This document shows, in pieces, positions 1 through 64,000 of a stretch of 64,000 nt of DNA. Positions within the stretch are counted from its first letter, which is position 1; each line of letters begins with the position of its first letter. The position numbers were made by a program, and so were the translations under genes. The stretch is taken from the NCBI RefSeq assembly GCF_011397635.1, contig NC_064773.1, positions 23,662,449 through 23,726,448 of the forward strand, read 5' to 3'. Source of the DNA: Epinephelus fuscoguttatus (taxonomy: Eukaryota > Chordata > Actinopteri > Perciformes > Serranidae). Under the pieces are notes generated by a model, which searched no databases, was not told the origin of the DNA, and was given only the letters and a program-made list of their open reading frames with translations.

Positions 1-1150
1 GTTCTATCCATGAATTAATATAGAATTTTTTACCTCCATCAGCCTACCTTGGATGCATTTTGGACTGGCTGGCCCGTACCATGGACTTTCATACTAAGTA
101 AGCTGACCTGTCACTGCCTTGTATCCTGATAAAACCAAAGATAATTTCATTTGCATCCAAAAACTATGCAGTGAACAAAAAAAAACAGCAGAATGCAAAA
201 CGTGCAGGTTGAAAATTACCGACAGAGACTAAACAACTTCCAACAAACTTATTTTAGCAAATAAATACAATTAATTCAACTTTATAAACTTAATGCAATA
301 TAACTCTGATGTTAAAATGACATTACATTTAATAAAGAGTGCATTATCATGTTTAGGATTTGTAGCTCAAAGTAGAGGATCTAGGACTTGCATGCAAACT
401 AAAAATGTATCTTTCTCACAAGCTTTTAGTTAGGGTTTTTTTTAATGATTTTTTTGGTTTGTTTGTTTTAGGAATTAGTATTATTATGGTTAGTATCTCC
501 CCTCTTTTAAGAATGACGATAATAATAACAACTTATTTTGTTTGTTTTTATCATGTCCTGCTTGTTTAATGTATGACGCTTGTTGTATGAAATGTGCTAT
601 ATAAATAAAGCTATGACTTGTGAATCTTGACTATGGATTTTATTTGGGACTTGTCTGTCTTGGGGACTTGGATCAGGACTCAAGCACACACACTTCTAAC
701 TTGCAAAACAGTGACTTGGTCCCACCTCTGCTGACTGCTATGATAATGTACCTGCATTACACTGAAAGATAAGGTCCTGTAATTTAACCCAATGTCTCCT
801 GGATCACTACACACGGAAAGTTTAACTGTGTTAGATTTTAATGCATTTCACTTTAATAACTTTAAAGTTAACCTGGTGACCATGAAAGCAAAGTAAAGGT
901 GGTTCATTGATGCTTTACACTGCAGACACTATCAGTGTAGTAAATTGATAAGGGTTGCAGCCAGCTGTACGTTACAGTTTGTCAATGAGCTGGTGCATTT
1001 AAATGCAGTGGGAGGCGGCCACACAGGCCACTATCAACATGACTGCGCAGGAGTTAGCACTTGCCCATTTGGTGCAGAGATGAAATTCCCTTTAACGACT
1101 CCCAGTCAAAGTAGCCAAGTTGCTAACAATAACATTAGCTCGCCTGCTAA
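1..1150. other. AT-rich intergenic stretch, no gene seen
   Basis: No open frame resembles a protein. Around 614-732 the text (repeated 'gacttg' words ending in a 'gacttggtcccacctctg' phrase) matches a dispersed repeat I know from many teleost genomes. The remainder is AT-rich with no recognised structure. Confidence 0.4.
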
Positions 1151-1328
1151 CTAGCTAAACGAGCTAGCCACCCCCTATACGGAGCAAATGGCGTCAAACA
1201 AGACAAGAGCGCCTTATAATTCAAACCAAATGTGTAAAATTAAACACACATTTTGCACATGCACTGAACGCTTTCTCTTCCGTCACCACACAAAGCACAG
1301 AAAACCAAACAAAGCCAAAGAACATACC

Positions 1329-2060
1329 TCGGGTTCACGCACAGTTTTGCTAGTTGAGGAAGACGGTAGCTACCCAGCAGCCGTACAAAGCAATGGCGAT
1401 ATGGCCTGCTAAGTGGCTCTAATTCCGTACACAGTGTTCTCATCCAACGGGCGATACTGGGCTCTGTTCAGCTACTAGTAAAATAAGAAACAGGCCAGCT
1501 TGGTGCCCGTGAAGTTTCGGTTTTGGATTCAACAGAGAACACACGGTTATCTGCTTTGTGGACCATTCATAGGCTAGAGTCGCTGGCTAGCCACAGCCGA
1601 CCAGGAGCACTCAGCAGCGCGAGCAGCACGGACGGCTCATCCCCCAACACAACAATGCGTTTCAGCAGACAACTCCCACCCGTACGCACTACTCTACGTG
1701 TGACGCTGGAGGTCATGTTGGTGGTGAGTCGTAGATTTCACACAAAAGCCCATCTGTCACAATCAATGCGTTGCCTTTTGTCGACCCTTACTAGCTGTAC
1801 GCAGGCAAAGCTCCGTACAAAGCGCAAGTAGCAGTGTCTGGGTGAAAGCTGAGAGACACAACTATCTCGGATCGGGAAATGAGTTTCAGACTGGTCTGAC
1901 TGTCTGTCATGCTCCGGGCTATTGATTCAGCATTTCTCGTCTCGTCACAGAGGATTGTCACGGGACACAGGCAGAGCAACAACAAACCAGTATGCCCCAC
2001 CCTGGTGACCAGTTCGCCCCAAACGCTATTCTTAAGGTCACGAGAGCCGTCGGTTAGAGC
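1329..2060 (-). promoter_or_regulatory. CpG-rich block with a minus-strand splice donor; possible first exon and promoter of the left-hand neighbour
   Basis: Between about 1330 and 2060 CpG dinucleotides are frequent (about 40 by eye), against a CpG-poor surrounding. On the minus strand a good donor (CCCGAG|GTATGT) places an exon end at 1328. This looks like a CpG promoter with a 5' noncoding or short coding first exon transcribed leftward out of the window. In human the gene left of ZBED4 is BRD1, transcribed away from it, which would fit. No BRD1 coding sequence is visible, so that identity is inference from synteny only. It could instead be an unrelated CpG patch. Confidence 0.35.
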
Positions 2061-2276
2061 AGTTTAACGAACTGTGGTGATACAATCATATAATTACTAT
2101 GCTGCTGTTTCCTGTTCCAGAGTGACCGTGAATGCAACACACAGCAGCAGTAACTGAGTCAGTGAGCAGTAATTACTCTGTAGTAACAAGCTGCATTATG
2201 GGATGTCGATTTTTATTGTTTTAAATAAACAAATAATCATCACTTAAGTTATTTTTTTGTTACGTTCCCTAATATT

Positions 2277-2440
2277 TCTAATAATAATAATAATAACAAT
2301 AATAATTATTAGTAGTACAATTATTATCATTATTAACTGTTAATAATAATAATTATTATTATTACAATCATCATTATAAACTGTTACTACTACTACTACT
2401 ACTACTAATAATAATAATAATAATTATTATTATTATTATT
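2277..2440. repeat. Trinucleotide microsatellite (AAT/ATT with an ACT run)
   Basis: Runs of AAT/ATT are broken by an (ACT)n tract near 2385-2406. The composition is simple repeat with no gene. Confidence 0.9.
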
Positions 2441-2717
2441 ATGCTTCAAGCACGTAATTTCATGCTTTTTAAATATTTTTTATGCAACAATTTATTTCTT
2501 TTCTGTATCAATTTATGGTGTATATATCTCTAATGTTCTGTTTCTTTGTTTGCTAAGAATATGACTGTATATTAATAATAATAACAATTATTATTCTATA
2601 TTTTTAGTGAACGTAACTATTATGCTTCAAGGGTGTAATTTCATGCTTTCTAGAAATTTTTTATGCACCAATTTATTTCTTTTCTGCATCAATTTATGGT
2701 GTAAATGACTCTAATTT
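2441..2717. repeat. Diverged tandem duplication, period about 181 bp
   Basis: The segment beginning 'atgcttcaag' at 2441 recurs at 2622. Both copies then read through the same landmarks (a 'taatttcatgcttt' word, 'caatttatttcttttctg', 'atcaatttatggtgta'). Copies run about 2441-2536 and 2622-2717 and differ by scattered substitutions. They are separated by an AAT-type spacer, so this is an old local duplication. Confidence 0.75.
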
Positions 2718-3484
2718 TGTCAAAATAAAATTCCTGTGTGACTCTCGTGTTTACATGTTTGTTTGGTTTTTCTTTTGTTTGTTTTTTTTGGGTGGGCAAG
2801 TGGGGGAGTACACTGTTATAGGCTATAACATTTGTTACTTGTTAAAGTAACAAATCACAATAGACCAATTGGTCTTGTCAGGTCAGTAATTCTGATCTTA
2901 TGAGTGAAAAGTCAAAGTAATGCACCATTTCATGTAGCATAATGCTTTATTTACACAATGAAAATAAAAAAATGTACATAAAAAGATGAAGAGATAAAAA
3001 ATAATGGGCAAACATAAATTCAATTCAATGTAGTAGAACTTAATTTATCCTGAAGGAAATTCTTGTGCCAAAGAATGCTTTAAATTACAGTAACACTAAG
3101 TATGATAAGCACAGTTTAACGTTCACAACCAGTAACAACCGGACAACCATGGGGTTCCCTGGGTCAGGGTCACTCACTGGGCCCAGTTTTAGAACAATAG
3201 AGTATTAAATATGTGGCAAAATATACAATATAAGAAGTGTTTTCAAGGAGCAAAAGCAAAAACCAGCGCCTTATAGAGTAATAATAGGAGTAACATACGT
3301 AGAGGAGTTACTAAAAATGAACTAAAACAGAATGCACCCGATAATCAATGTTATATTGAATTTGATATAACAATCAGAAGTAGCATTGTATTATATATAA
3401 ACAACATTAAAATAAATTAATTGCAAATCAAACTCATTACATGAGGCTATAGTCTTCACAGATTTTGAGTCTTATATTTTTATC

Positions 3485-3892
3485 TATAAAGCAATATTGG
3501 ATAAACTTCCTGCCTACTTCTGCACCCTTCTGTGTATCAGCTCTGGTAGTTTCCAGCTACGCTCCTCCAGGTGGATGCTTTTTAATGTACCCAGGTTTTA
3601 ACAGATCTGGGGAAAACTGCTACTCTGCACCATAAACATGGAACAATCTCCAAATGCATCTCAAATAAGAAACACTTATATCCATTGATGAATTTAAGGG
3701 CATCATAAAAAATGTGGTGATAGAGACATGTGCTTGTGTTTCTTGAGAGGCCACTATGTTTGAATAGTTGTTGTTTTATTGTGGGTTTTTGCGTTGTATG
3801 TTGTATATGCTGGATTTAAAATGTGTTCTTCTGATTGGCCTCGACCAGGTCTCTCTTGTAAAAGAGATTTTCAATCTCAGTGGGACTGTCTA
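3485..3892 (+). mobile_element. 3' end of an L2-like non-LTR retrotransposon, decayed
   Basis: The conceptual translation holds the C-terminal reverse-transcriptase tail seen in fish LINEs: a 'KLPAYF' start, then 'NVPRF', then, after a +1 frame shift, 'TWNNLQ' and a Lys-rich end. The DNA continues into the noncoding tail I associate with teleost L2-type elements, with a small hairpin (AAAAGAGATTTTCAATCTC) near 3859-3878. Stops and at least one frameshift make it dead. Clade assignment is from memory; only the LINE character is firm. Confidence 0.65.
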
Positions 3893-3950
3893 GTTACGTA
3901 AGTAAGTAAATAAATACATAAATAAATGAATAAATAAATACAAATAAAGT

Positions 3951-5470
3951 AAATTAAATTTTGTTGTATCAAATGTGAGCATCTCATTTTCTTAAAAAAA
4001 TAAATAATAATGATAATAATAAACAGGTCATACCCCCAAAAAGGTCTGACTAAAGGTACATTCTCCAAATAAATAAATAAACTAATCAAGTGAATTAAAT
4101 TTTGTTGTATCAAATGCGAGTATTTCATTCTCTGTGAACTACTACTACTACTACTACAACTACTACTACTATTACTAATAATAATAATACTAGTAAGAAA
4201 CAGGTGAACCCCCAGAAAGTCTGACTAATGGTACAGTCTCCAAAAAGATGACTTGTCTTTCCTCTGTTGTGGCATATGGAACAAAAATAGTCAATATTTA
4301 GCTTAAAAATTGTAAATTTTTAAGGTAAATTCAATTGTGTTGTATCTAATGTGAGCATTTCATTTGATGTTAAAAAAAATAAATAAAAAAATAAATATTA
4401 CTAACATTAATAATAATAAATAGGTCATACCCAAAAAAAAGTCTAACTAAAGGTACATTCTCCAAAAATAAATAAATTAATAAAATAAATAAAATAAAAT
4501 AATGACGTAAATTAAATTTTGTTGTATATAATATGAGCCTTTTATTTTCTGTAACAAAAAATAAAATAAATTAAAATTATAATAAAAATGACATTAATAA
4601 TAATAATAATAATAAACATGTCATACCCCCCAAAAAAGTCTGACTAAGGGCACATTCTCAAAAAATAAATAAATACATAAAATAATGAAGTAAATTAGAT
4701 TTTGTTGTATCAAATGTGAGCATCTCATTTTCTTAAAAAAATAAATAATAATGATAATAATAAACAGGTCATACCCCCATAAAAGTCTGACTAAAGGTAC
4801 ATTCTCCAAATAAATAAATACATTAATTAATTAATGAAGTGAATTGAATTTTGTTGTATCAAATTTGAGTATTTCATTCTCTGTGAACTACTACTACTAC
4901 TACTATTACTAATGATAATAATACTAGTAAGAAACAGGTGAACCCCCAAAAAGTCTGACTAAAGGTACAGTCTCCAAAAAGATGATTTGTCTTTTCTCTG
5001 TTGTGGCATATGGAACTAAAACCGTCAACATTTAGCTTAAAAAGTAAGTAAATTCAATTGTTGTATCTAATGTGAGCATTTCATTTTATGTTAAAAAATA
5101 AATAAAAAAATAAATAAAATAATAATAATAATAATAATAATAAATAGGTCATACCCCCAAAAAGTCTGACTAAAGGTACACTCTCTAAAAATAAGTAAAT
5201 TAATAAAATAAATAAAATAAAATAATGAGGTAAATTAAAATTTGTTGTATATAATATGAGCCTTTTATTTTCTGTAACAAAAAGAAAATAAATTAAAATT
5301 AAAATAAAAAATGGTTATAATAATAATAATAATAATCATAATAAACATACCCCCCAAAAAAGTCTGACTAAAGGCACATTCTCAAAAAATAAATAAATAC
5401 ATAAAATAATGAAGTAAATTAGATTTTGTTGTATCAGATGTAAGTATTTCATTTTCTGTCCAAATAAATA
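3951..5470. repeat. Higher-order tandem repeat: four diverged monomers per unit of about 725-750 bp
   Basis: The phrase 'ttgttgtat' followed by a 'gag..ttcatt' word and later 'gtctgactaa..g.acattctc' recurs eight to nine times. Successive monomers differ clearly (types A, B, C, D, roughly 140, 240, 175 and 185 bp), but each type reappears about 740 bp later. A is at 3963 and 4704, with a truncated third copy at 5428. B is at 4104 and 4853 and carries a unique ACT run and a 'ttctctgttgtggcatatgga' phrase. C is near 4333 and 5058. D is at 4521 and 5244. The array starts right after the LINE tail. Monomers are joined by AAAT/AAT microsatellite. Confidence 0.85.
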
Positions 5471-5699
5471 AATAAATAATAATAATTAATAATATTAATA
5501 ATTATTATTAATTAATAATAACAATGACACCTATGTGAAACAAAAAAGAAAATCCTGGTTAATAATACCCATGTTTTTCCCCACACTATACCAATATACA
5601 AAATATTCCAAACAAAAATAGAAGCAGATTTACCAATCGTGGCCCTCTGTATTGATTCTCTTATCCATGTATTATTAGTTTTTATAGTAAAGAAACAAG

Positions 5700-5933
5700 G
5701 ATGTGTGGGGACACATCCTCCCCGTCACCATGCTGAGGACCCTGCGCCCAGTGACATCATTAAAACATGTTCCTTCCGTCCGACGCTGTGTGGAGCTGCT
5801 CCGGCCGAACGTGAACTGCTAGCTAACCAGGAGACAAAAGCAACAAAGTGAACCCCCCCTCCGGATCAATCAAATGTGTCATATTTAACTGTTTAGGAGC
5901 CGAAACCCTGCGATCCCACCGTCGCACTTCACA
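5700..5933 (+). promoter_or_regulatory. ZBED4: ZBED4 promoter region and noncoding first exon
   Basis: GC- and CpG-rich sequence rises abruptly out of AT-rich repeats. A strong donor (ACA|GTAAGTA) ends the exon at 5933. A CRE-like TGACATCA lies at 5752-5759. There is no coding start in the right frame, so the exon should be 5' UTR, spliced to the acceptor at 9080/9081. The transcription start is not visible directly; between about 5750 and 5850 is a reasonable guess. Confidence 0.6.
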
Positions 5934-7572
5934 GTAAGTACACCGAGCACATGTACGTGTCCGAGGCGGCTTTAATGTGGTCGGGTCGTCGTGGTGAGAG
6001 CTGGTCTGATTCGGATCCCGTGTGGTTCGTGTGTTGCCACGGCTGGGTTCTGCCTCGCCAGGTTAGCTAGTGTGTCCTGTGTGTGGCCTAGCTGGCAGCT
6101 AACCAGCTAGCAGTCGTGCTGTGGTCCGAAATGAACCCAAACTGGACATTGAAACGTTACTTGGATAGTTATAGAAGTTGAATTGTCTCGAATATTTACG
6201 CTAAGAATCCATGTGACAGAAGTGTTGAAGCCCGTGTGTTGTTTTTGTGTGTTTATTTGCTTTGCGGCTAACCCAGTTAGCACCAGGATAGCCACCGTGG
6301 TGTTTACTGATGATGTAGCGTAACTGCCAACAATGTCTAATTGTAACGTTAAATATTAATTGCTGTGAAGGTCGCACAGCTTTGGGGGGTTTTGTAGCTG
6401 TTATTCAACGAGGGTAAAGCGAAAGCCGGTGTGTAGGTGACCGTTTACAACTTGTGTGTCATGTGAAGATGAAAGCTAGTGAGCGTTGGCTATTTTCTGC
6501 TGTCCTCTCGCATCTTCCTGACTAGCACTTAAGCCAAACCCGGAAAACTGCTCTCTTAGGAAATGGCTCCACGCTACTGAGTGCCTGTTTAAATGAAATA
6601 CTGTTTTAATACTAAAGAATTAAGTTAGATATGGCGGCCACATTCATGCTGATAGATTAAAATGAATGACTTTTTTTTATAGTTATTTATTAGTACAAGC
6701 CAGTCTGCAGTTGGGTGTAATTGTGTGTTTAGGCTAATATTCCCAGAGCTAATGTGTCTTGTATGTACACATTCTGTATATTGAGCAATGTTAACCCCCT
6801 TGTAGGGCTTGCCTGTGTTGTTTGTTCTTGTATTGTAAAGGTTAGGCTAGATGTTGTTGTTGAAAAGGAGTCTCCATATATTCCCTTACTTATTTTATCC
6901 TGTATGTACAAAAGGCTTGGTTGTAACTGCATTGGTTTGAAGTAACACAATACTTCCTGACATAAAGAAAATAATTGTACGTAGACTTAACATTGAGTGC
7001 TGAGTGAGGCACCGGTCATTTGACCTGATCCCACAGCCAGTGGTGTACCTGCGATCAAGGTACAAAGAGATTTGTTAACAAAATACACAACATAGTCGCC
7101 TAGTTACCAGTGTGTTTTGTACACCTAGTTAAAACTAATGTGGGCTAGTTCAACAGCCCTGTCATAAAGACTACTTTTATGACGATTACAATGTCTTTTT
7201 TTATATTCAACTCAGTGGTCATTGTGGAGGCTGTAGATTGTGGTGCTGTTATACTGTTTTGCATTACATTTAGGTGTTTTTAATATTTGAACACTGCATT
7301 TGTATCAGTGAGGGTCGACAAATATTAACAAGACCTCGCTATAGCAGAGTATTTTAATCTTCATTATGGCAGTGTTTATGAAAGGGTTGTTGTAAATGGA
7401 TTACTACAGCGAGGTGGAACTAATGATCTGGCATCTGAATATATGATTTTGGCACATTTCACTGTGTGTATTGATAAACGTTGTAACAAGGTGCCGATAA
7501 TGCACTAATAGTCTAATAGGTAGAGTGATATAAATATGCCAATATTGGCCTATCACAGATCTATAATAGTAG

Positions 7573-7882
7573 TAGGGCTGCAACTAATGATTATTTTCAT
7601 TGTCAGCTAATCTGTCCATTATTTCTTTGATAAGTCAACTAATCATTTTATCCAAAAATGTGATAAAATGTTGTTCTGTCTCTCCCAAGCCCCAAAATCA
7701 TGTCATCTAATGTCTTGTTTTGTACTCACACCAAAGGGTTTTAGTTCACCATCATGGGAGAGTGTGTAAAGCTGCCAATATTTGAACGTAAGAAGCTGCA
7801 ATAAGAGTATTTTGGGGTACTTTTACAGTACTTTCATATATTATTTTAATAGTCGATTAGTCGACTGATTGTTGCAGCCCTA
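7573..7882. mobile_element. MITE with 'tagggctgcaac' inverted ends
   Basis: The left end TAGGGCTGCAAC and right end GTTGCAGCCCTA are perfect inverted repeats of 12 bp. The flanking arms carry the 'attattttcattgt' and 'tagtcgattagtcgact' words of a very common teleost nonautonomous DNA transposon. No open frame is present. Both ends abut TA, which may be the target duplication; an 8-bp duplication is not convincing. A second copy is in an ALG12 intron. Confidence 0.8.
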
Positions 7883-8585
7883 AATGGTAGCGGTGAATAT
7901 GTTGTCCGATACGCACCGTTGTGAAAGAAAAAGCTGCTTTGGATAATTTAGAATTAACAAATCCCCAATTAAGTTTATTGTTTCAGTGAACTCATGTCGT
8001 TTTTAACAGTTAACCTTAGTGTTACACTGTAAAAATTCCTGCCTCCATTACATATCTTTGTCATGTGTTTGATTGCAAAAGAAAACATGTTTTGCATATA
8101 TTTAGATAATGTACACGTAATATAGGCCGACTTGTCAATATCGATGGTGACCCCAAAAACTCAGTAAAGGTTGGGCCTTACTAGTAAGATCTTAATGTTA
8201 CGGCAAAACATAGCAGACTGCCTCTGCAAATATGAGTCACTACTGCAGGTTGCTTCTTTTTCAAACAGATGCTATTGCCTAAGACGTGCTAATCAGTGCG
8301 ATCAGCTGCTGAACTGTTATGGTGTTTTACTGTGGTTCATTTTCAGTTGTGCATAGATCTGCTGTTCATGAGGCAGTTAAACATAACGGAATGTTACAGT
8401 TACAGCATACAGATAAAATCTCAAAACTGAAAATTCTAAATTAACAGTATAAAAATTGATTATTTCTGTGGTAAGCATGACTGTTGCAGTACACAGGAAA
8501 CAATTTGCATACCATTTGAAGAGGAGTAAAGATAGAGCATTAAATACGTGATGATAAGTGGAGGCTGTAATTAGTCAGAAGGCTT

Positions 8586-8738
8586 ACCCATTGAGCAACA
8601 GTTCCATGGAAGACGCTTGGAGAGGTATTCCAGCTCTTGATGGATGGGCCTGATTTGCACATCTAAGCTGTGAGCCAGATCCTGGAGAAACCCACGAAGG
8701 TGGGGGACCTGAAAGCTGGGCTGAATATGTACATGTAA
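8586..8738 (-). other. Exon-like patch on the minus strand inside ZBED4 intron 1
   Basis: On the minus strand a near-consensus donor (AATGG|GTAAGCC) lies at 8585/8586, preceded by an open frame of about 50 codons rich in Leu, His and Gln. Local GC is clearly above the surrounding intron. The acceptor side (ATATTCAG near 8738) has a weak pyrimidine tract. I do not recognise the peptide. It may be a decayed exon, a repeat fragment or chance. Confidence 0.2.
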
Positions 8739-9080
8739 ATGAGACTGTAGCCTCATAATGACTACTTAATACTGTGTTCAGGCGGTGCTTGACAACTTGT
8801 TAACATGGCCATGTTTGTTATTACCAAAATTAGAGTTGTCAGTAAGGGCATTTTACGGAACATGATTTTAGAGCAGGAGTTGTCACTTTAAACGCACCTC
8901 ATCATTTGTTGTTGCCAAACCTCGTATAAACAACCTGTTCAACCAGTTTGGAAAATAAGAAGGAAAGTAAAATGTCATGTACAGGACTTCTGTGTAATTG
9001 CAAAATACTTGTATCACCTTGTTGTGGAGTCTTGTTATTTCCAAAGAATACACTTTGATATATTCTCTCTGTCTCTCTAG

Positions 9081-9273
9081 GTTGTGTGCTGAGAGGTGGG
9101 ACTACTTCAGTCATAAATGGGGAGGGACAAGCAGGCACCCTGTGTCCCAGAGAGCCACACACTCACCACAACACCTGCTTGAGAGTTGCAGAATTGATGA
9201 CTACACCTAAAAAAGCTGATCACATTTGACAACGCAGACCTGACTATTCTACAGAAACCCTTGGGCTGCTGCC
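9081..9273 (+). other. ZBED4: ZBED4 5' UTR in exon 2
   Basis: Exon 2 begins after the acceptor CTCTCTAG (ending 9080). It runs 193 bp before an ATG in a strong initiation context (GCTGCCATGG). There is one upstream in-exon ATG, but it is followed by early stops. Confidence 0.7.
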
Positions 9274-12200
9274 ATGGATGGGGAGGAAGAGGTGTCTCAC
9301 ATGAGTGAGGATATGGTCAGTGAACCTAATGGCTCCATAGAAAGTAAAAAAAGAGAAGCGAAAGGGACCTGCCTGAAAATTGAGGGCCAGGATGGCTACG
9401 TGTTCAAATCTTACAGCATTAACCCTCACGATGATGCAAAGTCACCTGCTTGTTCCTCAATAACACTGGATAAAGACTCTCCCCCTTCTCTCCATTTATC
9501 TCCTCAGGATGACAAACAGTTGGAATCAGACAAAGCAAGTGAGGCTGATCCAGCTTCTCCCGCTCTTTCAAACAAATGCCTAAACACTGATACTGAGGGA
9601 AATGCGGAGAATGAAAACTACGAAAATGGGAATGAAGAAAGTGAACATATCAAAGAGGAGACTGTGGATGCAAATGGAATGGAGGATGAAACCCAGGATG
9701 ATGAAAGGCTAACATTTGGTAGCTCAGTTGGCCCTTTTGCGACTAGAGATGTTGATGAGTACAGTAACATACTAAGTGGATACACAAGCACCCTTTATGA
9801 TGTTGCCATGGACGCTGTCACTCAGAGCCTTCTGTCGTCTATGAGGAGTAACACCAACCCGAGGAAAAAATCTCCTGCATGGAATCATTTCTGCATATCA
9901 CCACGAGACAGTACCAAAGCAATCTGTTTATACTGCATGAAAGAGTTCAGCCGGGGTAAGAATGAGAAAGACCTCAGTACAAGTTGCTTAATGAGGCACG
10001 TACGAAGGGCTCACCCCACTGTGCTTTTACAAGACGGAGCAGACGCGTCCTCGAATAATCTGGCTGGCTCCCTCGCCTCATCTTTGATACCTCCATCCCC
10101 AAACTCACCAAAAAACGGAGACTTGACAAATAACGTTATTTCTTCTGCCTCAAAGAACACTTCACCGTCCACCTCCTCAGCTGAGAATTCAGATCTGTCA
10201 TCCAAAGAAGTGTTACCCAAAGTCGAACCAAAACTAGAACTGTATGCCAACGCTGACACAGTTAGCAGCACGCTCTCATCTTCACATTCCAATGACAACA
10301 ACCTTGAAGACATGTCAGACGGTGGGCCCGAGCGCCTCCCTGGGACCCCAAAAGGCTCGAGTTCCCGCCGGAGATCAGCTGTATGGAAACACTTCTACCT
10401 GTCACCTGCTGACAATTCCAAAGCAGTATGTATCCATTGCATGAATGAATTCAGTCGGGGTAAAAATGGGAAGGATTTAGGGACAAGCTGTCTTATTCGT
10501 CACATGTGGAGGGCCCACAAAGAAGTTGTCATTGAGGAAAATGGACAGGGCAATCACATTCCCCCACCCTACACAAACCCGCCCTCTCTACTGCCCCGCA
10601 CACAACTACAGGATCCACTGGAAGTTAAAAAAGAATCACCCCTTCTTCCATCCTCCCCAGAAACCATATCAGATGACTTACCCCAAAGCATGGAGGAAAG
10701 CATGGATATAAAAGATGAATCTGATGAGGTGATGCATCTATCAGGGCCAGAATCCTCTCTAAATCTCTCCTTCAAAACTCAGGGGGAGGATACACCCCTA
10801 ACTTCCTCACCATGCGACCTCTCTGAGGGCCCCAGCCTCAATCAGGATCACTCAGTTTTCCAGCAAAACAAGAGGATCATGAAACGGGTGAAATCTGAAG
10901 TGTGGCACCATTTCATAGTGTCGCCAGTTGACCAGTTAAAAGCACTGTGCCGTTACTGTCCATGCGTCATCAGTCGGGGGAAACGAGGTGACTTTGGTAC
11001 AAGCTGTCTGATGCGGCATCTGATGAGACGCCACCCAGACGTCCTCAAAAACCAAAAAAGCACAGATGAGAAGGAATCCTCCCCTCATCCCTACACCAGT
11101 CTCACCGCAACGGACGCAGTTTCAACCAAAGAAACTGAGAGCCCTGCCAGTGAGAAAAAGCCACAAACACTGCCCGTTTTCAGTAAAAAGACGTCAAAAC
11201 TGTGGAACCATTTCTCTATTTCACCCGCTGACCCCACAAAAGTGGTTTGTTTGCACTGTGGCCGCACAATTAGCAGAGGCAAAAAGACCACAAACCTTGG
11301 CACAAGCTGCCTCTTCAGGCACATGCAGAGATTTCACGGTCATGTTCTTGAAAGTAACAATACTATCTCAGGTGATGTGCCGTCTGCTGAAATTCATGTT
11401 AAACAAGAGCTCATGGACACTTCTGTTTATGAAACGGAACAGAACCGTGAGAGGTTTGATGAACACCACCCGGTTGCCAAAAAAATCACCAAACTTATTG
11501 CAGAAATGCTCGCACTGGATCTTCAGCCATCAGCTATGGTGGAGAATGCTGGACTGAACAGACTACTAGAGTACCTCCAGCCTCAGTATTCTCTACCACC
11601 TTCTTCTTACTTTACCAGCACTGCCATACCGGATATGTACGAAAGGGTGAAGGACGTTGTGCTGACCCATCTGAAAGAGGCTGAAGGTGGTGTCGTCCAC
11701 TTCACAACTAGTATTTGGGTCAATAGCCAGACAAGGGAATACCTGACCCTAACTGCCCACTGGGCGACTTATGAGTCAAGTGTCAGACCCCAGGGTCAGG
11801 ACTTTCACTGCTCCGCTCTCCTAAGTGTCTCACAAATAGACTGTGATCATGATATGCATGACATCCCAAAGCAGCTCGAGTATCTGTGGGATTCTTGGAT
11901 CACCTCATCAGGGCTGAAAAAGGGGTTCACTGTAACTGATAACAACACCATCAGAAACACCTTGGAGGACCATGGCCATGTCACCATGCAGTGTTTCGGA
12001 CACACTATAGACCTCATTGTTAGCGAAGCCATAAAGAGCCAGAGAATGGTTCAGAACCTTCTGAGTATTGCACGAAAGATCTGTGAACGTGTGCACCGCT
12101 CAGCAAAGGCCAAGGAGAAGCTGGCTGAGCTTCAGAGGGTCCACCAGCTGCCGGAGAACCAACTGATACAGGATGTTCCTTCCAAATGGAGGACCTCCTT

Positions 12201-13050
12201 TTTCATGTTGGAGCGGCTGGTGGAACAGAAGAAAGCCATCGATGAGATGTCGATCGAGTGCAATTTCAGGGAAATGATAAGCTGCGATCAGTGGGAGGTA
12301 ATGCTGTCGGTCTGCAATGCACTGAAACCTTTCGAAGTCGCCTGCAGGGAGATGAGCAACCGCACTGCCACTCTGGGACAAGTGATACCACTCATTCACA
12401 TTCTCAACAGAAAGATAGACCTGCTGTTTGACGAAACCGTGGGCATCGACAATATGCTCAAGTCACTAAAGGAAGCCATGGTGAGCAAAATGTCCACAAC
12501 TCTGCACGACCAACGATACACCTGGGCAACCATGCTGGACCCACGGTACAAGACTTCGTTGTTCACAGAAGAAGAAGCTGAGAGATGTAAGCAAGATCTG
12601 ATCCGGGAGCTGGATTTGTCCTCTTCTACCTCAGTTGCAGTTAAGCCTCCGCTGCCCAATGGCTGCAATGAGGCCCCCGTTTCCTCCAACACCTCCCACT
12701 CAAACAAGGACAACCTCTGGTCCCTGATGGCTGACATCCGACAAAAGATAAAACACGAGGAGAAGCCAAAGTCCTCAGAGCTGGCAGTGCTGGAGTACCT
12801 TGAGGAAGACATACTTGATCAAAGCTGTGACCCCCTTGACTATTGGAACCTGAAAAAGTTCCTGTGGCCCGATCTTGCCAAAGTAGCCGCCCGTTACGTG
12901 GGCTGCCCTCCCAGCATCGTCCCAGCAGAGACACTGTTCAGCACAGCTAGCGTCAACTGTGCCCTGAATCAGCCCAGGCCTTTACTGGAAAACATGGAGG
13001 GTCTGCTGTTCCTCAAGGTCAACCTCCCTTTGATTTACTTTCAGTACTGA
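9274..13050 (+). CDS. ZBED4: Zinc finger BED domain-containing protein 4 (domesticated hAT transposase)
   Basis: A single coding exon of 1258 codons, slightly longer than human ZBED4 (about 1170). The acidic N-terminus (1-190) is followed by four BED zinc fingers of C-x2-C...H-x4-H type: C218/C221/H242/H247, C386/C389/H410/H415, C559/C562/H582/H587 and C659/C662/H683/H688. Each has the W-x-HF lead and a conserved TSCL-x-RH core. Ser/Pro/Glu-rich linkers hold several V/I-K-x-E SUMO-like sites. From about 725 the protein is hAT-transposase-like: the RNase-H region has S-I-W (813-815) where active enzymes usually have Asp, keeps a TD at 888-889, and ends in an hATC dimerisation domain (about 1172-1255, with the LFSTAS motif). 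It probably acts as a nuclear DNA-binding regulator, not a transposase. Its tail faces ALG12. Identification is by four-finger architecture plus synteny. Confidence 0.96.
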
Positions 13051-13905
13051 TCATTGTTGAGCATTAACTTGAAAACCCTTTATCAAGGACCAAGTTGCAT
13101 AGCTGTGAAATGGGGGATTTCTGTCGGGCAAAATGTAAAATAACGATTTATACACTGATTGATTCTCACTGCAAAGGCCAGATTTGGAGGTTTTATTTTA
13201 TTCTGTGTACTACTGTCAAACACTTTGGAGCTGTTGTGATGAAAAGTCTCAGTCAAAAGTGTATCAGGGAGGGAGGGTTTTTCTAGCTGTAGGGGTTGGT
13301 GATAACGTGTGTGCTTGTAAATCAATGTTTTTTTGTTTTCTGTGTCTACTCTCTCCTTGTGCCTTATCCAAAACTACTTCAGGTCAAAAATGCTGTAAAT
13401 ATTTTTTGTTAAATTGCGCAAATCACGTCAGGATGCTTTTTTTTTTTTTTTGATTATTATGTATTAAAGATAGATGCAGAGTTGTTTTCCGAATGAAAAC
13501 ATGGCCCAAAAATAAATGCTGTGACTGAAAGATGTTTTAAGTTAATGTTATTTAATTTTCATTGTGAATTTGTGGCTCATGGTACTGTCAGTTAGAAATA
13601 GACTGTTTTTTGTTTTCTTTTCTTTTTTTACTTGAGGAAATGTTTTTAATAAGATCATGTATAATATTGCTGTATTTTCAGAATAAGCAGTTTGTTTGGA
13701 ATATACAATTTGTCTCTTAAGCACAATTTAAGTTTATGTCCAGGGGATTAAATTATGGGTTTATTATTGAGTAAAACAATGTACTGTACATTTTTATATT
13801 AAATGACTTCTGAACCTAATTTGATAAATGTTTTAGCATTGAGACTGGAACCATGCAAATTTTGTGGTCATTTTTAAATAAAGGTTTTCCTTATGCAATA
13901 TTGTA
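13051..13905 (+). other. ZBED4: ZBED4 3' UTR with two poly(A) signals
   Basis: AT-rich sequence follows the TGA stop. AATAAA occurs at 13511-13516 and again at 13877-13882; the second is followed by a GT/T-rich stretch, so cleavage near 13900 is likely. T-runs and ATTTA-like words are scattered through it. Confidence 0.7.
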
Positions 13906-14004
13906 GCGGCTTTTCTTCAGTTAGCGATTAGAGAGATGTTTTAATGTACAGACCAGAGATCTGTCATGTGCAGGCTTGAAACAAATGTCCAGTTTAGGAA
14001 ACTG

Positions 14005-14642
14005 GTTTCCTCCTTCAGTTACAGTTTTATTCATCTATGAAATATATCTACAAAATGTACAAATAACAGCCTGAGGTAAAAAATATAACATTGTCTGTAG
14101 TTGCCTTGTCTGCAGGAAACAGTTTCTTCCTATAATTATTCATGAGAAATTCATTACACATCAGCATGAGAGTAGAGAAACATTCAGGATTCCCACAGTC
14201 ATTGAAAACACATGGAATTTCACAATGTTGTTTCCAAGCCTGGGGAAGTCATGGAATTTGTTTTTAAAACAGTCATTGAATTTAGTTCGTTTCTATATCT
14301 ATGTTATGTCTGGCAGTTACTTTGAAATTGTACTGGATTTTTGAGATGGAGCAATGTGAATGGTCATGAAAATGTTGGAAAAGTTTCAAAGTTTTGTCCA
14401 CAAAAATGTGTGGGAATTCTTTTTAACATCAGGAAAGATGTGACAGTTCAATTCAACATACTAATCTACTTACGCAGCATACATCAGCAGTCAACCTGTA
14501 ATGGTAGACATGCAACAGACCTGTGTTATTCTCTTTGTACCATCTATCCCACCATAGCCTTCAAGAACACTCATTTTGGTCACCTTTGGTCTTATTTTCT
14601 GGTCTCTAAGAAACACCTTAATCCAACACATTCCTTTTAAAG
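14005..14642 (-). other. ALG12: ALG12 3' UTR (minus strand)
   Basis: The first minus-strand AATAAA after the ALG12 stop is at 14031-14026, giving a UTR of roughly 600 bp. Its predicted end is only about 100 bp from the ZBED4 poly(A) site, so the two genes converge tail-to-tail. Confidence 0.6.
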
Positions 14643-17600
14643 TCACTCTTTGTGTTGCCTGGTTGCAGTCTTTCTCTCCATGAGCACAGTTTTCCTCTCT
14701 AATCGCACACTGACAGGTGGGAAGTGAAACATGTTGAAGGCAATGTTGCTGTAACCTTCCACGAAGGCCAGAGGCTGATGAGTGTCTTGGAGCTGCTGTA
14801 TCTTTGTGACGTTAGCCTCCATCAGTAGGTGCGAGTACATTTTGATGTCAGGATGCGAGAGACTCAGGTCCTCACGTTTGTCGTATCTGTTAAAAATTTG
14901 TAAAAAGGATTGCATTACAAAGGTAATATTAGATAAATCCCACATAAGTTATGGAATTACAGCAGTTTTCCAGGCCTGGAAATGGTTTGGAAGTAATGGA
15001 ATGCTTTGGAAAAGTTTTGATTATACATTGTTTTTGGGTGTTAAATTAAAATCACAAAACATGTCTAACATTAACATGAAATACATTAATTTTATCACTA
15101 ATTTAGAATCTCTATTCTTGCATTATAATACAAGATGATTATAACGGGTACATTATTTTTGGACACATTTTACTTCAGAACAATGAAAAAAAGCACTCAC
15201 CTCCAGTTTCTGTTCTGCTCTAGGAAGCGAGATACTCCAGTTTCAGCAGCGTAGGTGTCAATATGCACAAAGACATCTGAGGGGACAAAGGCACTGAGTA
15301 AAAATGTGTTCTCCAAACAAACTTCTTATGCACAAATTTGTCTTATACACAATTAATAGAGTTAATCATACTAATATGGCTCGCATACATGCACACATAA
15401 ATTCAGTTTAGCTGACGTACTTGCTTGACACCATTACACAAACTTCAAAAGAGAGCAAAAGGGACAGGGAACACATGAACGCGCTGTTTTTAAAGTCACA
15501 TGCATTTCAATTCTTAGATCTGGTCAAATTTAAAACTGCAAGAATCATGTTAAAAGCGAGAAACAATTCACTCCTGGGCAACATTCAAAAAATGTTTTAT
15601 GACAGGGAGGAGGGGGTATAATTCAAGAGGAGAATTTAACTTTAAAAAACAATGTCCATACAACTGAGAAGAGTCTGTGTATCTCAGTGTATGGTGTGGA
15701 CTATAAATCAATCAATAAAAAATAAAAAGGTATAAATCAATAAACAGGTATTTTTGGCAGATACATAGATGAGGAAAGGTTGTGTCAGGGGAGTGCATAT
15801 TTATTTTGTAACACTGAGATATACTTGGACTGTAAATAAACTGGGATTATTACTTATGTACTTAATTGGGTGGTCAATAGACTGGGGATATTAGTTGTAA
15901 ATAAATTTGGGAATTTGTTGAAATAATGTATGAATTAAAAAAGGAAATGTAGGAAAGACACACATATACATAGACATGTAAGTTTTACTTCTACCTACTT
16001 GTTTTCGGACACTTATCTTGTTCTCGTTTGTTTTTTTATTATGTCTTTTACCCCTAAACTCACACACTACATGCACATTTGATCAAGTTTCTCCATACTT
16101 TCAATTGTTAAATCTTCAATATGTATAAAGTTATTAGCTCCTCTCAAAGGTGGCAAGCATTAAACTCCCTGCAAATAAAAATGTGCTGAAGAGACACTGA
16201 CCTGCTGTGACTGGCAGCAGCCTGTGTAGTTCCTGCATTCCTTGGCCGCCCGGGTAGTTGTGGTGGGACACGTAGAGACTAATACCAGAGTATGTGGCAT
16301 TGGTCAGCAGCTGGCCAACCACAACCGCAGAGCCCAGTTTGTACATCCAAGATTTCTGGTAGTTGCACAAACTGAAGCACAGAGGAAAAGAAGAGCAATA
16401 GCTTTTGCAGTCTATAATGTGAAAGAGCAGCCATGACATAAACCCACATTGACGCAAGTCCTTCTTATGATGGCACTGGTATCAATATCTGGAAAATAGC
16501 TGCTCTGTATCTATTTTAAGAGCGAGGAATAATCAACATCCACCAGCCAAGTCTAATGTACAGAATGCAGCAGCTGGTCGTGCACTCCAAACTGCCCTTT
16601 TAGCATCGTAACTTTCTCATCTTTCAAATTATTTCTGTACTCCATGGGTCATATTCAGCTTATAAAGCAAAGAGTGTCTGGTTTGTATTGGTGTCTATCA
16701 GACATTAGATAAAGTGTCAATTTCCGAGCATTTGGATTAATATTTTTTTACTTACATGAAAGAACAGCCTCGGGCAGCCACCAAGCTGAGCACAGGGAAC
16801 GTGTATATGATGAAGCGCAGCTCCTTGTGGGGCAGCAGCGAGTAGATGAGGATGAAGCCGACGGTGGGTAGCAGCAGCAGCCTCATCCGCCTGTCGAGGA
16901 GGCCGAAGGGGACGAAGAGCAGCGTGCAGCCCAGGGCGCGGGGCACGGCGGAGTAGAAGTACCACAGAAAGGGAGAGGTTTACTGGGGAGAAGAGAGTCA
17001 AGGAGAACTGCAGGGTGGAGATTCACAAACAGTTAACAAATGTGTAAAGGAAAATTCATACACATAAGTGGGAGAGTACTCGAGTAAATCAAAAGGATAT
17101 TCCCCAGTTGGAACTTTTGTTGAGAACAGTGTTGTACCACAAAACCTGACCTTCAGGCCACAAAAGCTTCCTCCAAAAGAAGGTGTCAACGGCCACAGTC
17201 AGAGCTGTGAAACACAACCGAAATCAAAACTCGTTTGGACAATTTATCGAGTATGTACTTATCATACACTGTACATTCACTACTCACCGAGCGACAAGAT
17301 CCCAGCAGGAACAGCATAGTACAGCAGCTGCAGCAGTCCCAGCTTCCTGCTCAGCAGTGATATCAGTAACATGAGTCCCAAGAAAATGCAGAGCTCTGAC
17401 CGGAACACAATGATGACCAAAGCAGAGAGGCTGACGAATCGGCCGTATTTCTGAGCCATCCAAGATGTGAATGCAACCAGAACTGGGAAGGAAAATGTAT
17501 AATGTCATCATGTAGATACAGAGTATCTGTTTTATGATGATTATCACCCATGTGTCTTACCTATTGGCAGTGCAAATACATTAGGGAGCGTCCTAGTGCT

Positions 17601-20052
17601 GTAGAACATCAGGTGAAACTGAGAAGCACACGTCAGACAGAAAAGACTTGCAACCGTGGAGCCAAACTGCTTCCTCACCTCCTTCTGCATGTGCCACAGT
17701 GCACCGACAACACACACTCCCAGGGAGGCTCGGACTGCACACAACACATCAACAGAATGGATTTGTTTAAATTGTTTGAACAGGCAACAACGTTTATAGA
17801 GCTGCAACTAACAATTATTTTCATTAACAATTAATCTGCCCACTATTTTCTCAATTAACTGTTTTATAGTGAAACATGTCCTGTATAATTTCCCATAACC
17901 CAAGGTGACATCATCAAATGGTATGCTTTATCCAGCCAACAGTCCAGCGATCCACAGCTGATCAGTTTATAATCATGTTTGACAATGACAAGCATCAAAT
18001 TCTCACATTTAGGAGGCATGAAAAAAGAAAGAAGACATTGAATTTGTGAAAAAAGAAGCATATTAAGTATTTCTGATTGTTAAACATTTTAAAGATAGAT
18101 GAGTTAGACGGAAGATTGTATTAAAAGCTTGTTTTACACAAACTTCTGCAATTATTACGTTCACTATTTGAGTTAATTGTACAGTTTATCAGTTTGTTTG
18201 TACAGTTATTGTTATGCATTGACTATAATATCAAATATCCATAAATATGTCACTCGGTCAGGGGTTGTCATTTTACTTAATGATAGAAAACGAGTTCTTT
18301 GAGGACAAAGGTTGGAATTCACTGGGCTAATCGATGAATCAACTATAATCAACTATTGCAGTTCTAATTGTTTTGAACATATAGGTAGAGGGCAAAAGTA
18401 CCAGTTAGTTCGACAGTAGCGATTTACCTATCAGCTGTGAGTAGAATTTTGGTGTGTCCAGCAGAGACGACAGAAACACAACAGGGCAGCTGAGAATGGA
18501 GAGGAACAGGGGGCCGAGGAAAGTCCGTGGCACCACACCAGGGAACTCATGATGGTCATACTGAAAGACAACACAGATACACTCAGACCTTATTACAGAA
18601 AATGTTATTTTTACTTGAATTCATTGCTGACCTTGGAAACAACAGTTGGCAAAATATTTTCATGTCAAGATCTATTTAGGAGTCAATCTGAAGATCTCAA
18701 TCACATCACATGGTTTTAAATAGCAGATGGAGGACGTGTAGATGTTGAAATTTCTATGTTCCTCTCATAGCCCCGATTATGAGTCACACATGACATGGTT
18801 ACTAATGGCTGGTGGCTCCAAACTGTCTTGCATAGAAGGGACTAGAGAGAGTGTTTGGTTTAACTCCATTTGATTAGTCTTTATACTCATCTGATTGTAT
18901 GTGTTTTTGTTTTTTTGTTTTGTTAATTTTTTTCTTATTATCTAATCTTACTGAAATACTGTCAATACATCAAGTCTGATTTCTTTTATTTATGGCCTCA
19001 TTTTTTATTATTTTTTTTATGTGCTGTATGGCTGTCTGGGGTATGTATGTTGCTCTGTCTGTTTAAACTCAATGAAAAGTATTAAAAAAAAACTTCTTTT
19101 TTTTTTTATCTCCATCTATGGATGAAGATTGAAAACTCTTCAGAACAGCTACTAAATTGATCTGGTGCTGGGATTGTTTTGACAACTGTTTCTCAATTAT
19201 TGAACTGGTATTGTGTGCATAATTATGGTCTATATTTACATGTTTTTGAGAACAAATACAAGATGTATGTATCAGCACACACTGCAATGTAATGTATTTT
19301 TATGACTTGGCTACACAAGTAAAGCTGAAACAACATTTTGTTTCGAATATAAAAGGTACCTAATTTAATCTAATATGATAAAGATAAAGCATACTTCTTA
19401 TGAAAGCAGTAAGATTACATTTAAAAGTTCAGCAGATACAATACAGCATTCATTTATCCACATAATACTTCTGTAAACAGTACAAAAACATGATATTCAC
19501 TAATAACAAGAGCAGTCCATCTCAAAGTAAGAAGACAGGGCATGCTTAAACATACCAGGTGTTGAAATGAATCTAATATCAACAGGCAAATTATTGCAGT
19601 CTGTTGGGGCTTTAAACATAAAAGCTCTTTTGCCCACTGTTTTCTTACAAGGGACAGTGCCACATTTGATAATATGAAGCAAAAGGTACAAGATACTGTT
19701 GTAAATAGTGAGGACAGGTGAATTAAAAACATGTAAATATAAGCTGAAGCCAGTGAATGCGTCTTCTTACATTTAAAGATGGCGTATTCACAGACGTTTA
19801 ATATTTCTGATAATTATTTAATTCACTGGTGTTGTGCAAAGTTAGCTTGTTAGCACATAGAACAGTATGGGAGGACATATAACGCCTGCTTACCTTGTCA
19901 AAGTTAAGTCTGTGATACAAAATGTCGTGCGCTGCTTGTAAATTAAAGCTTTCCTCAACTTTAGTGAACGGACAAATAAATAAATGCAAAAGACACACTG
20001 CTGTGAGTAAAAACAGCAGTGGCAGCCCTGAAACAGTCCTTTTTTCAGCCAT
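14643..20052 (-). CDS. ALG12: Dol-P-Man:Man7GlcNAc2-PP-Dol alpha-1,6-mannosyltransferase
   Basis: Minus-strand coding exons: 20052-19894, 18560-18428, 17734-17561, 17482-17288, 17204-17101, 16979-16756, 16371-16202, 15276-15201, 14886-14643. Together they give 1479 nt, 492 residues (human 488), with all phases consistent. It is a multi-pass ER-membrane GT-C enzyme that adds the eighth mannose (alpha-1,6) to the lipid-linked N-glycan precursor, using dolichol-phosphate-mannose. Visible family marks: a hydrophobic N-terminal helix, K31-VEESFN in the first lumenal loop, Y54[33 protein letters not shown], the LNKSSNWG block ending at Gly255, [21 protein letters not shown] and a C-terminal YDKRED. 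All introns are GT-AG except intron 5 (after Gly255), which is U12-like and is reported separately. Exon 6 is strikingly GC-rich. The gene shares a divergent promoter with CRELD2. Confidence 0.97.
15430..15720 (+). mobile_element. LINE reverse-transcriptase C-terminal fragment in ALG12 intron 7
   Basis: The + strand encodes a '[15 protein letters not shown]' motif followed by 'LLGNIQKMF' and, after a frame shift, a 'GEFNFKKQC' stretch. This is the C-terminal text of a family of fish non-LTR retrotransposons. It lies antisense to ALG12 and is truncated and broken by stops. Confidence 0.6.
16980..17100 (-). other. ALG12: ALG12 intron 5: U12-type (minor spliceosome) intron with unusual ends
   Basis: Reading the minus strand, exon 5 ends in the codons for N-W-G and is followed directly by ATATCCTTTT (17100-17091), the textbook AT-type U12 donor. 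Near the other end TCCTTGACT (17004-16996) matches the U12 branch site, with the branch A at 16998. The next in-frame coding text (T-S-P-F-L-W) starts at 16979. The only nearby AG (CCCCAG) would place TAA in frame, and no GT donor fits. The intron therefore reads AT...AA (121 nt). A shift of two bases gives AT...AC with Ile for Thr. Confidence 0.75.
17797..18366. mobile_element. MITE copy ('tagagctgcaac' ends) in ALG12 intron 2
   Basis: The left end TAGAGCTGCAACTAAC and right end TTGCAGTTCTA are the same family as the element at 7573-7882, with the shared 'attattttcatt' arm. This copy is longer and more diverged, with an internal region unrelated to the first copy from about 18110 to 18290. 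Both ends touch TA. Confidence 0.65.
18790..19092 (+). mobile_element. LINE 3' UTR with A-tail in ALG12 intron 1
   Basis: A T-rich region ends with 'aaactcaatgaaaagtatt' and a poly(A) run (19083-19091). This resembles the 3' end of L1-type fish retrotransposons. No coding part remains. The family call is tentative. Confidence 0.4.
19490..19740 (-). mobile_element. LINE reverse-transcriptase C-terminal fragment (minus strand) in ALG12 intron 1
   Basis: The minus-strand frame reads '[20 protein letters not shown]' and then a 'FKHALSSYF' end. This is the typical G-K-x-A-F...W-N-x-L-P...F-K-x-x-L-K tail of non-LTR reverse transcriptases, with the Trp replaced by Cys. It is only a fragment. Confidence 0.5.
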
Positions 20053-20264
20053 GACAGCTGAGTGACTTTATCACTTCCTGTCAAGACAGGAAGCGAACTA
20101 TTCATGCTTTCATCTCGCTGAAAAATATTTTTATTGTAATGTGACAAAGATATTTTTTAGAAATTACCTCTAACACGTCACCAAAAGGGAAAAAAATAAT
20201 TATTTTACATAATATAATTATATTCCCGAATTTTCCACGTGGGGAAGCAGCGGTTTGTCCCGCG

Positions 20265-20283
20265 CGTGGCGGCTTGTGATTGG
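20265..20283 (-). promoter_or_regulatory. ER stress response element (ERSE), perfect match, facing ALG12
   Basis: On the minus strand the sequence is CCAAT, nine bases, CCACG, exactly the ERSE consensus bound by NF-Y plus ATF6/XBP1. It lies 213 bp from the ALG12 start codon. Confidence 0.85.
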
Positions 20284-20312
20284 TTGTACATTTGTTTGAC
20301 AGGCCATCCGAG

Positions 20313-20331
20313 CCAATCAGCGCAAGCCACA
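20313..20331 (+). promoter_or_regulatory. ERSE-like element facing CRELD2, one mismatch
   Basis: CCAAT, nine bases, CCACA on the + strand: correct spacing, last base A instead of G. It lies 225 bp from the CRELD2 start codon. With the minus-strand ERSE it forms a back-to-back pair, the CCAAT boxes 29 bp apart. Confidence 0.7.
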
Positions 20332-20555
20332 ATTCGATCAAGAAGCTGACGCGGAAATCCGAACCCGCAGCGTTTTTTTTCTTCAGCCGGCATGTAAATA
20401 CTACTTTGTTGCGCTTTGCATAGATAACGCAGACTTAGATTTAATGTTAGGAACGGCTCATTTAGATGTGTTCGACCCGTGCAGCGCTTTACTAGCTTGT
20501 GTGTGGCTTCAGCGTGTGTCCTGATATGAAAGTGTGTCTGAATTGATCGGCTGAG

Positions 20556-23500
20556 ATGCTGTCCACCGGTCCAGAGCTGCGGCTATTGTCTTGTTTAATT
20601 GTTGTTTTACTTTTTCAAGCCACTGGCGCCAAGAGGGACTTAAAAAGCGCCTGTTCTACCTGTCAGCAAATCACTGATAACTTCAACAAGGTAGGAAAAC
20701 ACTACTTTTGTTTGTTGTGACATTATAATATATTGCTCAAGTATTGTTAATGATTCCTGTATATTCAGTGACACTGTTTTGTGTTTAGGGCTATGACAGA
20801 ACAGCAAAGCAGAACTTTGGGGGAGGCAACACAGCCTGGGAGGAGAGAAAACTGTCCAAATATGAGACAAGGTGAGACAGTGCATCCTGTCCTGTCCAGG
20901 TCACCCTGCCACAGGGGCCGGTCATCACACCTGTGTTTGCTTTGCACCAGAGCTGCAGGCAGTTGTACAGCAGGAAGCTTATCTTAACTTCTAGACAAAC
21001 AGGATGTATTTGAATACATAGCAGACTGCATGGTGTTAATTTGCCACGACAAGCAACAGTTTCCTTTCCCAGCTTTACACAAAACCATGCAACAAGCACT
21101 TCCTCATATCAAACAGTTTATGTGACATCCATTCATCTTGTCGCTTCCTTTACAGCGAGATCCGTCTGATGGAGATCATTGAAGGGCTGTGCGACAGCAG
21201 CAGCTTCGAGTGCAACCGCATGTTAGAGGAGCACGAGGACCATTTCGAGACTTGGTGGTTCAAGAGGTGGGTGCTGGTTATGTAAATGTTGTCAAACTTT
21301 GATGCCAGCATGGTCAGCGACAATTGCAACTATCAGTTTCACAACATCAAGACGTCACACAGCTTGTGTAAAGTAAAAGACTTGCAGTGTTATTTGTGTA
21401 TAAAATGATTGGTTCACAGCTCACCTCTTCCTGTTTTGTTTCCTGTTGCAATGCAGGAAAACGAAACACCCCGATCTGCATAAATGGTTCTGCATTGAAA
21501 CTATCAAAGTGTGCTGTCCGAAGGGAACGTTTGGACCGGACTGCAATGGTGAGGAAAATCCTTTCAGCATTTAGTGTCCATGTTGGTTCTATTTCTGGCA
21601 GACAAGACATGTATGTATCTCAGCGTGTGGCAGTAGCATGGATGTTAAAATTGTTAACTATTTCCTGATTTTATTTGTGAAGCCTGCGTTGGGGGCTCTG
21701 ACACTCCATGTCACGGAAATGGAAACTGTGATGGCGACGGGACGCGCGGTGGGAACGGAAAGTGCAGCTGTGACCATGGCTACGAGGGGGAGTTCTGCCT
21801 AGACTGCATCGACGGCTACTTCAACGAAGTGAGGAACGACACCTTCTCTCTGTGCACAGGTACACGTCGACACAGAGAAAGTGTTGCACCACCAGCTTTT
21901 TCAGTGACATGTCTACATACGTATATGTATATATGGTAAGTGTTCTGAATTCTGAATGCAAGCTTCCCCTCTCCCTACAGAATGCCACTCCTCCTGTAAA
22001 ACCTGCACTGGAGCGAGCAGTCAGGACTGTGACGAGTGCAAAGACGGCTGGGAGGAGGACGACCAGGAAGCTTGTGTTGGTAATGCTTACCATGCATGAG
22101 TAGACTTTGAAAAGACTTTAAAAGTACTTTTAAAACAGTAAACTCTGACACCCTGTGATATGTTGAGAGTGTGAGGTTTTAGTCACACACTATAAATAGA
22201 TTTTGCAAGGACCAGGGATCTTGCAGGGTCACTATTTGCAAGACTACAACTGGATTTTCCTTTTGAGGTTATTTTCCATCCTGCTCCTGGTGGAAAACAT
22301 TACGCCAAACTCCCTTTAAGAAATGTGACATTTTAACTATTCCTCATGTGTACACAAAACACATAACTCTAGAAACACAGGATAAAAGACATCATATCTT
22401 GACAGTATTCTTGTCAATTCGGCATCAATATAATCCATAAAGATAAACTGCATTTGTGTACAAACATTACATATGTGGATTTTAATGCCTCAACTTGCTA
22501 CCAGTCTCTGTGCTATTTTAGTCAGAGGATAGCCATTTTCAAAATTAAGATTTCTCACTAAAATAAGTGCTGGTTGGTGGATAAGATACACAATGAAGTA
22601 AACTCCAACTCTTGTTCACTCCACAACTCCACCAGTTCTCCTCCTACTCCACAGTCCCAAAAGATCAGAGACTTGTTTATGCCTCCCCAGAGTCCCCTCC
22701 ATGTTTACGGTCTACGCGGTTTGCTGCTTCTTGTTTGGTGCCGGAGAGAGTGCAGCTATTGGTTGTTGACTATGTTCACGTTATTGAACTTCACTATTTA
22801 CACGAGCCAAGACTGAAAAGTGTCTATAATATTGAACATGTTTGATTTTGTTGAAATGTCAAGACAAGAAACAGACATAAGACAGCTCAGGCTGAGTTTT
22901 AAGACCACCTTACACCAAACTAACAAGATCACTGGGGCACACACCAACTGAGGTAAAACTCTCGTGACGATCCCGGCACTAGAAATTTTCATATTTTCAT
23001 ATCTGTCTGCGACAGTCAAATTGCTGAAAAGTAGTTTGGTGCAAGGTTGGCATAGGAGCACCGGTGTAAAGTCTCCATGTTGTACACGGGGGAAAAAATG
23101 GCAAAAATATACGTTCTATGTGCACCACTGTCGACCTCACTGCAGTCTATCTTACAGATGTGAACGAGTGCTCCAAAGATCCGTCTCCATGTGGAGAAGA
23201 TCAATACTGCGTTAACTCCGAAGGCTCCTACTCCTGCAGGGGTAATTACTCACAACATCAGGGCACAACAGTATCTGCTGCTTGTTTTACTTTGGTTGGG
23301 GAGAAATTATTTACCAGTGGTATACGAAGCAATTCCATAAAGTGTTTGATAACACGTCATGATGATTTCACATATTTACAGCCTGTTTACATCAAACAGG
23401 AAAATAATTTTCTCTTTCTTCATGGGAATATTTTTAGTGACATTCATCTAATAGTAAGGTTTTTTTATGTATTTGTCCTTCCTAGCCTGTGACAACGTGT

Positions 23501-24852
23501 GCTCTGGCTGCACTGGGGCCGGGCCTGATAACTGCAAGGCTTGTGCCAGCGGGTACCAAGACACAGAGGGCACCTGCACAGGTAAGATGTGAATAATTCA
23601 CTATATGAAGGGTTTACACTCTTAAGGTCAGAGGAAGGTTCGTTTAGGTCTTCAGTGCTTTAGTAACATTAGCCTTGTACTGTTTATGTGTTATTTGTGA
23701 TGAAAGCTTTCTGTCCGACCTCATCAGAAGAGAAAACTGTGTTTCAGTCAGGTCGGTGTATCAGTGTCACATTGTGTTTTCCAGATGTCGACGAGTGTTC
23801 CCAGCCAGAGCCAGTGTGCACCAAGGAGCACAAGGAGTGTGTCAACACTAAAGGCAGCCATGTGTGCATCTGCTCAAGTGGCTATGAGGAGCGAGATGGC
23901 GAGTGCGTCCAAACGCAACAGCCAGCTGAGGGTTAGTGTTGCTTTAAAGCTGTAGCAAAAACCGTCGAGCAAAGACCAAGCACCACCCACTGTCCTCTGC
24001 AAACTTTCTCATTTAACAGCTAAACAGTGCACTAAAATGTGTTTCTGAAAACATCTGAGGAGAATCTTAATTCTTATTTGATCAGCGCTGCCTAGTGAGA
24101 CAGACGGCAGTTTACAAGGAGTGATTGACATGATTGACAGCTGCTTTAGAGACTCCTTGGCTCTGATTGGTTGTTTTCGTTCAGCCACAGTTTCCAGCAA
24201 ACGCCATTAGAAGCACTACAAGGAGGAAAAGGAGCAGAATTTTTTTCACAGACCATTTGTCTCATGTCCAACTGTGAGGATGTGACAGCTATAGCAAATA
24301 TGACAAAAAGTACCTTTATTCAAGTTACCAATTGGAGCTTTTAGGACTCTCTTCATATCATTTGTGCTGTACAGTTTGTGTGTATTACCTGTATTCACCT
24401 TCTATCTGAGACGCTCGTTTTAGGGACGTTCACATCTGCACTCTCAGTGTCTCTGCACCATCATTGCAGCTGAGGAATGACTGTAACAGCACTGTAGTGG
24501 CAGTTTTTGTCTTTCTATAGAACAGTTGTGACATCACAAGTTCATGGAAGTTCTGATGGCTCATTAAAAGCCCCCATTTTTGAAGGTGGATTGAGTGTTT
24601 TGATACTTTCACAGTATTTATAAAGCACTAATACCTTTTTTTTATTACAAAAAAAGACATGGAAATCTGACCTTTTTTTTTTTTTTTTTTTTTTTTACAA
24701 AATGGGACCTTTAAGTTTCATGATCGTTTTATGAATATCAAAAGTGAATATATTATCATTTGTATTATTAATTCATGTTTCCATTCTCATCAGAAAAAGA
24801 AGAGGAGTCAGAAGCATCAGAGACAACCGCAAGCTCGCACGGGGAGCTTTGA
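20556..24852 (+). CDS. CRELD2: Cysteine-rich with EGF-like domains 2, ER stress-inducible
   Basis: Coding exons: 20556-20690, 20789-20871, 21156-21266, 21457-21548, 21683-21859, 21981-22079, 23158-23241, 23486-23581, 23785-23931, 24794-24852. They total 1083 nt, 360 residues (human 353), and every junction is GT-AG and in phase. A signal peptide (about 1-25) is followed by C33-S-T-C36, the CXXC linked to isomerase-like activity. Then comes the family-specific region with NFGGGNTAWEE, the WW block (FETWWFK) and a CC motif, an EGF-like module (about 142-195), furin-type Cys repeats (exons 6 and 8), and calcium-binding EGF modules starting DVNEC (exon 7) and DVDEC (exon 9). An acidic tail ends in HGEL, a KDEL-like retrieval signal (human REDL). 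It acts in the ER lumen and is induced by the unfolded protein response. It is divergent from ALG12. Confidence 0.97.
22098..23052 (+). mobile_element. Dispersed repeat of about 0.95 kb filling CRELD2 intron 6
   Basis: Nearly the whole intron between exons 6 and 7 aligns, by eye and with small indels, to 48427-49792 in the same orientation. Shared landmarks include 'ccaaactccctttaagaaat', 'ataatccataaagataaa', 'aagatttctcactaaaa', 'ctccacaactcca' and 'tttgctgcttcttgtttggt'. No protein is encoded. It is probably a nonautonomous transposon; clear terminal repeats are not visible. Confidence 0.75.
23975..24710. repeat. Common teleost dispersed repeat in CRELD2 intron 9, ending in a T-tract
   Basis: The words 'cagctaaacagtgcacta', 'tttgatcagcgctgcctag' and 'ctctgattggttgttttcgt' belong to a repeat I recall from several teleost genomes. 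A run of about 25 T lies near 24672-24696. Confidence 0.5.
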
Positions 24853-25310
24853 CGTAAAAACTAGGAACAATGGGAGCGAATTCAGAAGATCAGTCTGAAC
24901 TAATGCACATCTGAAGCCGCCCATTTTTAGATCATTGACTACACGCACTTAATGTACCAGCTGCACCTAGAATCAACAAAAGCTGGCAAGACAGTGTTTT
25001 CCAGCAGTGGACCATGGATTAAAAAGAGACATTTATGCTGTACGCTGGTTATTGTTGCTTTTCTCTGGTGTGATCAAACTACCACTTGTTGTCTTTATTT
25101 GTTGTATGGTTTTAAATTGAAGTTGTTTCAATAAAGGTTAATTATGTTGGATTTAAGATAAACATGTCAGCAAAATGCGTATTTTTTTTACTTTTTATTA
25201 TTCTTGAGGAGGAAATGTAGTGCAGTTAAGTAAACAGGTGGAAGTTAGATTGTGTTGCAGTGATATAAAATGGCCACACGATGGCAGTGTAGCCATATGA
25301 AATAAAGATG
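24853..25310 (+). other. CRELD2: CRELD2 3' UTR with two possible poly(A) signals
   Basis: AATAAA at 25130-25135 follows a T-rich stretch and is the likely main signal. A second AATAAA is at 25301-25306. No coding sequence is seen. Confidence 0.65.
25271..25289 (+). promoter_or_regulatory. CTCF-like motif just past CRELD2
   Basis: TGGCCACACGATGGCAGTG fits 17 of 19 positions of the vertebrate CTCF core consensus. It is a motif match only; such words also occur inside repeats. Confidence 0.3.
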
Positions 25311-26255
25311 CTCACTGCTGTGTGAAGAATGAGTGCCTTTCCTAGACTGATCTAATAAAGACCACATAGTGTGTCACTGTTTTCCCTTAAGTCTTACCTT
25401 TTTATCTCAGCCATTTTGATACAAGTTCATATTCAAGTGTTTTACCACAGGGAATCATACTCTATAGTGTATTTCTTCATACCTACATGTTCTATATCCT
25501 CAGTCTTGGATTATTTTCTCATGCAGCCTGGACTTCACCAAAGCCTTTCTATCACTGACTTGAAAGTCTGCAGCGCCGTCACCACTCAGGTGTTAGGAAG
25601 CTTTTTGGAAAGACCTTCCCGTGGCCCCGTCTGGATCAAAGCATATTTTTCTAACCCAAGTCTCACCTTGCAATAAGGCTTCCCGGCTTCCTGCGGGATG
25701 ATGTCAGCTGTTTGGACTCACAGGCTTGCCAAGGTGGAGGTAGCAGCCAGTTGAGACCTGTCTGAGCTGGTGATGAGGGAGCAGAGCCGCAATCATACCG
25801 CAGACTCCCCTCCCAGCCACCCCTACACTTTTCACCCCTGGATGTTGACTCCACTCTGTGGAAAGGTTTTTATCAGGGAGGATGGAAACAGGTTCTTTCC
25901 CAGATGTACAGGGTTATCAATTTTCTGGAAAAGATGGAAAAACCAAGACTGGAAATCTTTGACATTATTTAGGCCCAATAAATCACATTTGCTTATCCCC
26001 CTCACAAACTCTATTTTTTTTTGTCAGACATATATTATTGTGGTCAAGTGTATCTTTATACATACGCATGAAACCATACAGTAGAAACATAACCAAAATG
26101 ATTTAACAAAAGCAGAATAAGACAGTTTTTAGAATTGTGCTGGTTCAATTTCTTTCCACAAGTTAGATGAGAATATTGATAGTAGCCTACTCTCATGTCT
26201 GTACAACAAGGGTGCGCTTGCCCTGTTGTTCAAAGAAATGGAGCGTTGTAGAAAG
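25311..26255. other. Intergenic, nothing recognised
   Basis: No frame longer than about 100 codons resembles a protein, and no repeat family is recognised. Confidence 0.4.
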
Positions 26256-26259
26256 CACC

Positions 26260-27250
26260 CTAAATATGAAGCTACAGAAAAAAAACAGTTAGCTTAGCAT
26301 AAAGACCAAAAAACGGAAACAGCTAGCCTAACTCAATCAGCTGGCCTCAATCAATCTTTATATCTACTGTATGTCAAAGAAAGATAGCAACCATATTTCC
26401 CAAAATATTGAACTGCTCTTAAGTTTCTTTATACCTTAGCTTAACATGAAGACTAAAAACAGAGAAACAGCTAACAGGTAACAAAATCCACCTACCAAAC
26501 ACCTTTAACACTAAATTAATTAATACACTGCATTTTTTGTTTATGTATGAATTTAACAAAGAAGACTGGGCAAAGCCAAGCTAGATGTTTTCCTGTTTCC
26601 AATCTATGTGCTAAGCTAAGCATCTGCTACCTGTACTTGACTGCTTAGTGTACAAATAACCATATTTCCCCAAATATAAAAGTGTTTCTTTATTTTCTTT
26701 AAAGCTTTAGCTTAGCTTAGCTTAAGTTAGCTTAGCTTAGTTTACCTTAGCTTAGCTTAGCTTAGCTGAACTTAGTTTAGTTTACCTGTTTCCAGTTTTT
26801 GGGCTAAGCTAACCGTCTGCTAGCGATACATTGATATTTAGCGCACAGACATGAAACTAGTATCAATAATCTTATCTAACTCTTAGAAAGATAGCATTTA
26901 AGCATATTTTCCAAAATCTCAAAGTATTTCTTTAAGTGTCTTTATAGCTTAGCTTAGCTAAGCATAGCTTAGCATAAAGACTACAAACAGATAAAAGGCT
27001 AGCCTGGCTCTGTCTCAAGGTAACAGAATTAATTTACCAAACACCCCTAACGCTCACTCATTAACACACTGCACCCGATTTTCGGTACAGATTAAATAAG
27101 CAAGATCTATAAGTTACCTTTGGACAGAGCCAAGCCAGATTTTTTCCCGTTTCCATTCGGTCTGCTAAGCTAACTGTCTGCTAGCCACACTTGCTAGCTG
27201 TACATTTGTAAATAACCATATTTCCAAAATATCTAAGTATTTCTTTAAAG
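26260..27250. repeat. Tandem array of fold-back 'agcttagcataaagact' units
   Basis: Three to four imperfect units of about 240-310 bp. Each has 'cttagcataaagact..aaacag' near its start and the reverse-complement-like 'ctgtttcca...gtgctaagctaa' near its end, followed by 'accatatttcc..aaatat'. Unit landmarks 'catatttcc' fall near 26391, 26660, 26902 and 27215. The 26705-26790 stretch has degenerated into a pure AGCTT/TAGCT run. The family is common in teleosts. Confidence 0.65.
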
Positions 27251-27251
27251 T

Positions 27252-27615
27252 GTGTTTACCACCACACAGTGTGTAGAACAGCAGCCAGCGATGAGGTTAC
27301 AAATTACAACCACTGAAACCTCTCTTGTGTGCCAAGCATGTAGGAAAACTATGGTGGCACAGAAATGTGAAGATATGAATGGTTCTATCTAGAGCCAGAG
27401 TTTGGTTTGTCTGTTTTGGCTTACCGTAGAAACAACATAGTCGAGACTATGGTTGGGGACCCGCTCCTGAAGTAGATGTAAAGGGCTCATTCTAAGGTAA
27501 CAGAACAGTTATTAGTTTCAGGTGATTATAAACTGATGAAAACATAGTTAATAATATTATATACCATTTTTACCAATATATCCTCCTGAAATCCTACAGA
27601 CTGGACCTTTAATGC
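27252..27615 (+). mobile_element. SINE/MITE-like teleost repeat (copy 1)
   Basis: The text includes 'gtgtgccaagcatgtagga', 'ctagagccag.gtttggtttgtc', 'ggctcattctaaggtaacag', 'ttcaggtgattataaact' and 'aaatcctacagactggacc'. The same order of landmarks recurs near 46007-46815. No coding sequence is present. Confidence 0.65.
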
Positions 27616-29010
27616 GACAATGTAATGAGTGCAGGAAACAGAGCAACAGTGCCAAAGGAACAAAATGAAAAACAACTCCCAAAGGCACCTGAAAAATATG
27701 TGTATTATCAGTAGCTCGAGGGAGAAAGTGTTTGTCTTTCTAAGAGATGATGAGAGTCCAAACAGCGGAAGAAGCAAGCGAGAGCATTAGCATGAGTCAG
27801 CATACTGACTAATGCATGACTCAGTGTACCTACTCCTGATGCTACAACACCCATCTAGGTGAATTTAGCTTTTATTGTAGCAGTGATAGAGAGGAGAAGT
27901 ATTTCATATGATGCTTCATCCGAGCAAATGAGGTAGACTCTCCACTTGCACCACCTCGGTGATAGGAGCAGCTCAACCGGGAGAGTTTGTGATCATGTCG
28001 CAGCAAGCTGGTGCTGAGTGACTGCGTACCATGAGTAATCACTACACATTCACCTGGCTTTTTCTTCTCTTCAAAGGGCTTTTCTCTCATTTGCTACACA
28101 CCCACACTGCAGCGGCAGAGATTTGGTGATTCAAGCCTGAATTAAGATAATATACTCCACCCGACTTATCAGCCTAAACCACAAAGTTGGCCAGCAATAG
28201 TGTTCTGTTTCATCTGGAGAAGCAGAGTCACTCTGTATGCCATGGTAACTTTTTGGAGTCAGGCATTTTAGACTTGGTTTTTTTTTTTTAGCATTCTAAG
28301 GTAATACGTGTGGGTTAAAATTTACAAGAAGAATTTTATATATATTCAAGTATTCAACTGGGATTTTGTTTACTCATAATTGTGGCCACTCTGTGATTTT
28401 GCAGTCATGTCTGCTTTAGAGATTTAGGAAACACATACTCCAGGAAGGCTCCCTGGAATAGATCCCTATTCAGTTACTTACGATAACCAATCAAGATGGT
28501 GACTTTCTGTGTTTACTTTTGGTCTGACTTGGACTGTAAATTACTTATTTGGATAGCTGTAGCTTCCCAAATCTCTATGTGGCAATTACCAACTCAGCAT
28601 GCCCCATTAGCTACCATAGCTAACTCTGGTCGCTATTTTCTATGTTTATGTTCAGAGAGACTCAGAGACAAGTATTGCAAATTAGTCATGTAAAACTGAT
28701 TCACTTTTTTTTTGGGGTAGTGTTTTTTTGTTTCTTGCCCTGATATGCTTGTTTTTCCAGAGTTATCATTTCTCAAGTCTCTACAAAGGAGGTAACAAGT
28801 GTTAAGTTAGCATGACTCATAATTGAAATGGACACAGTTATGAAAATAAGAGCCAGGCTGAAAAAATTCACCCTGAAATTTTCTTTAAGAGTTAAAACTA
28901 AGCAGAAATGAGCAGCTTCTGTTATTATTCAATCTTTTGTGTGTCTCATCAGTCTGGCATACAAACATCACCTAATGTTTGTAGACTCCCATTTTAAACA
29001 CAGGTGTATA
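27616..29010. other. Intergenic, nothing recognised
   Basis: Short frames only. No exon with plausible splice sites and familiar protein text was found, and no clear repeat. Confidence 0.35.
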
Positions 29011-29019
29011 AAGAGAACT

Positions 29020-30370
29020 GGATACAGCGCTGGAGGCGGGGCCCCATTCATTCGTATGAAAGTTGCTCTGAGGTCAAGAAGCCAAAAAAGCTGAATTTCC
29101 ATGGTATGAAATTACCTGTGTCTTCTGCATTGTGGGGCCCGTAGAACAGGTGCACTAGAGACTTAGAGTGGCCAAGTGTGGCTAAGCGTGGCAGAGCCGC
29201 TAAGTTCTGGTCTAGCACTCTGCTAACTGTAATGGGGGGGGAAATTATTTAATTGAGCTGCTCTTCTAGACTTTCAAAATCTTATTGGACCAAATGGATC
29301 AAATCGCAATAGTGGAAAGAATCATTTCAAGTTGTAACGCTCAAAAAAATGTATCCACTGATTTACAGAAATCTCTTTCACAATGTACGTCTATGGGAGA
29401 AAGTCTTTGAGTCAGGACCATTTTGGTCAAAGAAAACTTTATTTCCAGTTGAAGTATTGTATTTGGCAGTATGGCTCTGTTCTGGGGCCTCTCTGCCTTT
29501 CCTAGGCCTACACTGCAAGCTTAAGGCGGAGAGAGCACACCTGCCTTAGGCTTTCCATGTAGGCGCATGGAAGGGCAGGGAGCAGCAGCAAAGACCTCCC
29601 AGGAACAGAGCAGAGCAGCATCAATGACAAACAGAAATGACATTGAGAAGTCAGACACAACACGAAAAGGAGGAGCTGGGGTGGAGGCAGGTTGCAAAGC
29701 GGCTTGCAGAGGAAGCAACAACAGTAGACAGGCCAGAGCAGTTTAAATAGGGTGCCCTGAGCCTGATATCATGGTCTGCCAGAACTGTACGCTGTACTCA
29801 GTTTCAGGCACCATGGCATTACATGACGGACACGGTCATTGTAATTCCAGTTTTGGATACCAGTTTTTGTAACACTGAATTCAAAGCTTGGCACTGTTTC
29901 TGGAGGCTTGGTTTTAAAGCCTCAAGGTTGGCAATTTAACCATCGCCATCTTGGATATTTGGGAGCCAGAAGTGAGCATATTTGGACGAGAGGGTGGAGT
30001 TGTGGAAGAGCAGGGGGTGGATCTGACTGAGAGCCCAAGGACACTATGGGCAGACAGCTTGTTGTTCAGAGCCCTTAATTCTACATAACTTTAAGACTTG
30101 ATAAAATTGAAACTGGTGAGTCATATAAATGTCCACCCCACCTACAGTTGTCATGAATAGGGTAATTAACTATAGAGACCAAAAATATTTTTGTACCAGG
30201 CTGTAAACATGTTTATTTCTGCTGTAAAGTGGGCATTTTAATATGAGGGTCTATGAGGATTGAATCTTTTTCCTGAGCCAGCCTCAAGTGGCCATTAGAA
30301 GTACTACAGTTTTTGGCACTTGGGCATTAGCTTCATATGTCACCACCAGGTTTATGCTTGTATAACATCA
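29020..30370. repeat. Patchwork of dispersed teleost repeats
   Basis: 29020-29330 opens with a 'ggaggcggggccccattcatt' phrase. 29395-29660 is an inverted partner of 56690-57005. 29870-30370 holds 'ccatcttggatatttgggag', 'gccattagaagtactacag' and 'ttttggcacttgggcatt' phrases. All are reminiscent of known teleost repeat text. None encodes a protein. Confidence 0.5.
29395..29660 (+). repeat. Dispersed repeat, inverted partner at 56690-57005
   Basis: Shared words on opposite strands include 'gagtcaggaccattttggtc', 'ctctgttctggggcctctct', 'ccttaggctttcc' and 'gcatggaagggcag'. The partner copy carries extra tandem units of the last phrase. Confidence 0.7.
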
Positions 30371-30739
30371 GCGACTGACTCTTTTAGTTAATTCCGATGA
30401 GGATGTGCACAGTTTATTGATTATATGGCACATGACAAATAGGTACTGAAGTTAAATTATCTGCAAAAAAAGGCTTTTTTTCACCAGTAAGTTAACTTGT
30501 GTAACATACTTTTAACTACATATGTAACTTAAGTGACATAACAAACGATACTTATTTTAACCAAAATTTTGATATTTTCGCTAAAACTATCCAAGTAGGT
30601 GCACCCTCTGGCCTTGCAGGCACAGTTTGCCACATTTTAAGGAGTTATAATGGAAGTGATCACAACTGATAATGGCCATTAAATGGACTGATATCATCTA
30701 AAATGGGCATGGGCCATTTTAAAATTGCAAGAAGATTTT

Positions 30740-31080
30740 ACATTTAATAATGATAATAATAATAATAATAATAACTTCATTTAAATAACAGAGTTAAAAA
30801 CAGAGTTTACAACATGCTTTTACAAGCAAAGCACAAGCAAAAACAGGGTGCTCAGAAGGCAATGTAACAACAGAAAGCCAAACAGTCCTACTAAACATAA
30901 GCAAAACAAAACTAGGGTGGAGTTAAGATTAAGTTAAAAAGAGGATGCAGTAAACAAAATGTCAATATAAATAAATATAAATAAAAAGATCAACAACAGC
31001 AAAAGCAATAAAATGACAAAAATACAAACAAAATAAAATAAATAAAGCATAAATAAAAGAAATAAAAAAGACAACATCAC
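30740..31080. repeat. AT-rich simple sequence with an (AAT)n tract
   Basis: An (AAT)n run near 30747-30772 is followed by A-rich, AAAT-type low-complexity sequence, densest at 30960-31070. Confidence 0.7.
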
Positions 31081-31204
31081 ATTAAAGCAAGTCTATAAAA
31101 ATTGGTTTTAAGAAGTGATTTAGAATATTTGCACTTACAAAATGAAAACAGAAACTTTAAGTTAGAGATATTCAGTGAGCAATGGGCAGACACGAAGGTT
31201 CTCC

Positions 31205-31292
31205 GGATCTTGGTTGGAACTTTCAGAGTTTTGAACTTGTGACCTTTGTGGGACAGACGGCTATTCTAACCACTGGGCTTGCCTGCTGTTGA
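31205..31292 (-). mobile_element. tRNA-derived SINE head, fragment
   Basis: On the minus strand 'cccagtggttagaatagcc' resembles a pol III A box, and 'ggtcacaagttcaaaactc' about 30 bases later resembles a B box. The spacing fits a tRNA-like SINE promoter. Confidence 0.45.
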
Positions 31293-32479
31293 AATTAGAG
31301 TATTGTTTATTCCACATGCTGTCCTTTCCTTTCGTGCAGCGTAGTGAAGCTTTGGTCGGATTCCACAAAACGTGCACCAAGAAGTGGATGGTGTTTATGC
31401 GTCCGCACATGCACTGCATCGCCCATGCGTGTTTACACACACTGGAGCAGCATGTGCGCGAGTACTCTGCGGTTGGAGGGGCACCCTGCTCTGTTCTCTT
31501 GACTTTGTGGTGGTTTCTTGTGCCAGTAAATCTCAGCTGTGGAGCACATGGTCCAGCTGTAGTGGGGTGACTACGAGGACACTGACAGGGTTACTGAGGA
31601 AACCCAGGAGCATGCAGAGCAAGAAAATGAAACTGAGCTGATAGCACTATAATCTCCTCCATTCAGAGATGGCTCTTACTCTAGCAGGTCAGGGCACCCT
31701 GCTACCTGGCATCAAACTGATTCTCCTCCGCATCCTCATTCATCACTGCTTAAATCTCAGGGCTGCTGTTTCCCGAACCTATCTTTAGACAACAATCCTC
31801 TTTGTTCCATTATAAGGCGGTGGGAACGAGATAATCATAGTGCTGAGGTACGCTGAGGGAAACTGCATGCTAAACTAGAAGCCAGATGTGGCACCATGTG
31901 CTTTTGTTCAGCTGTCAGTGGCCTGCCCCGCCTCTGATGTCAGGCACTCCTTAAACTTGCTGCCCTCTCTGATGCGGTTGTGTCTGCCTTCCTTTCACCC
32001 ATCTGGACGCTCAACCGCCAACGATTAGGCCAGACAAATTGGAAACTCTGCAGAGTGGAACTCAAATATAGATTCTCAAGGTGCTGCTTGGGAATTTTCC
32101 CTCTCAAGTGCTTCGGTAGGTAGGGAGCGTCGGTGAATGAACTGACACCAGCACTGCTGCTCCAAGATGCTTTATAAAACACAGACTTTGGCGGGAAGTA
32201 AAAGCATTCGATGGAGAGCAGAGGAGCATCTGGGGCTGCATGTGTAGCTGTAGCTGCCCGCCTGAGGTTAAGGAGGGGAAATTGGAAATTTGTGTTGTGT
32301 GCAAAAGAGATATATAACGCAGTGACTTGCAGCCTATGTGACCTCTGAAACACAGATGAACCCGAATGATTGATTTCACCACAGAGGCGGTTTCTTGTCT
32401 TATCTAGTCTTTATCTGAGGCTACAGATAAGATCACATATGCACTTTTATATCTGCAGATGAAGTGAAATACAAGTCTG

Positions 32480-32765
32480 GGTCCACACAAGTGTGTGTTT
32501 TTTTTATCTCTATATGAACCGTTTTCTAGTTGTATCCTGGTTGTTTAGTGAGACAGTGGTTTACTATTCAACAACAAATTCAACATTAGCATTCAGTTTC
32601 AATTATGTTTTTGGCCTCTTATTAAATGTAGGTCCAATATTTCTGCTTCCATTAGCTCTGTTTTGGTCTCCACCAACTTCTAAGGGAAATATCTGGCTTC
32701 TTTAGCTGCTAATTGCTCCACTGTGTTCATCAACTAGCTTTAGCTTTCTTTGCTAACTCTGTCTG
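32480..32765. repeat. Older dispersed repeat, left part, interrupted by a TIR element
   Basis: The phrases 'ttttggtctccaccaactt', 'atctggcttctttagctgct' and 'gctccactgtgttcat' are familiar teleost repeat text. The repeat resumes after 33112 with 'tctggtgctagagaggtagc'. A related phrase also occurs near 39735-39790. Confidence 0.5.
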
Positions 32766-33102
32766 GGGTTCATGTCATTGGTTCGACAGCCCATTGGTTC
32801 GACATCCCATTAGTCCAACTGTCCGCGGTGCTGAACGGCTCGCGGCGGGCGTATGGTGCGCCGCGACCGGTTTGAGGCGGAGCAGGCTCACAGCTTATGT
32901 GTTTGTCACTTTCTTTTTCATTTTAACCCACACCATGATCTTTTCCTGACCCTAACCAAGTGGTTTTTGTGCCTAAACCTAACCAGACCTTAACCACAGG
33001 GCATCTTGATGATTTCGGAACGGACTTCGGAACAATGAGTTTAATATGGTCGGAACAATGGGAAGTCGAACCAATGGGCTGTCGAACTAATGGGCAGTTC
33101 CC
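32766..33102. mobile_element. 337-bp TIR element with 9-bp target duplication (MULE-like)
   Basis: It is flanked on both sides by CTCTGTCTG (32757-32765 and 33103-33111). Both ends start GGG and are inverted repeats of about 54 bp (about 43 of 54 match), including a perfectly matched 22-bp core. Each arm is made of three direct repeats of a roughly 16-bp word (CCCATTGGTTCGACAG-like). The interior contains a CpG-rich patch and the CCTAAACCTAACC module. A 9-bp duplication and G-starting ends fit Mutator-like elements; there is no transposase. Confidence 0.85.
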
Positions 33103-33111
33103 CTCTGTCTG

Positions 33112-33600
33112 TCTGGTGCTAGAGAGGTAGCATACAGAGCTGAAAATAAAAAAAATTGGATTGACGAGAGCATTAAGAGTGAACCTAATCTTCAGGAACA
33201 GATATCTGTGTGTGCAGAATCTAGGCAATGGGACAAGATTTTGGAAATGGAAGGGTTCTGGTTTCCGTTTGTTGTTCATTAAAAGTCCGGGTAGCATCGA
33301 CCAATCATGTTTACAGGGCAGGTAAAGAGTCCCTGCTAAGAGCAGAAGAGGCAGCACGTATTTGACGAAATGCAGCCTAGGAATATATTGGCTATTACAT
33401 TCACCAAAATGAGTGGCACACGCAAGAGGAAGTCTTGCCTGGATAACCACTGGCTTTACTGGAACCCCCGAAATATTGGCCATTGCTTCCAGAAGCTATA
33501 CTGTCATCCGACCAATGTAGCTGATGGGTTCTAAGATTGGAGTGAACCTAATCTGTGACAGTGTGGGCCAGAAAATGAAAACAATGAGCTACAGTGCTTG
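33112..33600. repeat. Older dispersed repeat, right part
   Basis: This continues the repeat broken at 32765, then blends into a second repeat-like phrase ('gtcttgcctggataaccact'). A 186-codon minus-strand open frame crosses this repeat and the TIR element and is not a gene. Confidence 0.45.
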
Positions 33601-35185
33601 CTGCCTAAACCTAACCTCCGTAAATTTACGTTAATTCTGTAAGTGTACGTTAAGGACATGATGTCGTTCCTGGGGCTAAATTAGTAGGTTATCATATAAA
33701 CTGTTGTGCATGTATTTTTTGTAGGATATCATTCGAACAGTTCTATAGGAATATGTTCACATGTACAACCAACTAAATTATCTGTAACCATATCTGTACA
33801 TGGAATGGGCAGAATTTAAACCAGAAAATAGTTTTGCTTAACTCAAAAATGGGTGGGAACGGGTTATTTGAGGCCTGAAATTGATATGTATTGATCAGAA
33901 GTTGCTACATTTATTATTGATTTGAAAAATATTTACAGAACAGCCTCAAAATTGAGCTTCAGATCGTATTTGATCACAAGATATTGAACTCTCCTACCCA
34001 AATGAGGATTATACTTCATCACAAGTACAGATATTGACACATTTTACGCATATGATAGTTGTACTCATAAAAAATGCATTATCTGTACGGGATACTCGTT
34101 TCATCCAAGTATTTGGCTCAATCCTAGTATTTTATATGCCTCTCCTGTATAAAATCATCATAGCGTTTAATAGTGAGGAGAAATTGTATGAGAAATTTTA
34201 AATTGTGCTATTGAAAAATCACAATCACAACTGTTATTTCCAAAAGCAGGTATGTTGTTCATGTTGTGTGCTGTAACTACAGACCCTCTTGCAATTTTAA
34301 AAACTAGACTATGGCTGTTTCGCTCCATTGAATCAAGCAGCGCTGCATTTACTGAGCATGTTTTTGGATTTGTGATCCGTCTATAAGATTTTCAGTTGAC
34401 TTCTGGTAGGAGCAAACAGGGAAACATAACGTGAATCTGAATTATTTACATCATGAGGCTATGATGCTTTTTTTTTTCACAACTAGGTGGTCAAGCTGCG
34501 CCTGGGCCTGAGGCAGGAGAGAAATAATGTATTAGCAAAACATTCAATAACACCAATGTTTTCCTCTCATGTGTGAAAATGATATTCTGCCTGGGACTAT
34601 TCTGTTCGATAAGAGTGTTAAACCAATCCAAACATTTTTAATTATTCAGCATGTGATGTGACCCTGATGGTTCGTTGTGCTGGGAATGAAAAGTGTTGTT
34701 TTTTTCTTGTGAACAGACGTCAACATGAAAGGCTCAAAGTGTGTACTTTAACTGGAAATGTTGATACTGTATAGACATACAATTACTGTTTGTATGAAAG
34801 TGAATGTGACAGAAGAACATCAGAGACTTTTGCACTCATTGGCTTTTTTCTTTTATTAAAAGTGCGATGCTAGTTTCATTTCAGTCTTCAGATATTCCCT
34901 TGGAACAATGCACCGGCTCAATCCTGTTTCTGAGTTGTATTTCTCAGTGAAGCAGGAGGAAGAGGAGGAGGAGGAAGAGGAGGGGTGGGTGCAGGAGACA
35001 GGGAGTGGCCTGGTGCTAGCTGGCACGCTCTCTGCTGTACAGAGATCTCACAGACAGGTAGGATGTATTCATGTTACCCACCTTCGTTTGATCTCAGAGC
35101 CAGCGCCTATGTCTGTGTGTGCCTGTCTGCATGTGAAGGCATATGTGTGTACGCCTGCATGACAGTATGATGATGAGATTTGGCA
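33601..35185. other. Intergenic, nothing recognised apart from short low-complexity tracts
   Basis: A CCTAAACCTAACC word lies at 33604-33616 and a GAG/GAA-rich tract at 34953-34985. No coding exon was identified. Confidence 0.35.
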
Positions 35186-35186
35186 C

Positions 35187-35188
<2 letters not shown>

Positions 35189-35227
<39 letters not shown>
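35189..35227. repeat. (GT)n microsatellite
   Basis: About 19 uninterrupted GT units. Confidence 0.95.
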
Positions 35228-35230
<3 letters not shown>

Positions 35231-35595
35231 CTTCACAGCGCGACTGCATCGTCTGGCCTCTGGTCTCATACACCCATCAGGAATGAAAGGAGACAGAGAG
35301 GGCGACTTTGATCTCCCTCTGAAGAGATGCTGCAGTCCTCGCTCCTGAAGTCTTGTGTTTTGTTTTTTTTTAAGATGCTAAGATGGGGAAGTCAAAGGAG
35401 ATAGCTCTTGAATAGATTGTCGGGCATTGTTAGATTTGTTTATACCACAGTTTAAATGACATACACTTGATTTTCCTAGTAAAATTTCTTTGCAACTAGT
35501 TCCACTGAAAAAGTTTCAAGCAAGCTTACCACAAAACCAAATACATAAATAATAAAAATTAAATAAAGCAGCATAAAAAGCAGCAATTTTATGTT

Positions 35596-35725
35596 CATTC
35601 ATTCAGTCATTTTCCATATCCTGTTAGGGGTTGCGGAGGAGCTGAAGCCTATCCCAGCTGACACTGGATGAAAGGCAGGGTACACCCTTGACAGGACGCC
35701 AGACTATCACAGGGCTGACACATAA
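35596..35725. repeat. Common teleost repeat fragment
   Basis: It contains the phrases 'gaagcctatcccagctgac' and 'ggacgccagactatcacagg', familiar from a dispersed element found throughout teleosts. It is short and noncoding. Confidence 0.6.
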
Positions 35726-35913
35726 GCCCTTTTTAGACAGGAGTTGTGCAAATTTGCAGGAAAGCCCAATCAGTCTTTTTCAGCATTGGCAGTATATAAA
35801 CAAAATCGGGGAGTGCAGCAAAATGCCGCCTACCTACTTTTGTTTATACAGAATGCGCCTTTTTCGGGGCAATGGGGGGCGTGAGCAAGTAACAAAACAT
35901 GTAGCTCAGCATG

Positions 35914-36246
35914 TCATGTAAACAGTGACGTACTCCGAGGGAAGCCGCGGCTAGTCAGTCCTTCGGCAATTCTCTCATAAGTTGGCCCGTTCCTCACCGT
36001 CCCCGTCATCTGACGGTTAATGGCCTCTTCGTTTGCGAGGGCAAGGAGGGCACGCAATTCCTTGTCTCCCCAGTTTCTCATCTTTACAGATCTGTCAGGT
36101 TTGTGTTTCCCTCTTGCTGCTAGCTGCTCATTCCTGCTATCAGCTGTTTCCTGTTTATCCACCACCAGTGGCTCACAATGCAGCGTCATCAACAGCTCCT
36201 CCCACAAGTCTTCAACAGCCCCTCCCGTGGTGAAAGGTGGCCTCAC
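35914..36246 (-). pseudogene. Myb/SANT-like DNA-binding domain fragment, PIF/Harbinger type
   Basis: The minus-strand frame of 110 codons contains the trihelix/Myb-like core (W..KELRALLALANEEAI, then a TVRN...YERIAEGL...GF stretch, about residues 57-104). This is the start of the DNA-binding partner protein of PIF/Harbinger transposons and of host MSANTD genes derived from them. The frame ends soon after the second helix, where the family normally continues with a T-W-x-Q-C-R motif and a third helix. It is truncated and likely dead. Flanks at 35727-35900 and 36250-36330 look like element UTR, with 'ggcacctcgg' and 'cgcctttttcggggc' phrases. It could be a MITE that kept a piece of the gene. 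Confidence 0.65.
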
Positions 36247-36492
36247 TCTGTTTAAACGAAAAAGGTTCCGCCAATATGACTACCCTACGAGGTGGAAAAT
36301 TGGGCACCTCGGATCAACCTCTTAAAGGACTTAGACGCTGACACCCATATGTAGGTAACTTTAAATTTTTTAGTTAGCCTTTTAAACTATACTACGAGTA
36401 TTCATGAAGGCTGTTGTTAGGGTTAATAAGGACGTGATTTGGCTAGATTTTCATAATAAACTGATGATGAGCAATGATTGAGCAGCCCAGTT

Positions 36493-37241
36493 GTCAGAAA
36501 AAATGTTGGCATTGTGCATTTCTGCAAACCAGATACGTTTCATTTCCATGTACCATATGTATTATCTCAACATTTCTAGAGTGAGTGAGTGAGTTCAGAT
36601 TGCAGGTATATGAGCTGAGCTTCTCATCAGGAGGAGGAGGGGATGGTGTATATGGCCAGCCCTTTTAACATTTAATCAGTAGCAGAAATAGCAATTGTAG
36701 ACATCAGCAATGGCTTTTAGACTGGGTAGAATACGAAGCCAACATAATGTAATTTTAAATAGTAGCACATTCTAATTAAATATATCTACAGTTATTTTCT
36801 CACTAGTCAAAATGTTAATGCTCGATATCAACAATTATTTTCTTGCTAGTGGAATGTTCATTGTAGATATTTGTAATCTAGTCAGCTCTGTTGATTATAT
36901 GTTAAAAGGGTTTGCCATACGGTGTATGTTGTGACATCTTGGTGAATTGGCTGCTGAGCACTGTTCGAGACCCACAAACAACAAAAGTGGGTATTTTTTA
37001 ATGACATGTTGGGACATGTCCAGCTGTGTTTGTGGCAAACAACATTACCTTTTTCTATCCTTAACCAAGTTTTATCTGGGCCTAAACCTAACCACACATT
37101 AAGCACAGCGTTGACATAACAAAAATTAGATGTAAATTTTTAACATATTTGCTATGTACGAAACATACAAATGTATCGAAATGTACAAATGCAAAATATC
37201 CAGGGTTTGCAGAAATGTACAATGCCAACATTTATTCTGAC
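36493..37241. mobile_element. TIR element of about 750 bp with long inverted ends
   Basis: The left arm (36493-36536) reads GTCAG, A-rich, ATGTTGGCATTGTGCATT, TCTGCAAACC. The right arm (37198-37241) is its reverse complement with one base changed in the central word and a few differences elsewhere. The interior is AT-rich and noncoding and includes the CCTAAACCTAACC module near 37059-37110. The target duplication is not resolved. Confidence 0.75.
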
Positions 37242-37369
37242 GATAGTGATAGGGTTGGAAGATGATACATAGACTCACTACATCTCCTTCTCCATAGTCA
37301 GTTTTTGTTGGAAAAACATTAGCTACTTTTTAGCCATGCCGGCAGCACTGCTATAGAGATGGCAAAGTC

Positions 37370-37995
37370 GGTTTGTCTGTTCATTGGTTTGTCAGTTGGT
37401 CCACCATTTTGTTCCACATTGAAATATCTCAACAACGATTTGATGGGTTGTCATCAAATTTGGTACAGACGTTCATGGTTCCCAGAGGATGAAGTATAAT
37501 GACTAAAGTAATACCCTGACTTTTCATGTAGTATCACTGACAGGTTATAGTTTTCACTCATCCTGTATAATAGTTCATCATCCACTCAATGGACTGACAA
37601 AATTTTGCCCATTCATTGTTTCCAGATGACATGTCCTGACTGATGTTGCCTCTAGTGCCACCATGAGGTTGGCATTTCTGGTTTTAAGCGAAATGAATCA
37701 ACAACTATTGGATGGATTCCCATGAAATTTGATACAGATGTGCATGACCCCTTCAGGATGAATCATAATAACTTCCTCTGACTTTTCATCTCGTGCCATC
37801 ATCAGGTCAAGTTTGTTCAGTACTTCATTTCATGGCCAGCGACTTTCAAAACAAATTACATCAGCCTCATCTGTACTTTGTGTCTTGTGCTAATTGGCAA
37901 ATGTTAGCATGCTAAGATGCTAGATTAAGAAGATGAACATGGTAAACATTACACCTGGTAAAAATCAGCATGCTAATTAACAAACTCTGGTACAT
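37370..37995. repeat. Common teleost dispersed repeat with internal duplication
   Basis: The block 'caacaacgatttgatgggtt...tttggtacagacgttcatgg' is followed about 270 bp later by a diverged second version ('caacaactattggatggatt...tttgatacagatgtgcatg'). It then ends with 'ttagcatgctaagatgcta' and 'atggtaaacattacacctg'. This layout is shared by a repeat I recall from many fish genomes. Confidence 0.65.
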
Positions 37996-39005
37996 GGTGT
38001 CCCCACAGGATAAAGGATCTTGTGAGATACAATTTAATGAATAAAAACAAGGTGCATGTTCCTCAAAACAAGTAGTTATAAACAGAGTTACATAAAATTG
38101 TTCTATGAAATTAAAAAGCCACATGAATTGGTGTACAGTTTCAGCAGCTGCAGTTGTGGCTCTTTTGAGTTGCCATAAACTCATCATATTTCCTGTGTGA
38201 ACATGCTGAATTTAAATTAATTTGGAGTAGGACTGCAGCTGCAGCAACACACACATCTGCGGCATGGATCAAGCCTGTGGTCTTTCAGTTGCAGAACCAT
38301 ATCCACCCTGTCACATCGTAACTAACCAGCCAGATGCTGATGCTCAACAGATTCTGTGATTTGAAATCTGGATGCCAGGACCCAAAAGATTTGTCTTCAG
38401 ATATCCTCGGAGCTCTACTCAAGCAGAGTAACCCTGACAGGTCTAGGCAGATGTTCAACACCTGGTTAGATAAACCCTGGTGTCAGGACCCGAAATCAAA
38501 TATGGCCTCACAGCTGAAGGTTACATACCATGTCTACATTTTTCTTCATAGTCCTATGTGTATTTTAAAGTTTAAATTAGGAGTTTAAACCTAAAAACCA
38601 AACCCTAAAATAGGTGTGTTGTCATTGTGTAGGTGTTAGTATGACCTACTTCACACTGGGGTTGTAAAACTGTATGTTTTGCTATGAATAGGCACTATTT
38701 TGTATAGTTAACCTTTGTGAAACACCTGCGGTAACATAAAACACTAGCTGGCTCCCCACATCAAAGGCACATTTCTCTCTCACACTGTTGGACACGACTT
38801 CAAAATGCGTTCCGTACCTTTCCTCCAAAAGCAGTTGTAAAACCCTGGTGGAAGCTGAGGCCCGATTCCTCGTAGCAGTGTGTGTGTTGCCATGGCGCTC
38901 AGGCGGTGTTGACACTGGAGGGTGTAAACAAACGTGAAGGAGAAGGAACAAGGTGGTGGTGTGTAAGGGATAGAGGAGGTCACACACAGGCACAGACTGA
39001 CAACA
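37996..39005. other. Intergenic, nothing recognised
   Basis: A weak duplication of a 'gg.tg.caggaccc' phrase at 38371 and 38480 is the only structure noted. No coding exon was found. Confidence 0.35.
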
Positions 39006-39007
39006 CA

Positions 39008-39110
39008 GTCTGGGCGGCAGGGGGGATTAGTGTTTAGTGAGACAGGAAGGTCACAGGTTTGAATCTGTGTGTACCTTAACTGTAAGCCGTGTTATCATTC
39101 AGCTAAATCC
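39008..39110 (+). mobile_element. tRNA-like SINE head, fragment
   Basis: 'attagtgtttagtga' (A box-like) is followed by 'ggtcacaggtttgaatctg' (B box-like), with spacing as in tRNA-derived SINEs. Confidence 0.4.
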
Positions 39111-40228
39111 ACACTCAAACACTGTTAGGAAACTGACTTAAATTTGTGTAATGCATTTTTCTGTTGAGCAATCCCAACATTTTTCCACTGTCATTTTGAA
39201 CAAACAACTAAATAAGAGTTCATGAATAGGCCATTTAAAGCTCCATTAATTGATTTCTTAACTCAATATTAACAGCACCTTATAAAGTTGTTACGGCTAC
39301 CATGTTAACAGTTGGCTTTTTTAAGACATCCAGCAGACACGGTGACATTAGCATTCATTATTTGGAGTCATGTCTCTGGACAACTGACAGATGTAGTGTT
39401 GCGTTGTGTTATTTGTGCTAGTTTGATCATTAGAATATTTTGCGTTGACTTGCTTCATTCATGCGAGTAACTCACATCATAGGCATTTGAAAATGCTGAG
39501 TTGTTGGATGAACTTCCACCAGTATGTCCTTGGTGTCATACATGATGGTGGTGTGAATTGGTCGCTGAAGTTCAGATTTTTCAACTCTAGTGAATAAGCA
39601 TATGATGCACTACTTGCGTCATTCGTGCTGCTTAATTCGTGTGGCATCCATCGAGTCCATCGCGCTGCCTAGCAGAAATTTGCATCTGATCACAGTGTGA
39701 ACACAATTTAAGTCCAATACTCCTCTTTTATCTCTGTTTTTGGTCTCCACCACCTCCCAAAATTATACGTGGCTCTTTAGAAGCTATAGAGAGCTGCAGG
39801 TATGATGTTTTTTTGTGCCGGCCTGGATGTTAGCGTCGCCCTGAATCCCTTGTCAAAAAGCCTATGGGATTTTTCCATTGGATTTTGAAGTATTGCAGAA
39901 ATTAAGCTTTGTGCAAACAAACATTTATGACACTCGCGCGTTTTCTTCAGTAAGATAATCTTCACAAATGAACACTGCTTTTATGATTTATGAAGTGTAA
40001 CTGCAATCACCACAAGTAAAAAGCTAATGTTAGCCTATAAATGAACCACCACGGTTGCATGACTTCAACATGGCCACCACAACAAGACTAAAGCCGTGCT
40101 AGCCGTGATGACGTTCTGTGGTCTGTTTTAGCCACGTTAGCAACTGCCTTTTTAAGACACGGAAAAGCTTCAAAATTCATGAGTCATGTATTATATTTTG
40201 TAGAACTTAAACGTGCAAATCTCTAAAT

Positions 40229-40815
40229 GCCCTGATACACCGAGCTGAGAGTCGGCTGTTGGTCCATTTTGGGCTGTCAGTGAGCATCTGTCACCATAGT
40301 CTGTTGGCACTTGTCGGCCATTGTCACCTGTCTCTTGGCTGATACATTTCTAATCAGCGTCAGAGCCTGTCATGAGAGAAATCATTCTGATTGGTGGTTC
40401 AGCTCCGTACATGAGAAGAGAGGTAAAGAGGACATAAGACCAAAATAAACTTGTTATCTTTGGTAAAATTATTTATTCAGCCATTGAGCTATGTAGCAGC
40501 AATGGTTTGTAATTGTTTGTGTTATTGTTTGCTAGCGCATGGCAAATATCCTTTGGTCTTTGAATATCTGGTAGTGTTGTTAATGTGCTAACTGGCTAGC
40601 TAGCGTCTTGAATCCATCCTGTCGGTCTGTTTTGGTTTCCTCTTTAAATGACAAATTCAGACTAACAACACCTGTTCGTGTGGAGTTATTTCTCTTACAC
40701 AGGTGCAGACAAGTGCAACTTTTTGACTGAGACATGATGCAAGGAAGAGGAGGTCAGTGCAACAGTTGACCTTCATCACCATTAGTTCTTTGATGTCAGT
40801 TTGGTGCGTCCCAGC
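40229..40815. mobile_element. TIR DNA transposon, nonautonomous (copy 1)
   Basis: Ends GCCCTGATACACCGA and, inverted, GCTGGGACGCACCAA are imperfect inverted repeats. Flanks CTCTAAAT and CTTTAAAC could be a decayed 8-bp target duplication (6 of 8). The interior is shared with 50598-51254, e.g. 'gagccattgagct', 'gctaactggcta', 'ttctttgatgtcagtttggt'. No coding sequence is present. Confidence 0.7.
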
Positions 40816-42760
40816 CTTTAAACTTATTTAAGGCTTTTAACAAAAAAAACACTGACTTCGAGACGAGGCAACCAGAAGTGCAGAACTGTTAATTTCCAAG
40901 TTTTAGGACTCATTCCTGCACCACTCTTTTTATTTGCTCAGCTACGTTCACTGACTTGCTGAGAACAAGCAGCATATAGTGGCAGGAAAACAAGGATGAT
41001 AAACGTAATGAGACTGAACCAAAACAATGAGCTACAAGACACTAAAATGCTCACGTGAATGGGAAAAATACTAGTAATGTGAGATTTTTTTGTTTTATTT
41101 ACCCAAAATAAAGTATAGTGTCCAAATCCTATTATTGTAAATGCAATAACTGGAGCAAAGTGTGACATACTGAAATGGGTCCATGCACAGAAGGCACTGT
41201 ACATAAAGAATACCAGATTTTTTTAAGTTTTAAAGAGGCCGGATGTGTGTGAGACTGCAACCCTGTCGCCTAGTCGGAGACTGTGACAGACTTGCATGCT
41301 GTTCCGGGGGTAGCAGTGGAAGACTGGCTCTTGGCTGATGAGTGGGTTGCAAATAACTACACATGTATATATAACTTGACTCCGTGAGCCTAAGTGCTCA
41401 ATTTGCAACATAGTCTGGTCTTAAATGTCAGACACAGTATTTTTTCAATCTCTTTTTTGTCAGCTGCACAGTCAAAATACAGCCTACTACTCCTGGGTCA
41501 TCATAACATTCTCACATCTTGATCCAGCTTCCTCAACGTGACTCGCTCTGATCCACGTTTTATTGGGTAGTTTAGTGGATGTGTTTCATTGCAATGTAAT
41601 AAGAGAGGACATGAGTCTCTTATGAACCTTCAAAGCCACACGGCCACATGAAAGCAAAGAGCGGCCTATCACAACAACAGGCATCAATTCCATTTTCCCC
41701 CTTATTATAATCGACTGGATATGAAACAGGCCTGGGCTTCTGTGTCATTCTCCATGGAACTCATTTCCTGGCTGTTATCAGTTCATATGGCTTTGTTTTT
41801 TCTGGATGGGAACTGTAGAGAAGAGAGAGCCACGATCACAGGAGGGCTCAGCAGCTTAGCCACACTGACCACCCCACCAATGGCGGTTATGCAACTGACA
41901 GGGCTACTTTCGGTCAGAGCAAGGGGTGATTCACGTTCACAACAACCTCAGGGTAAAGAAAAAAAAAATTCTTTGTGATGGGAGATTTTGAAATGGCACA
42001 TACTTTAGTTTTTGAAGTTTGGTGGAAATTAACGCCAATCAAACCTGCTTTTTTATTGCAAAGTGCGGATCAGACAGTCAGGTTTCCAGGAAAGAGAGTG
42101 CATTTTGTATTGAAGGCTGCTGATGAGTCTGCAGTCAGACAGAGTGAGGGGGAGAGAGTGCAACACTGCTGGGTCAGCTAAGCCTTGCCTGTCACCTCTC
42201 TGTCAGCTCAGCACTTTTGGACATATATCTGCCATGTAGAGCCGCTGGGCCGGTGACATGCCACTCATTCCCCACTGCAGCCTGCTCTGCTAAAGCCTCG
42301 CACTTCCTACACCCCCACGATATAACTTTTCACAGCCACAAAACACTCAGAAATGTGTCCAATTAAACAAGCTCTGTATTGCATTATTTTAGGTTTATCA
42401 CCACCTGATTTCACTCTAGAAAAACACCAATACCTTTGTGAGATCCTCAGAATTGCACCTATGAAACAACATTAAATGAGTTCAAACCGATTTAACGTTC
42501 TCTTCAAAATGGCAAAATTCAGTCCACTTCCTTTGGTGGCAGGTTAGAAGGGCTCTATGCAAAATTCAGAGCATATAAGCAGACACAGATTTCAACATGG
42601 ACGTTGCTAGACTGCTGTATTAAAGCTCTGACTGTCGCATACAGCTCCTTTGTTTTTTTATTTGTCCTTTTTTTAACCCTTAATCCTTGCTTTTAGTTTT
42701 TTGTGTATGTGTTAAGGTTGGAATGTATATATGCAGGCTATACATGTATTTTGTTCTCAA
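40816..42760. other. Intergenic, nothing recognised
   Basis: Mixed-composition sequence without familiar protein or repeat text. 41700-42000 is less AT-rich and lacks repeat phrases, so it is a candidate for conserved noncoding sequence, but I cannot test conservation. Confidence 0.3.
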
Positions 42761-42769
42761 GGTGGGATC

Positions 42770-43575
42770 TCAGTGGTTGAAGAGGAAATATCCTGACTTT
42801 TAGCCCCCAGCACAGGTCAAGTTCCGGAAAGTCTGGATCCTACGTTTCCCATAATGCAACTCAATAGCATCTTTCATTTGATCTTCATAGCCGTTTTAAT
42901 ACCAGTATCTTTAAAACTTCACACCACCTTAAAAGTGATCATTTTTAAGGGTCAACCTCAAACCAGCATGACCCTAATGGCCCAGATGACATCATCATAC
43001 CATGATCAAGGGTTTTTGTCATGTTCACAAGTAAAATATCCCTTTATTGGCTGACAAAAGTTGCTAACTGGCATTTACTCCAAACTTTTGTTACACTGTT
43101 TATACTGTGTAGTTTCTTCCTATTTCTTTAAGGTGTTTCCATTATTTTGTCCACCCACCAGTATTTAAACCTACACAATCCAGCTATGGGGGGTGTTGTG
43201 TGTATGTGGTCGTAAGCTAATGTAGGAACACTGCAATGTAGTAAAAATAAAAAAAATAAAAAATGAATTAAAATTCCTGCATTTAAAATTTTACAAAAAA
43301 AGAAAAGAATATTAATAAAAATAACAATAATAATAGTAATAAAATAATAATATGAATATTAAGTAAAAGTACAGAAGTCTTATCAACAAAATTCATTTAT
43401 AATATCAAGTAAAAGTACTTATAAAAATGGTTATGTCAGTGTTATATCATTGTATTTTTATGTTATATACTTCTATTTGTTTAATTTCTCTATTTATCTG
43501 TACTTATTTCTGTTATTGTGTTGCTGCCACACCCAAATTCCCCCTTTAGAGATCAGTAAAGACCTGTTTTATATT
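42770..43575. repeat. Dispersed repeat, AT-rich simple sequence and LINE-like tail
   Basis: 42770-43090 contains 'tttcccataatgcaactc', a familiar repeat phrase. 43230-43360 is AAT/AAAT-rich. 43510-43575 ('ccaaattccccctttagaga...agtaaagac') resembles the 3' tail of fish non-LTR elements. Confidence 0.45.
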
Positions 43576-43822
43576 GTTGATGTGTTAATGTGTTGACAGT
43601 CAAGTAACTAGTAACTATAGCTGTCAAATATTTGTAGGGGAGTATAATATTTTCATCTTAAATGTAGTGAAGTTTAAAGCAGCATAAAGTGGAAGTGGAC
43701 TAAAGCACAGCCTTTGAGTTAATGTACCTTATTACTTTCCACCACTGACACTATCAACACCACACTGGGTAGTACTGGCAGAGGTTATGTTACTGACGCC
43801 TCTCCTCCTGTCTTTACACCTC

Positions 43823-43841
43823 TGACCACTAGGTGGCGACC
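43823..43841 (+). promoter_or_regulatory. CTCF-like motif
   Basis: TGACCACTAGGTGGCGACC fits 18 of 19 positions of the CTCF core consensus. It is a motif match only. Confidence 0.45.
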
Positions 43842-46005
43842 TTGACGTAAGAGGCAATCTCTCGGTTGTCCCACTGTGGCCCACACATGTACTGACTTAA
43901 TAGCCAGAAACATCTGGACACACGAGCAATTCAAAGGCTGGACACAGCTGTAGACAGAAATCATCCAGCAGAGCGTTTTCCTCCAGGCGGCCTGTCTTTG
44001 TTTTACTGTTCTGAGCTGGTGCCTGCATGAGCGTCCTCGCCTCAGGACCTGAATCTCTTAGTTTACGACAGGCCGCTAAAAGACATTGCTCCTCACTGTA
44101 GTTACATAAACAACACCATGGCTTCCCATTATGTTCTCTTGTGGTAGGACATACCCTCAGGTGATGATCCGAAGACAGATAAGTCTTGTTTCAGTTTGTT
44201 TCAGATGGCACACTCTCAGGTCCCAAATCAGTCTTTAAGGTTGCAGGGTGTAGGTTGCTTGGCATGCACATTTCTGCATGAAGGGTGGTTGTTCAGTTGC
44301 TGTATGCAACTCCGGCCTCAGGTTCAACATTGTAGGTTGTTAGAGCTGACCAGTCGGGGTTAAATAATGGTGATGTAACACCCTCTGTCTTTGATCTGCA
44401 GACTGTTTCAGGTATTTCCCCTCTTTTCTTAAACTGCTGTCATTGCTAAAGTTGAAAAGAGAAGAGAGGAGAAGAGAAGAAGGGCTTCCGGTTTTTCATT
44501 CCATTGCTGAAAATGTAAATTAAGTGTGTGACCAAATGACTACACAGCTTGATCTGGCAGGTTTACATAATGCTGGAACTGAGTCGGTGTCCTGTGGCCA
44601 AGCAATAGCAGCTCCGGCTTGGCCTCCATCCTGTTTCTGGGACTCTTTAGTGATGGCTGTGAATGGCTCTGCTAGCAAACAGCGTGGAAGTGTCTCTGAT
44701 TGCAGAGAGAATGGAAGGCAGTGAGCAGCCCACTCACCAGCCTGCCGCTGCCCCCGCACACACACGCACACACACGTACACATAAATACACTCATGCATA
44801 GTACAGGAACACTTGCATATTGGCATCAAGGATTGGTGCGCTGTCATTCTATTCAAACCTGCAGGTGGAAAAAAATAGAAATGACAAAATTTAATTCTGA
44901 AATTTGATTTAATCGATTGCATTAAAAGCGGATAAGGCCAATACACACACACACACCCCCAACGCTCACTCACACTCGTATACACACTCACGCACTTGAC
45001 TCTTTCCATCTTGCTCTCGCCCACACACTGACACACTCTCACACATTTGTATGTGCCAATAGAGTACTCCCAGATGGACTACTACCAGAGCAGGAATTAC
45101 GTAACAAAGGCCTTTTTCAAACTACAAACTTTCAACTTAAACAGAGAAACACAGCGAGTGGCTCTGTTCCATATGAATGTGTATATATTTGCCATCTTTT
45201 GATAGTGCTGGCTGGAGAATTACTATCAATGAGGTAGGTGTTATTGGATGAATGTGGTTAACTTCTGTCTTATATATGTGGTTTTGGCCACTTTATAACC
45301 ATGAACATGACAATGTTGCACTTACCAAAGTCATTGCTGAGATTTGGGAACACTGACATCGTTAAAATGAAGTCTGACAAAGTAAAAAAACATGCAAAAA
45401 TTAGATGGTGTAGACACGGTTGAAAGCAAGCTAACAACTTTGGTAGATTATTTAAACCACTTATATGAAGGTAAAACAAAAAGTAAGCACAACCAAAATG
45501 TTAATAATCCATCACAGCACATAAACAGTGCCGAAAATTAAAGCTAAACTAGGATGTTAGGTTTGTTAACCATGATGGGAGACTCTTGCTTGGCTAGCTC
45601 GATCACGTGAGCTAGCTAACTAATTAATGCTAGTAAGCAAATCTGTTAACTGCTGACTGACTTACAATGTTATCTTAAAGGTTTGATGTTGTTTTGTGAG
45701 TTTATATAAAGAAAATGTTACGATACATACATTTCGGAAGGACTTAATGGTTAAAAATTACGTTTGTTGAGTTTTTATTAACACAACACAGCTGTATTGA
45801 GCTGTGCATATCATCTTCCTCTCTATCATGGTTTTTACTTCTCAAAATGTTTGCAGATACTATCTTAAATGAAACATTTTCCCTTTGCTGATAATTTTAC
45901 TTCAATTCTCTACAAATGGACAGTTTACATAGGCTGTAAATCTTCTCACAACACAAACTAGATAAGATTAACGTAGCCTACTGACGTTAGCTTACTTGTT
46001 GTAGC
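43842..46005. other. Intergenic with CA-rich tracts, no gene recognised
   Basis: Short impure (CA)n tracts occur near 44757-44782 and 44940-45045. No coding exon or clear transposon is visible. Confidence 0.35.
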
Positions 46006-46006
46006 G

Positions 46007-46815
46007 GCCTCTTACAGTTCAGTGCGTAGGATTTAGTGGCATCTAGCAATGAGGTTGCAGAACTGAAGCTTCTCCCGTGTGCCAAGCATGTAGGACAACT
46101 ACGGCTGACGCAAAAATACAAAACGCAGATGGCCCTATGTAGAGCTGCTGTTTTGTTGTTTGTCCATCTTGGGCTACTTTAAACAGCATGGTGAACTCTG
46201 AAAGAGGACCCCATACCCATAGATTTGAATAATATCTAGATAGTGGACGTCAAGATGATGCCTATTCATTCCTTGCCTGGCACATACGCTAAAAAACTTT
46301 TCTAGCTTCTGGGTTTACTTCTGCGGTATGTGGCCCACTGAATATCCACAGTAGTGTTTCTCCCGGCAGGCCTTGCTTGGCCCACAGACTTTAAATTATG
46401 ATGGCATCACAGATTTTTAAATCCCTTTTCTTGGCTTGAGGAAAGTTTTGCAAATATAAAACTTCCATGGCTCACTACAAAGACACAAAGAGTCATTATT
46501 TACCTTGATTGCAGTTCGTGGTGTCCTGTCAACAGTTTTACAGGTGCCTCTTTTACAGTGGTGGCCTGTGGGGAAGATGCTTTTTGGGCTGCAGTACCGT
46601 GAGTGACCACTGGGAAAACTTTGCTGGAAGGCTGAGCTGCTTTCTTGAGGGCCTGGAGGATCCACAATGTATGTAGATTCAAACAGCTCCTTCAAAGGTA
46701 ACGAAAACACAACAAATACACAACAACTCTTATTTTCAGGTGATTATAAACTAATGAAAACAAAGTTATGAATATTTGGCTACACACCTGCCAATAGCTC
46801 TCCTAAATCCTACAC
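46007..46815 (+). mobile_element. SINE/MITE-like teleost repeat (copy 2), split by an insertion
   Basis: The left part (46007-46216) and right part (46690-46815) carry the same landmarks as 27252-27615 ('gccaagcatgtaggac', 'aggtaacgaaaacacaac', 'ttcaggtgattataaac', 'ctaaatcctacacact'). About 470 bp of unrelated sequence sits between them, partly a different repeat and partly an exon-like stretch. Confidence 0.6.
46502..46646 (-). other. Exon-like minus-strand stretch inside a repeat
   Basis: On the minus strand an acceptor-like TCCTCCAG is followed by about 48 open codons rich in Ala, Lys, Ser, Thr and Pro (begins ALKKAAQPSSKVFP), then a donor CAAG|GTAAAT at 46501/46502. It could be a captured or decayed exon. 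The peptide is low-complexity and not assignable. Confidence 0.2.
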
Positions 46816-48040
46816 ACTAAGAAAGTTTCCCAAACTTTAATGGATGTTTACAAAAATTTGGGGTAGAATTGTTTTTGGACTTTTTTTGGTCTTTTCCAAA
46901 TAAATTCAGCTAACCAAAGGGTTAATTTAAAAGCCATATTATTAACTTGCTACTTATCTTTTATGCTAAGCAATGTCAAAATCCAGTCTAGTGACGATTT
47001 AGGGTGCTTTGTCACCTGCTCTGTTTGGTTTGGTTCAATCAGACTCAAGTGCGTTTGCCCCCTAAGCGCAGTTTGTTTGGGCAGGTGTGAACACAGCAAT
47101 CGCACTCCAGCACGCACCAAAACAGACCGAGCCCTTCTTGAAGAGGTGGTCTTGTCCAGTTACAAACAAACTCTGGTGACTATTTATAAATGTAAAATTA
47201 ATGCTTAGGCTACATGACTAATTAAATGTTTATTATATGCTAAAGTGGTCCTTTTTTTAAATTGCTGAGATCTTGGAACACAGCATAATCAGCCACTGGG
47301 TTTCGAGACTGTATTTTGGCCAATGCGTTTGGTCTCTTTTGCTCTACTTCCATGCAACCAAAGCCCACTCCAACATAACTGGTCAGTAATACTTGGACTG
47401 CAAAGGGAAACCAGTACTTATTGTCCCATTACCTAGAGATTGTGCATTTATATGGAGATATCTGTAGAGATTACTTTCTAGGTTGTTTTTTGTGATGTTG
47501 CTGTATTCCAAGATCTCAGCAATTAACAAAAATTAGACCCCAAATTAGACCAAATAATTAACATTTATCTAGCCTAAGCATTAAAATGTATCACGATAGT
47601 ACACAATCATAATACTAACACAATTGTAACCACTTGTTTTCATACTACCAACAAACTTCTACCATCCAGCACTCCTCTCAACAAAGGCACTAAGTGTATC
47701 CATTACTACAGAGAAGTCTCCCTCAGCAAACTTTTCTGAAACTCATTAAAACCTCCTTAGCAAATGTTTAAATCTGTAGCCTACTTGCCTCCACTTTGAA
47801 TGCAATGAGCAGGATTTGTAATGATTTCAAACTTTCACCCCGTCAAGGAGGTGGTTACACAACTAGAGGCTGAGAGAGAACAAGATTCGACTGTTAATTG
47901 AGTGCATCTCGCCTCATCTCCCGCCAAGCAGCGAAACCCCTGCCCCACACAGCCCCACATGGCTGGCAGAATGCTACCATTTACAAGCTGGGGAAGACAG
48001 AAAGGGGGGGGGGGTAACTGGGAACAGATGTAACTTCTGC
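46816..48040. other. Intergenic, nothing recognised
   Basis: A weak inverted similarity is visible between about 47170-47280 and 47510-47590 ('ctgagatcttgga' against 'ccaagatctcag', with 'taatgcttaggc' against 'gcctaagcatta'). This suggests another TIR-type element of about 420 bp. No gene is seen. Confidence 0.4.
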
Positions 48041-48045
48041 CACGT

Positions 48046-48160
48046 ACACACACACACACACACACACACGCCTCTTAATCCTGCTCTCCCTATCTTTCCC
48101 TCCCTCGTGTTCTCCCCTTCTTTAATATCGCCTCCCTCCTTCTCCTTCTTTTTCTTTATT
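48046..48160. repeat. (CA)n microsatellite followed by a polypyrimidine tract
   Basis: An ACAC run at 48046-48069, then CT-rich sequence to about 48165. Confidence 0.85.
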
Positions 48161-48426
48161 CCCCAGCTCCCTTACATTTCCCTCCAGAACACCACCGTGT
48201 CTCACCCCCAGCCTCTCGTCTTACCCCTGACCCCCACTCTTAATGTGCAGGTTTTAACAACAGGCCCAGTGTGGCCCACTGGCGTCACCTTGCTCCTCCG
48301 CTGGACACAGGCTACTCTGTCTGGGCACAGGAGGGCCTACTTTTGGGGGGTGATGGGGGTGGGACTCTCCACTCACCCGTCACCACCACAACCTGGGAGA
48401 CACGGGCTAAGAGAGCAAATATTGCC

Positions 48427-49792
48427 TACCATAGGACTTTGAAAAGACTTTTAACAGACAGAAGTCTGACACCCTCTCATATCTAAAGGCAATGTGAGTC
48501 TTTACACTAGAAGATTTTGCAAAGACTGGGGATCATGCAGGGTGACTGTCTGCAAGACTACAATACTATTCCTTCAGAGATTATTTCTCATCCTGCTCCT
48601 GATGGAAAATACTACACCAAACTCCCTTTAAGAAATATGACATATTAACAATTCCTTACGTGTTGGCAAAAACTCTACACACATGATAAAATGTGTGAAA
48701 TGTCAATAGTATTCTTGTCAATACAGCCCTATATAATCCATAAAGATAAATTTTATTTATGCACCAACCTTACATTTTAAATGTTGTCACCTAAACTTAG
48801 CTCCTGTTGGTTAGCTGTGCTGTTTTAGTGGAAGGAGACCATGGGAACGAGAGGCAAACTGTTTAAAAAAGTAAGATTTCTCACTAAAACTAAGTGGTTA
48901 GCATGGTCAGATGGCGTGGTAGTGCAGTGGTTAGCATTGTTGTGTCACAGCAAGAGGGTTCCTTGTTCAAACCCAGGGTGGGAGCCCTTCTGTGCGGGGT
49001 TTGCATGTTCTCCCTGTGTCAGCGTGGGTTTTCCCCGGGTACTCCGGCTTCCTCCCACAGTCCAAAGACATGCAGGTTAATTGGTGACTCTAAATTCTCC
49101 GTAGGTGTGAAAAAAAGGACTAATATAAATGCTAGCTGGTAGATCAGATACACCATCTCTTGTTTGCTCCACAACTCCATCACTCTCTCCTACTTTTCCA
49201 CAGTAAAGGAGAACTGAAAATTATTCACGTCCTTGCACCTTCCCATAGTCTTCGGCATATTTATTGTCTACCCGGTTTGCTGCTTCTTGTTTGGTGCTGG
49301 GGAGAGTGCAACTATTGGTTGTGGACAGTGTTCACGTCGTTGAAATTCAGTATTTGCATAAGCCAAAACTAAAAACTCTAGATTTGTCAGTAAGAGGTTT
49401 AGGCAGGTGAGGTTACGTAGGTTAGCTTTAGGGAAAGAAATCTGATGAGGACGTACATAAAGATAACTCAGAGTTCCTTGGTTTTACACAGTCTGAACAT
49501 TGGGCTCTTGGGTGAAAGTCCTGTGTTTTGTGACCTTTCCGACCTTCAGCCTTAAGCGGACTTCTTCCCTTTTTACTCCCCTCAGCACATTGATCATGTG
49601 ATTGCAGCCTGTTGATGTTGGAACATCAAGACAAGAAACAGACTGACCTCAGACAGTTTGGACTGAGCTTTATAACCACCTTATGCCAAACGATCAAAGT
49701 TACAACTCACACGCTCATGACTTAATTCCAAAATTGGAAATTTGTCTGCAACAGTGAAAATGCTTGAAAAATGGTTTGGTGTGAGGCAGGCA
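48427..49792 (+). mobile_element. Second copy of the CRELD2-intron repeat, with a nested SINE
   Basis: It is collinear with 22098-23052 on the same strand, with many substitutions and indels. Relative to that copy it contains an extra block near 48900-49115 with tRNA-like SINE features and a further insertion near 49380-49620. Confidence 0.75.
48905..49115 (+). mobile_element. tRNA-derived SINE-type repeat nested in an older repeat
   Basis: An A-box-like 'tagtgcagtggttagca' and B-box-like 'ttgttcaaaccc' are followed by the widespread teleost phrase 'tgcatgttctccctgtgtca' and 'ctcccacagtccaaagacat'. It is absent from the homologous place in the CRELD2 intron copy, so it inserted later. Confidence 0.7.
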
Positions 49793-50590
49793 TATGCTGA
49801 AAAAAGAGAAGGAGGGAGCCTTGAATGCTATTACTGTCTCTGTCTGTCTTGCCTTCTGTCTCTGTCTTGTCAGTGTAACACACACTCACTCACACCTGTC
49901 TGCAGGTGTTGTCAAACGTATACCACTGTAAGGCGTCTCTCTGTTTTTCTCCCCAAACTTCCCCACCTGGCCACATCACACAGAGAACAACACAATAGCC
50001 TTGTTGTGTTGGCAGTATTGCTGAGGAGGAAAATACAAGGTTCATGCTGTCATACCCCCCCACCCTTCATGTCTCTGCCCCCCTCCGAGTGTTTGACGAT
50101 CAACTCTGATGCAAACTGCGATCTGAACAATCGCTCCTTTATAAAACCTATAATTCCCCACAGCTCAGAGTTAGATGGTTGGAGTCAGAGCCTGAATGCT
50201 GATCATGGGGGGTTACATTTGGCCTCTGGATCAAATTAAATGCATCCTGCTCGTGAGAAACTGCGGGGTTAGCTGAGGTCTCTTCCGAAAGGAGGAGTAC
50301 ATATGTTGTGTTTTAACTGAAAGCCATTGTGCAGGGAGTTGCTCAGCTCACGAGGGGCCCTGGTGAGGTATATCAGTTAAAGTCATTATGTCATGCCACC
50401 AAAGTCAAACGCAACTGGACTTTTCTGTTTGGTCTTAAAGCTGATGATTCTCACATGAGCTGCCATCTGACCTTTGAAGATTCATAGCCAGTGACTCTCA
50501 TGTGACTTTCAAAGTGTTTATGACCTACTCAGGTTACAATGACTGGGACTCCCCAGTAGGAAGCAGAGGAAGTCACTCAGCTCTGTGGTT
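49793..50590. other. Intergenic, nothing recognised
   Basis: A 165-codon open frame at 49742-50239 shows no protein character. 50080-50240 is free of familiar repeat text. Confidence 0.35.
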
Positions 50591-50597
50591 AAACACA

Positions 50598-51254
50598 ACC
50601 TGACAGACCAAGCTAACGGTCGGCCGTTGGTCAATATCAGGAAGTGGGTAAGCGTTTGTCGCCATAGTTTTTGCGGTGTCCTTCACCACTGACCCTCTTA
50701 GGAACTTGTTGGCTTTTGTTTTTTGGCTGATTCAACATGTTGAACTGGCGTCAGAGATAGCAGAGCCTGTTAGTGAATTACATCACTTTGATTGGCAGTT
50801 CAGTTCAGTGCACAAATGGAAGTGAGGAAAGCAAACACACAACTTCAGTCTGTGGGCGTGAGATCGAAGCAGACTTATATTAGTTGAGAGTCCTTTTTGA
50901 GCCATTGAGCTCTTCAGCAGAAACCATTTGCTATTCTTTGTTTATTGTTCGCTAACACGTAAATATCATTTGATCTTTCAGCATTGGGTTGTGTTGTGCT
51001 AACTGGCTAACTAGTGTCTTGAATCCGTCCTGTTGGTCTTCTGCTTTCCCTTTTTGAATGATGAATACAGAGTACCACTGCCTACTTGTATGGAGAGTTA
51101 GTTCCTCTTCTGCAGGCACAGCACATATGTGGTATTTGGCTGTAATCTTTGCTGTGTTTAGTGAAACTTATTGGCCGAGACACAGGCAACATGAGGCGAT
51201 GCAGTCAGTCTTTGTTGTCCCTACTTCTTTGATGTCAGTTTGGTGTGTCTGGAC
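50598..51254. mobile_element. TIR DNA transposon, nonautonomous (copy 2)
   Basis: Collinear with 40229-40815: ends 'cctgacagacca' and 'tttggtgtgtctgg' are imperfect inverted repeats. The interior shares 'ggtcggccgttggtca', 'gccattgagctc' and 'tctttgatgtcagtttggtg'. No coding sequence is present. Confidence 0.7.
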
Positions 51255-52395
51255 CTTAAAAGACTCAGCTGCAAGTCTGGTTGTCTTTGACCTGTCATTA
51301 TCCCTTATTGATTTCCTTTAAATTTATGTTAATCCCAAATGAGGGGATGCAAATGAAGAGGCTTATTAGTTACAGGACTTGTAGGATAGGATCTGCCATA
51401 TGATTTGGGCCAAAGTGGCTATAAAAGGTTAATTTACCTCTGTAGAAAATAAAATACTAACGGTTTTCGCACTTTTTTGCATATTTAAGCCACTTAACAA
51501 CATATTTCCAAAGCGTACCTTTACCTTTTAAATTCCATTTTCCAGGCAACTTTGATTCATAAACAGCCACTAATAATTTTGTGAGATAAATTACCTGCGT
51601 AGGGCAAACCTGAGGTCTTGTTTACTGATTTTAACACTGCGGTGAAGTGAGTGAAGTGGCAGACTGGAAGCAAAACAACTTTCAAGGACTCTATTATGTA
51701 CATTCTCACTAATACATGCAGCTGTTTACCAACTCACTAATATGCCCTAACCTTTGTCTTGGCTTTTATCCAGTCCTGTGCTCAAAACTTCTCCAATGCA
51801 TGCATTTTCACCAGAATGTTACAACATAAAACACTCCCACCAATGAGTAGCACGCCCCGAGTGTGCCAGGACAAGTGTTTGCTCATAAGCTCTACTTGGG
51901 TTTAAATGCGTATGCATGCCCAGGCACACTCCTCAGCTGTGCATGAGACTGTTTCTTCTGACGTGTTAGTGGAAATGCATGTGTTTAGGAAGCGCTGACC
52001 ATATGACTGAATAAATGAGACTGCACGAGTTGTGTGAGTGTTTGTGAACAGATGATTTGATACAGTTTTGCTGTTGTCAAATGCAGTCCCCATTGGCTGC
52101 AATTTATGAGGAATGTTGGTCTTTTTTGGATTCTCCGTTCACCATGAAGGCATGCGAGAAAAACAACATTTTCTTCACAAATTCAATAATACAAATGGTC
52201 ATTTTACAGGTAAAGTATTCTTTTAACTTTTGACATTTTCTTTCAGCCACTCCCCCTTTTCTTAAGAGTCTTTGCCTTTTTCTAGACCGCCATTGTAAAC
52301 AAGAATACAGAAATGTAACTACATGTTGCGGTGATGCAGACCCCTCTGCTATTTTTGTTAGCTGAAACCATTTCCCTCAGGGGAAATAAAGATTT
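51255..52395. other. Intergenic, nothing recognised
   Basis: No exon, RNA gene or clear repeat was found by reading both strands. Confidence 0.35.
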
Positions 52396-52399
52396 ACCT

Positions 52400-52830
52400 G
52401 TCTGATACAATCAACAACGGTAAACCCAAATGCAGAACACTGACTCAGAAATAAAGTGGTAAAAAATGGGTTTTATTGCCAGGATAATAACTGTGGCCAC
52501 AGGGGAAAAACTGGAGGCTGATGGCAAGGAAGCAAAAACAAGGTTGGAGGGGTTTGAAGAAGCATGACTGTACCACACTGGTAGACACAACCATCCAGGG
52601 AGGACTGGAGAGCCGGTGTTTTAAACTGCAGGGTTGATTACTGAATGGTTCTCAGGTAAGCAGCAAAGAGCAGGTGTGTTGAATGAATGTAATCAGGAAC
52701 CCAGGAGAGTGAGGGAGTTGCCACGTCCACAGCACAGACACACAGAGAGACAGACAGCGGGAAGGGAAACAGAGGTCAAGGAAAAATACAGGGAAACTAG
52801 TGACACAGCCAGGGTTGTGTCACTGGCGTT
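52400..52830. repeat. Probable dispersed repeat
   Basis: The words 'ccaaatgcagaacactgact', 'gggttttattgcc' and an A/G-rich 'acagggaaactagtgaca' end resemble a widespread teleost repeat. The boundaries are approximate. Confidence 0.35.
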
Positions 52831-54590
52831 AGATGAGTAGAGGAAAAGTCCACTAGCCACTAGGCTCATTTATACAATGTAAAATGCCATAGGCTTGTGC
52901 TAAAAACATTAGCATGTTGTATTTGTGGGGAAAATGTGTCAGCAAAAGACAAGTGCTTTGTCTGTGAATGCTGCGAGTTATAATATCCAAATATCTAAAC
53001 CAAATATCAACATTTAACAGCAATGGTGGTCAGCTGGGCAGGCACGCTCAGCTGATCATTCTGAGGGTGACATATTCCTTAAACCTCTGACATTGCCTTT
53101 TAGCCACTTTCCCCTTTCATTAAGAGGTTTTGCCTTTTTCACAGTCAGTGAGATCAGTGCTTGATGTCTAAGAACTCATTTACGTTGTATGAAGCACCAA
53201 ACATTATTTTTAAAGTGCAAATGAGGTTGCGTTGTGATAGTGATTAAAAAAACATTCTCTTGAAGTGAAATGCCAGAAAATATTAATGGAGTATTTTCTG
53301 AGCTGGCATTTGTTCTTCAGCCCACCAGTTACTGTGAATGTTGTTAACTTGGAAATGTGTTGTGTTGCTGTTTGTTGATCCTCACTATCTCTTCTCCTGT
53401 CCTTGAATGACTGAATTTCCATTTTGACAATGGACTCAGATCTTATTTCTCTTTCAGATGGAATATGAAGGTCCATGGAGAGAAGAGGAGCTGTGACAGT
53501 GACAGATGAGGGCTCTATCCTCCTTCTCCTCCCTGTTCTCTCTGGTATTATACGAGATGACAATGCTGCCATGTTACAGGAATGCATCCTGTATTCCCCG
53601 CTGAAAGGAGCAGGATGTTGCTGATGCTCATAGGTTCTTTCAGCCAGCAGGCCCCGCCCTGTGCCCCAGCCAATAACAAAAGACCCCGCTGCCTGCTCAG
53701 ACTGATTAACCAAACAAATGCCACCGGTGGCACAAAACATGTCTGTAAATGCACGTGGGCATTCCTAACATGCCTGCCTGTTTATATGGCAGGGGGTTCA
53801 GGGGGGTTCATGCATTTGTGTGTGTGTGTGACTGAGGGCAGCTATGGCCTGAGTGAACCCTGTGACTGAATTCTGCGCTGCCCGCCATATGTATGGCAGC
53901 TCCATAGAGAGCCATGTGATGCTTCTATGATTGGTCAGCTCGGAGTGCTTTGTCTTTTCTCCTACAGGTTTTGACGACCAGTAGCTGGATGATGCAGGTT
54001 AAAGAAAGCATCTTCTGAACATAGGCACAGATTCTGGAGGGGATGTAGGAGCCATGTCCACCTCACTATCTAGAACGTGTATATGTCCACCCCAATAAAA
54101 ACATGAAAGTACCTGTGGACTTTTATTTTGATAAACTGATGTAGGAAAAGCACAAATAAGTGATTTAATATGGTGGGCCATCATGAGCCTCCAGAACAGC
54201 TTCAACATACAAGATGTTCCCTCATTTTTTGTTTTGACAATGGTGGTGAAGAGCTCTGTTGTAACATGTCAGTTGAAAATATCCCATACAGTGGGTGCTC
54301 AATTGGTGTGATATATGGTGACTGTGAAGTCTGTAGTTTATAATTCGCACCATTTTTATGTTCAGCAAACCAATTCAGTGACCCCTTGAGCTCTGTATGG
54401 AAGCATTGGCATTTTTTATTTTCTTTAATTTATTCAGGTTTTTTCTTTTATTTACACCCATCTATATTTGTATTTGGAGATCTAGCAAAACCATCTACAG
54501 TGTGAACCTTCTCGCAGATATTCTGATGATTGCCGAACTATTCGTCATGACTTTTTTCCATACCTTTGCATTTTTAAAATCTATATTTTA
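52831..54590. other. Intergenic, nothing recognised
   Basis: A 176-codon minus-strand frame (53210-53740) is the longest unexplained one here but shows no domain or splice context. A short GT run is at 53818-53830. Confidence 0.35.
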
Positions 54591-54607
54591 AACGACTGGG
54601 AACTGAC

Positions 54608-54964
54608 AACCTGGTCTCACTCCAAAGTCGTCAGAATCCAGCGCTTGTTTGCATCAGACTCTAAAGCCAAACCCTGTTCTTTTTTCCTAAACCTAACCAT
54701 GTGTTTTTGTTGCCTAAGCCTAACCATGTGCAATAGTTGTTGACGTAGTGCGTTTAATTTAAAAGAGACAGCATGCAAACAGTAAATATCCCATTAAAAC
54801 ATTAGTGTATTTTGAAAGAAGACAATACATGTAACAGGCATGACTTGACACAGCTTTTCAGAACGTCAACAACCAACGTGCCCTGGGTACCTCTCACGTT
54901 GTATGTGGACTTGGAAGGTCCATGACTAAATGTCGATCTGTGATGAGGTTGGAGTGAGAATGTT
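54608..54964. mobile_element. 357-bp TIR element with 9-bp target duplication
   Basis: GGAACTGAC flanks both sides (54599-54607 and 54965-54973). Ends AACCTGGTCTCACTCCAA and, inverted, AACATTCTCACTCCAACC match with one gap. The interior contains the CCTAAACCTAACC module (54686-54736). It is nonautonomous. Confidence 0.8.
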
Positions 54965-54973
54965 GGAACTGAC

Positions 54974-56235
54974 AGAAAACATGTGATACCAGTACTGATG
55001 AAGGTGTGAGGAGGTGTAACAAGCTCTCTATTCAAGTTCTTCACATAGCTACTTTTTTCTTTCTTTGTGCGTACAGCCAAGAACAACATCATGAATGTCT
55101 TTGAGGAAAAGGACTGGCCCAAGTAGTTCGTCACTATCCCTGTTTGTACAGATTCTCGTCTGGAGACTAAGTACATGCACAAAAGACACTGAGTTCTTGG
55201 AGAGAGATCAAGACAACGATGTGATGCAGTGAGGTGTTTATGGTGACAGGCTTTCATGGTGCCTTTGAGTGTGGCTATTCGGCGCAGGTATAAAAACTTT
55301 TGGCTTGAGACATGGTCAGACGACACATGTAAAGAACTAGTTTGTTGGAAGCATACTGAACCCAGTATTACCAGTCACACACACACACAGCCTCAGCTGA
55401 CCACAAAAACAATAGTCATAGTTGGAACATCTGTTAATAGGCTGGATATGTTTAACAGTCTGCTGTTTTTAATATAATCCTTCTATGAGAGAAGTAAATT
55501 TATCTGTAACTTTCTTTTCCTAACACAGATGTAATTCTGATGATGACAAGGAGACACATTACATTATTCTGAAATGATGACGACTGACGTCAATTTGGGC
55601 TTGACCCTGGATGAAGGAGAGAGAAATGAAGAGACAGAGGAGGGAGAGACAAAGTGAAATAAGGACAAAAAGAAAGGGAGAGCGTGCAGTGACGGAGGAA
55701 GCGTTTGACTTACAAGAAGTGACAGCCAGGGAACAAAAGGTGTTACGGATGGGGGTGGACGTGACGCACAGTTGCACACACACGAACATGAACGTACACA
55801 ATCGTCACCCCCAGACAATGACTTTTCACCTTGGTGACTGCCACAGGTGAAGATGCAGCTAATTCGCACAGAGAGTGACAACTAGTTCTATCGTTCAAGG
55901 GCACTTCAGTATTCTCCTTGTGTAACTACAAGCAACTTTTTTTGTAAACATATCCCTTGAAAAGAACGAGACTGACATCAGTCTTTACAAATGGGTCATG
56001 AATAGATACTTATGTGTTTTAACACTGAATCGTTTCTTATTCAATATTTGTTGGGGACTATTGTCAGAAGCTGATTGTGTGCTAGTAGGTATTTACAGCA
56101 CTAGGAAAGTGTATGAGAGATAAGACTGTTGAATGAGAACCAACACTTAAACACAACCATCTGACACTAATTATAAAATTTGTTGTAGTAGTATTTATGT
56201 TGTTTTTTTTCAGGTAATATCAGACTTGTTGTGCT
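54974..56235. other. Intergenic, nothing recognised
   Basis: There is a GA-rich tract at 55605-55690. No coding exon was identified. Confidence 0.35.
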
Positions 56236-56239
56236 TACC

Positions 56240-56690
56240 AGTGTTGTAGATCAGTCTTGGTCTCGAGACAGGTCTCAAAGGTACTCTTTGAAGGTACTGT
56301 CTCAGAATCGTAAATGGTAAATGGACTGCGCTTGAATAGCGCTTTTCTAGTCCTCTGACCACTCAAAGCGCTGTTACACTACATGCATTCATTCAAAACT
56401 CTGCTGCCCAGATCATTACCCGCACTAAATCATGCAACCACATCATCCCCATTCTCATCCAACCACACTGGCTTCCTGTTCAATACTGAATTGACTACAA
56501 AAACCTGCTCATCTTCAAAGCCCAAAATAAAATGTATTATTATGTACATAGACAACACATTCACACATACAATCACACACTGGTGGCTGAGGCTACTGTA
56601 CAGGGTGCCACCTGGTACTCATACGCCATTAACACGCACTCACACACCGATGGAACAGTCATTGGGAGCAATTTGACGTTCAGTATCTTA
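56240..56690 (+). mobile_element. Nested repeats: 'aaatggtaaatggactgc' element split by a LINE fragment
   Basis: The left part (56310-56382) and right part (56550-56690) belong to one widespread teleost repeat ('agcgcttttctag', 'ccactcaaagcgctgttaca' ... 'tggtggctgaggct', 'gggtgccacctg'). Between them 56390-56530 translates to a reverse-transcriptase fragment (QNSAAQIITRTK, then PHWLPVQ, then a stop, then IDYKNLLIFKA). This is the C-terminal part of a non-LTR element, inserted in the first repeat. Confidence 0.6.
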
Positions 56691-57005
56691 TCAATGTCAT
56701 CTCTGTTTGCCATTGATGCTGCTCTGTTCTGTTTCCGGGGGGTCTTTGCCGCTGCTTTCCCTGCCTTAGGCTTCCCAGGTAGGCTCATGGAAGGGCAGAT
56801 AGGTGTGCTCTCTGCCTTAAAGCTTTCCACATAGGCGTGTGGAAGGGCAGAGAGGTGTGCTCTCTCCACCTTAGGCTTTCTGTGTAGGTCTAAGAAAGGC
56901 AGAGAGGCCCCAGAACAGAGCCATGCGCCAAATATAATACTGCAAATGGATATAAAGTTTTCTTTGACTGAAGTGGTCCTGACTGAAATATATTTTGTAC
57001 CACTG
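56690..57005 (-). repeat. Dispersed repeat, inverted partner of 29395-29660, with internal minisatellite
   Basis: It matches 29395-29660 on the opposite strand. Between 56760 and 56905 the phrase 'ccttaggct.cc...taggc..atggaagggcag' is repeated about three times, against one to two times in the partner. Confidence 0.65.
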
Positions 57006-57554
57006 ACCAGGTGACTCTTTTTCAGAGAAGAGGACTCTAGGCAGTAGAAGGAGAGGAGGCATGTGCTTTATGGGGAATAAGGAGCGTTGATACAGTGGGA
57101 ATATGAGGTGCCGTCCTGTTCCTGCTCACCCTGGGTGACAAGGGGAAAAGGAAATACTGTGGATCACTGCTAGACGCCATTCAGAGGTTGGTGCAGAGCG
57201 TAGGTGTGTTGTTGAGATCAAGATATGTGAGCAAACTACGACACATCCCCCCAGAAGAGACAAACAGGACCAAATTTTAATGCACATTTTTAGGGAGCAA
57301 ACAGGAATGTATTTGAAAATAAATGATTCATTGATAGAAACTGGACCAACATCCTCACCAGAACCCTGCCCTCCCTGATTTTTTTTTTCAAAATGCCACT
57401 GATAGAGGATATCTTATTGGTGAACCTTTACCACTAAAAGCTTCAAGATAGGATCAGAAATATGATGAAATGAATTCTTTGTGAAGAGCAAGAGTCAGGC
57501 GTTTTGAATATATTACAGATAATTTTAGGCATTAGTGGGGAAATACGGGAATAA

Positions 57555-57611
57555 TGTGTGTGTGTGTGTGTGTCTGTGTGTGTGTGTGTGTGTGTGTATG
57601 TGTGTGTGTGT
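57555..57611. repeat. (GT)n microsatellite
   Basis: A long GT run with single-base interruptions. Confidence 0.95.
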
Positions 57612-58136
57612 TCTTGAGCATGTGACTGTACACCTCCTACTCCTCTGACGTCGGATGTTATTCATGAACAGTGTGAACGCGGGTGCACACACAGAGCGTG
57701 ATAAGGGGGAAAAGCCTAGAAGATATTATTATCATCCAGTAGCGAGTGAATGACACAGTGACACGCACTCAGGGGTGACGCAGGGGCTTTCATCCGTCTT
57801 CCACTTCACTTCCTGGAAACAAAACACACTAAGAGGGAGGGAGGGAGAGAAAGAGAGAGCGAAGGAGAAAATGGCAGTCCTCAGCCTTTTTCCAGGTCTT
57901 GAATAATTAAGTAGTGCTGAGCAGTTCACTGGGCAGATAACTGAAACTCTAATTTTAGTCAGCATGGACAACACTTGCCGGTCATGACTCATTAAAACGT
58001 AAGAGGCGGAGCTCACGCAAGCCCGTAGACAAACATGCATATGTATGGATGCTCACATTCAAGCATATATGTACACACATGGAAGCCTAATCTTGTTTTC
58101 AGGCCAAACTTTTTCTCTCCCCTGCATCATATCTGT

Positions 58137-58138
<2 letters not shown>

Positions 58139-58191
<53 letters not shown>
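58139..58191. repeat. (CA)n microsatellite
   Basis: About 26 uninterrupted AC units. Confidence 0.97.
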
Positions 58192-58195
<4 letters not shown>

Positions 58196-60372
58196 ATACA
58201 GTCACATGACAGCAGCTCTATGCCTCTGGCCAAAACAATGAGCCTAACATCAAGCATAACAAGAACAATGTCATAAATCTTCCTAGGTGAGTTTCTCAAA
58301 AACATGTCAAGAGTTTTATTCCAGTGACTCACAGTCATAAAGGTCATCATGCTTGTTCTGAAATTTGCTACAACTAAGAAACAAATGGTAGACGGACCAA
58401 AGGTTTGATGGCACAAAAGTAAAGGACTGGCCCACTAAAATCAACAAAGTGGTTCACTAGTCATGCAGATGGTTTGAAATTTGAAATTTCTGTCTTCACC
58501 CCAATACAATGAGGACCAGCTATTGTTGCAACAGCTCTTTATTCCAAAACCCCAGAAGTTTGAAAAATGTCCCATTGGACTGCTCTTGAGCAGAAGTACA
58601 TGGCTAATTATTATGCAGGATGATGTCATCTGACCCTCCTGCTGTGGCAAAGGCATGACCTGGCCTTCTGTCCCTCTGATTCACTAGTACTTGTTGTTTT
58701 CGTTGGCTGAGTTCATTAGATTTAGGCATGAGGAGTGAGATTTGTAAAGGTTAGGGTAAGAATATCAGGGTAAGCCAATCAGAGGCAGAGTAGGGCGGGT
58801 CAGGCTTTCGTCGTAGTAGTAAAAAAAAATCACAGAAGCTAGGCTGTCGGACCTCTCTATCGGATACATAATCTAGTAATCCTTCTTCCATGGTTGGCAT
58901 TATGTAGCTTGCTTCCATGCAGGAATTTTATTACCATGGTAGAGAGGGTTTAATCCCAGAAGAACAAGCTATTCACATTTCTTCATGGACGTGCATGAGA
59001 TCGAAAGTCTGATATTTGGAGCAGCCAAGTGGTGTTGTTAATGAGTTACCAGGCATCAGTTCTGATGGGATAACATGCTGTCGGACAAATGGGCCTCTGC
59101 TCCATTAGGACAATTTTGGGACTGTTGGAGTTTCGGTACAATTTTCACCAGTGACTCCCAAATGGTCCAGCCATGGGGTTCAGATTTCTCCATAGTCATT
59201 TGTTCAAGGCCCACACAGTTCAATGTATTCAGCATCAAACTTGCGTTTGGCCATGTCATTGAGCTAGTTTGGTGTCTCTGTCATGTAGCTGTTCATTAGG
59301 CACTCACTCTACAGCAGGGAACAGCACTTCAGAGTAAAAGCTCTGTGCTGGAAATTCACTTCACTTCAAAATAAAGTGGTTTTTACAAACTTGACATGTT
59401 CGCAAGTCACCTGCGGCCCATTCAGAATGGACATTTAAGCCATTCTTGCTGTTTATACTAAGCTAAGCTATTGGGCATGTTGGCTCTCAGGCACGGTGTT
59501 GTGGTTGGGCCTAACGGGCCTGGGCCCGCCCATGTGTACAACACATGCAATCTTGGCATTGAAAAAGATGTCATAATCAGCCAGATGTGCTAACTGCCTT
59601 CCAGAGCATATCAGTCATTTCTGTTTTAGCAAGACTACCACTTGGAGACCAGGTAAACACTATGAACTTCTGTAATTTAAAGGCCTGTCCAAAATTGGCA
59701 TTCTGGTGCCGTGCCTGCAGCTAGTGGTATTGACTGATACTGAATGATGTTGATCTTGACATCCAAGAAAGCAAATTAGTGTATTTCCCAACACGTTTAA
59801 CTACTGCTTTAATTTTGTTAGTATCTACTTTCCTACTGTGACATGACAAATGTCTTCTCTGAGAAAGGCAAATTAGAAACTGTGAAGAACATTTGAAAAT
59901 ATAAATTGCACCATGCCCTGTAAACGCTAAATGGGTGAGTGGTTGATGAAGTTACACCATTGGTTGGAGTGAGTGATGACATCAGTGTTGGTGTTTTCCC
60001 ATGGACCATTGCTCTTTCAAAATGTATAGGCGCTGAGAGAGTCACGGGGGCTGACACACCCCTATTGCGTCCTCAGGGGGACATACTTTTGCTGTTAAAC
60101 TGCTAATTGACTGTCTTTATAGTTCTATATTACGTCCTCACATGATGTATACAGCTGTTGTGACCGCTGTTCATGCATCTCAAATCCATTGTATGCAATA
60201 ATAATGCCTAATGGTTGCACAGGGCCTGCGCTGTAAGGGCTCATTTATGCTCAGTTTTAGAGGTGGAAATAGACGGAGCATTCTGTCTGTACGCTGCATT
60301 TATTTTGTACGTATTTGTGCACGTTTTCTGAAAGCTTACAAATATGGATGAAACGGAGAAGTACTTCCAGAA

Positions 60373-61234
60373 CAGTGGCGGCTGCTGGTCTTTCAAGAAG
60401 GGGCAGCTCATTTTCGGCCTACATCATAAAATGTGTCCATTTATTTATACGTAAATTCTATGTGCAGCTTGTAAGCTCGCTTGCTAGCTGGGGCTGCTGC
60501 ACGAGGCTAGTGTGACCGCCTGTGAGTGCTTTGGGACGGTGGAGGGGCTCACAGCAGCACTCGCTGCTCGTTGGGGACAGTAACTGCAGAGCGACAGAAG
60601 TCAGAGTCTCCAAACACGAGTACGGTCTCCAATAACACCAGAAAAAGATGCTAGATTTGTCGCTAGTCGTTTTTAACAAAGAAAAAGTCACTAAGAGGAT
60701 CGGAAAGTCTCCAGATCAACTCGGAACAACAGAATGAAACTTGAAAAATGCTCCGGTGGTGGTTTATATTTCAAGATCGCTGATTCGCTCATTTCGCTGT
60801 CAATCAAAAAGGGATTCAGACAGATCATCCAATCATCATGCAGAAGCCCAGCGTCCAGGCCAGCCGAGGCCAGCCCACTGCCCCATAGACCCCCAGAGAC
60901 GCTGAGCGTCCAATGGGCAGGACAAAACCGAGCATTTATCCAATGACTGTCTAGTTTCGCTGCAGTGGAACAACCCACTCTATGCTTCCCCACTGAAGTC
61001 TTTGGACGCTGAGCTTCGACACTGTTTAATGCACTGTGACGCTATGGGAATGAATGAGAAGAAAGTCGCGTCAGTGACCTGTGATAAGTAGCTGATTCTG
61101 AACAAAAGTTGAACGCGTTCTAGCGCATATTTTGTCAATGAAATGTAAACACAACAGTACATATTTGACCACTTATTTTTTGACATTTTAGGGGAAGCTG
61201 AGCTTCCCTTGCAGTCTTAGAGCAATTGCCACTG
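60373..61234. mobile_element. 862-bp nonautonomous hAT element with 8-bp target duplication
   Basis: It is flanked by TTCCAGAA (60365-60372) and CTCCAGAA (61235-61242), 7 of 8 identical. Ends CAGTGGCGGCTGCT and, inverted, CAGTGGCAATTGCT follow the hAT pattern. Sub-terminal 'ggggcagctca' and 'ggggaagctgagcttcccc'-like words are also inverted. The interior is CpG-containing and noncoding; short frames only. Confidence 0.85.
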
Positions 61235-61242
61235 CTCCAGAA

Positions 61243-63420
61243 ATCGTGGAGGCAGTGTTGCGTAGTTCAAGCGAGATACAATCATAGGCGACAGCAAAGA
61301 AATGTTAAAAAGAAATGTACCTCCACTGTGTACAACAATGCCTCTGTTGAAAGGTACAATATTATTATGTATCTATGCTATCATAAAGGCGCATGGAAGT
61401 ATGAGGGCTGTGACGTTTACAATGTCTGAAACAGGCGTATCTATTTTTGTACATAAAAGGGGTATAAATGAATTTTAAGAGCGAATAACTGTGACTGAGT
61501 GAATCCCACCACTTCCTGTTTCAAATTAAAAGCCCTCTGACATTTCATACTGTCCATACTTTGACCTGGTCTTGTTCTAATGCAGAATTTTGTATAAATT
61601 ACAAAGATACAGTTTTCTAAACCTCAACAGTCGATACAATAAAACATAGAACATCTGAAACACAACTTGACATAAATCATAACTGCGTCTGTTCTCCCAG
61701 ATGGAGGCAACAACACAACACTGAACCAGCCAGAAAACAAAAGCTCTTTCCATTTTCCATATTCAGTGAATACTCCCATACACCTCGACATATATACGCA
61801 CTTAAAATTCTCTCCTCTAAAAACACCACACTATAACAGTGGGCTCAGTTCATGCATGGGTGCACAACGTTCAGAGAAATACATTAAACCATAACAGGGC
61901 TAGATGATTCGATGATATGCATATATGCATGTAAGACTATGCATATATGGTTTAAGTTGATATCTCTTTCCCTCAAGCTTCTTGTGACCCGCATGTGCTC
62001 CGGCCTATCACTGAACCCCCAAAGCCTGCTGGGTAAGCATCCTCCCTAGCAGCCAGGCAGACTGGGATTGGCTGACTTCACACTGTAGATACATGTATAT
62101 ATAGGTTTTAAATATATATAGATTTCTAATAGTCCCAAGTCAGTGTAATAAAGTTGCTGAGCAGTGTTTTTTCCCTTCTATTCAACCATGCCTCGCATTT
62201 GTCCTCTCCGCTTCAGTAGCCAGCACGATCCATGCTGTCACATCATGTGTTATCATCCTGCTGCGGAGGTTTTTTTTCTAAGAGTTCATGTGGAATATCA
62301 CACTGAGGAGAAGCGAAGGATAAAACACAGGGTGTGTGTGAGTGTGTGTGTGCGTATACACGAGTGCATGTACAGTTGCGTGGGTGATGAAAAGTGCATG
62401 TGTGCGTATGTGCTTGAGGGTGACAAGGGAATGTAGGAAAATGCGATAGGGAATGTTGACACACTCCAGAGTCTTAGAAAAACACACACACAGAGGAAAT
62501 TTGCCTCTCCATGACGTCATGAGTACGCTTCGTGACTCCGGCTCTGACAGCTGGCTCTTTGCATACCAAAGTCACCAACGGTTGACCAGGAATGATGTCA
62601 CTCACTCACGGCTGGACTTTAAAGTGAATAAAAGGACTAAGACGTGGGCTGTCAGACTTCTTAATAAAACCTGCGGGGTGTGACATGCAGAACTAAAAGC
62701 TTGCTGATGAGTTCACCAGCTGCTCTATTATTTTACCACAATGGTAATCATATTTGATCAGGAAAATCATTCCTCCCTCAATCCATGACATCAGACAATA
62801 AAACCCATCTTTGACATGCACCACCGTATCCAGAAAGGTAGTAGAACACTTTGAACAACAAGTTATATTTGCTTAGCCAAATACAGACACAGAGGGAAAC
62901 CTGGAGTCGAAAATAATCCCCTCCAGGCCAAACCATTCCTTGGAATTGGTGAACATCTTTACACACACAACATACAACACATTTGAAATGCTGGTCTCAC
63001 ATTGTAGTGTGGCCACACAGGGACATTTTCGAAATGACATGTCGTTGCCAACTTTTACAGACGTGGTGAGGTATTTCTGTCACCTCTCACTCTTGGATTA
63101 GCATTTTAGCACTCCCAGTTCCCTCGTCTTAAAGTCAATGGGTTTTGTGAATGGGTTTTTGGTTCTAAGTCTGAAATAAGGTCTGTGGCTAACACGAGCT
63201 TAGAGATTTTTACATTTTGTTCCGTGACATAAAATATGTCAGTAAATACAGCTTTTACATGTCAGGAGGTTGCTTACAAATGGCTAAATCAGTCTATAGG
63301 TTTGTTGGGCATAGGTGTAGATTTCGGGGGGATGCAGAGGACACATTCAATATTTAGAGCATGTGCATTTGTCTACCCAAATAAAATACTGAGGCAGAAA
63401 AAATACAGACATTTACACTA
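61243..63420. other. Intergenic, nothing recognised apart from a GT tract
   Basis: An impure (GT)n run lies at 62332-62353. No exon or clear transposon was found. Confidence 0.35.
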
Positions 63421-63443
63421 GTGATGTGAAGTTCGCGAATGAA

Positions 63444-63654
63444 CCGAGTCTTTGAACCAGCTCTTTGAAGTGAACGAGTGAACTGGCTCTTTAGAGTGAA
63501 CGAGCCAGTTCCTAATTTCTTTGTTTTTTGCTTTAATTTACTTTTTATTTCAGATTATTTGATCTGTAACAAGTTGAGAGAGACTAGTTTGTGAGGGAGA
63601 AAGACAGTGCAGCCACTCACTCGTTCACTTCAAAGAGCTGGTTCAAAGACTCGG
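63444..63654. mobile_element. Fold-back element with perfect 38-bp inverted arms
   Basis: The arm 63444-63481 (starting CCGAGTCTTTGAACC) is the exact reverse complement of 63617-63654. The loop is about 135 bp. Beyond the arms the flanks diverge quickly. The GAACGAGTGA/TTGAACC word style recalls a common short teleost DNA transposon. It is noncoding. Confidence 0.85.
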
Positions 63655-64000
63655 CTTTACGTTTACATTCAAAATGTTCTCGCGGAAGACCCCCATTTCA
63701 TGTGTCCTTCCCCAATATGTTACTTATAAAGTATGCTATGGATCAGATGATTTCCCTTCATTTCCTGAATCAACTAATGCCACTGCTTTCATTCACAGCA
63801 AGTAGACACTTAATTTCCCTGTTTATTCACTTAAACAGGATTTATACTTGTGCTGTAAAGTTTAGTTGATTCAAAACACACATTAAACACACATTAAACA
63901 TGGTTTAATAGAGACAATTTTAAACACAAGTACACAAACTGGCTTCATTATAACTCGCAGCATTCACAGACAAAGCATTTGTCTTTATCTGGACACATTT
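63655..64000. other. Window edge, nothing recognised
   Basis: AT-rich sequence with no gene or repeat identified. Confidence 0.35.

Follow-up and report, generated by a model that had tools for sequence, protein, structure and literature searches.

Intron 5 of ALG12 in Epinephelus fuscoguttatus is best read as a U12-type intron with AT-AA ends

Which bases delimit intron 5 of the ALG12 gene in Epinephelus fuscoguttatus, and which spliceosome would remove it? The question arises in a 64-kb stretch of DNA (the window, meaning the whole stretch that was analysed), on the minus strand of which nine intact exons can be spliced into an ALG12 product of 492 aa with no internal stops. GT-AG ends were found in seven of the eight introns, the exception being intron 5. 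The product scored 157.1 bits against Pfam PF03901 (cut-off 23.8), and phmmer aligned it to chain 9s6t_A (E = 2e-207 over residues 1-483) and, far less well, to the ALG9 chain 9s6s_A (E = 2.8e-05), a full-length match over the family domain that places it with the ALG12 proteins of GT22. We infer that the solved chain 9s6t, whose record is titled 'Mannosyltransferase', is an ALG12. A 551-base query around intron 5 matched a single place in the genome (1.047 Gb, 26 contigs). The gene was modelled as follows:

14643..20052, minus strand: ALG12 gene, coding part as modelled, stop included (spliced frame, Pfam, phmmer)
20052-19894, 18560-18428 and 17734-17561, minus strand: exons 1-3 (spliced frame)
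17482-17288, 17204-17101 and 16979-16756, minus strand: exons 4-6 (spliced frame)
16371-16202, 15276-15201 and 14886-14643 (stop included), minus strand: exons 7-9 (spliced frame)

Around intron 5, the following features were distinguished:

17101..17204, minus strand: exon 5, ending in N-W-G (GGA) (sequence, spliced frame)
16980..17100, minus strand: intron 5, 121 nt, phase 0, best read with AT-AA ends (end-pair enumeration, motif scoring)
17092..17100, minus strand: U12-type 5' splice site ATATCCTTT, 9/9 positions of the consensus (motif scoring)
16997..17005, minus strand: U12-type branch site CTCCTTGAC, 8/9 positions, likely branch A at 16998 (motif scoring, U12 pairing)
16983..16985, minus strand: CAG ending 15 nt past the branch A, the use of which as acceptor gives an in-frame stop at the junction
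16980..16981, minus strand: AA, proposed last two bases of intron 5, ending 18 nt past the branch A
16756..16979, minus strand: exon 6, beginning T-S-P (ACC TCT CCC) (spliced frame, phmmer)

Exon 5 ends with AACTGGGGA at 17101 and is followed directly by ATATCCTTTT (17100..17091, minus strand), just as had been proposed when N-W-G and an adjoining U12-type donor were recognised from the letters. At the other side, the intron closes with CTCTTCTCCCCAGTAA and exon 6 opens with ACCTCTCCC, the letters at the edge being CAGTAA/ACC; with the slash marking each exon edge, the whole arrangement reads ACTGGGGA/ATATCCTTTTGA ... TTCTCCTTGACTCTCTTCTCCCCAGTAA/ACCTCTCCC. Scored against the consensus sequences [AG]TATCCTT[TC] for the donor and TTCCTT[AG]A[CT] for the branch site (PMC4667643 gives a donor core ATCCTT and a branch sequence TTTCCTT[A/G]AC), intron 5 reached 9/9 and 8/9, compared with 3-4/9 and 5-7/9 in the other seven ALG12 introns, which agrees with the earlier description of both motifs as textbook examples. 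The short branch motif TCCTTGACT is present at 17004..16996 as had been claimed, its distance of 17-25 nt ahead of the first base of exon 6 (16979) replacing the 18-26 nt given before.

Taken singly, neither motif was enriched in the window over shuffles: ATATCCTT was found twice (shuffle mean 2.10) and TCCTTRAC six times (shuffle mean 4.48). The combination of [AG]TATCCTT[TC] with TCCTT[AG]A[CT] starting 31-599 nt downstream had a single occurrence in the window, both strands counted, namely in intron 5. Among 100,000 dinucleotide shuffles of the intron stretch, 8 placed a 9/9 donor at the exon end and 5,198 had a branch site scoring 8/9 or better within the chosen interval; none did both (0/100,000). 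The branch site, being frequent in shuffles, is therefore weak evidence by itself; the donor placed exactly at the end of exon 5 is the strong part of the U12 evidence.

Two properties of the intron count mildly against a U12-type reading. The distance from the branch A to the intron end is 18 nt for AA and 15 nt for AG, both outside the optimum of 11-13 nt given for U12 introns in PMC3584512, and 13 pyrimidines (CTCTCTTCTCCCC, by inspection) lie between the branch A and the CAG, whereas U12 introns are described in the same source as lacking a distinct pyrimidine tract, a trait that is associated with the class and does not define it. Also considered, and rejected, was another branch-like candidate, TTCCTTTAC near 17050: it lies far from the intron end, and the AC found about 13 nt past its A is followed by TGT TTG TGA, that is, by a stop.

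The choice of ends was approached by enumerating all pairs of eight end types with the first intron base at 17203-17001, the last at 17020-16756 and a length of at least 42, skipping of exon 5 or exon 6 lying outside the scheme. This yielded 120 in-frame, stop-free pairs, including 19 GT-AG and 8 GC-AG. Only two of the 120 kept the length of 492 aa, namely AT-AA at 17100/16980 (donor ATATCC) and AT-AC at 17098/16978 (donor ATCCTT). Also covered was a further CAG at about 17010-17008, ahead of the branch site. Retention of the intron leads to a stop after N-W-G-I-S-F. Candidates with the ATATCC donor and a downstream AT-AC end at 16959 or 16953 were discarded, since they delete 7 and 9 residues, respectively; with the 7-residue deletion, the PF03901 score falls to 128.8 bits compared with 157.1.

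The continuation N-W-G-T-S-P, previously given as typical of the ALG12 family, aligned without gaps to 9s6t_A, which reads KSSNWGTSPFFWYF at this junction. ALG9 (9s6s) reads YGTEPWYF, with the Thr kept (GTEP). A search for orthologues in genome contigs confirmed two of 190 matches, both of them uninterrupted bacterial frames; these are gap-free at the junction (MYGTSPFFEYF and DWGVQPPAFY), Gly and Pro being kept in both and Thr in one, the other having Val after Gly. In viral contigs, 44 stretches matched a pattern and none was confirmed. The GT22-like one of these bacterial frames with the ALG12 motif GTSPFF (L003, 1101-2585) also carries the ALG12 motif PHKELRFII.

These data bear differently on the competing readings. 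An ordinary U2-type GT-AG intron elsewhere in the stretch is scarcely credible: the 19 GT-AG and 8 GC-AG pairs do exist, but neither type occurs among the 25 of the 120 pairs that come closest in length, as the sequence-only reading had anticipated in finding no fitting GT donor, and since a difference of 37 aa is reached with the 25th, no GT-AG or GC-AG pair alters fewer than 37 residues of the protein. The pair shifted by two bases, with an intron at 17098..16978 (ATCCTTTTGA...GTAAAC) and the product N-W-G-I-S-P, had been put forward as an alternative. Its protein is indeed of equal length, with Thr changed to Ile, and its terminal dinucleotides are the canonical AT-AC. Its donor, however, becomes ATCCTTTTG instead of ATATCCTTT and breaks the U12 consensus, and Ile would stand where 9s6t, ALG9 (9s6s) and one of two bacterial relatives have Thr; the family profile also shows a small preference for Thr 256 (157.1 bits for the Thr product, 154.7 bits for the Ile product). 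We therefore regard the shifted AT-AC as much less likely than AT-AA, and as very improbable overall.

Splicing of the same donor to the CAG (16983) as the main product would make TAA codon 256 and leave a broken gene; the spliced translation bears out the prior observation that the nearby AG (16984-16983), used as acceptor, puts TAA in frame. At 15 nt this AG is nearer to the reported branch-site optimum than AA, and selection of U12-type 3' splice sites has been described as error-prone (PMC3584512), yet an otherwise intact protein of 492 aa would be truncated at 255 aa and AT-AG pairs seem to be disfavoured (PMC3584512), which makes this outcome highly improbable. Somewhat less remote, if still unlikely, is the reading in which the reference base is wrong or comes from a minor allele, so that the intron, U12-type all the same, truly or commonly ends in AC (CAGTAC/ACC) or AG (CAGTAG/ACC). 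AT-AA is one substitution away from AT-AC, a single base separates most non-canonical ends from a canonical pair (PMC10639083), and the ends of intron 5 are known from one assembly. On the other side, a change in the length of the three-A run at the edge (CAGTAAACC) produces neither AC nor AG before ACC, so that a substitution is needed, and the splicing of AT-AA introns is already known (PMC8280824, PMC10639083).

The placement of the ends as AT-AA is fixed by the donor motif only, since the junction in cDNA could be moved by one base in either direction: an A lies on both sides of each edge, so that cDNA cannot separate AT-AA from AA-TA or TA-AA. A gene finder that allows no ends but GT-AG, GC-AG and AT-AC would be expected to set the boundary of exon 5 or exon 6 wrongly.

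At the level of snRNAs, the host possesses a minor spliceosome. Genes for U11, U12, U4atac and U6atac were found in the same genome, all above Rfam cut-offs, with at least one locus each for U11, U12 and U6atac and at least two for U4atac (lower bounds, given that the best candidates were scored). The two U4atac loci (L007 and L008, on contigs C13 and C24 of genome G000) scored 99.4 and 89.1 bits. Within the 64-kb window, no Rfam family was found at gathering scores.

For the branch site of intron 5, pairing with the U12 snRNA of the same genome came to -10.5 kcal/mol, the best value among the ends of the eight introns; for the donor of intron 5, pairing with U6atac came to -7.5. Intron 7 gave -9.2 with U12 and -8.8 with U6atac at the donor, and for U12 a value of -10.1 was obtained at another site within intron 5, near 17056. 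The U6atac segment found its best pairing within intron 5 around the branch site (-12.6) and not at the donor. The energies computed for the U12 and U6atac of this genome thus discriminate weakly and, with the values of intron 7 and of the other site so close, are supporting evidence at most.

Taken with the motifs, the frame and the junction, the minor-spliceosome AT-AA interpretation of the sequence-only reading emerges as the best one. We put the probability that intron 5 has AT-AA ends and belongs to the A (AT-AN) subtype of U12-type introns at roughly 0.84; removal of intron 5 by the minor spliceosome is very probable. The gene structure, motifs, frame, junction conservation and the minor-spliceosome snRNA genes in the genome are observed, whereas splicing in vivo, its recognition steps and the exact last bases are inferred. 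The donor ATATCCTTT would be recognised by U11 and later by U6atac, and the branch site CTCCTTGAC by U12. Cleavage at the 3' end would then follow AA, 18 nt past the branch A, skipping the AG three bases earlier because a last base other than C is permitted in minor introns whose first base is A, and AT-AG is disfavoured. GGA would be joined to ACC, with the N-W-G-T-S-P frame preserved.

It is quite improbable that CAGTAA serves as a tandem acceptor switch of the minor spliceosome, in which a cut after AA would give ALG12 and a cut after AG a stop at the junction and destruction of the message; were it so, the state of the minor spliceosome would tune N-glycosylation. Under the AT-AA reading, intron 5 offers a clean natural case for 3' end choice by the minor spliceosome, combining a strong AT donor, a good branch site, a harmful AG and a frame-keeping AA three bases further on.

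AT-AA is a known but uncommon variation of minor introns. In conserved minor introns of animals about 3.8% have non-canonical ends; the earlier expectation that AT-AA ends are very rare has to be qualified, as AT-AA is the commonest non-canonical type in both animals and plants (PMC10639083). It does not appear among the non-canonical U12 ends given in the available excerpt of PMC2831892. U12 introns with other ends amount to 2.7% in zebrafish, 5.0% in fugu and 11% in Tetraodon, while odd-ended U2-type introns, in Tetraodon among others, are mostly blamed on annotation (PMC7367187). In a human survey, introns with A as their first base were reported to accept any base at the 3' end, AC being preferred (PMC4176328), and according to a review, AT-AG and GT-AC pairs seem disfavoured (PMC3584512). 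A-type minor introns, AT-AA introns among them, were affected by CENATAC depletion in 92% of cases, and as a group they require CENATAC and have a lower splicing efficiency (PMC8280824). Intron 5 resembles the A-subtype (AT-AN) U12 introns in its AT donor ATATCCTTT, a branch site near TTCCTTRAC, a last base other than C and excision in frame. It differs from them in the branch-to-end distance (18 nt compared with the optimum of 11-13) and in the AG three bases before its end, and from U12 introns in the pyrimidine run after the branch A.

ALG12 has itself been reported to contain a minor intron in human, retained at 38.5% in affected and 8.0% in unaffected individuals of a Roifman syndrome study (PMC4667643). 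The gene and the minor spliceosome are common to both cases; the excerpt of PMC4667643 available gives neither the position nor the ends of the human intron. Since both this kind of intron and the presence of a minor intron in ALG12 had been described before, the surprise is small.

Other coding sequence was noted in the window. At 9244-13047 on the plus strand, an uninterrupted frame of 1268 residues, with four stretches of BED zinc finger and also a hAT dimerisation end, lies tail to tail with ALG12; we take it to be ZBED4-like, a domesticated transposase. Beyond the start of ALG12 and on the opposite strand, an EGF_CA exon (23070-23489, plus strand) probably belongs to CRELD2. ZBED4, ALG12 and CRELD2 adjoin one another in human, which fits the gene order in the window. 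A Myb/SANT-like DNA-binding fragment (35917-36279, minus strand), of a type that occurs in Harbinger-type transposons, scored 22.6 bits, below the Pfam cut-off of 27.
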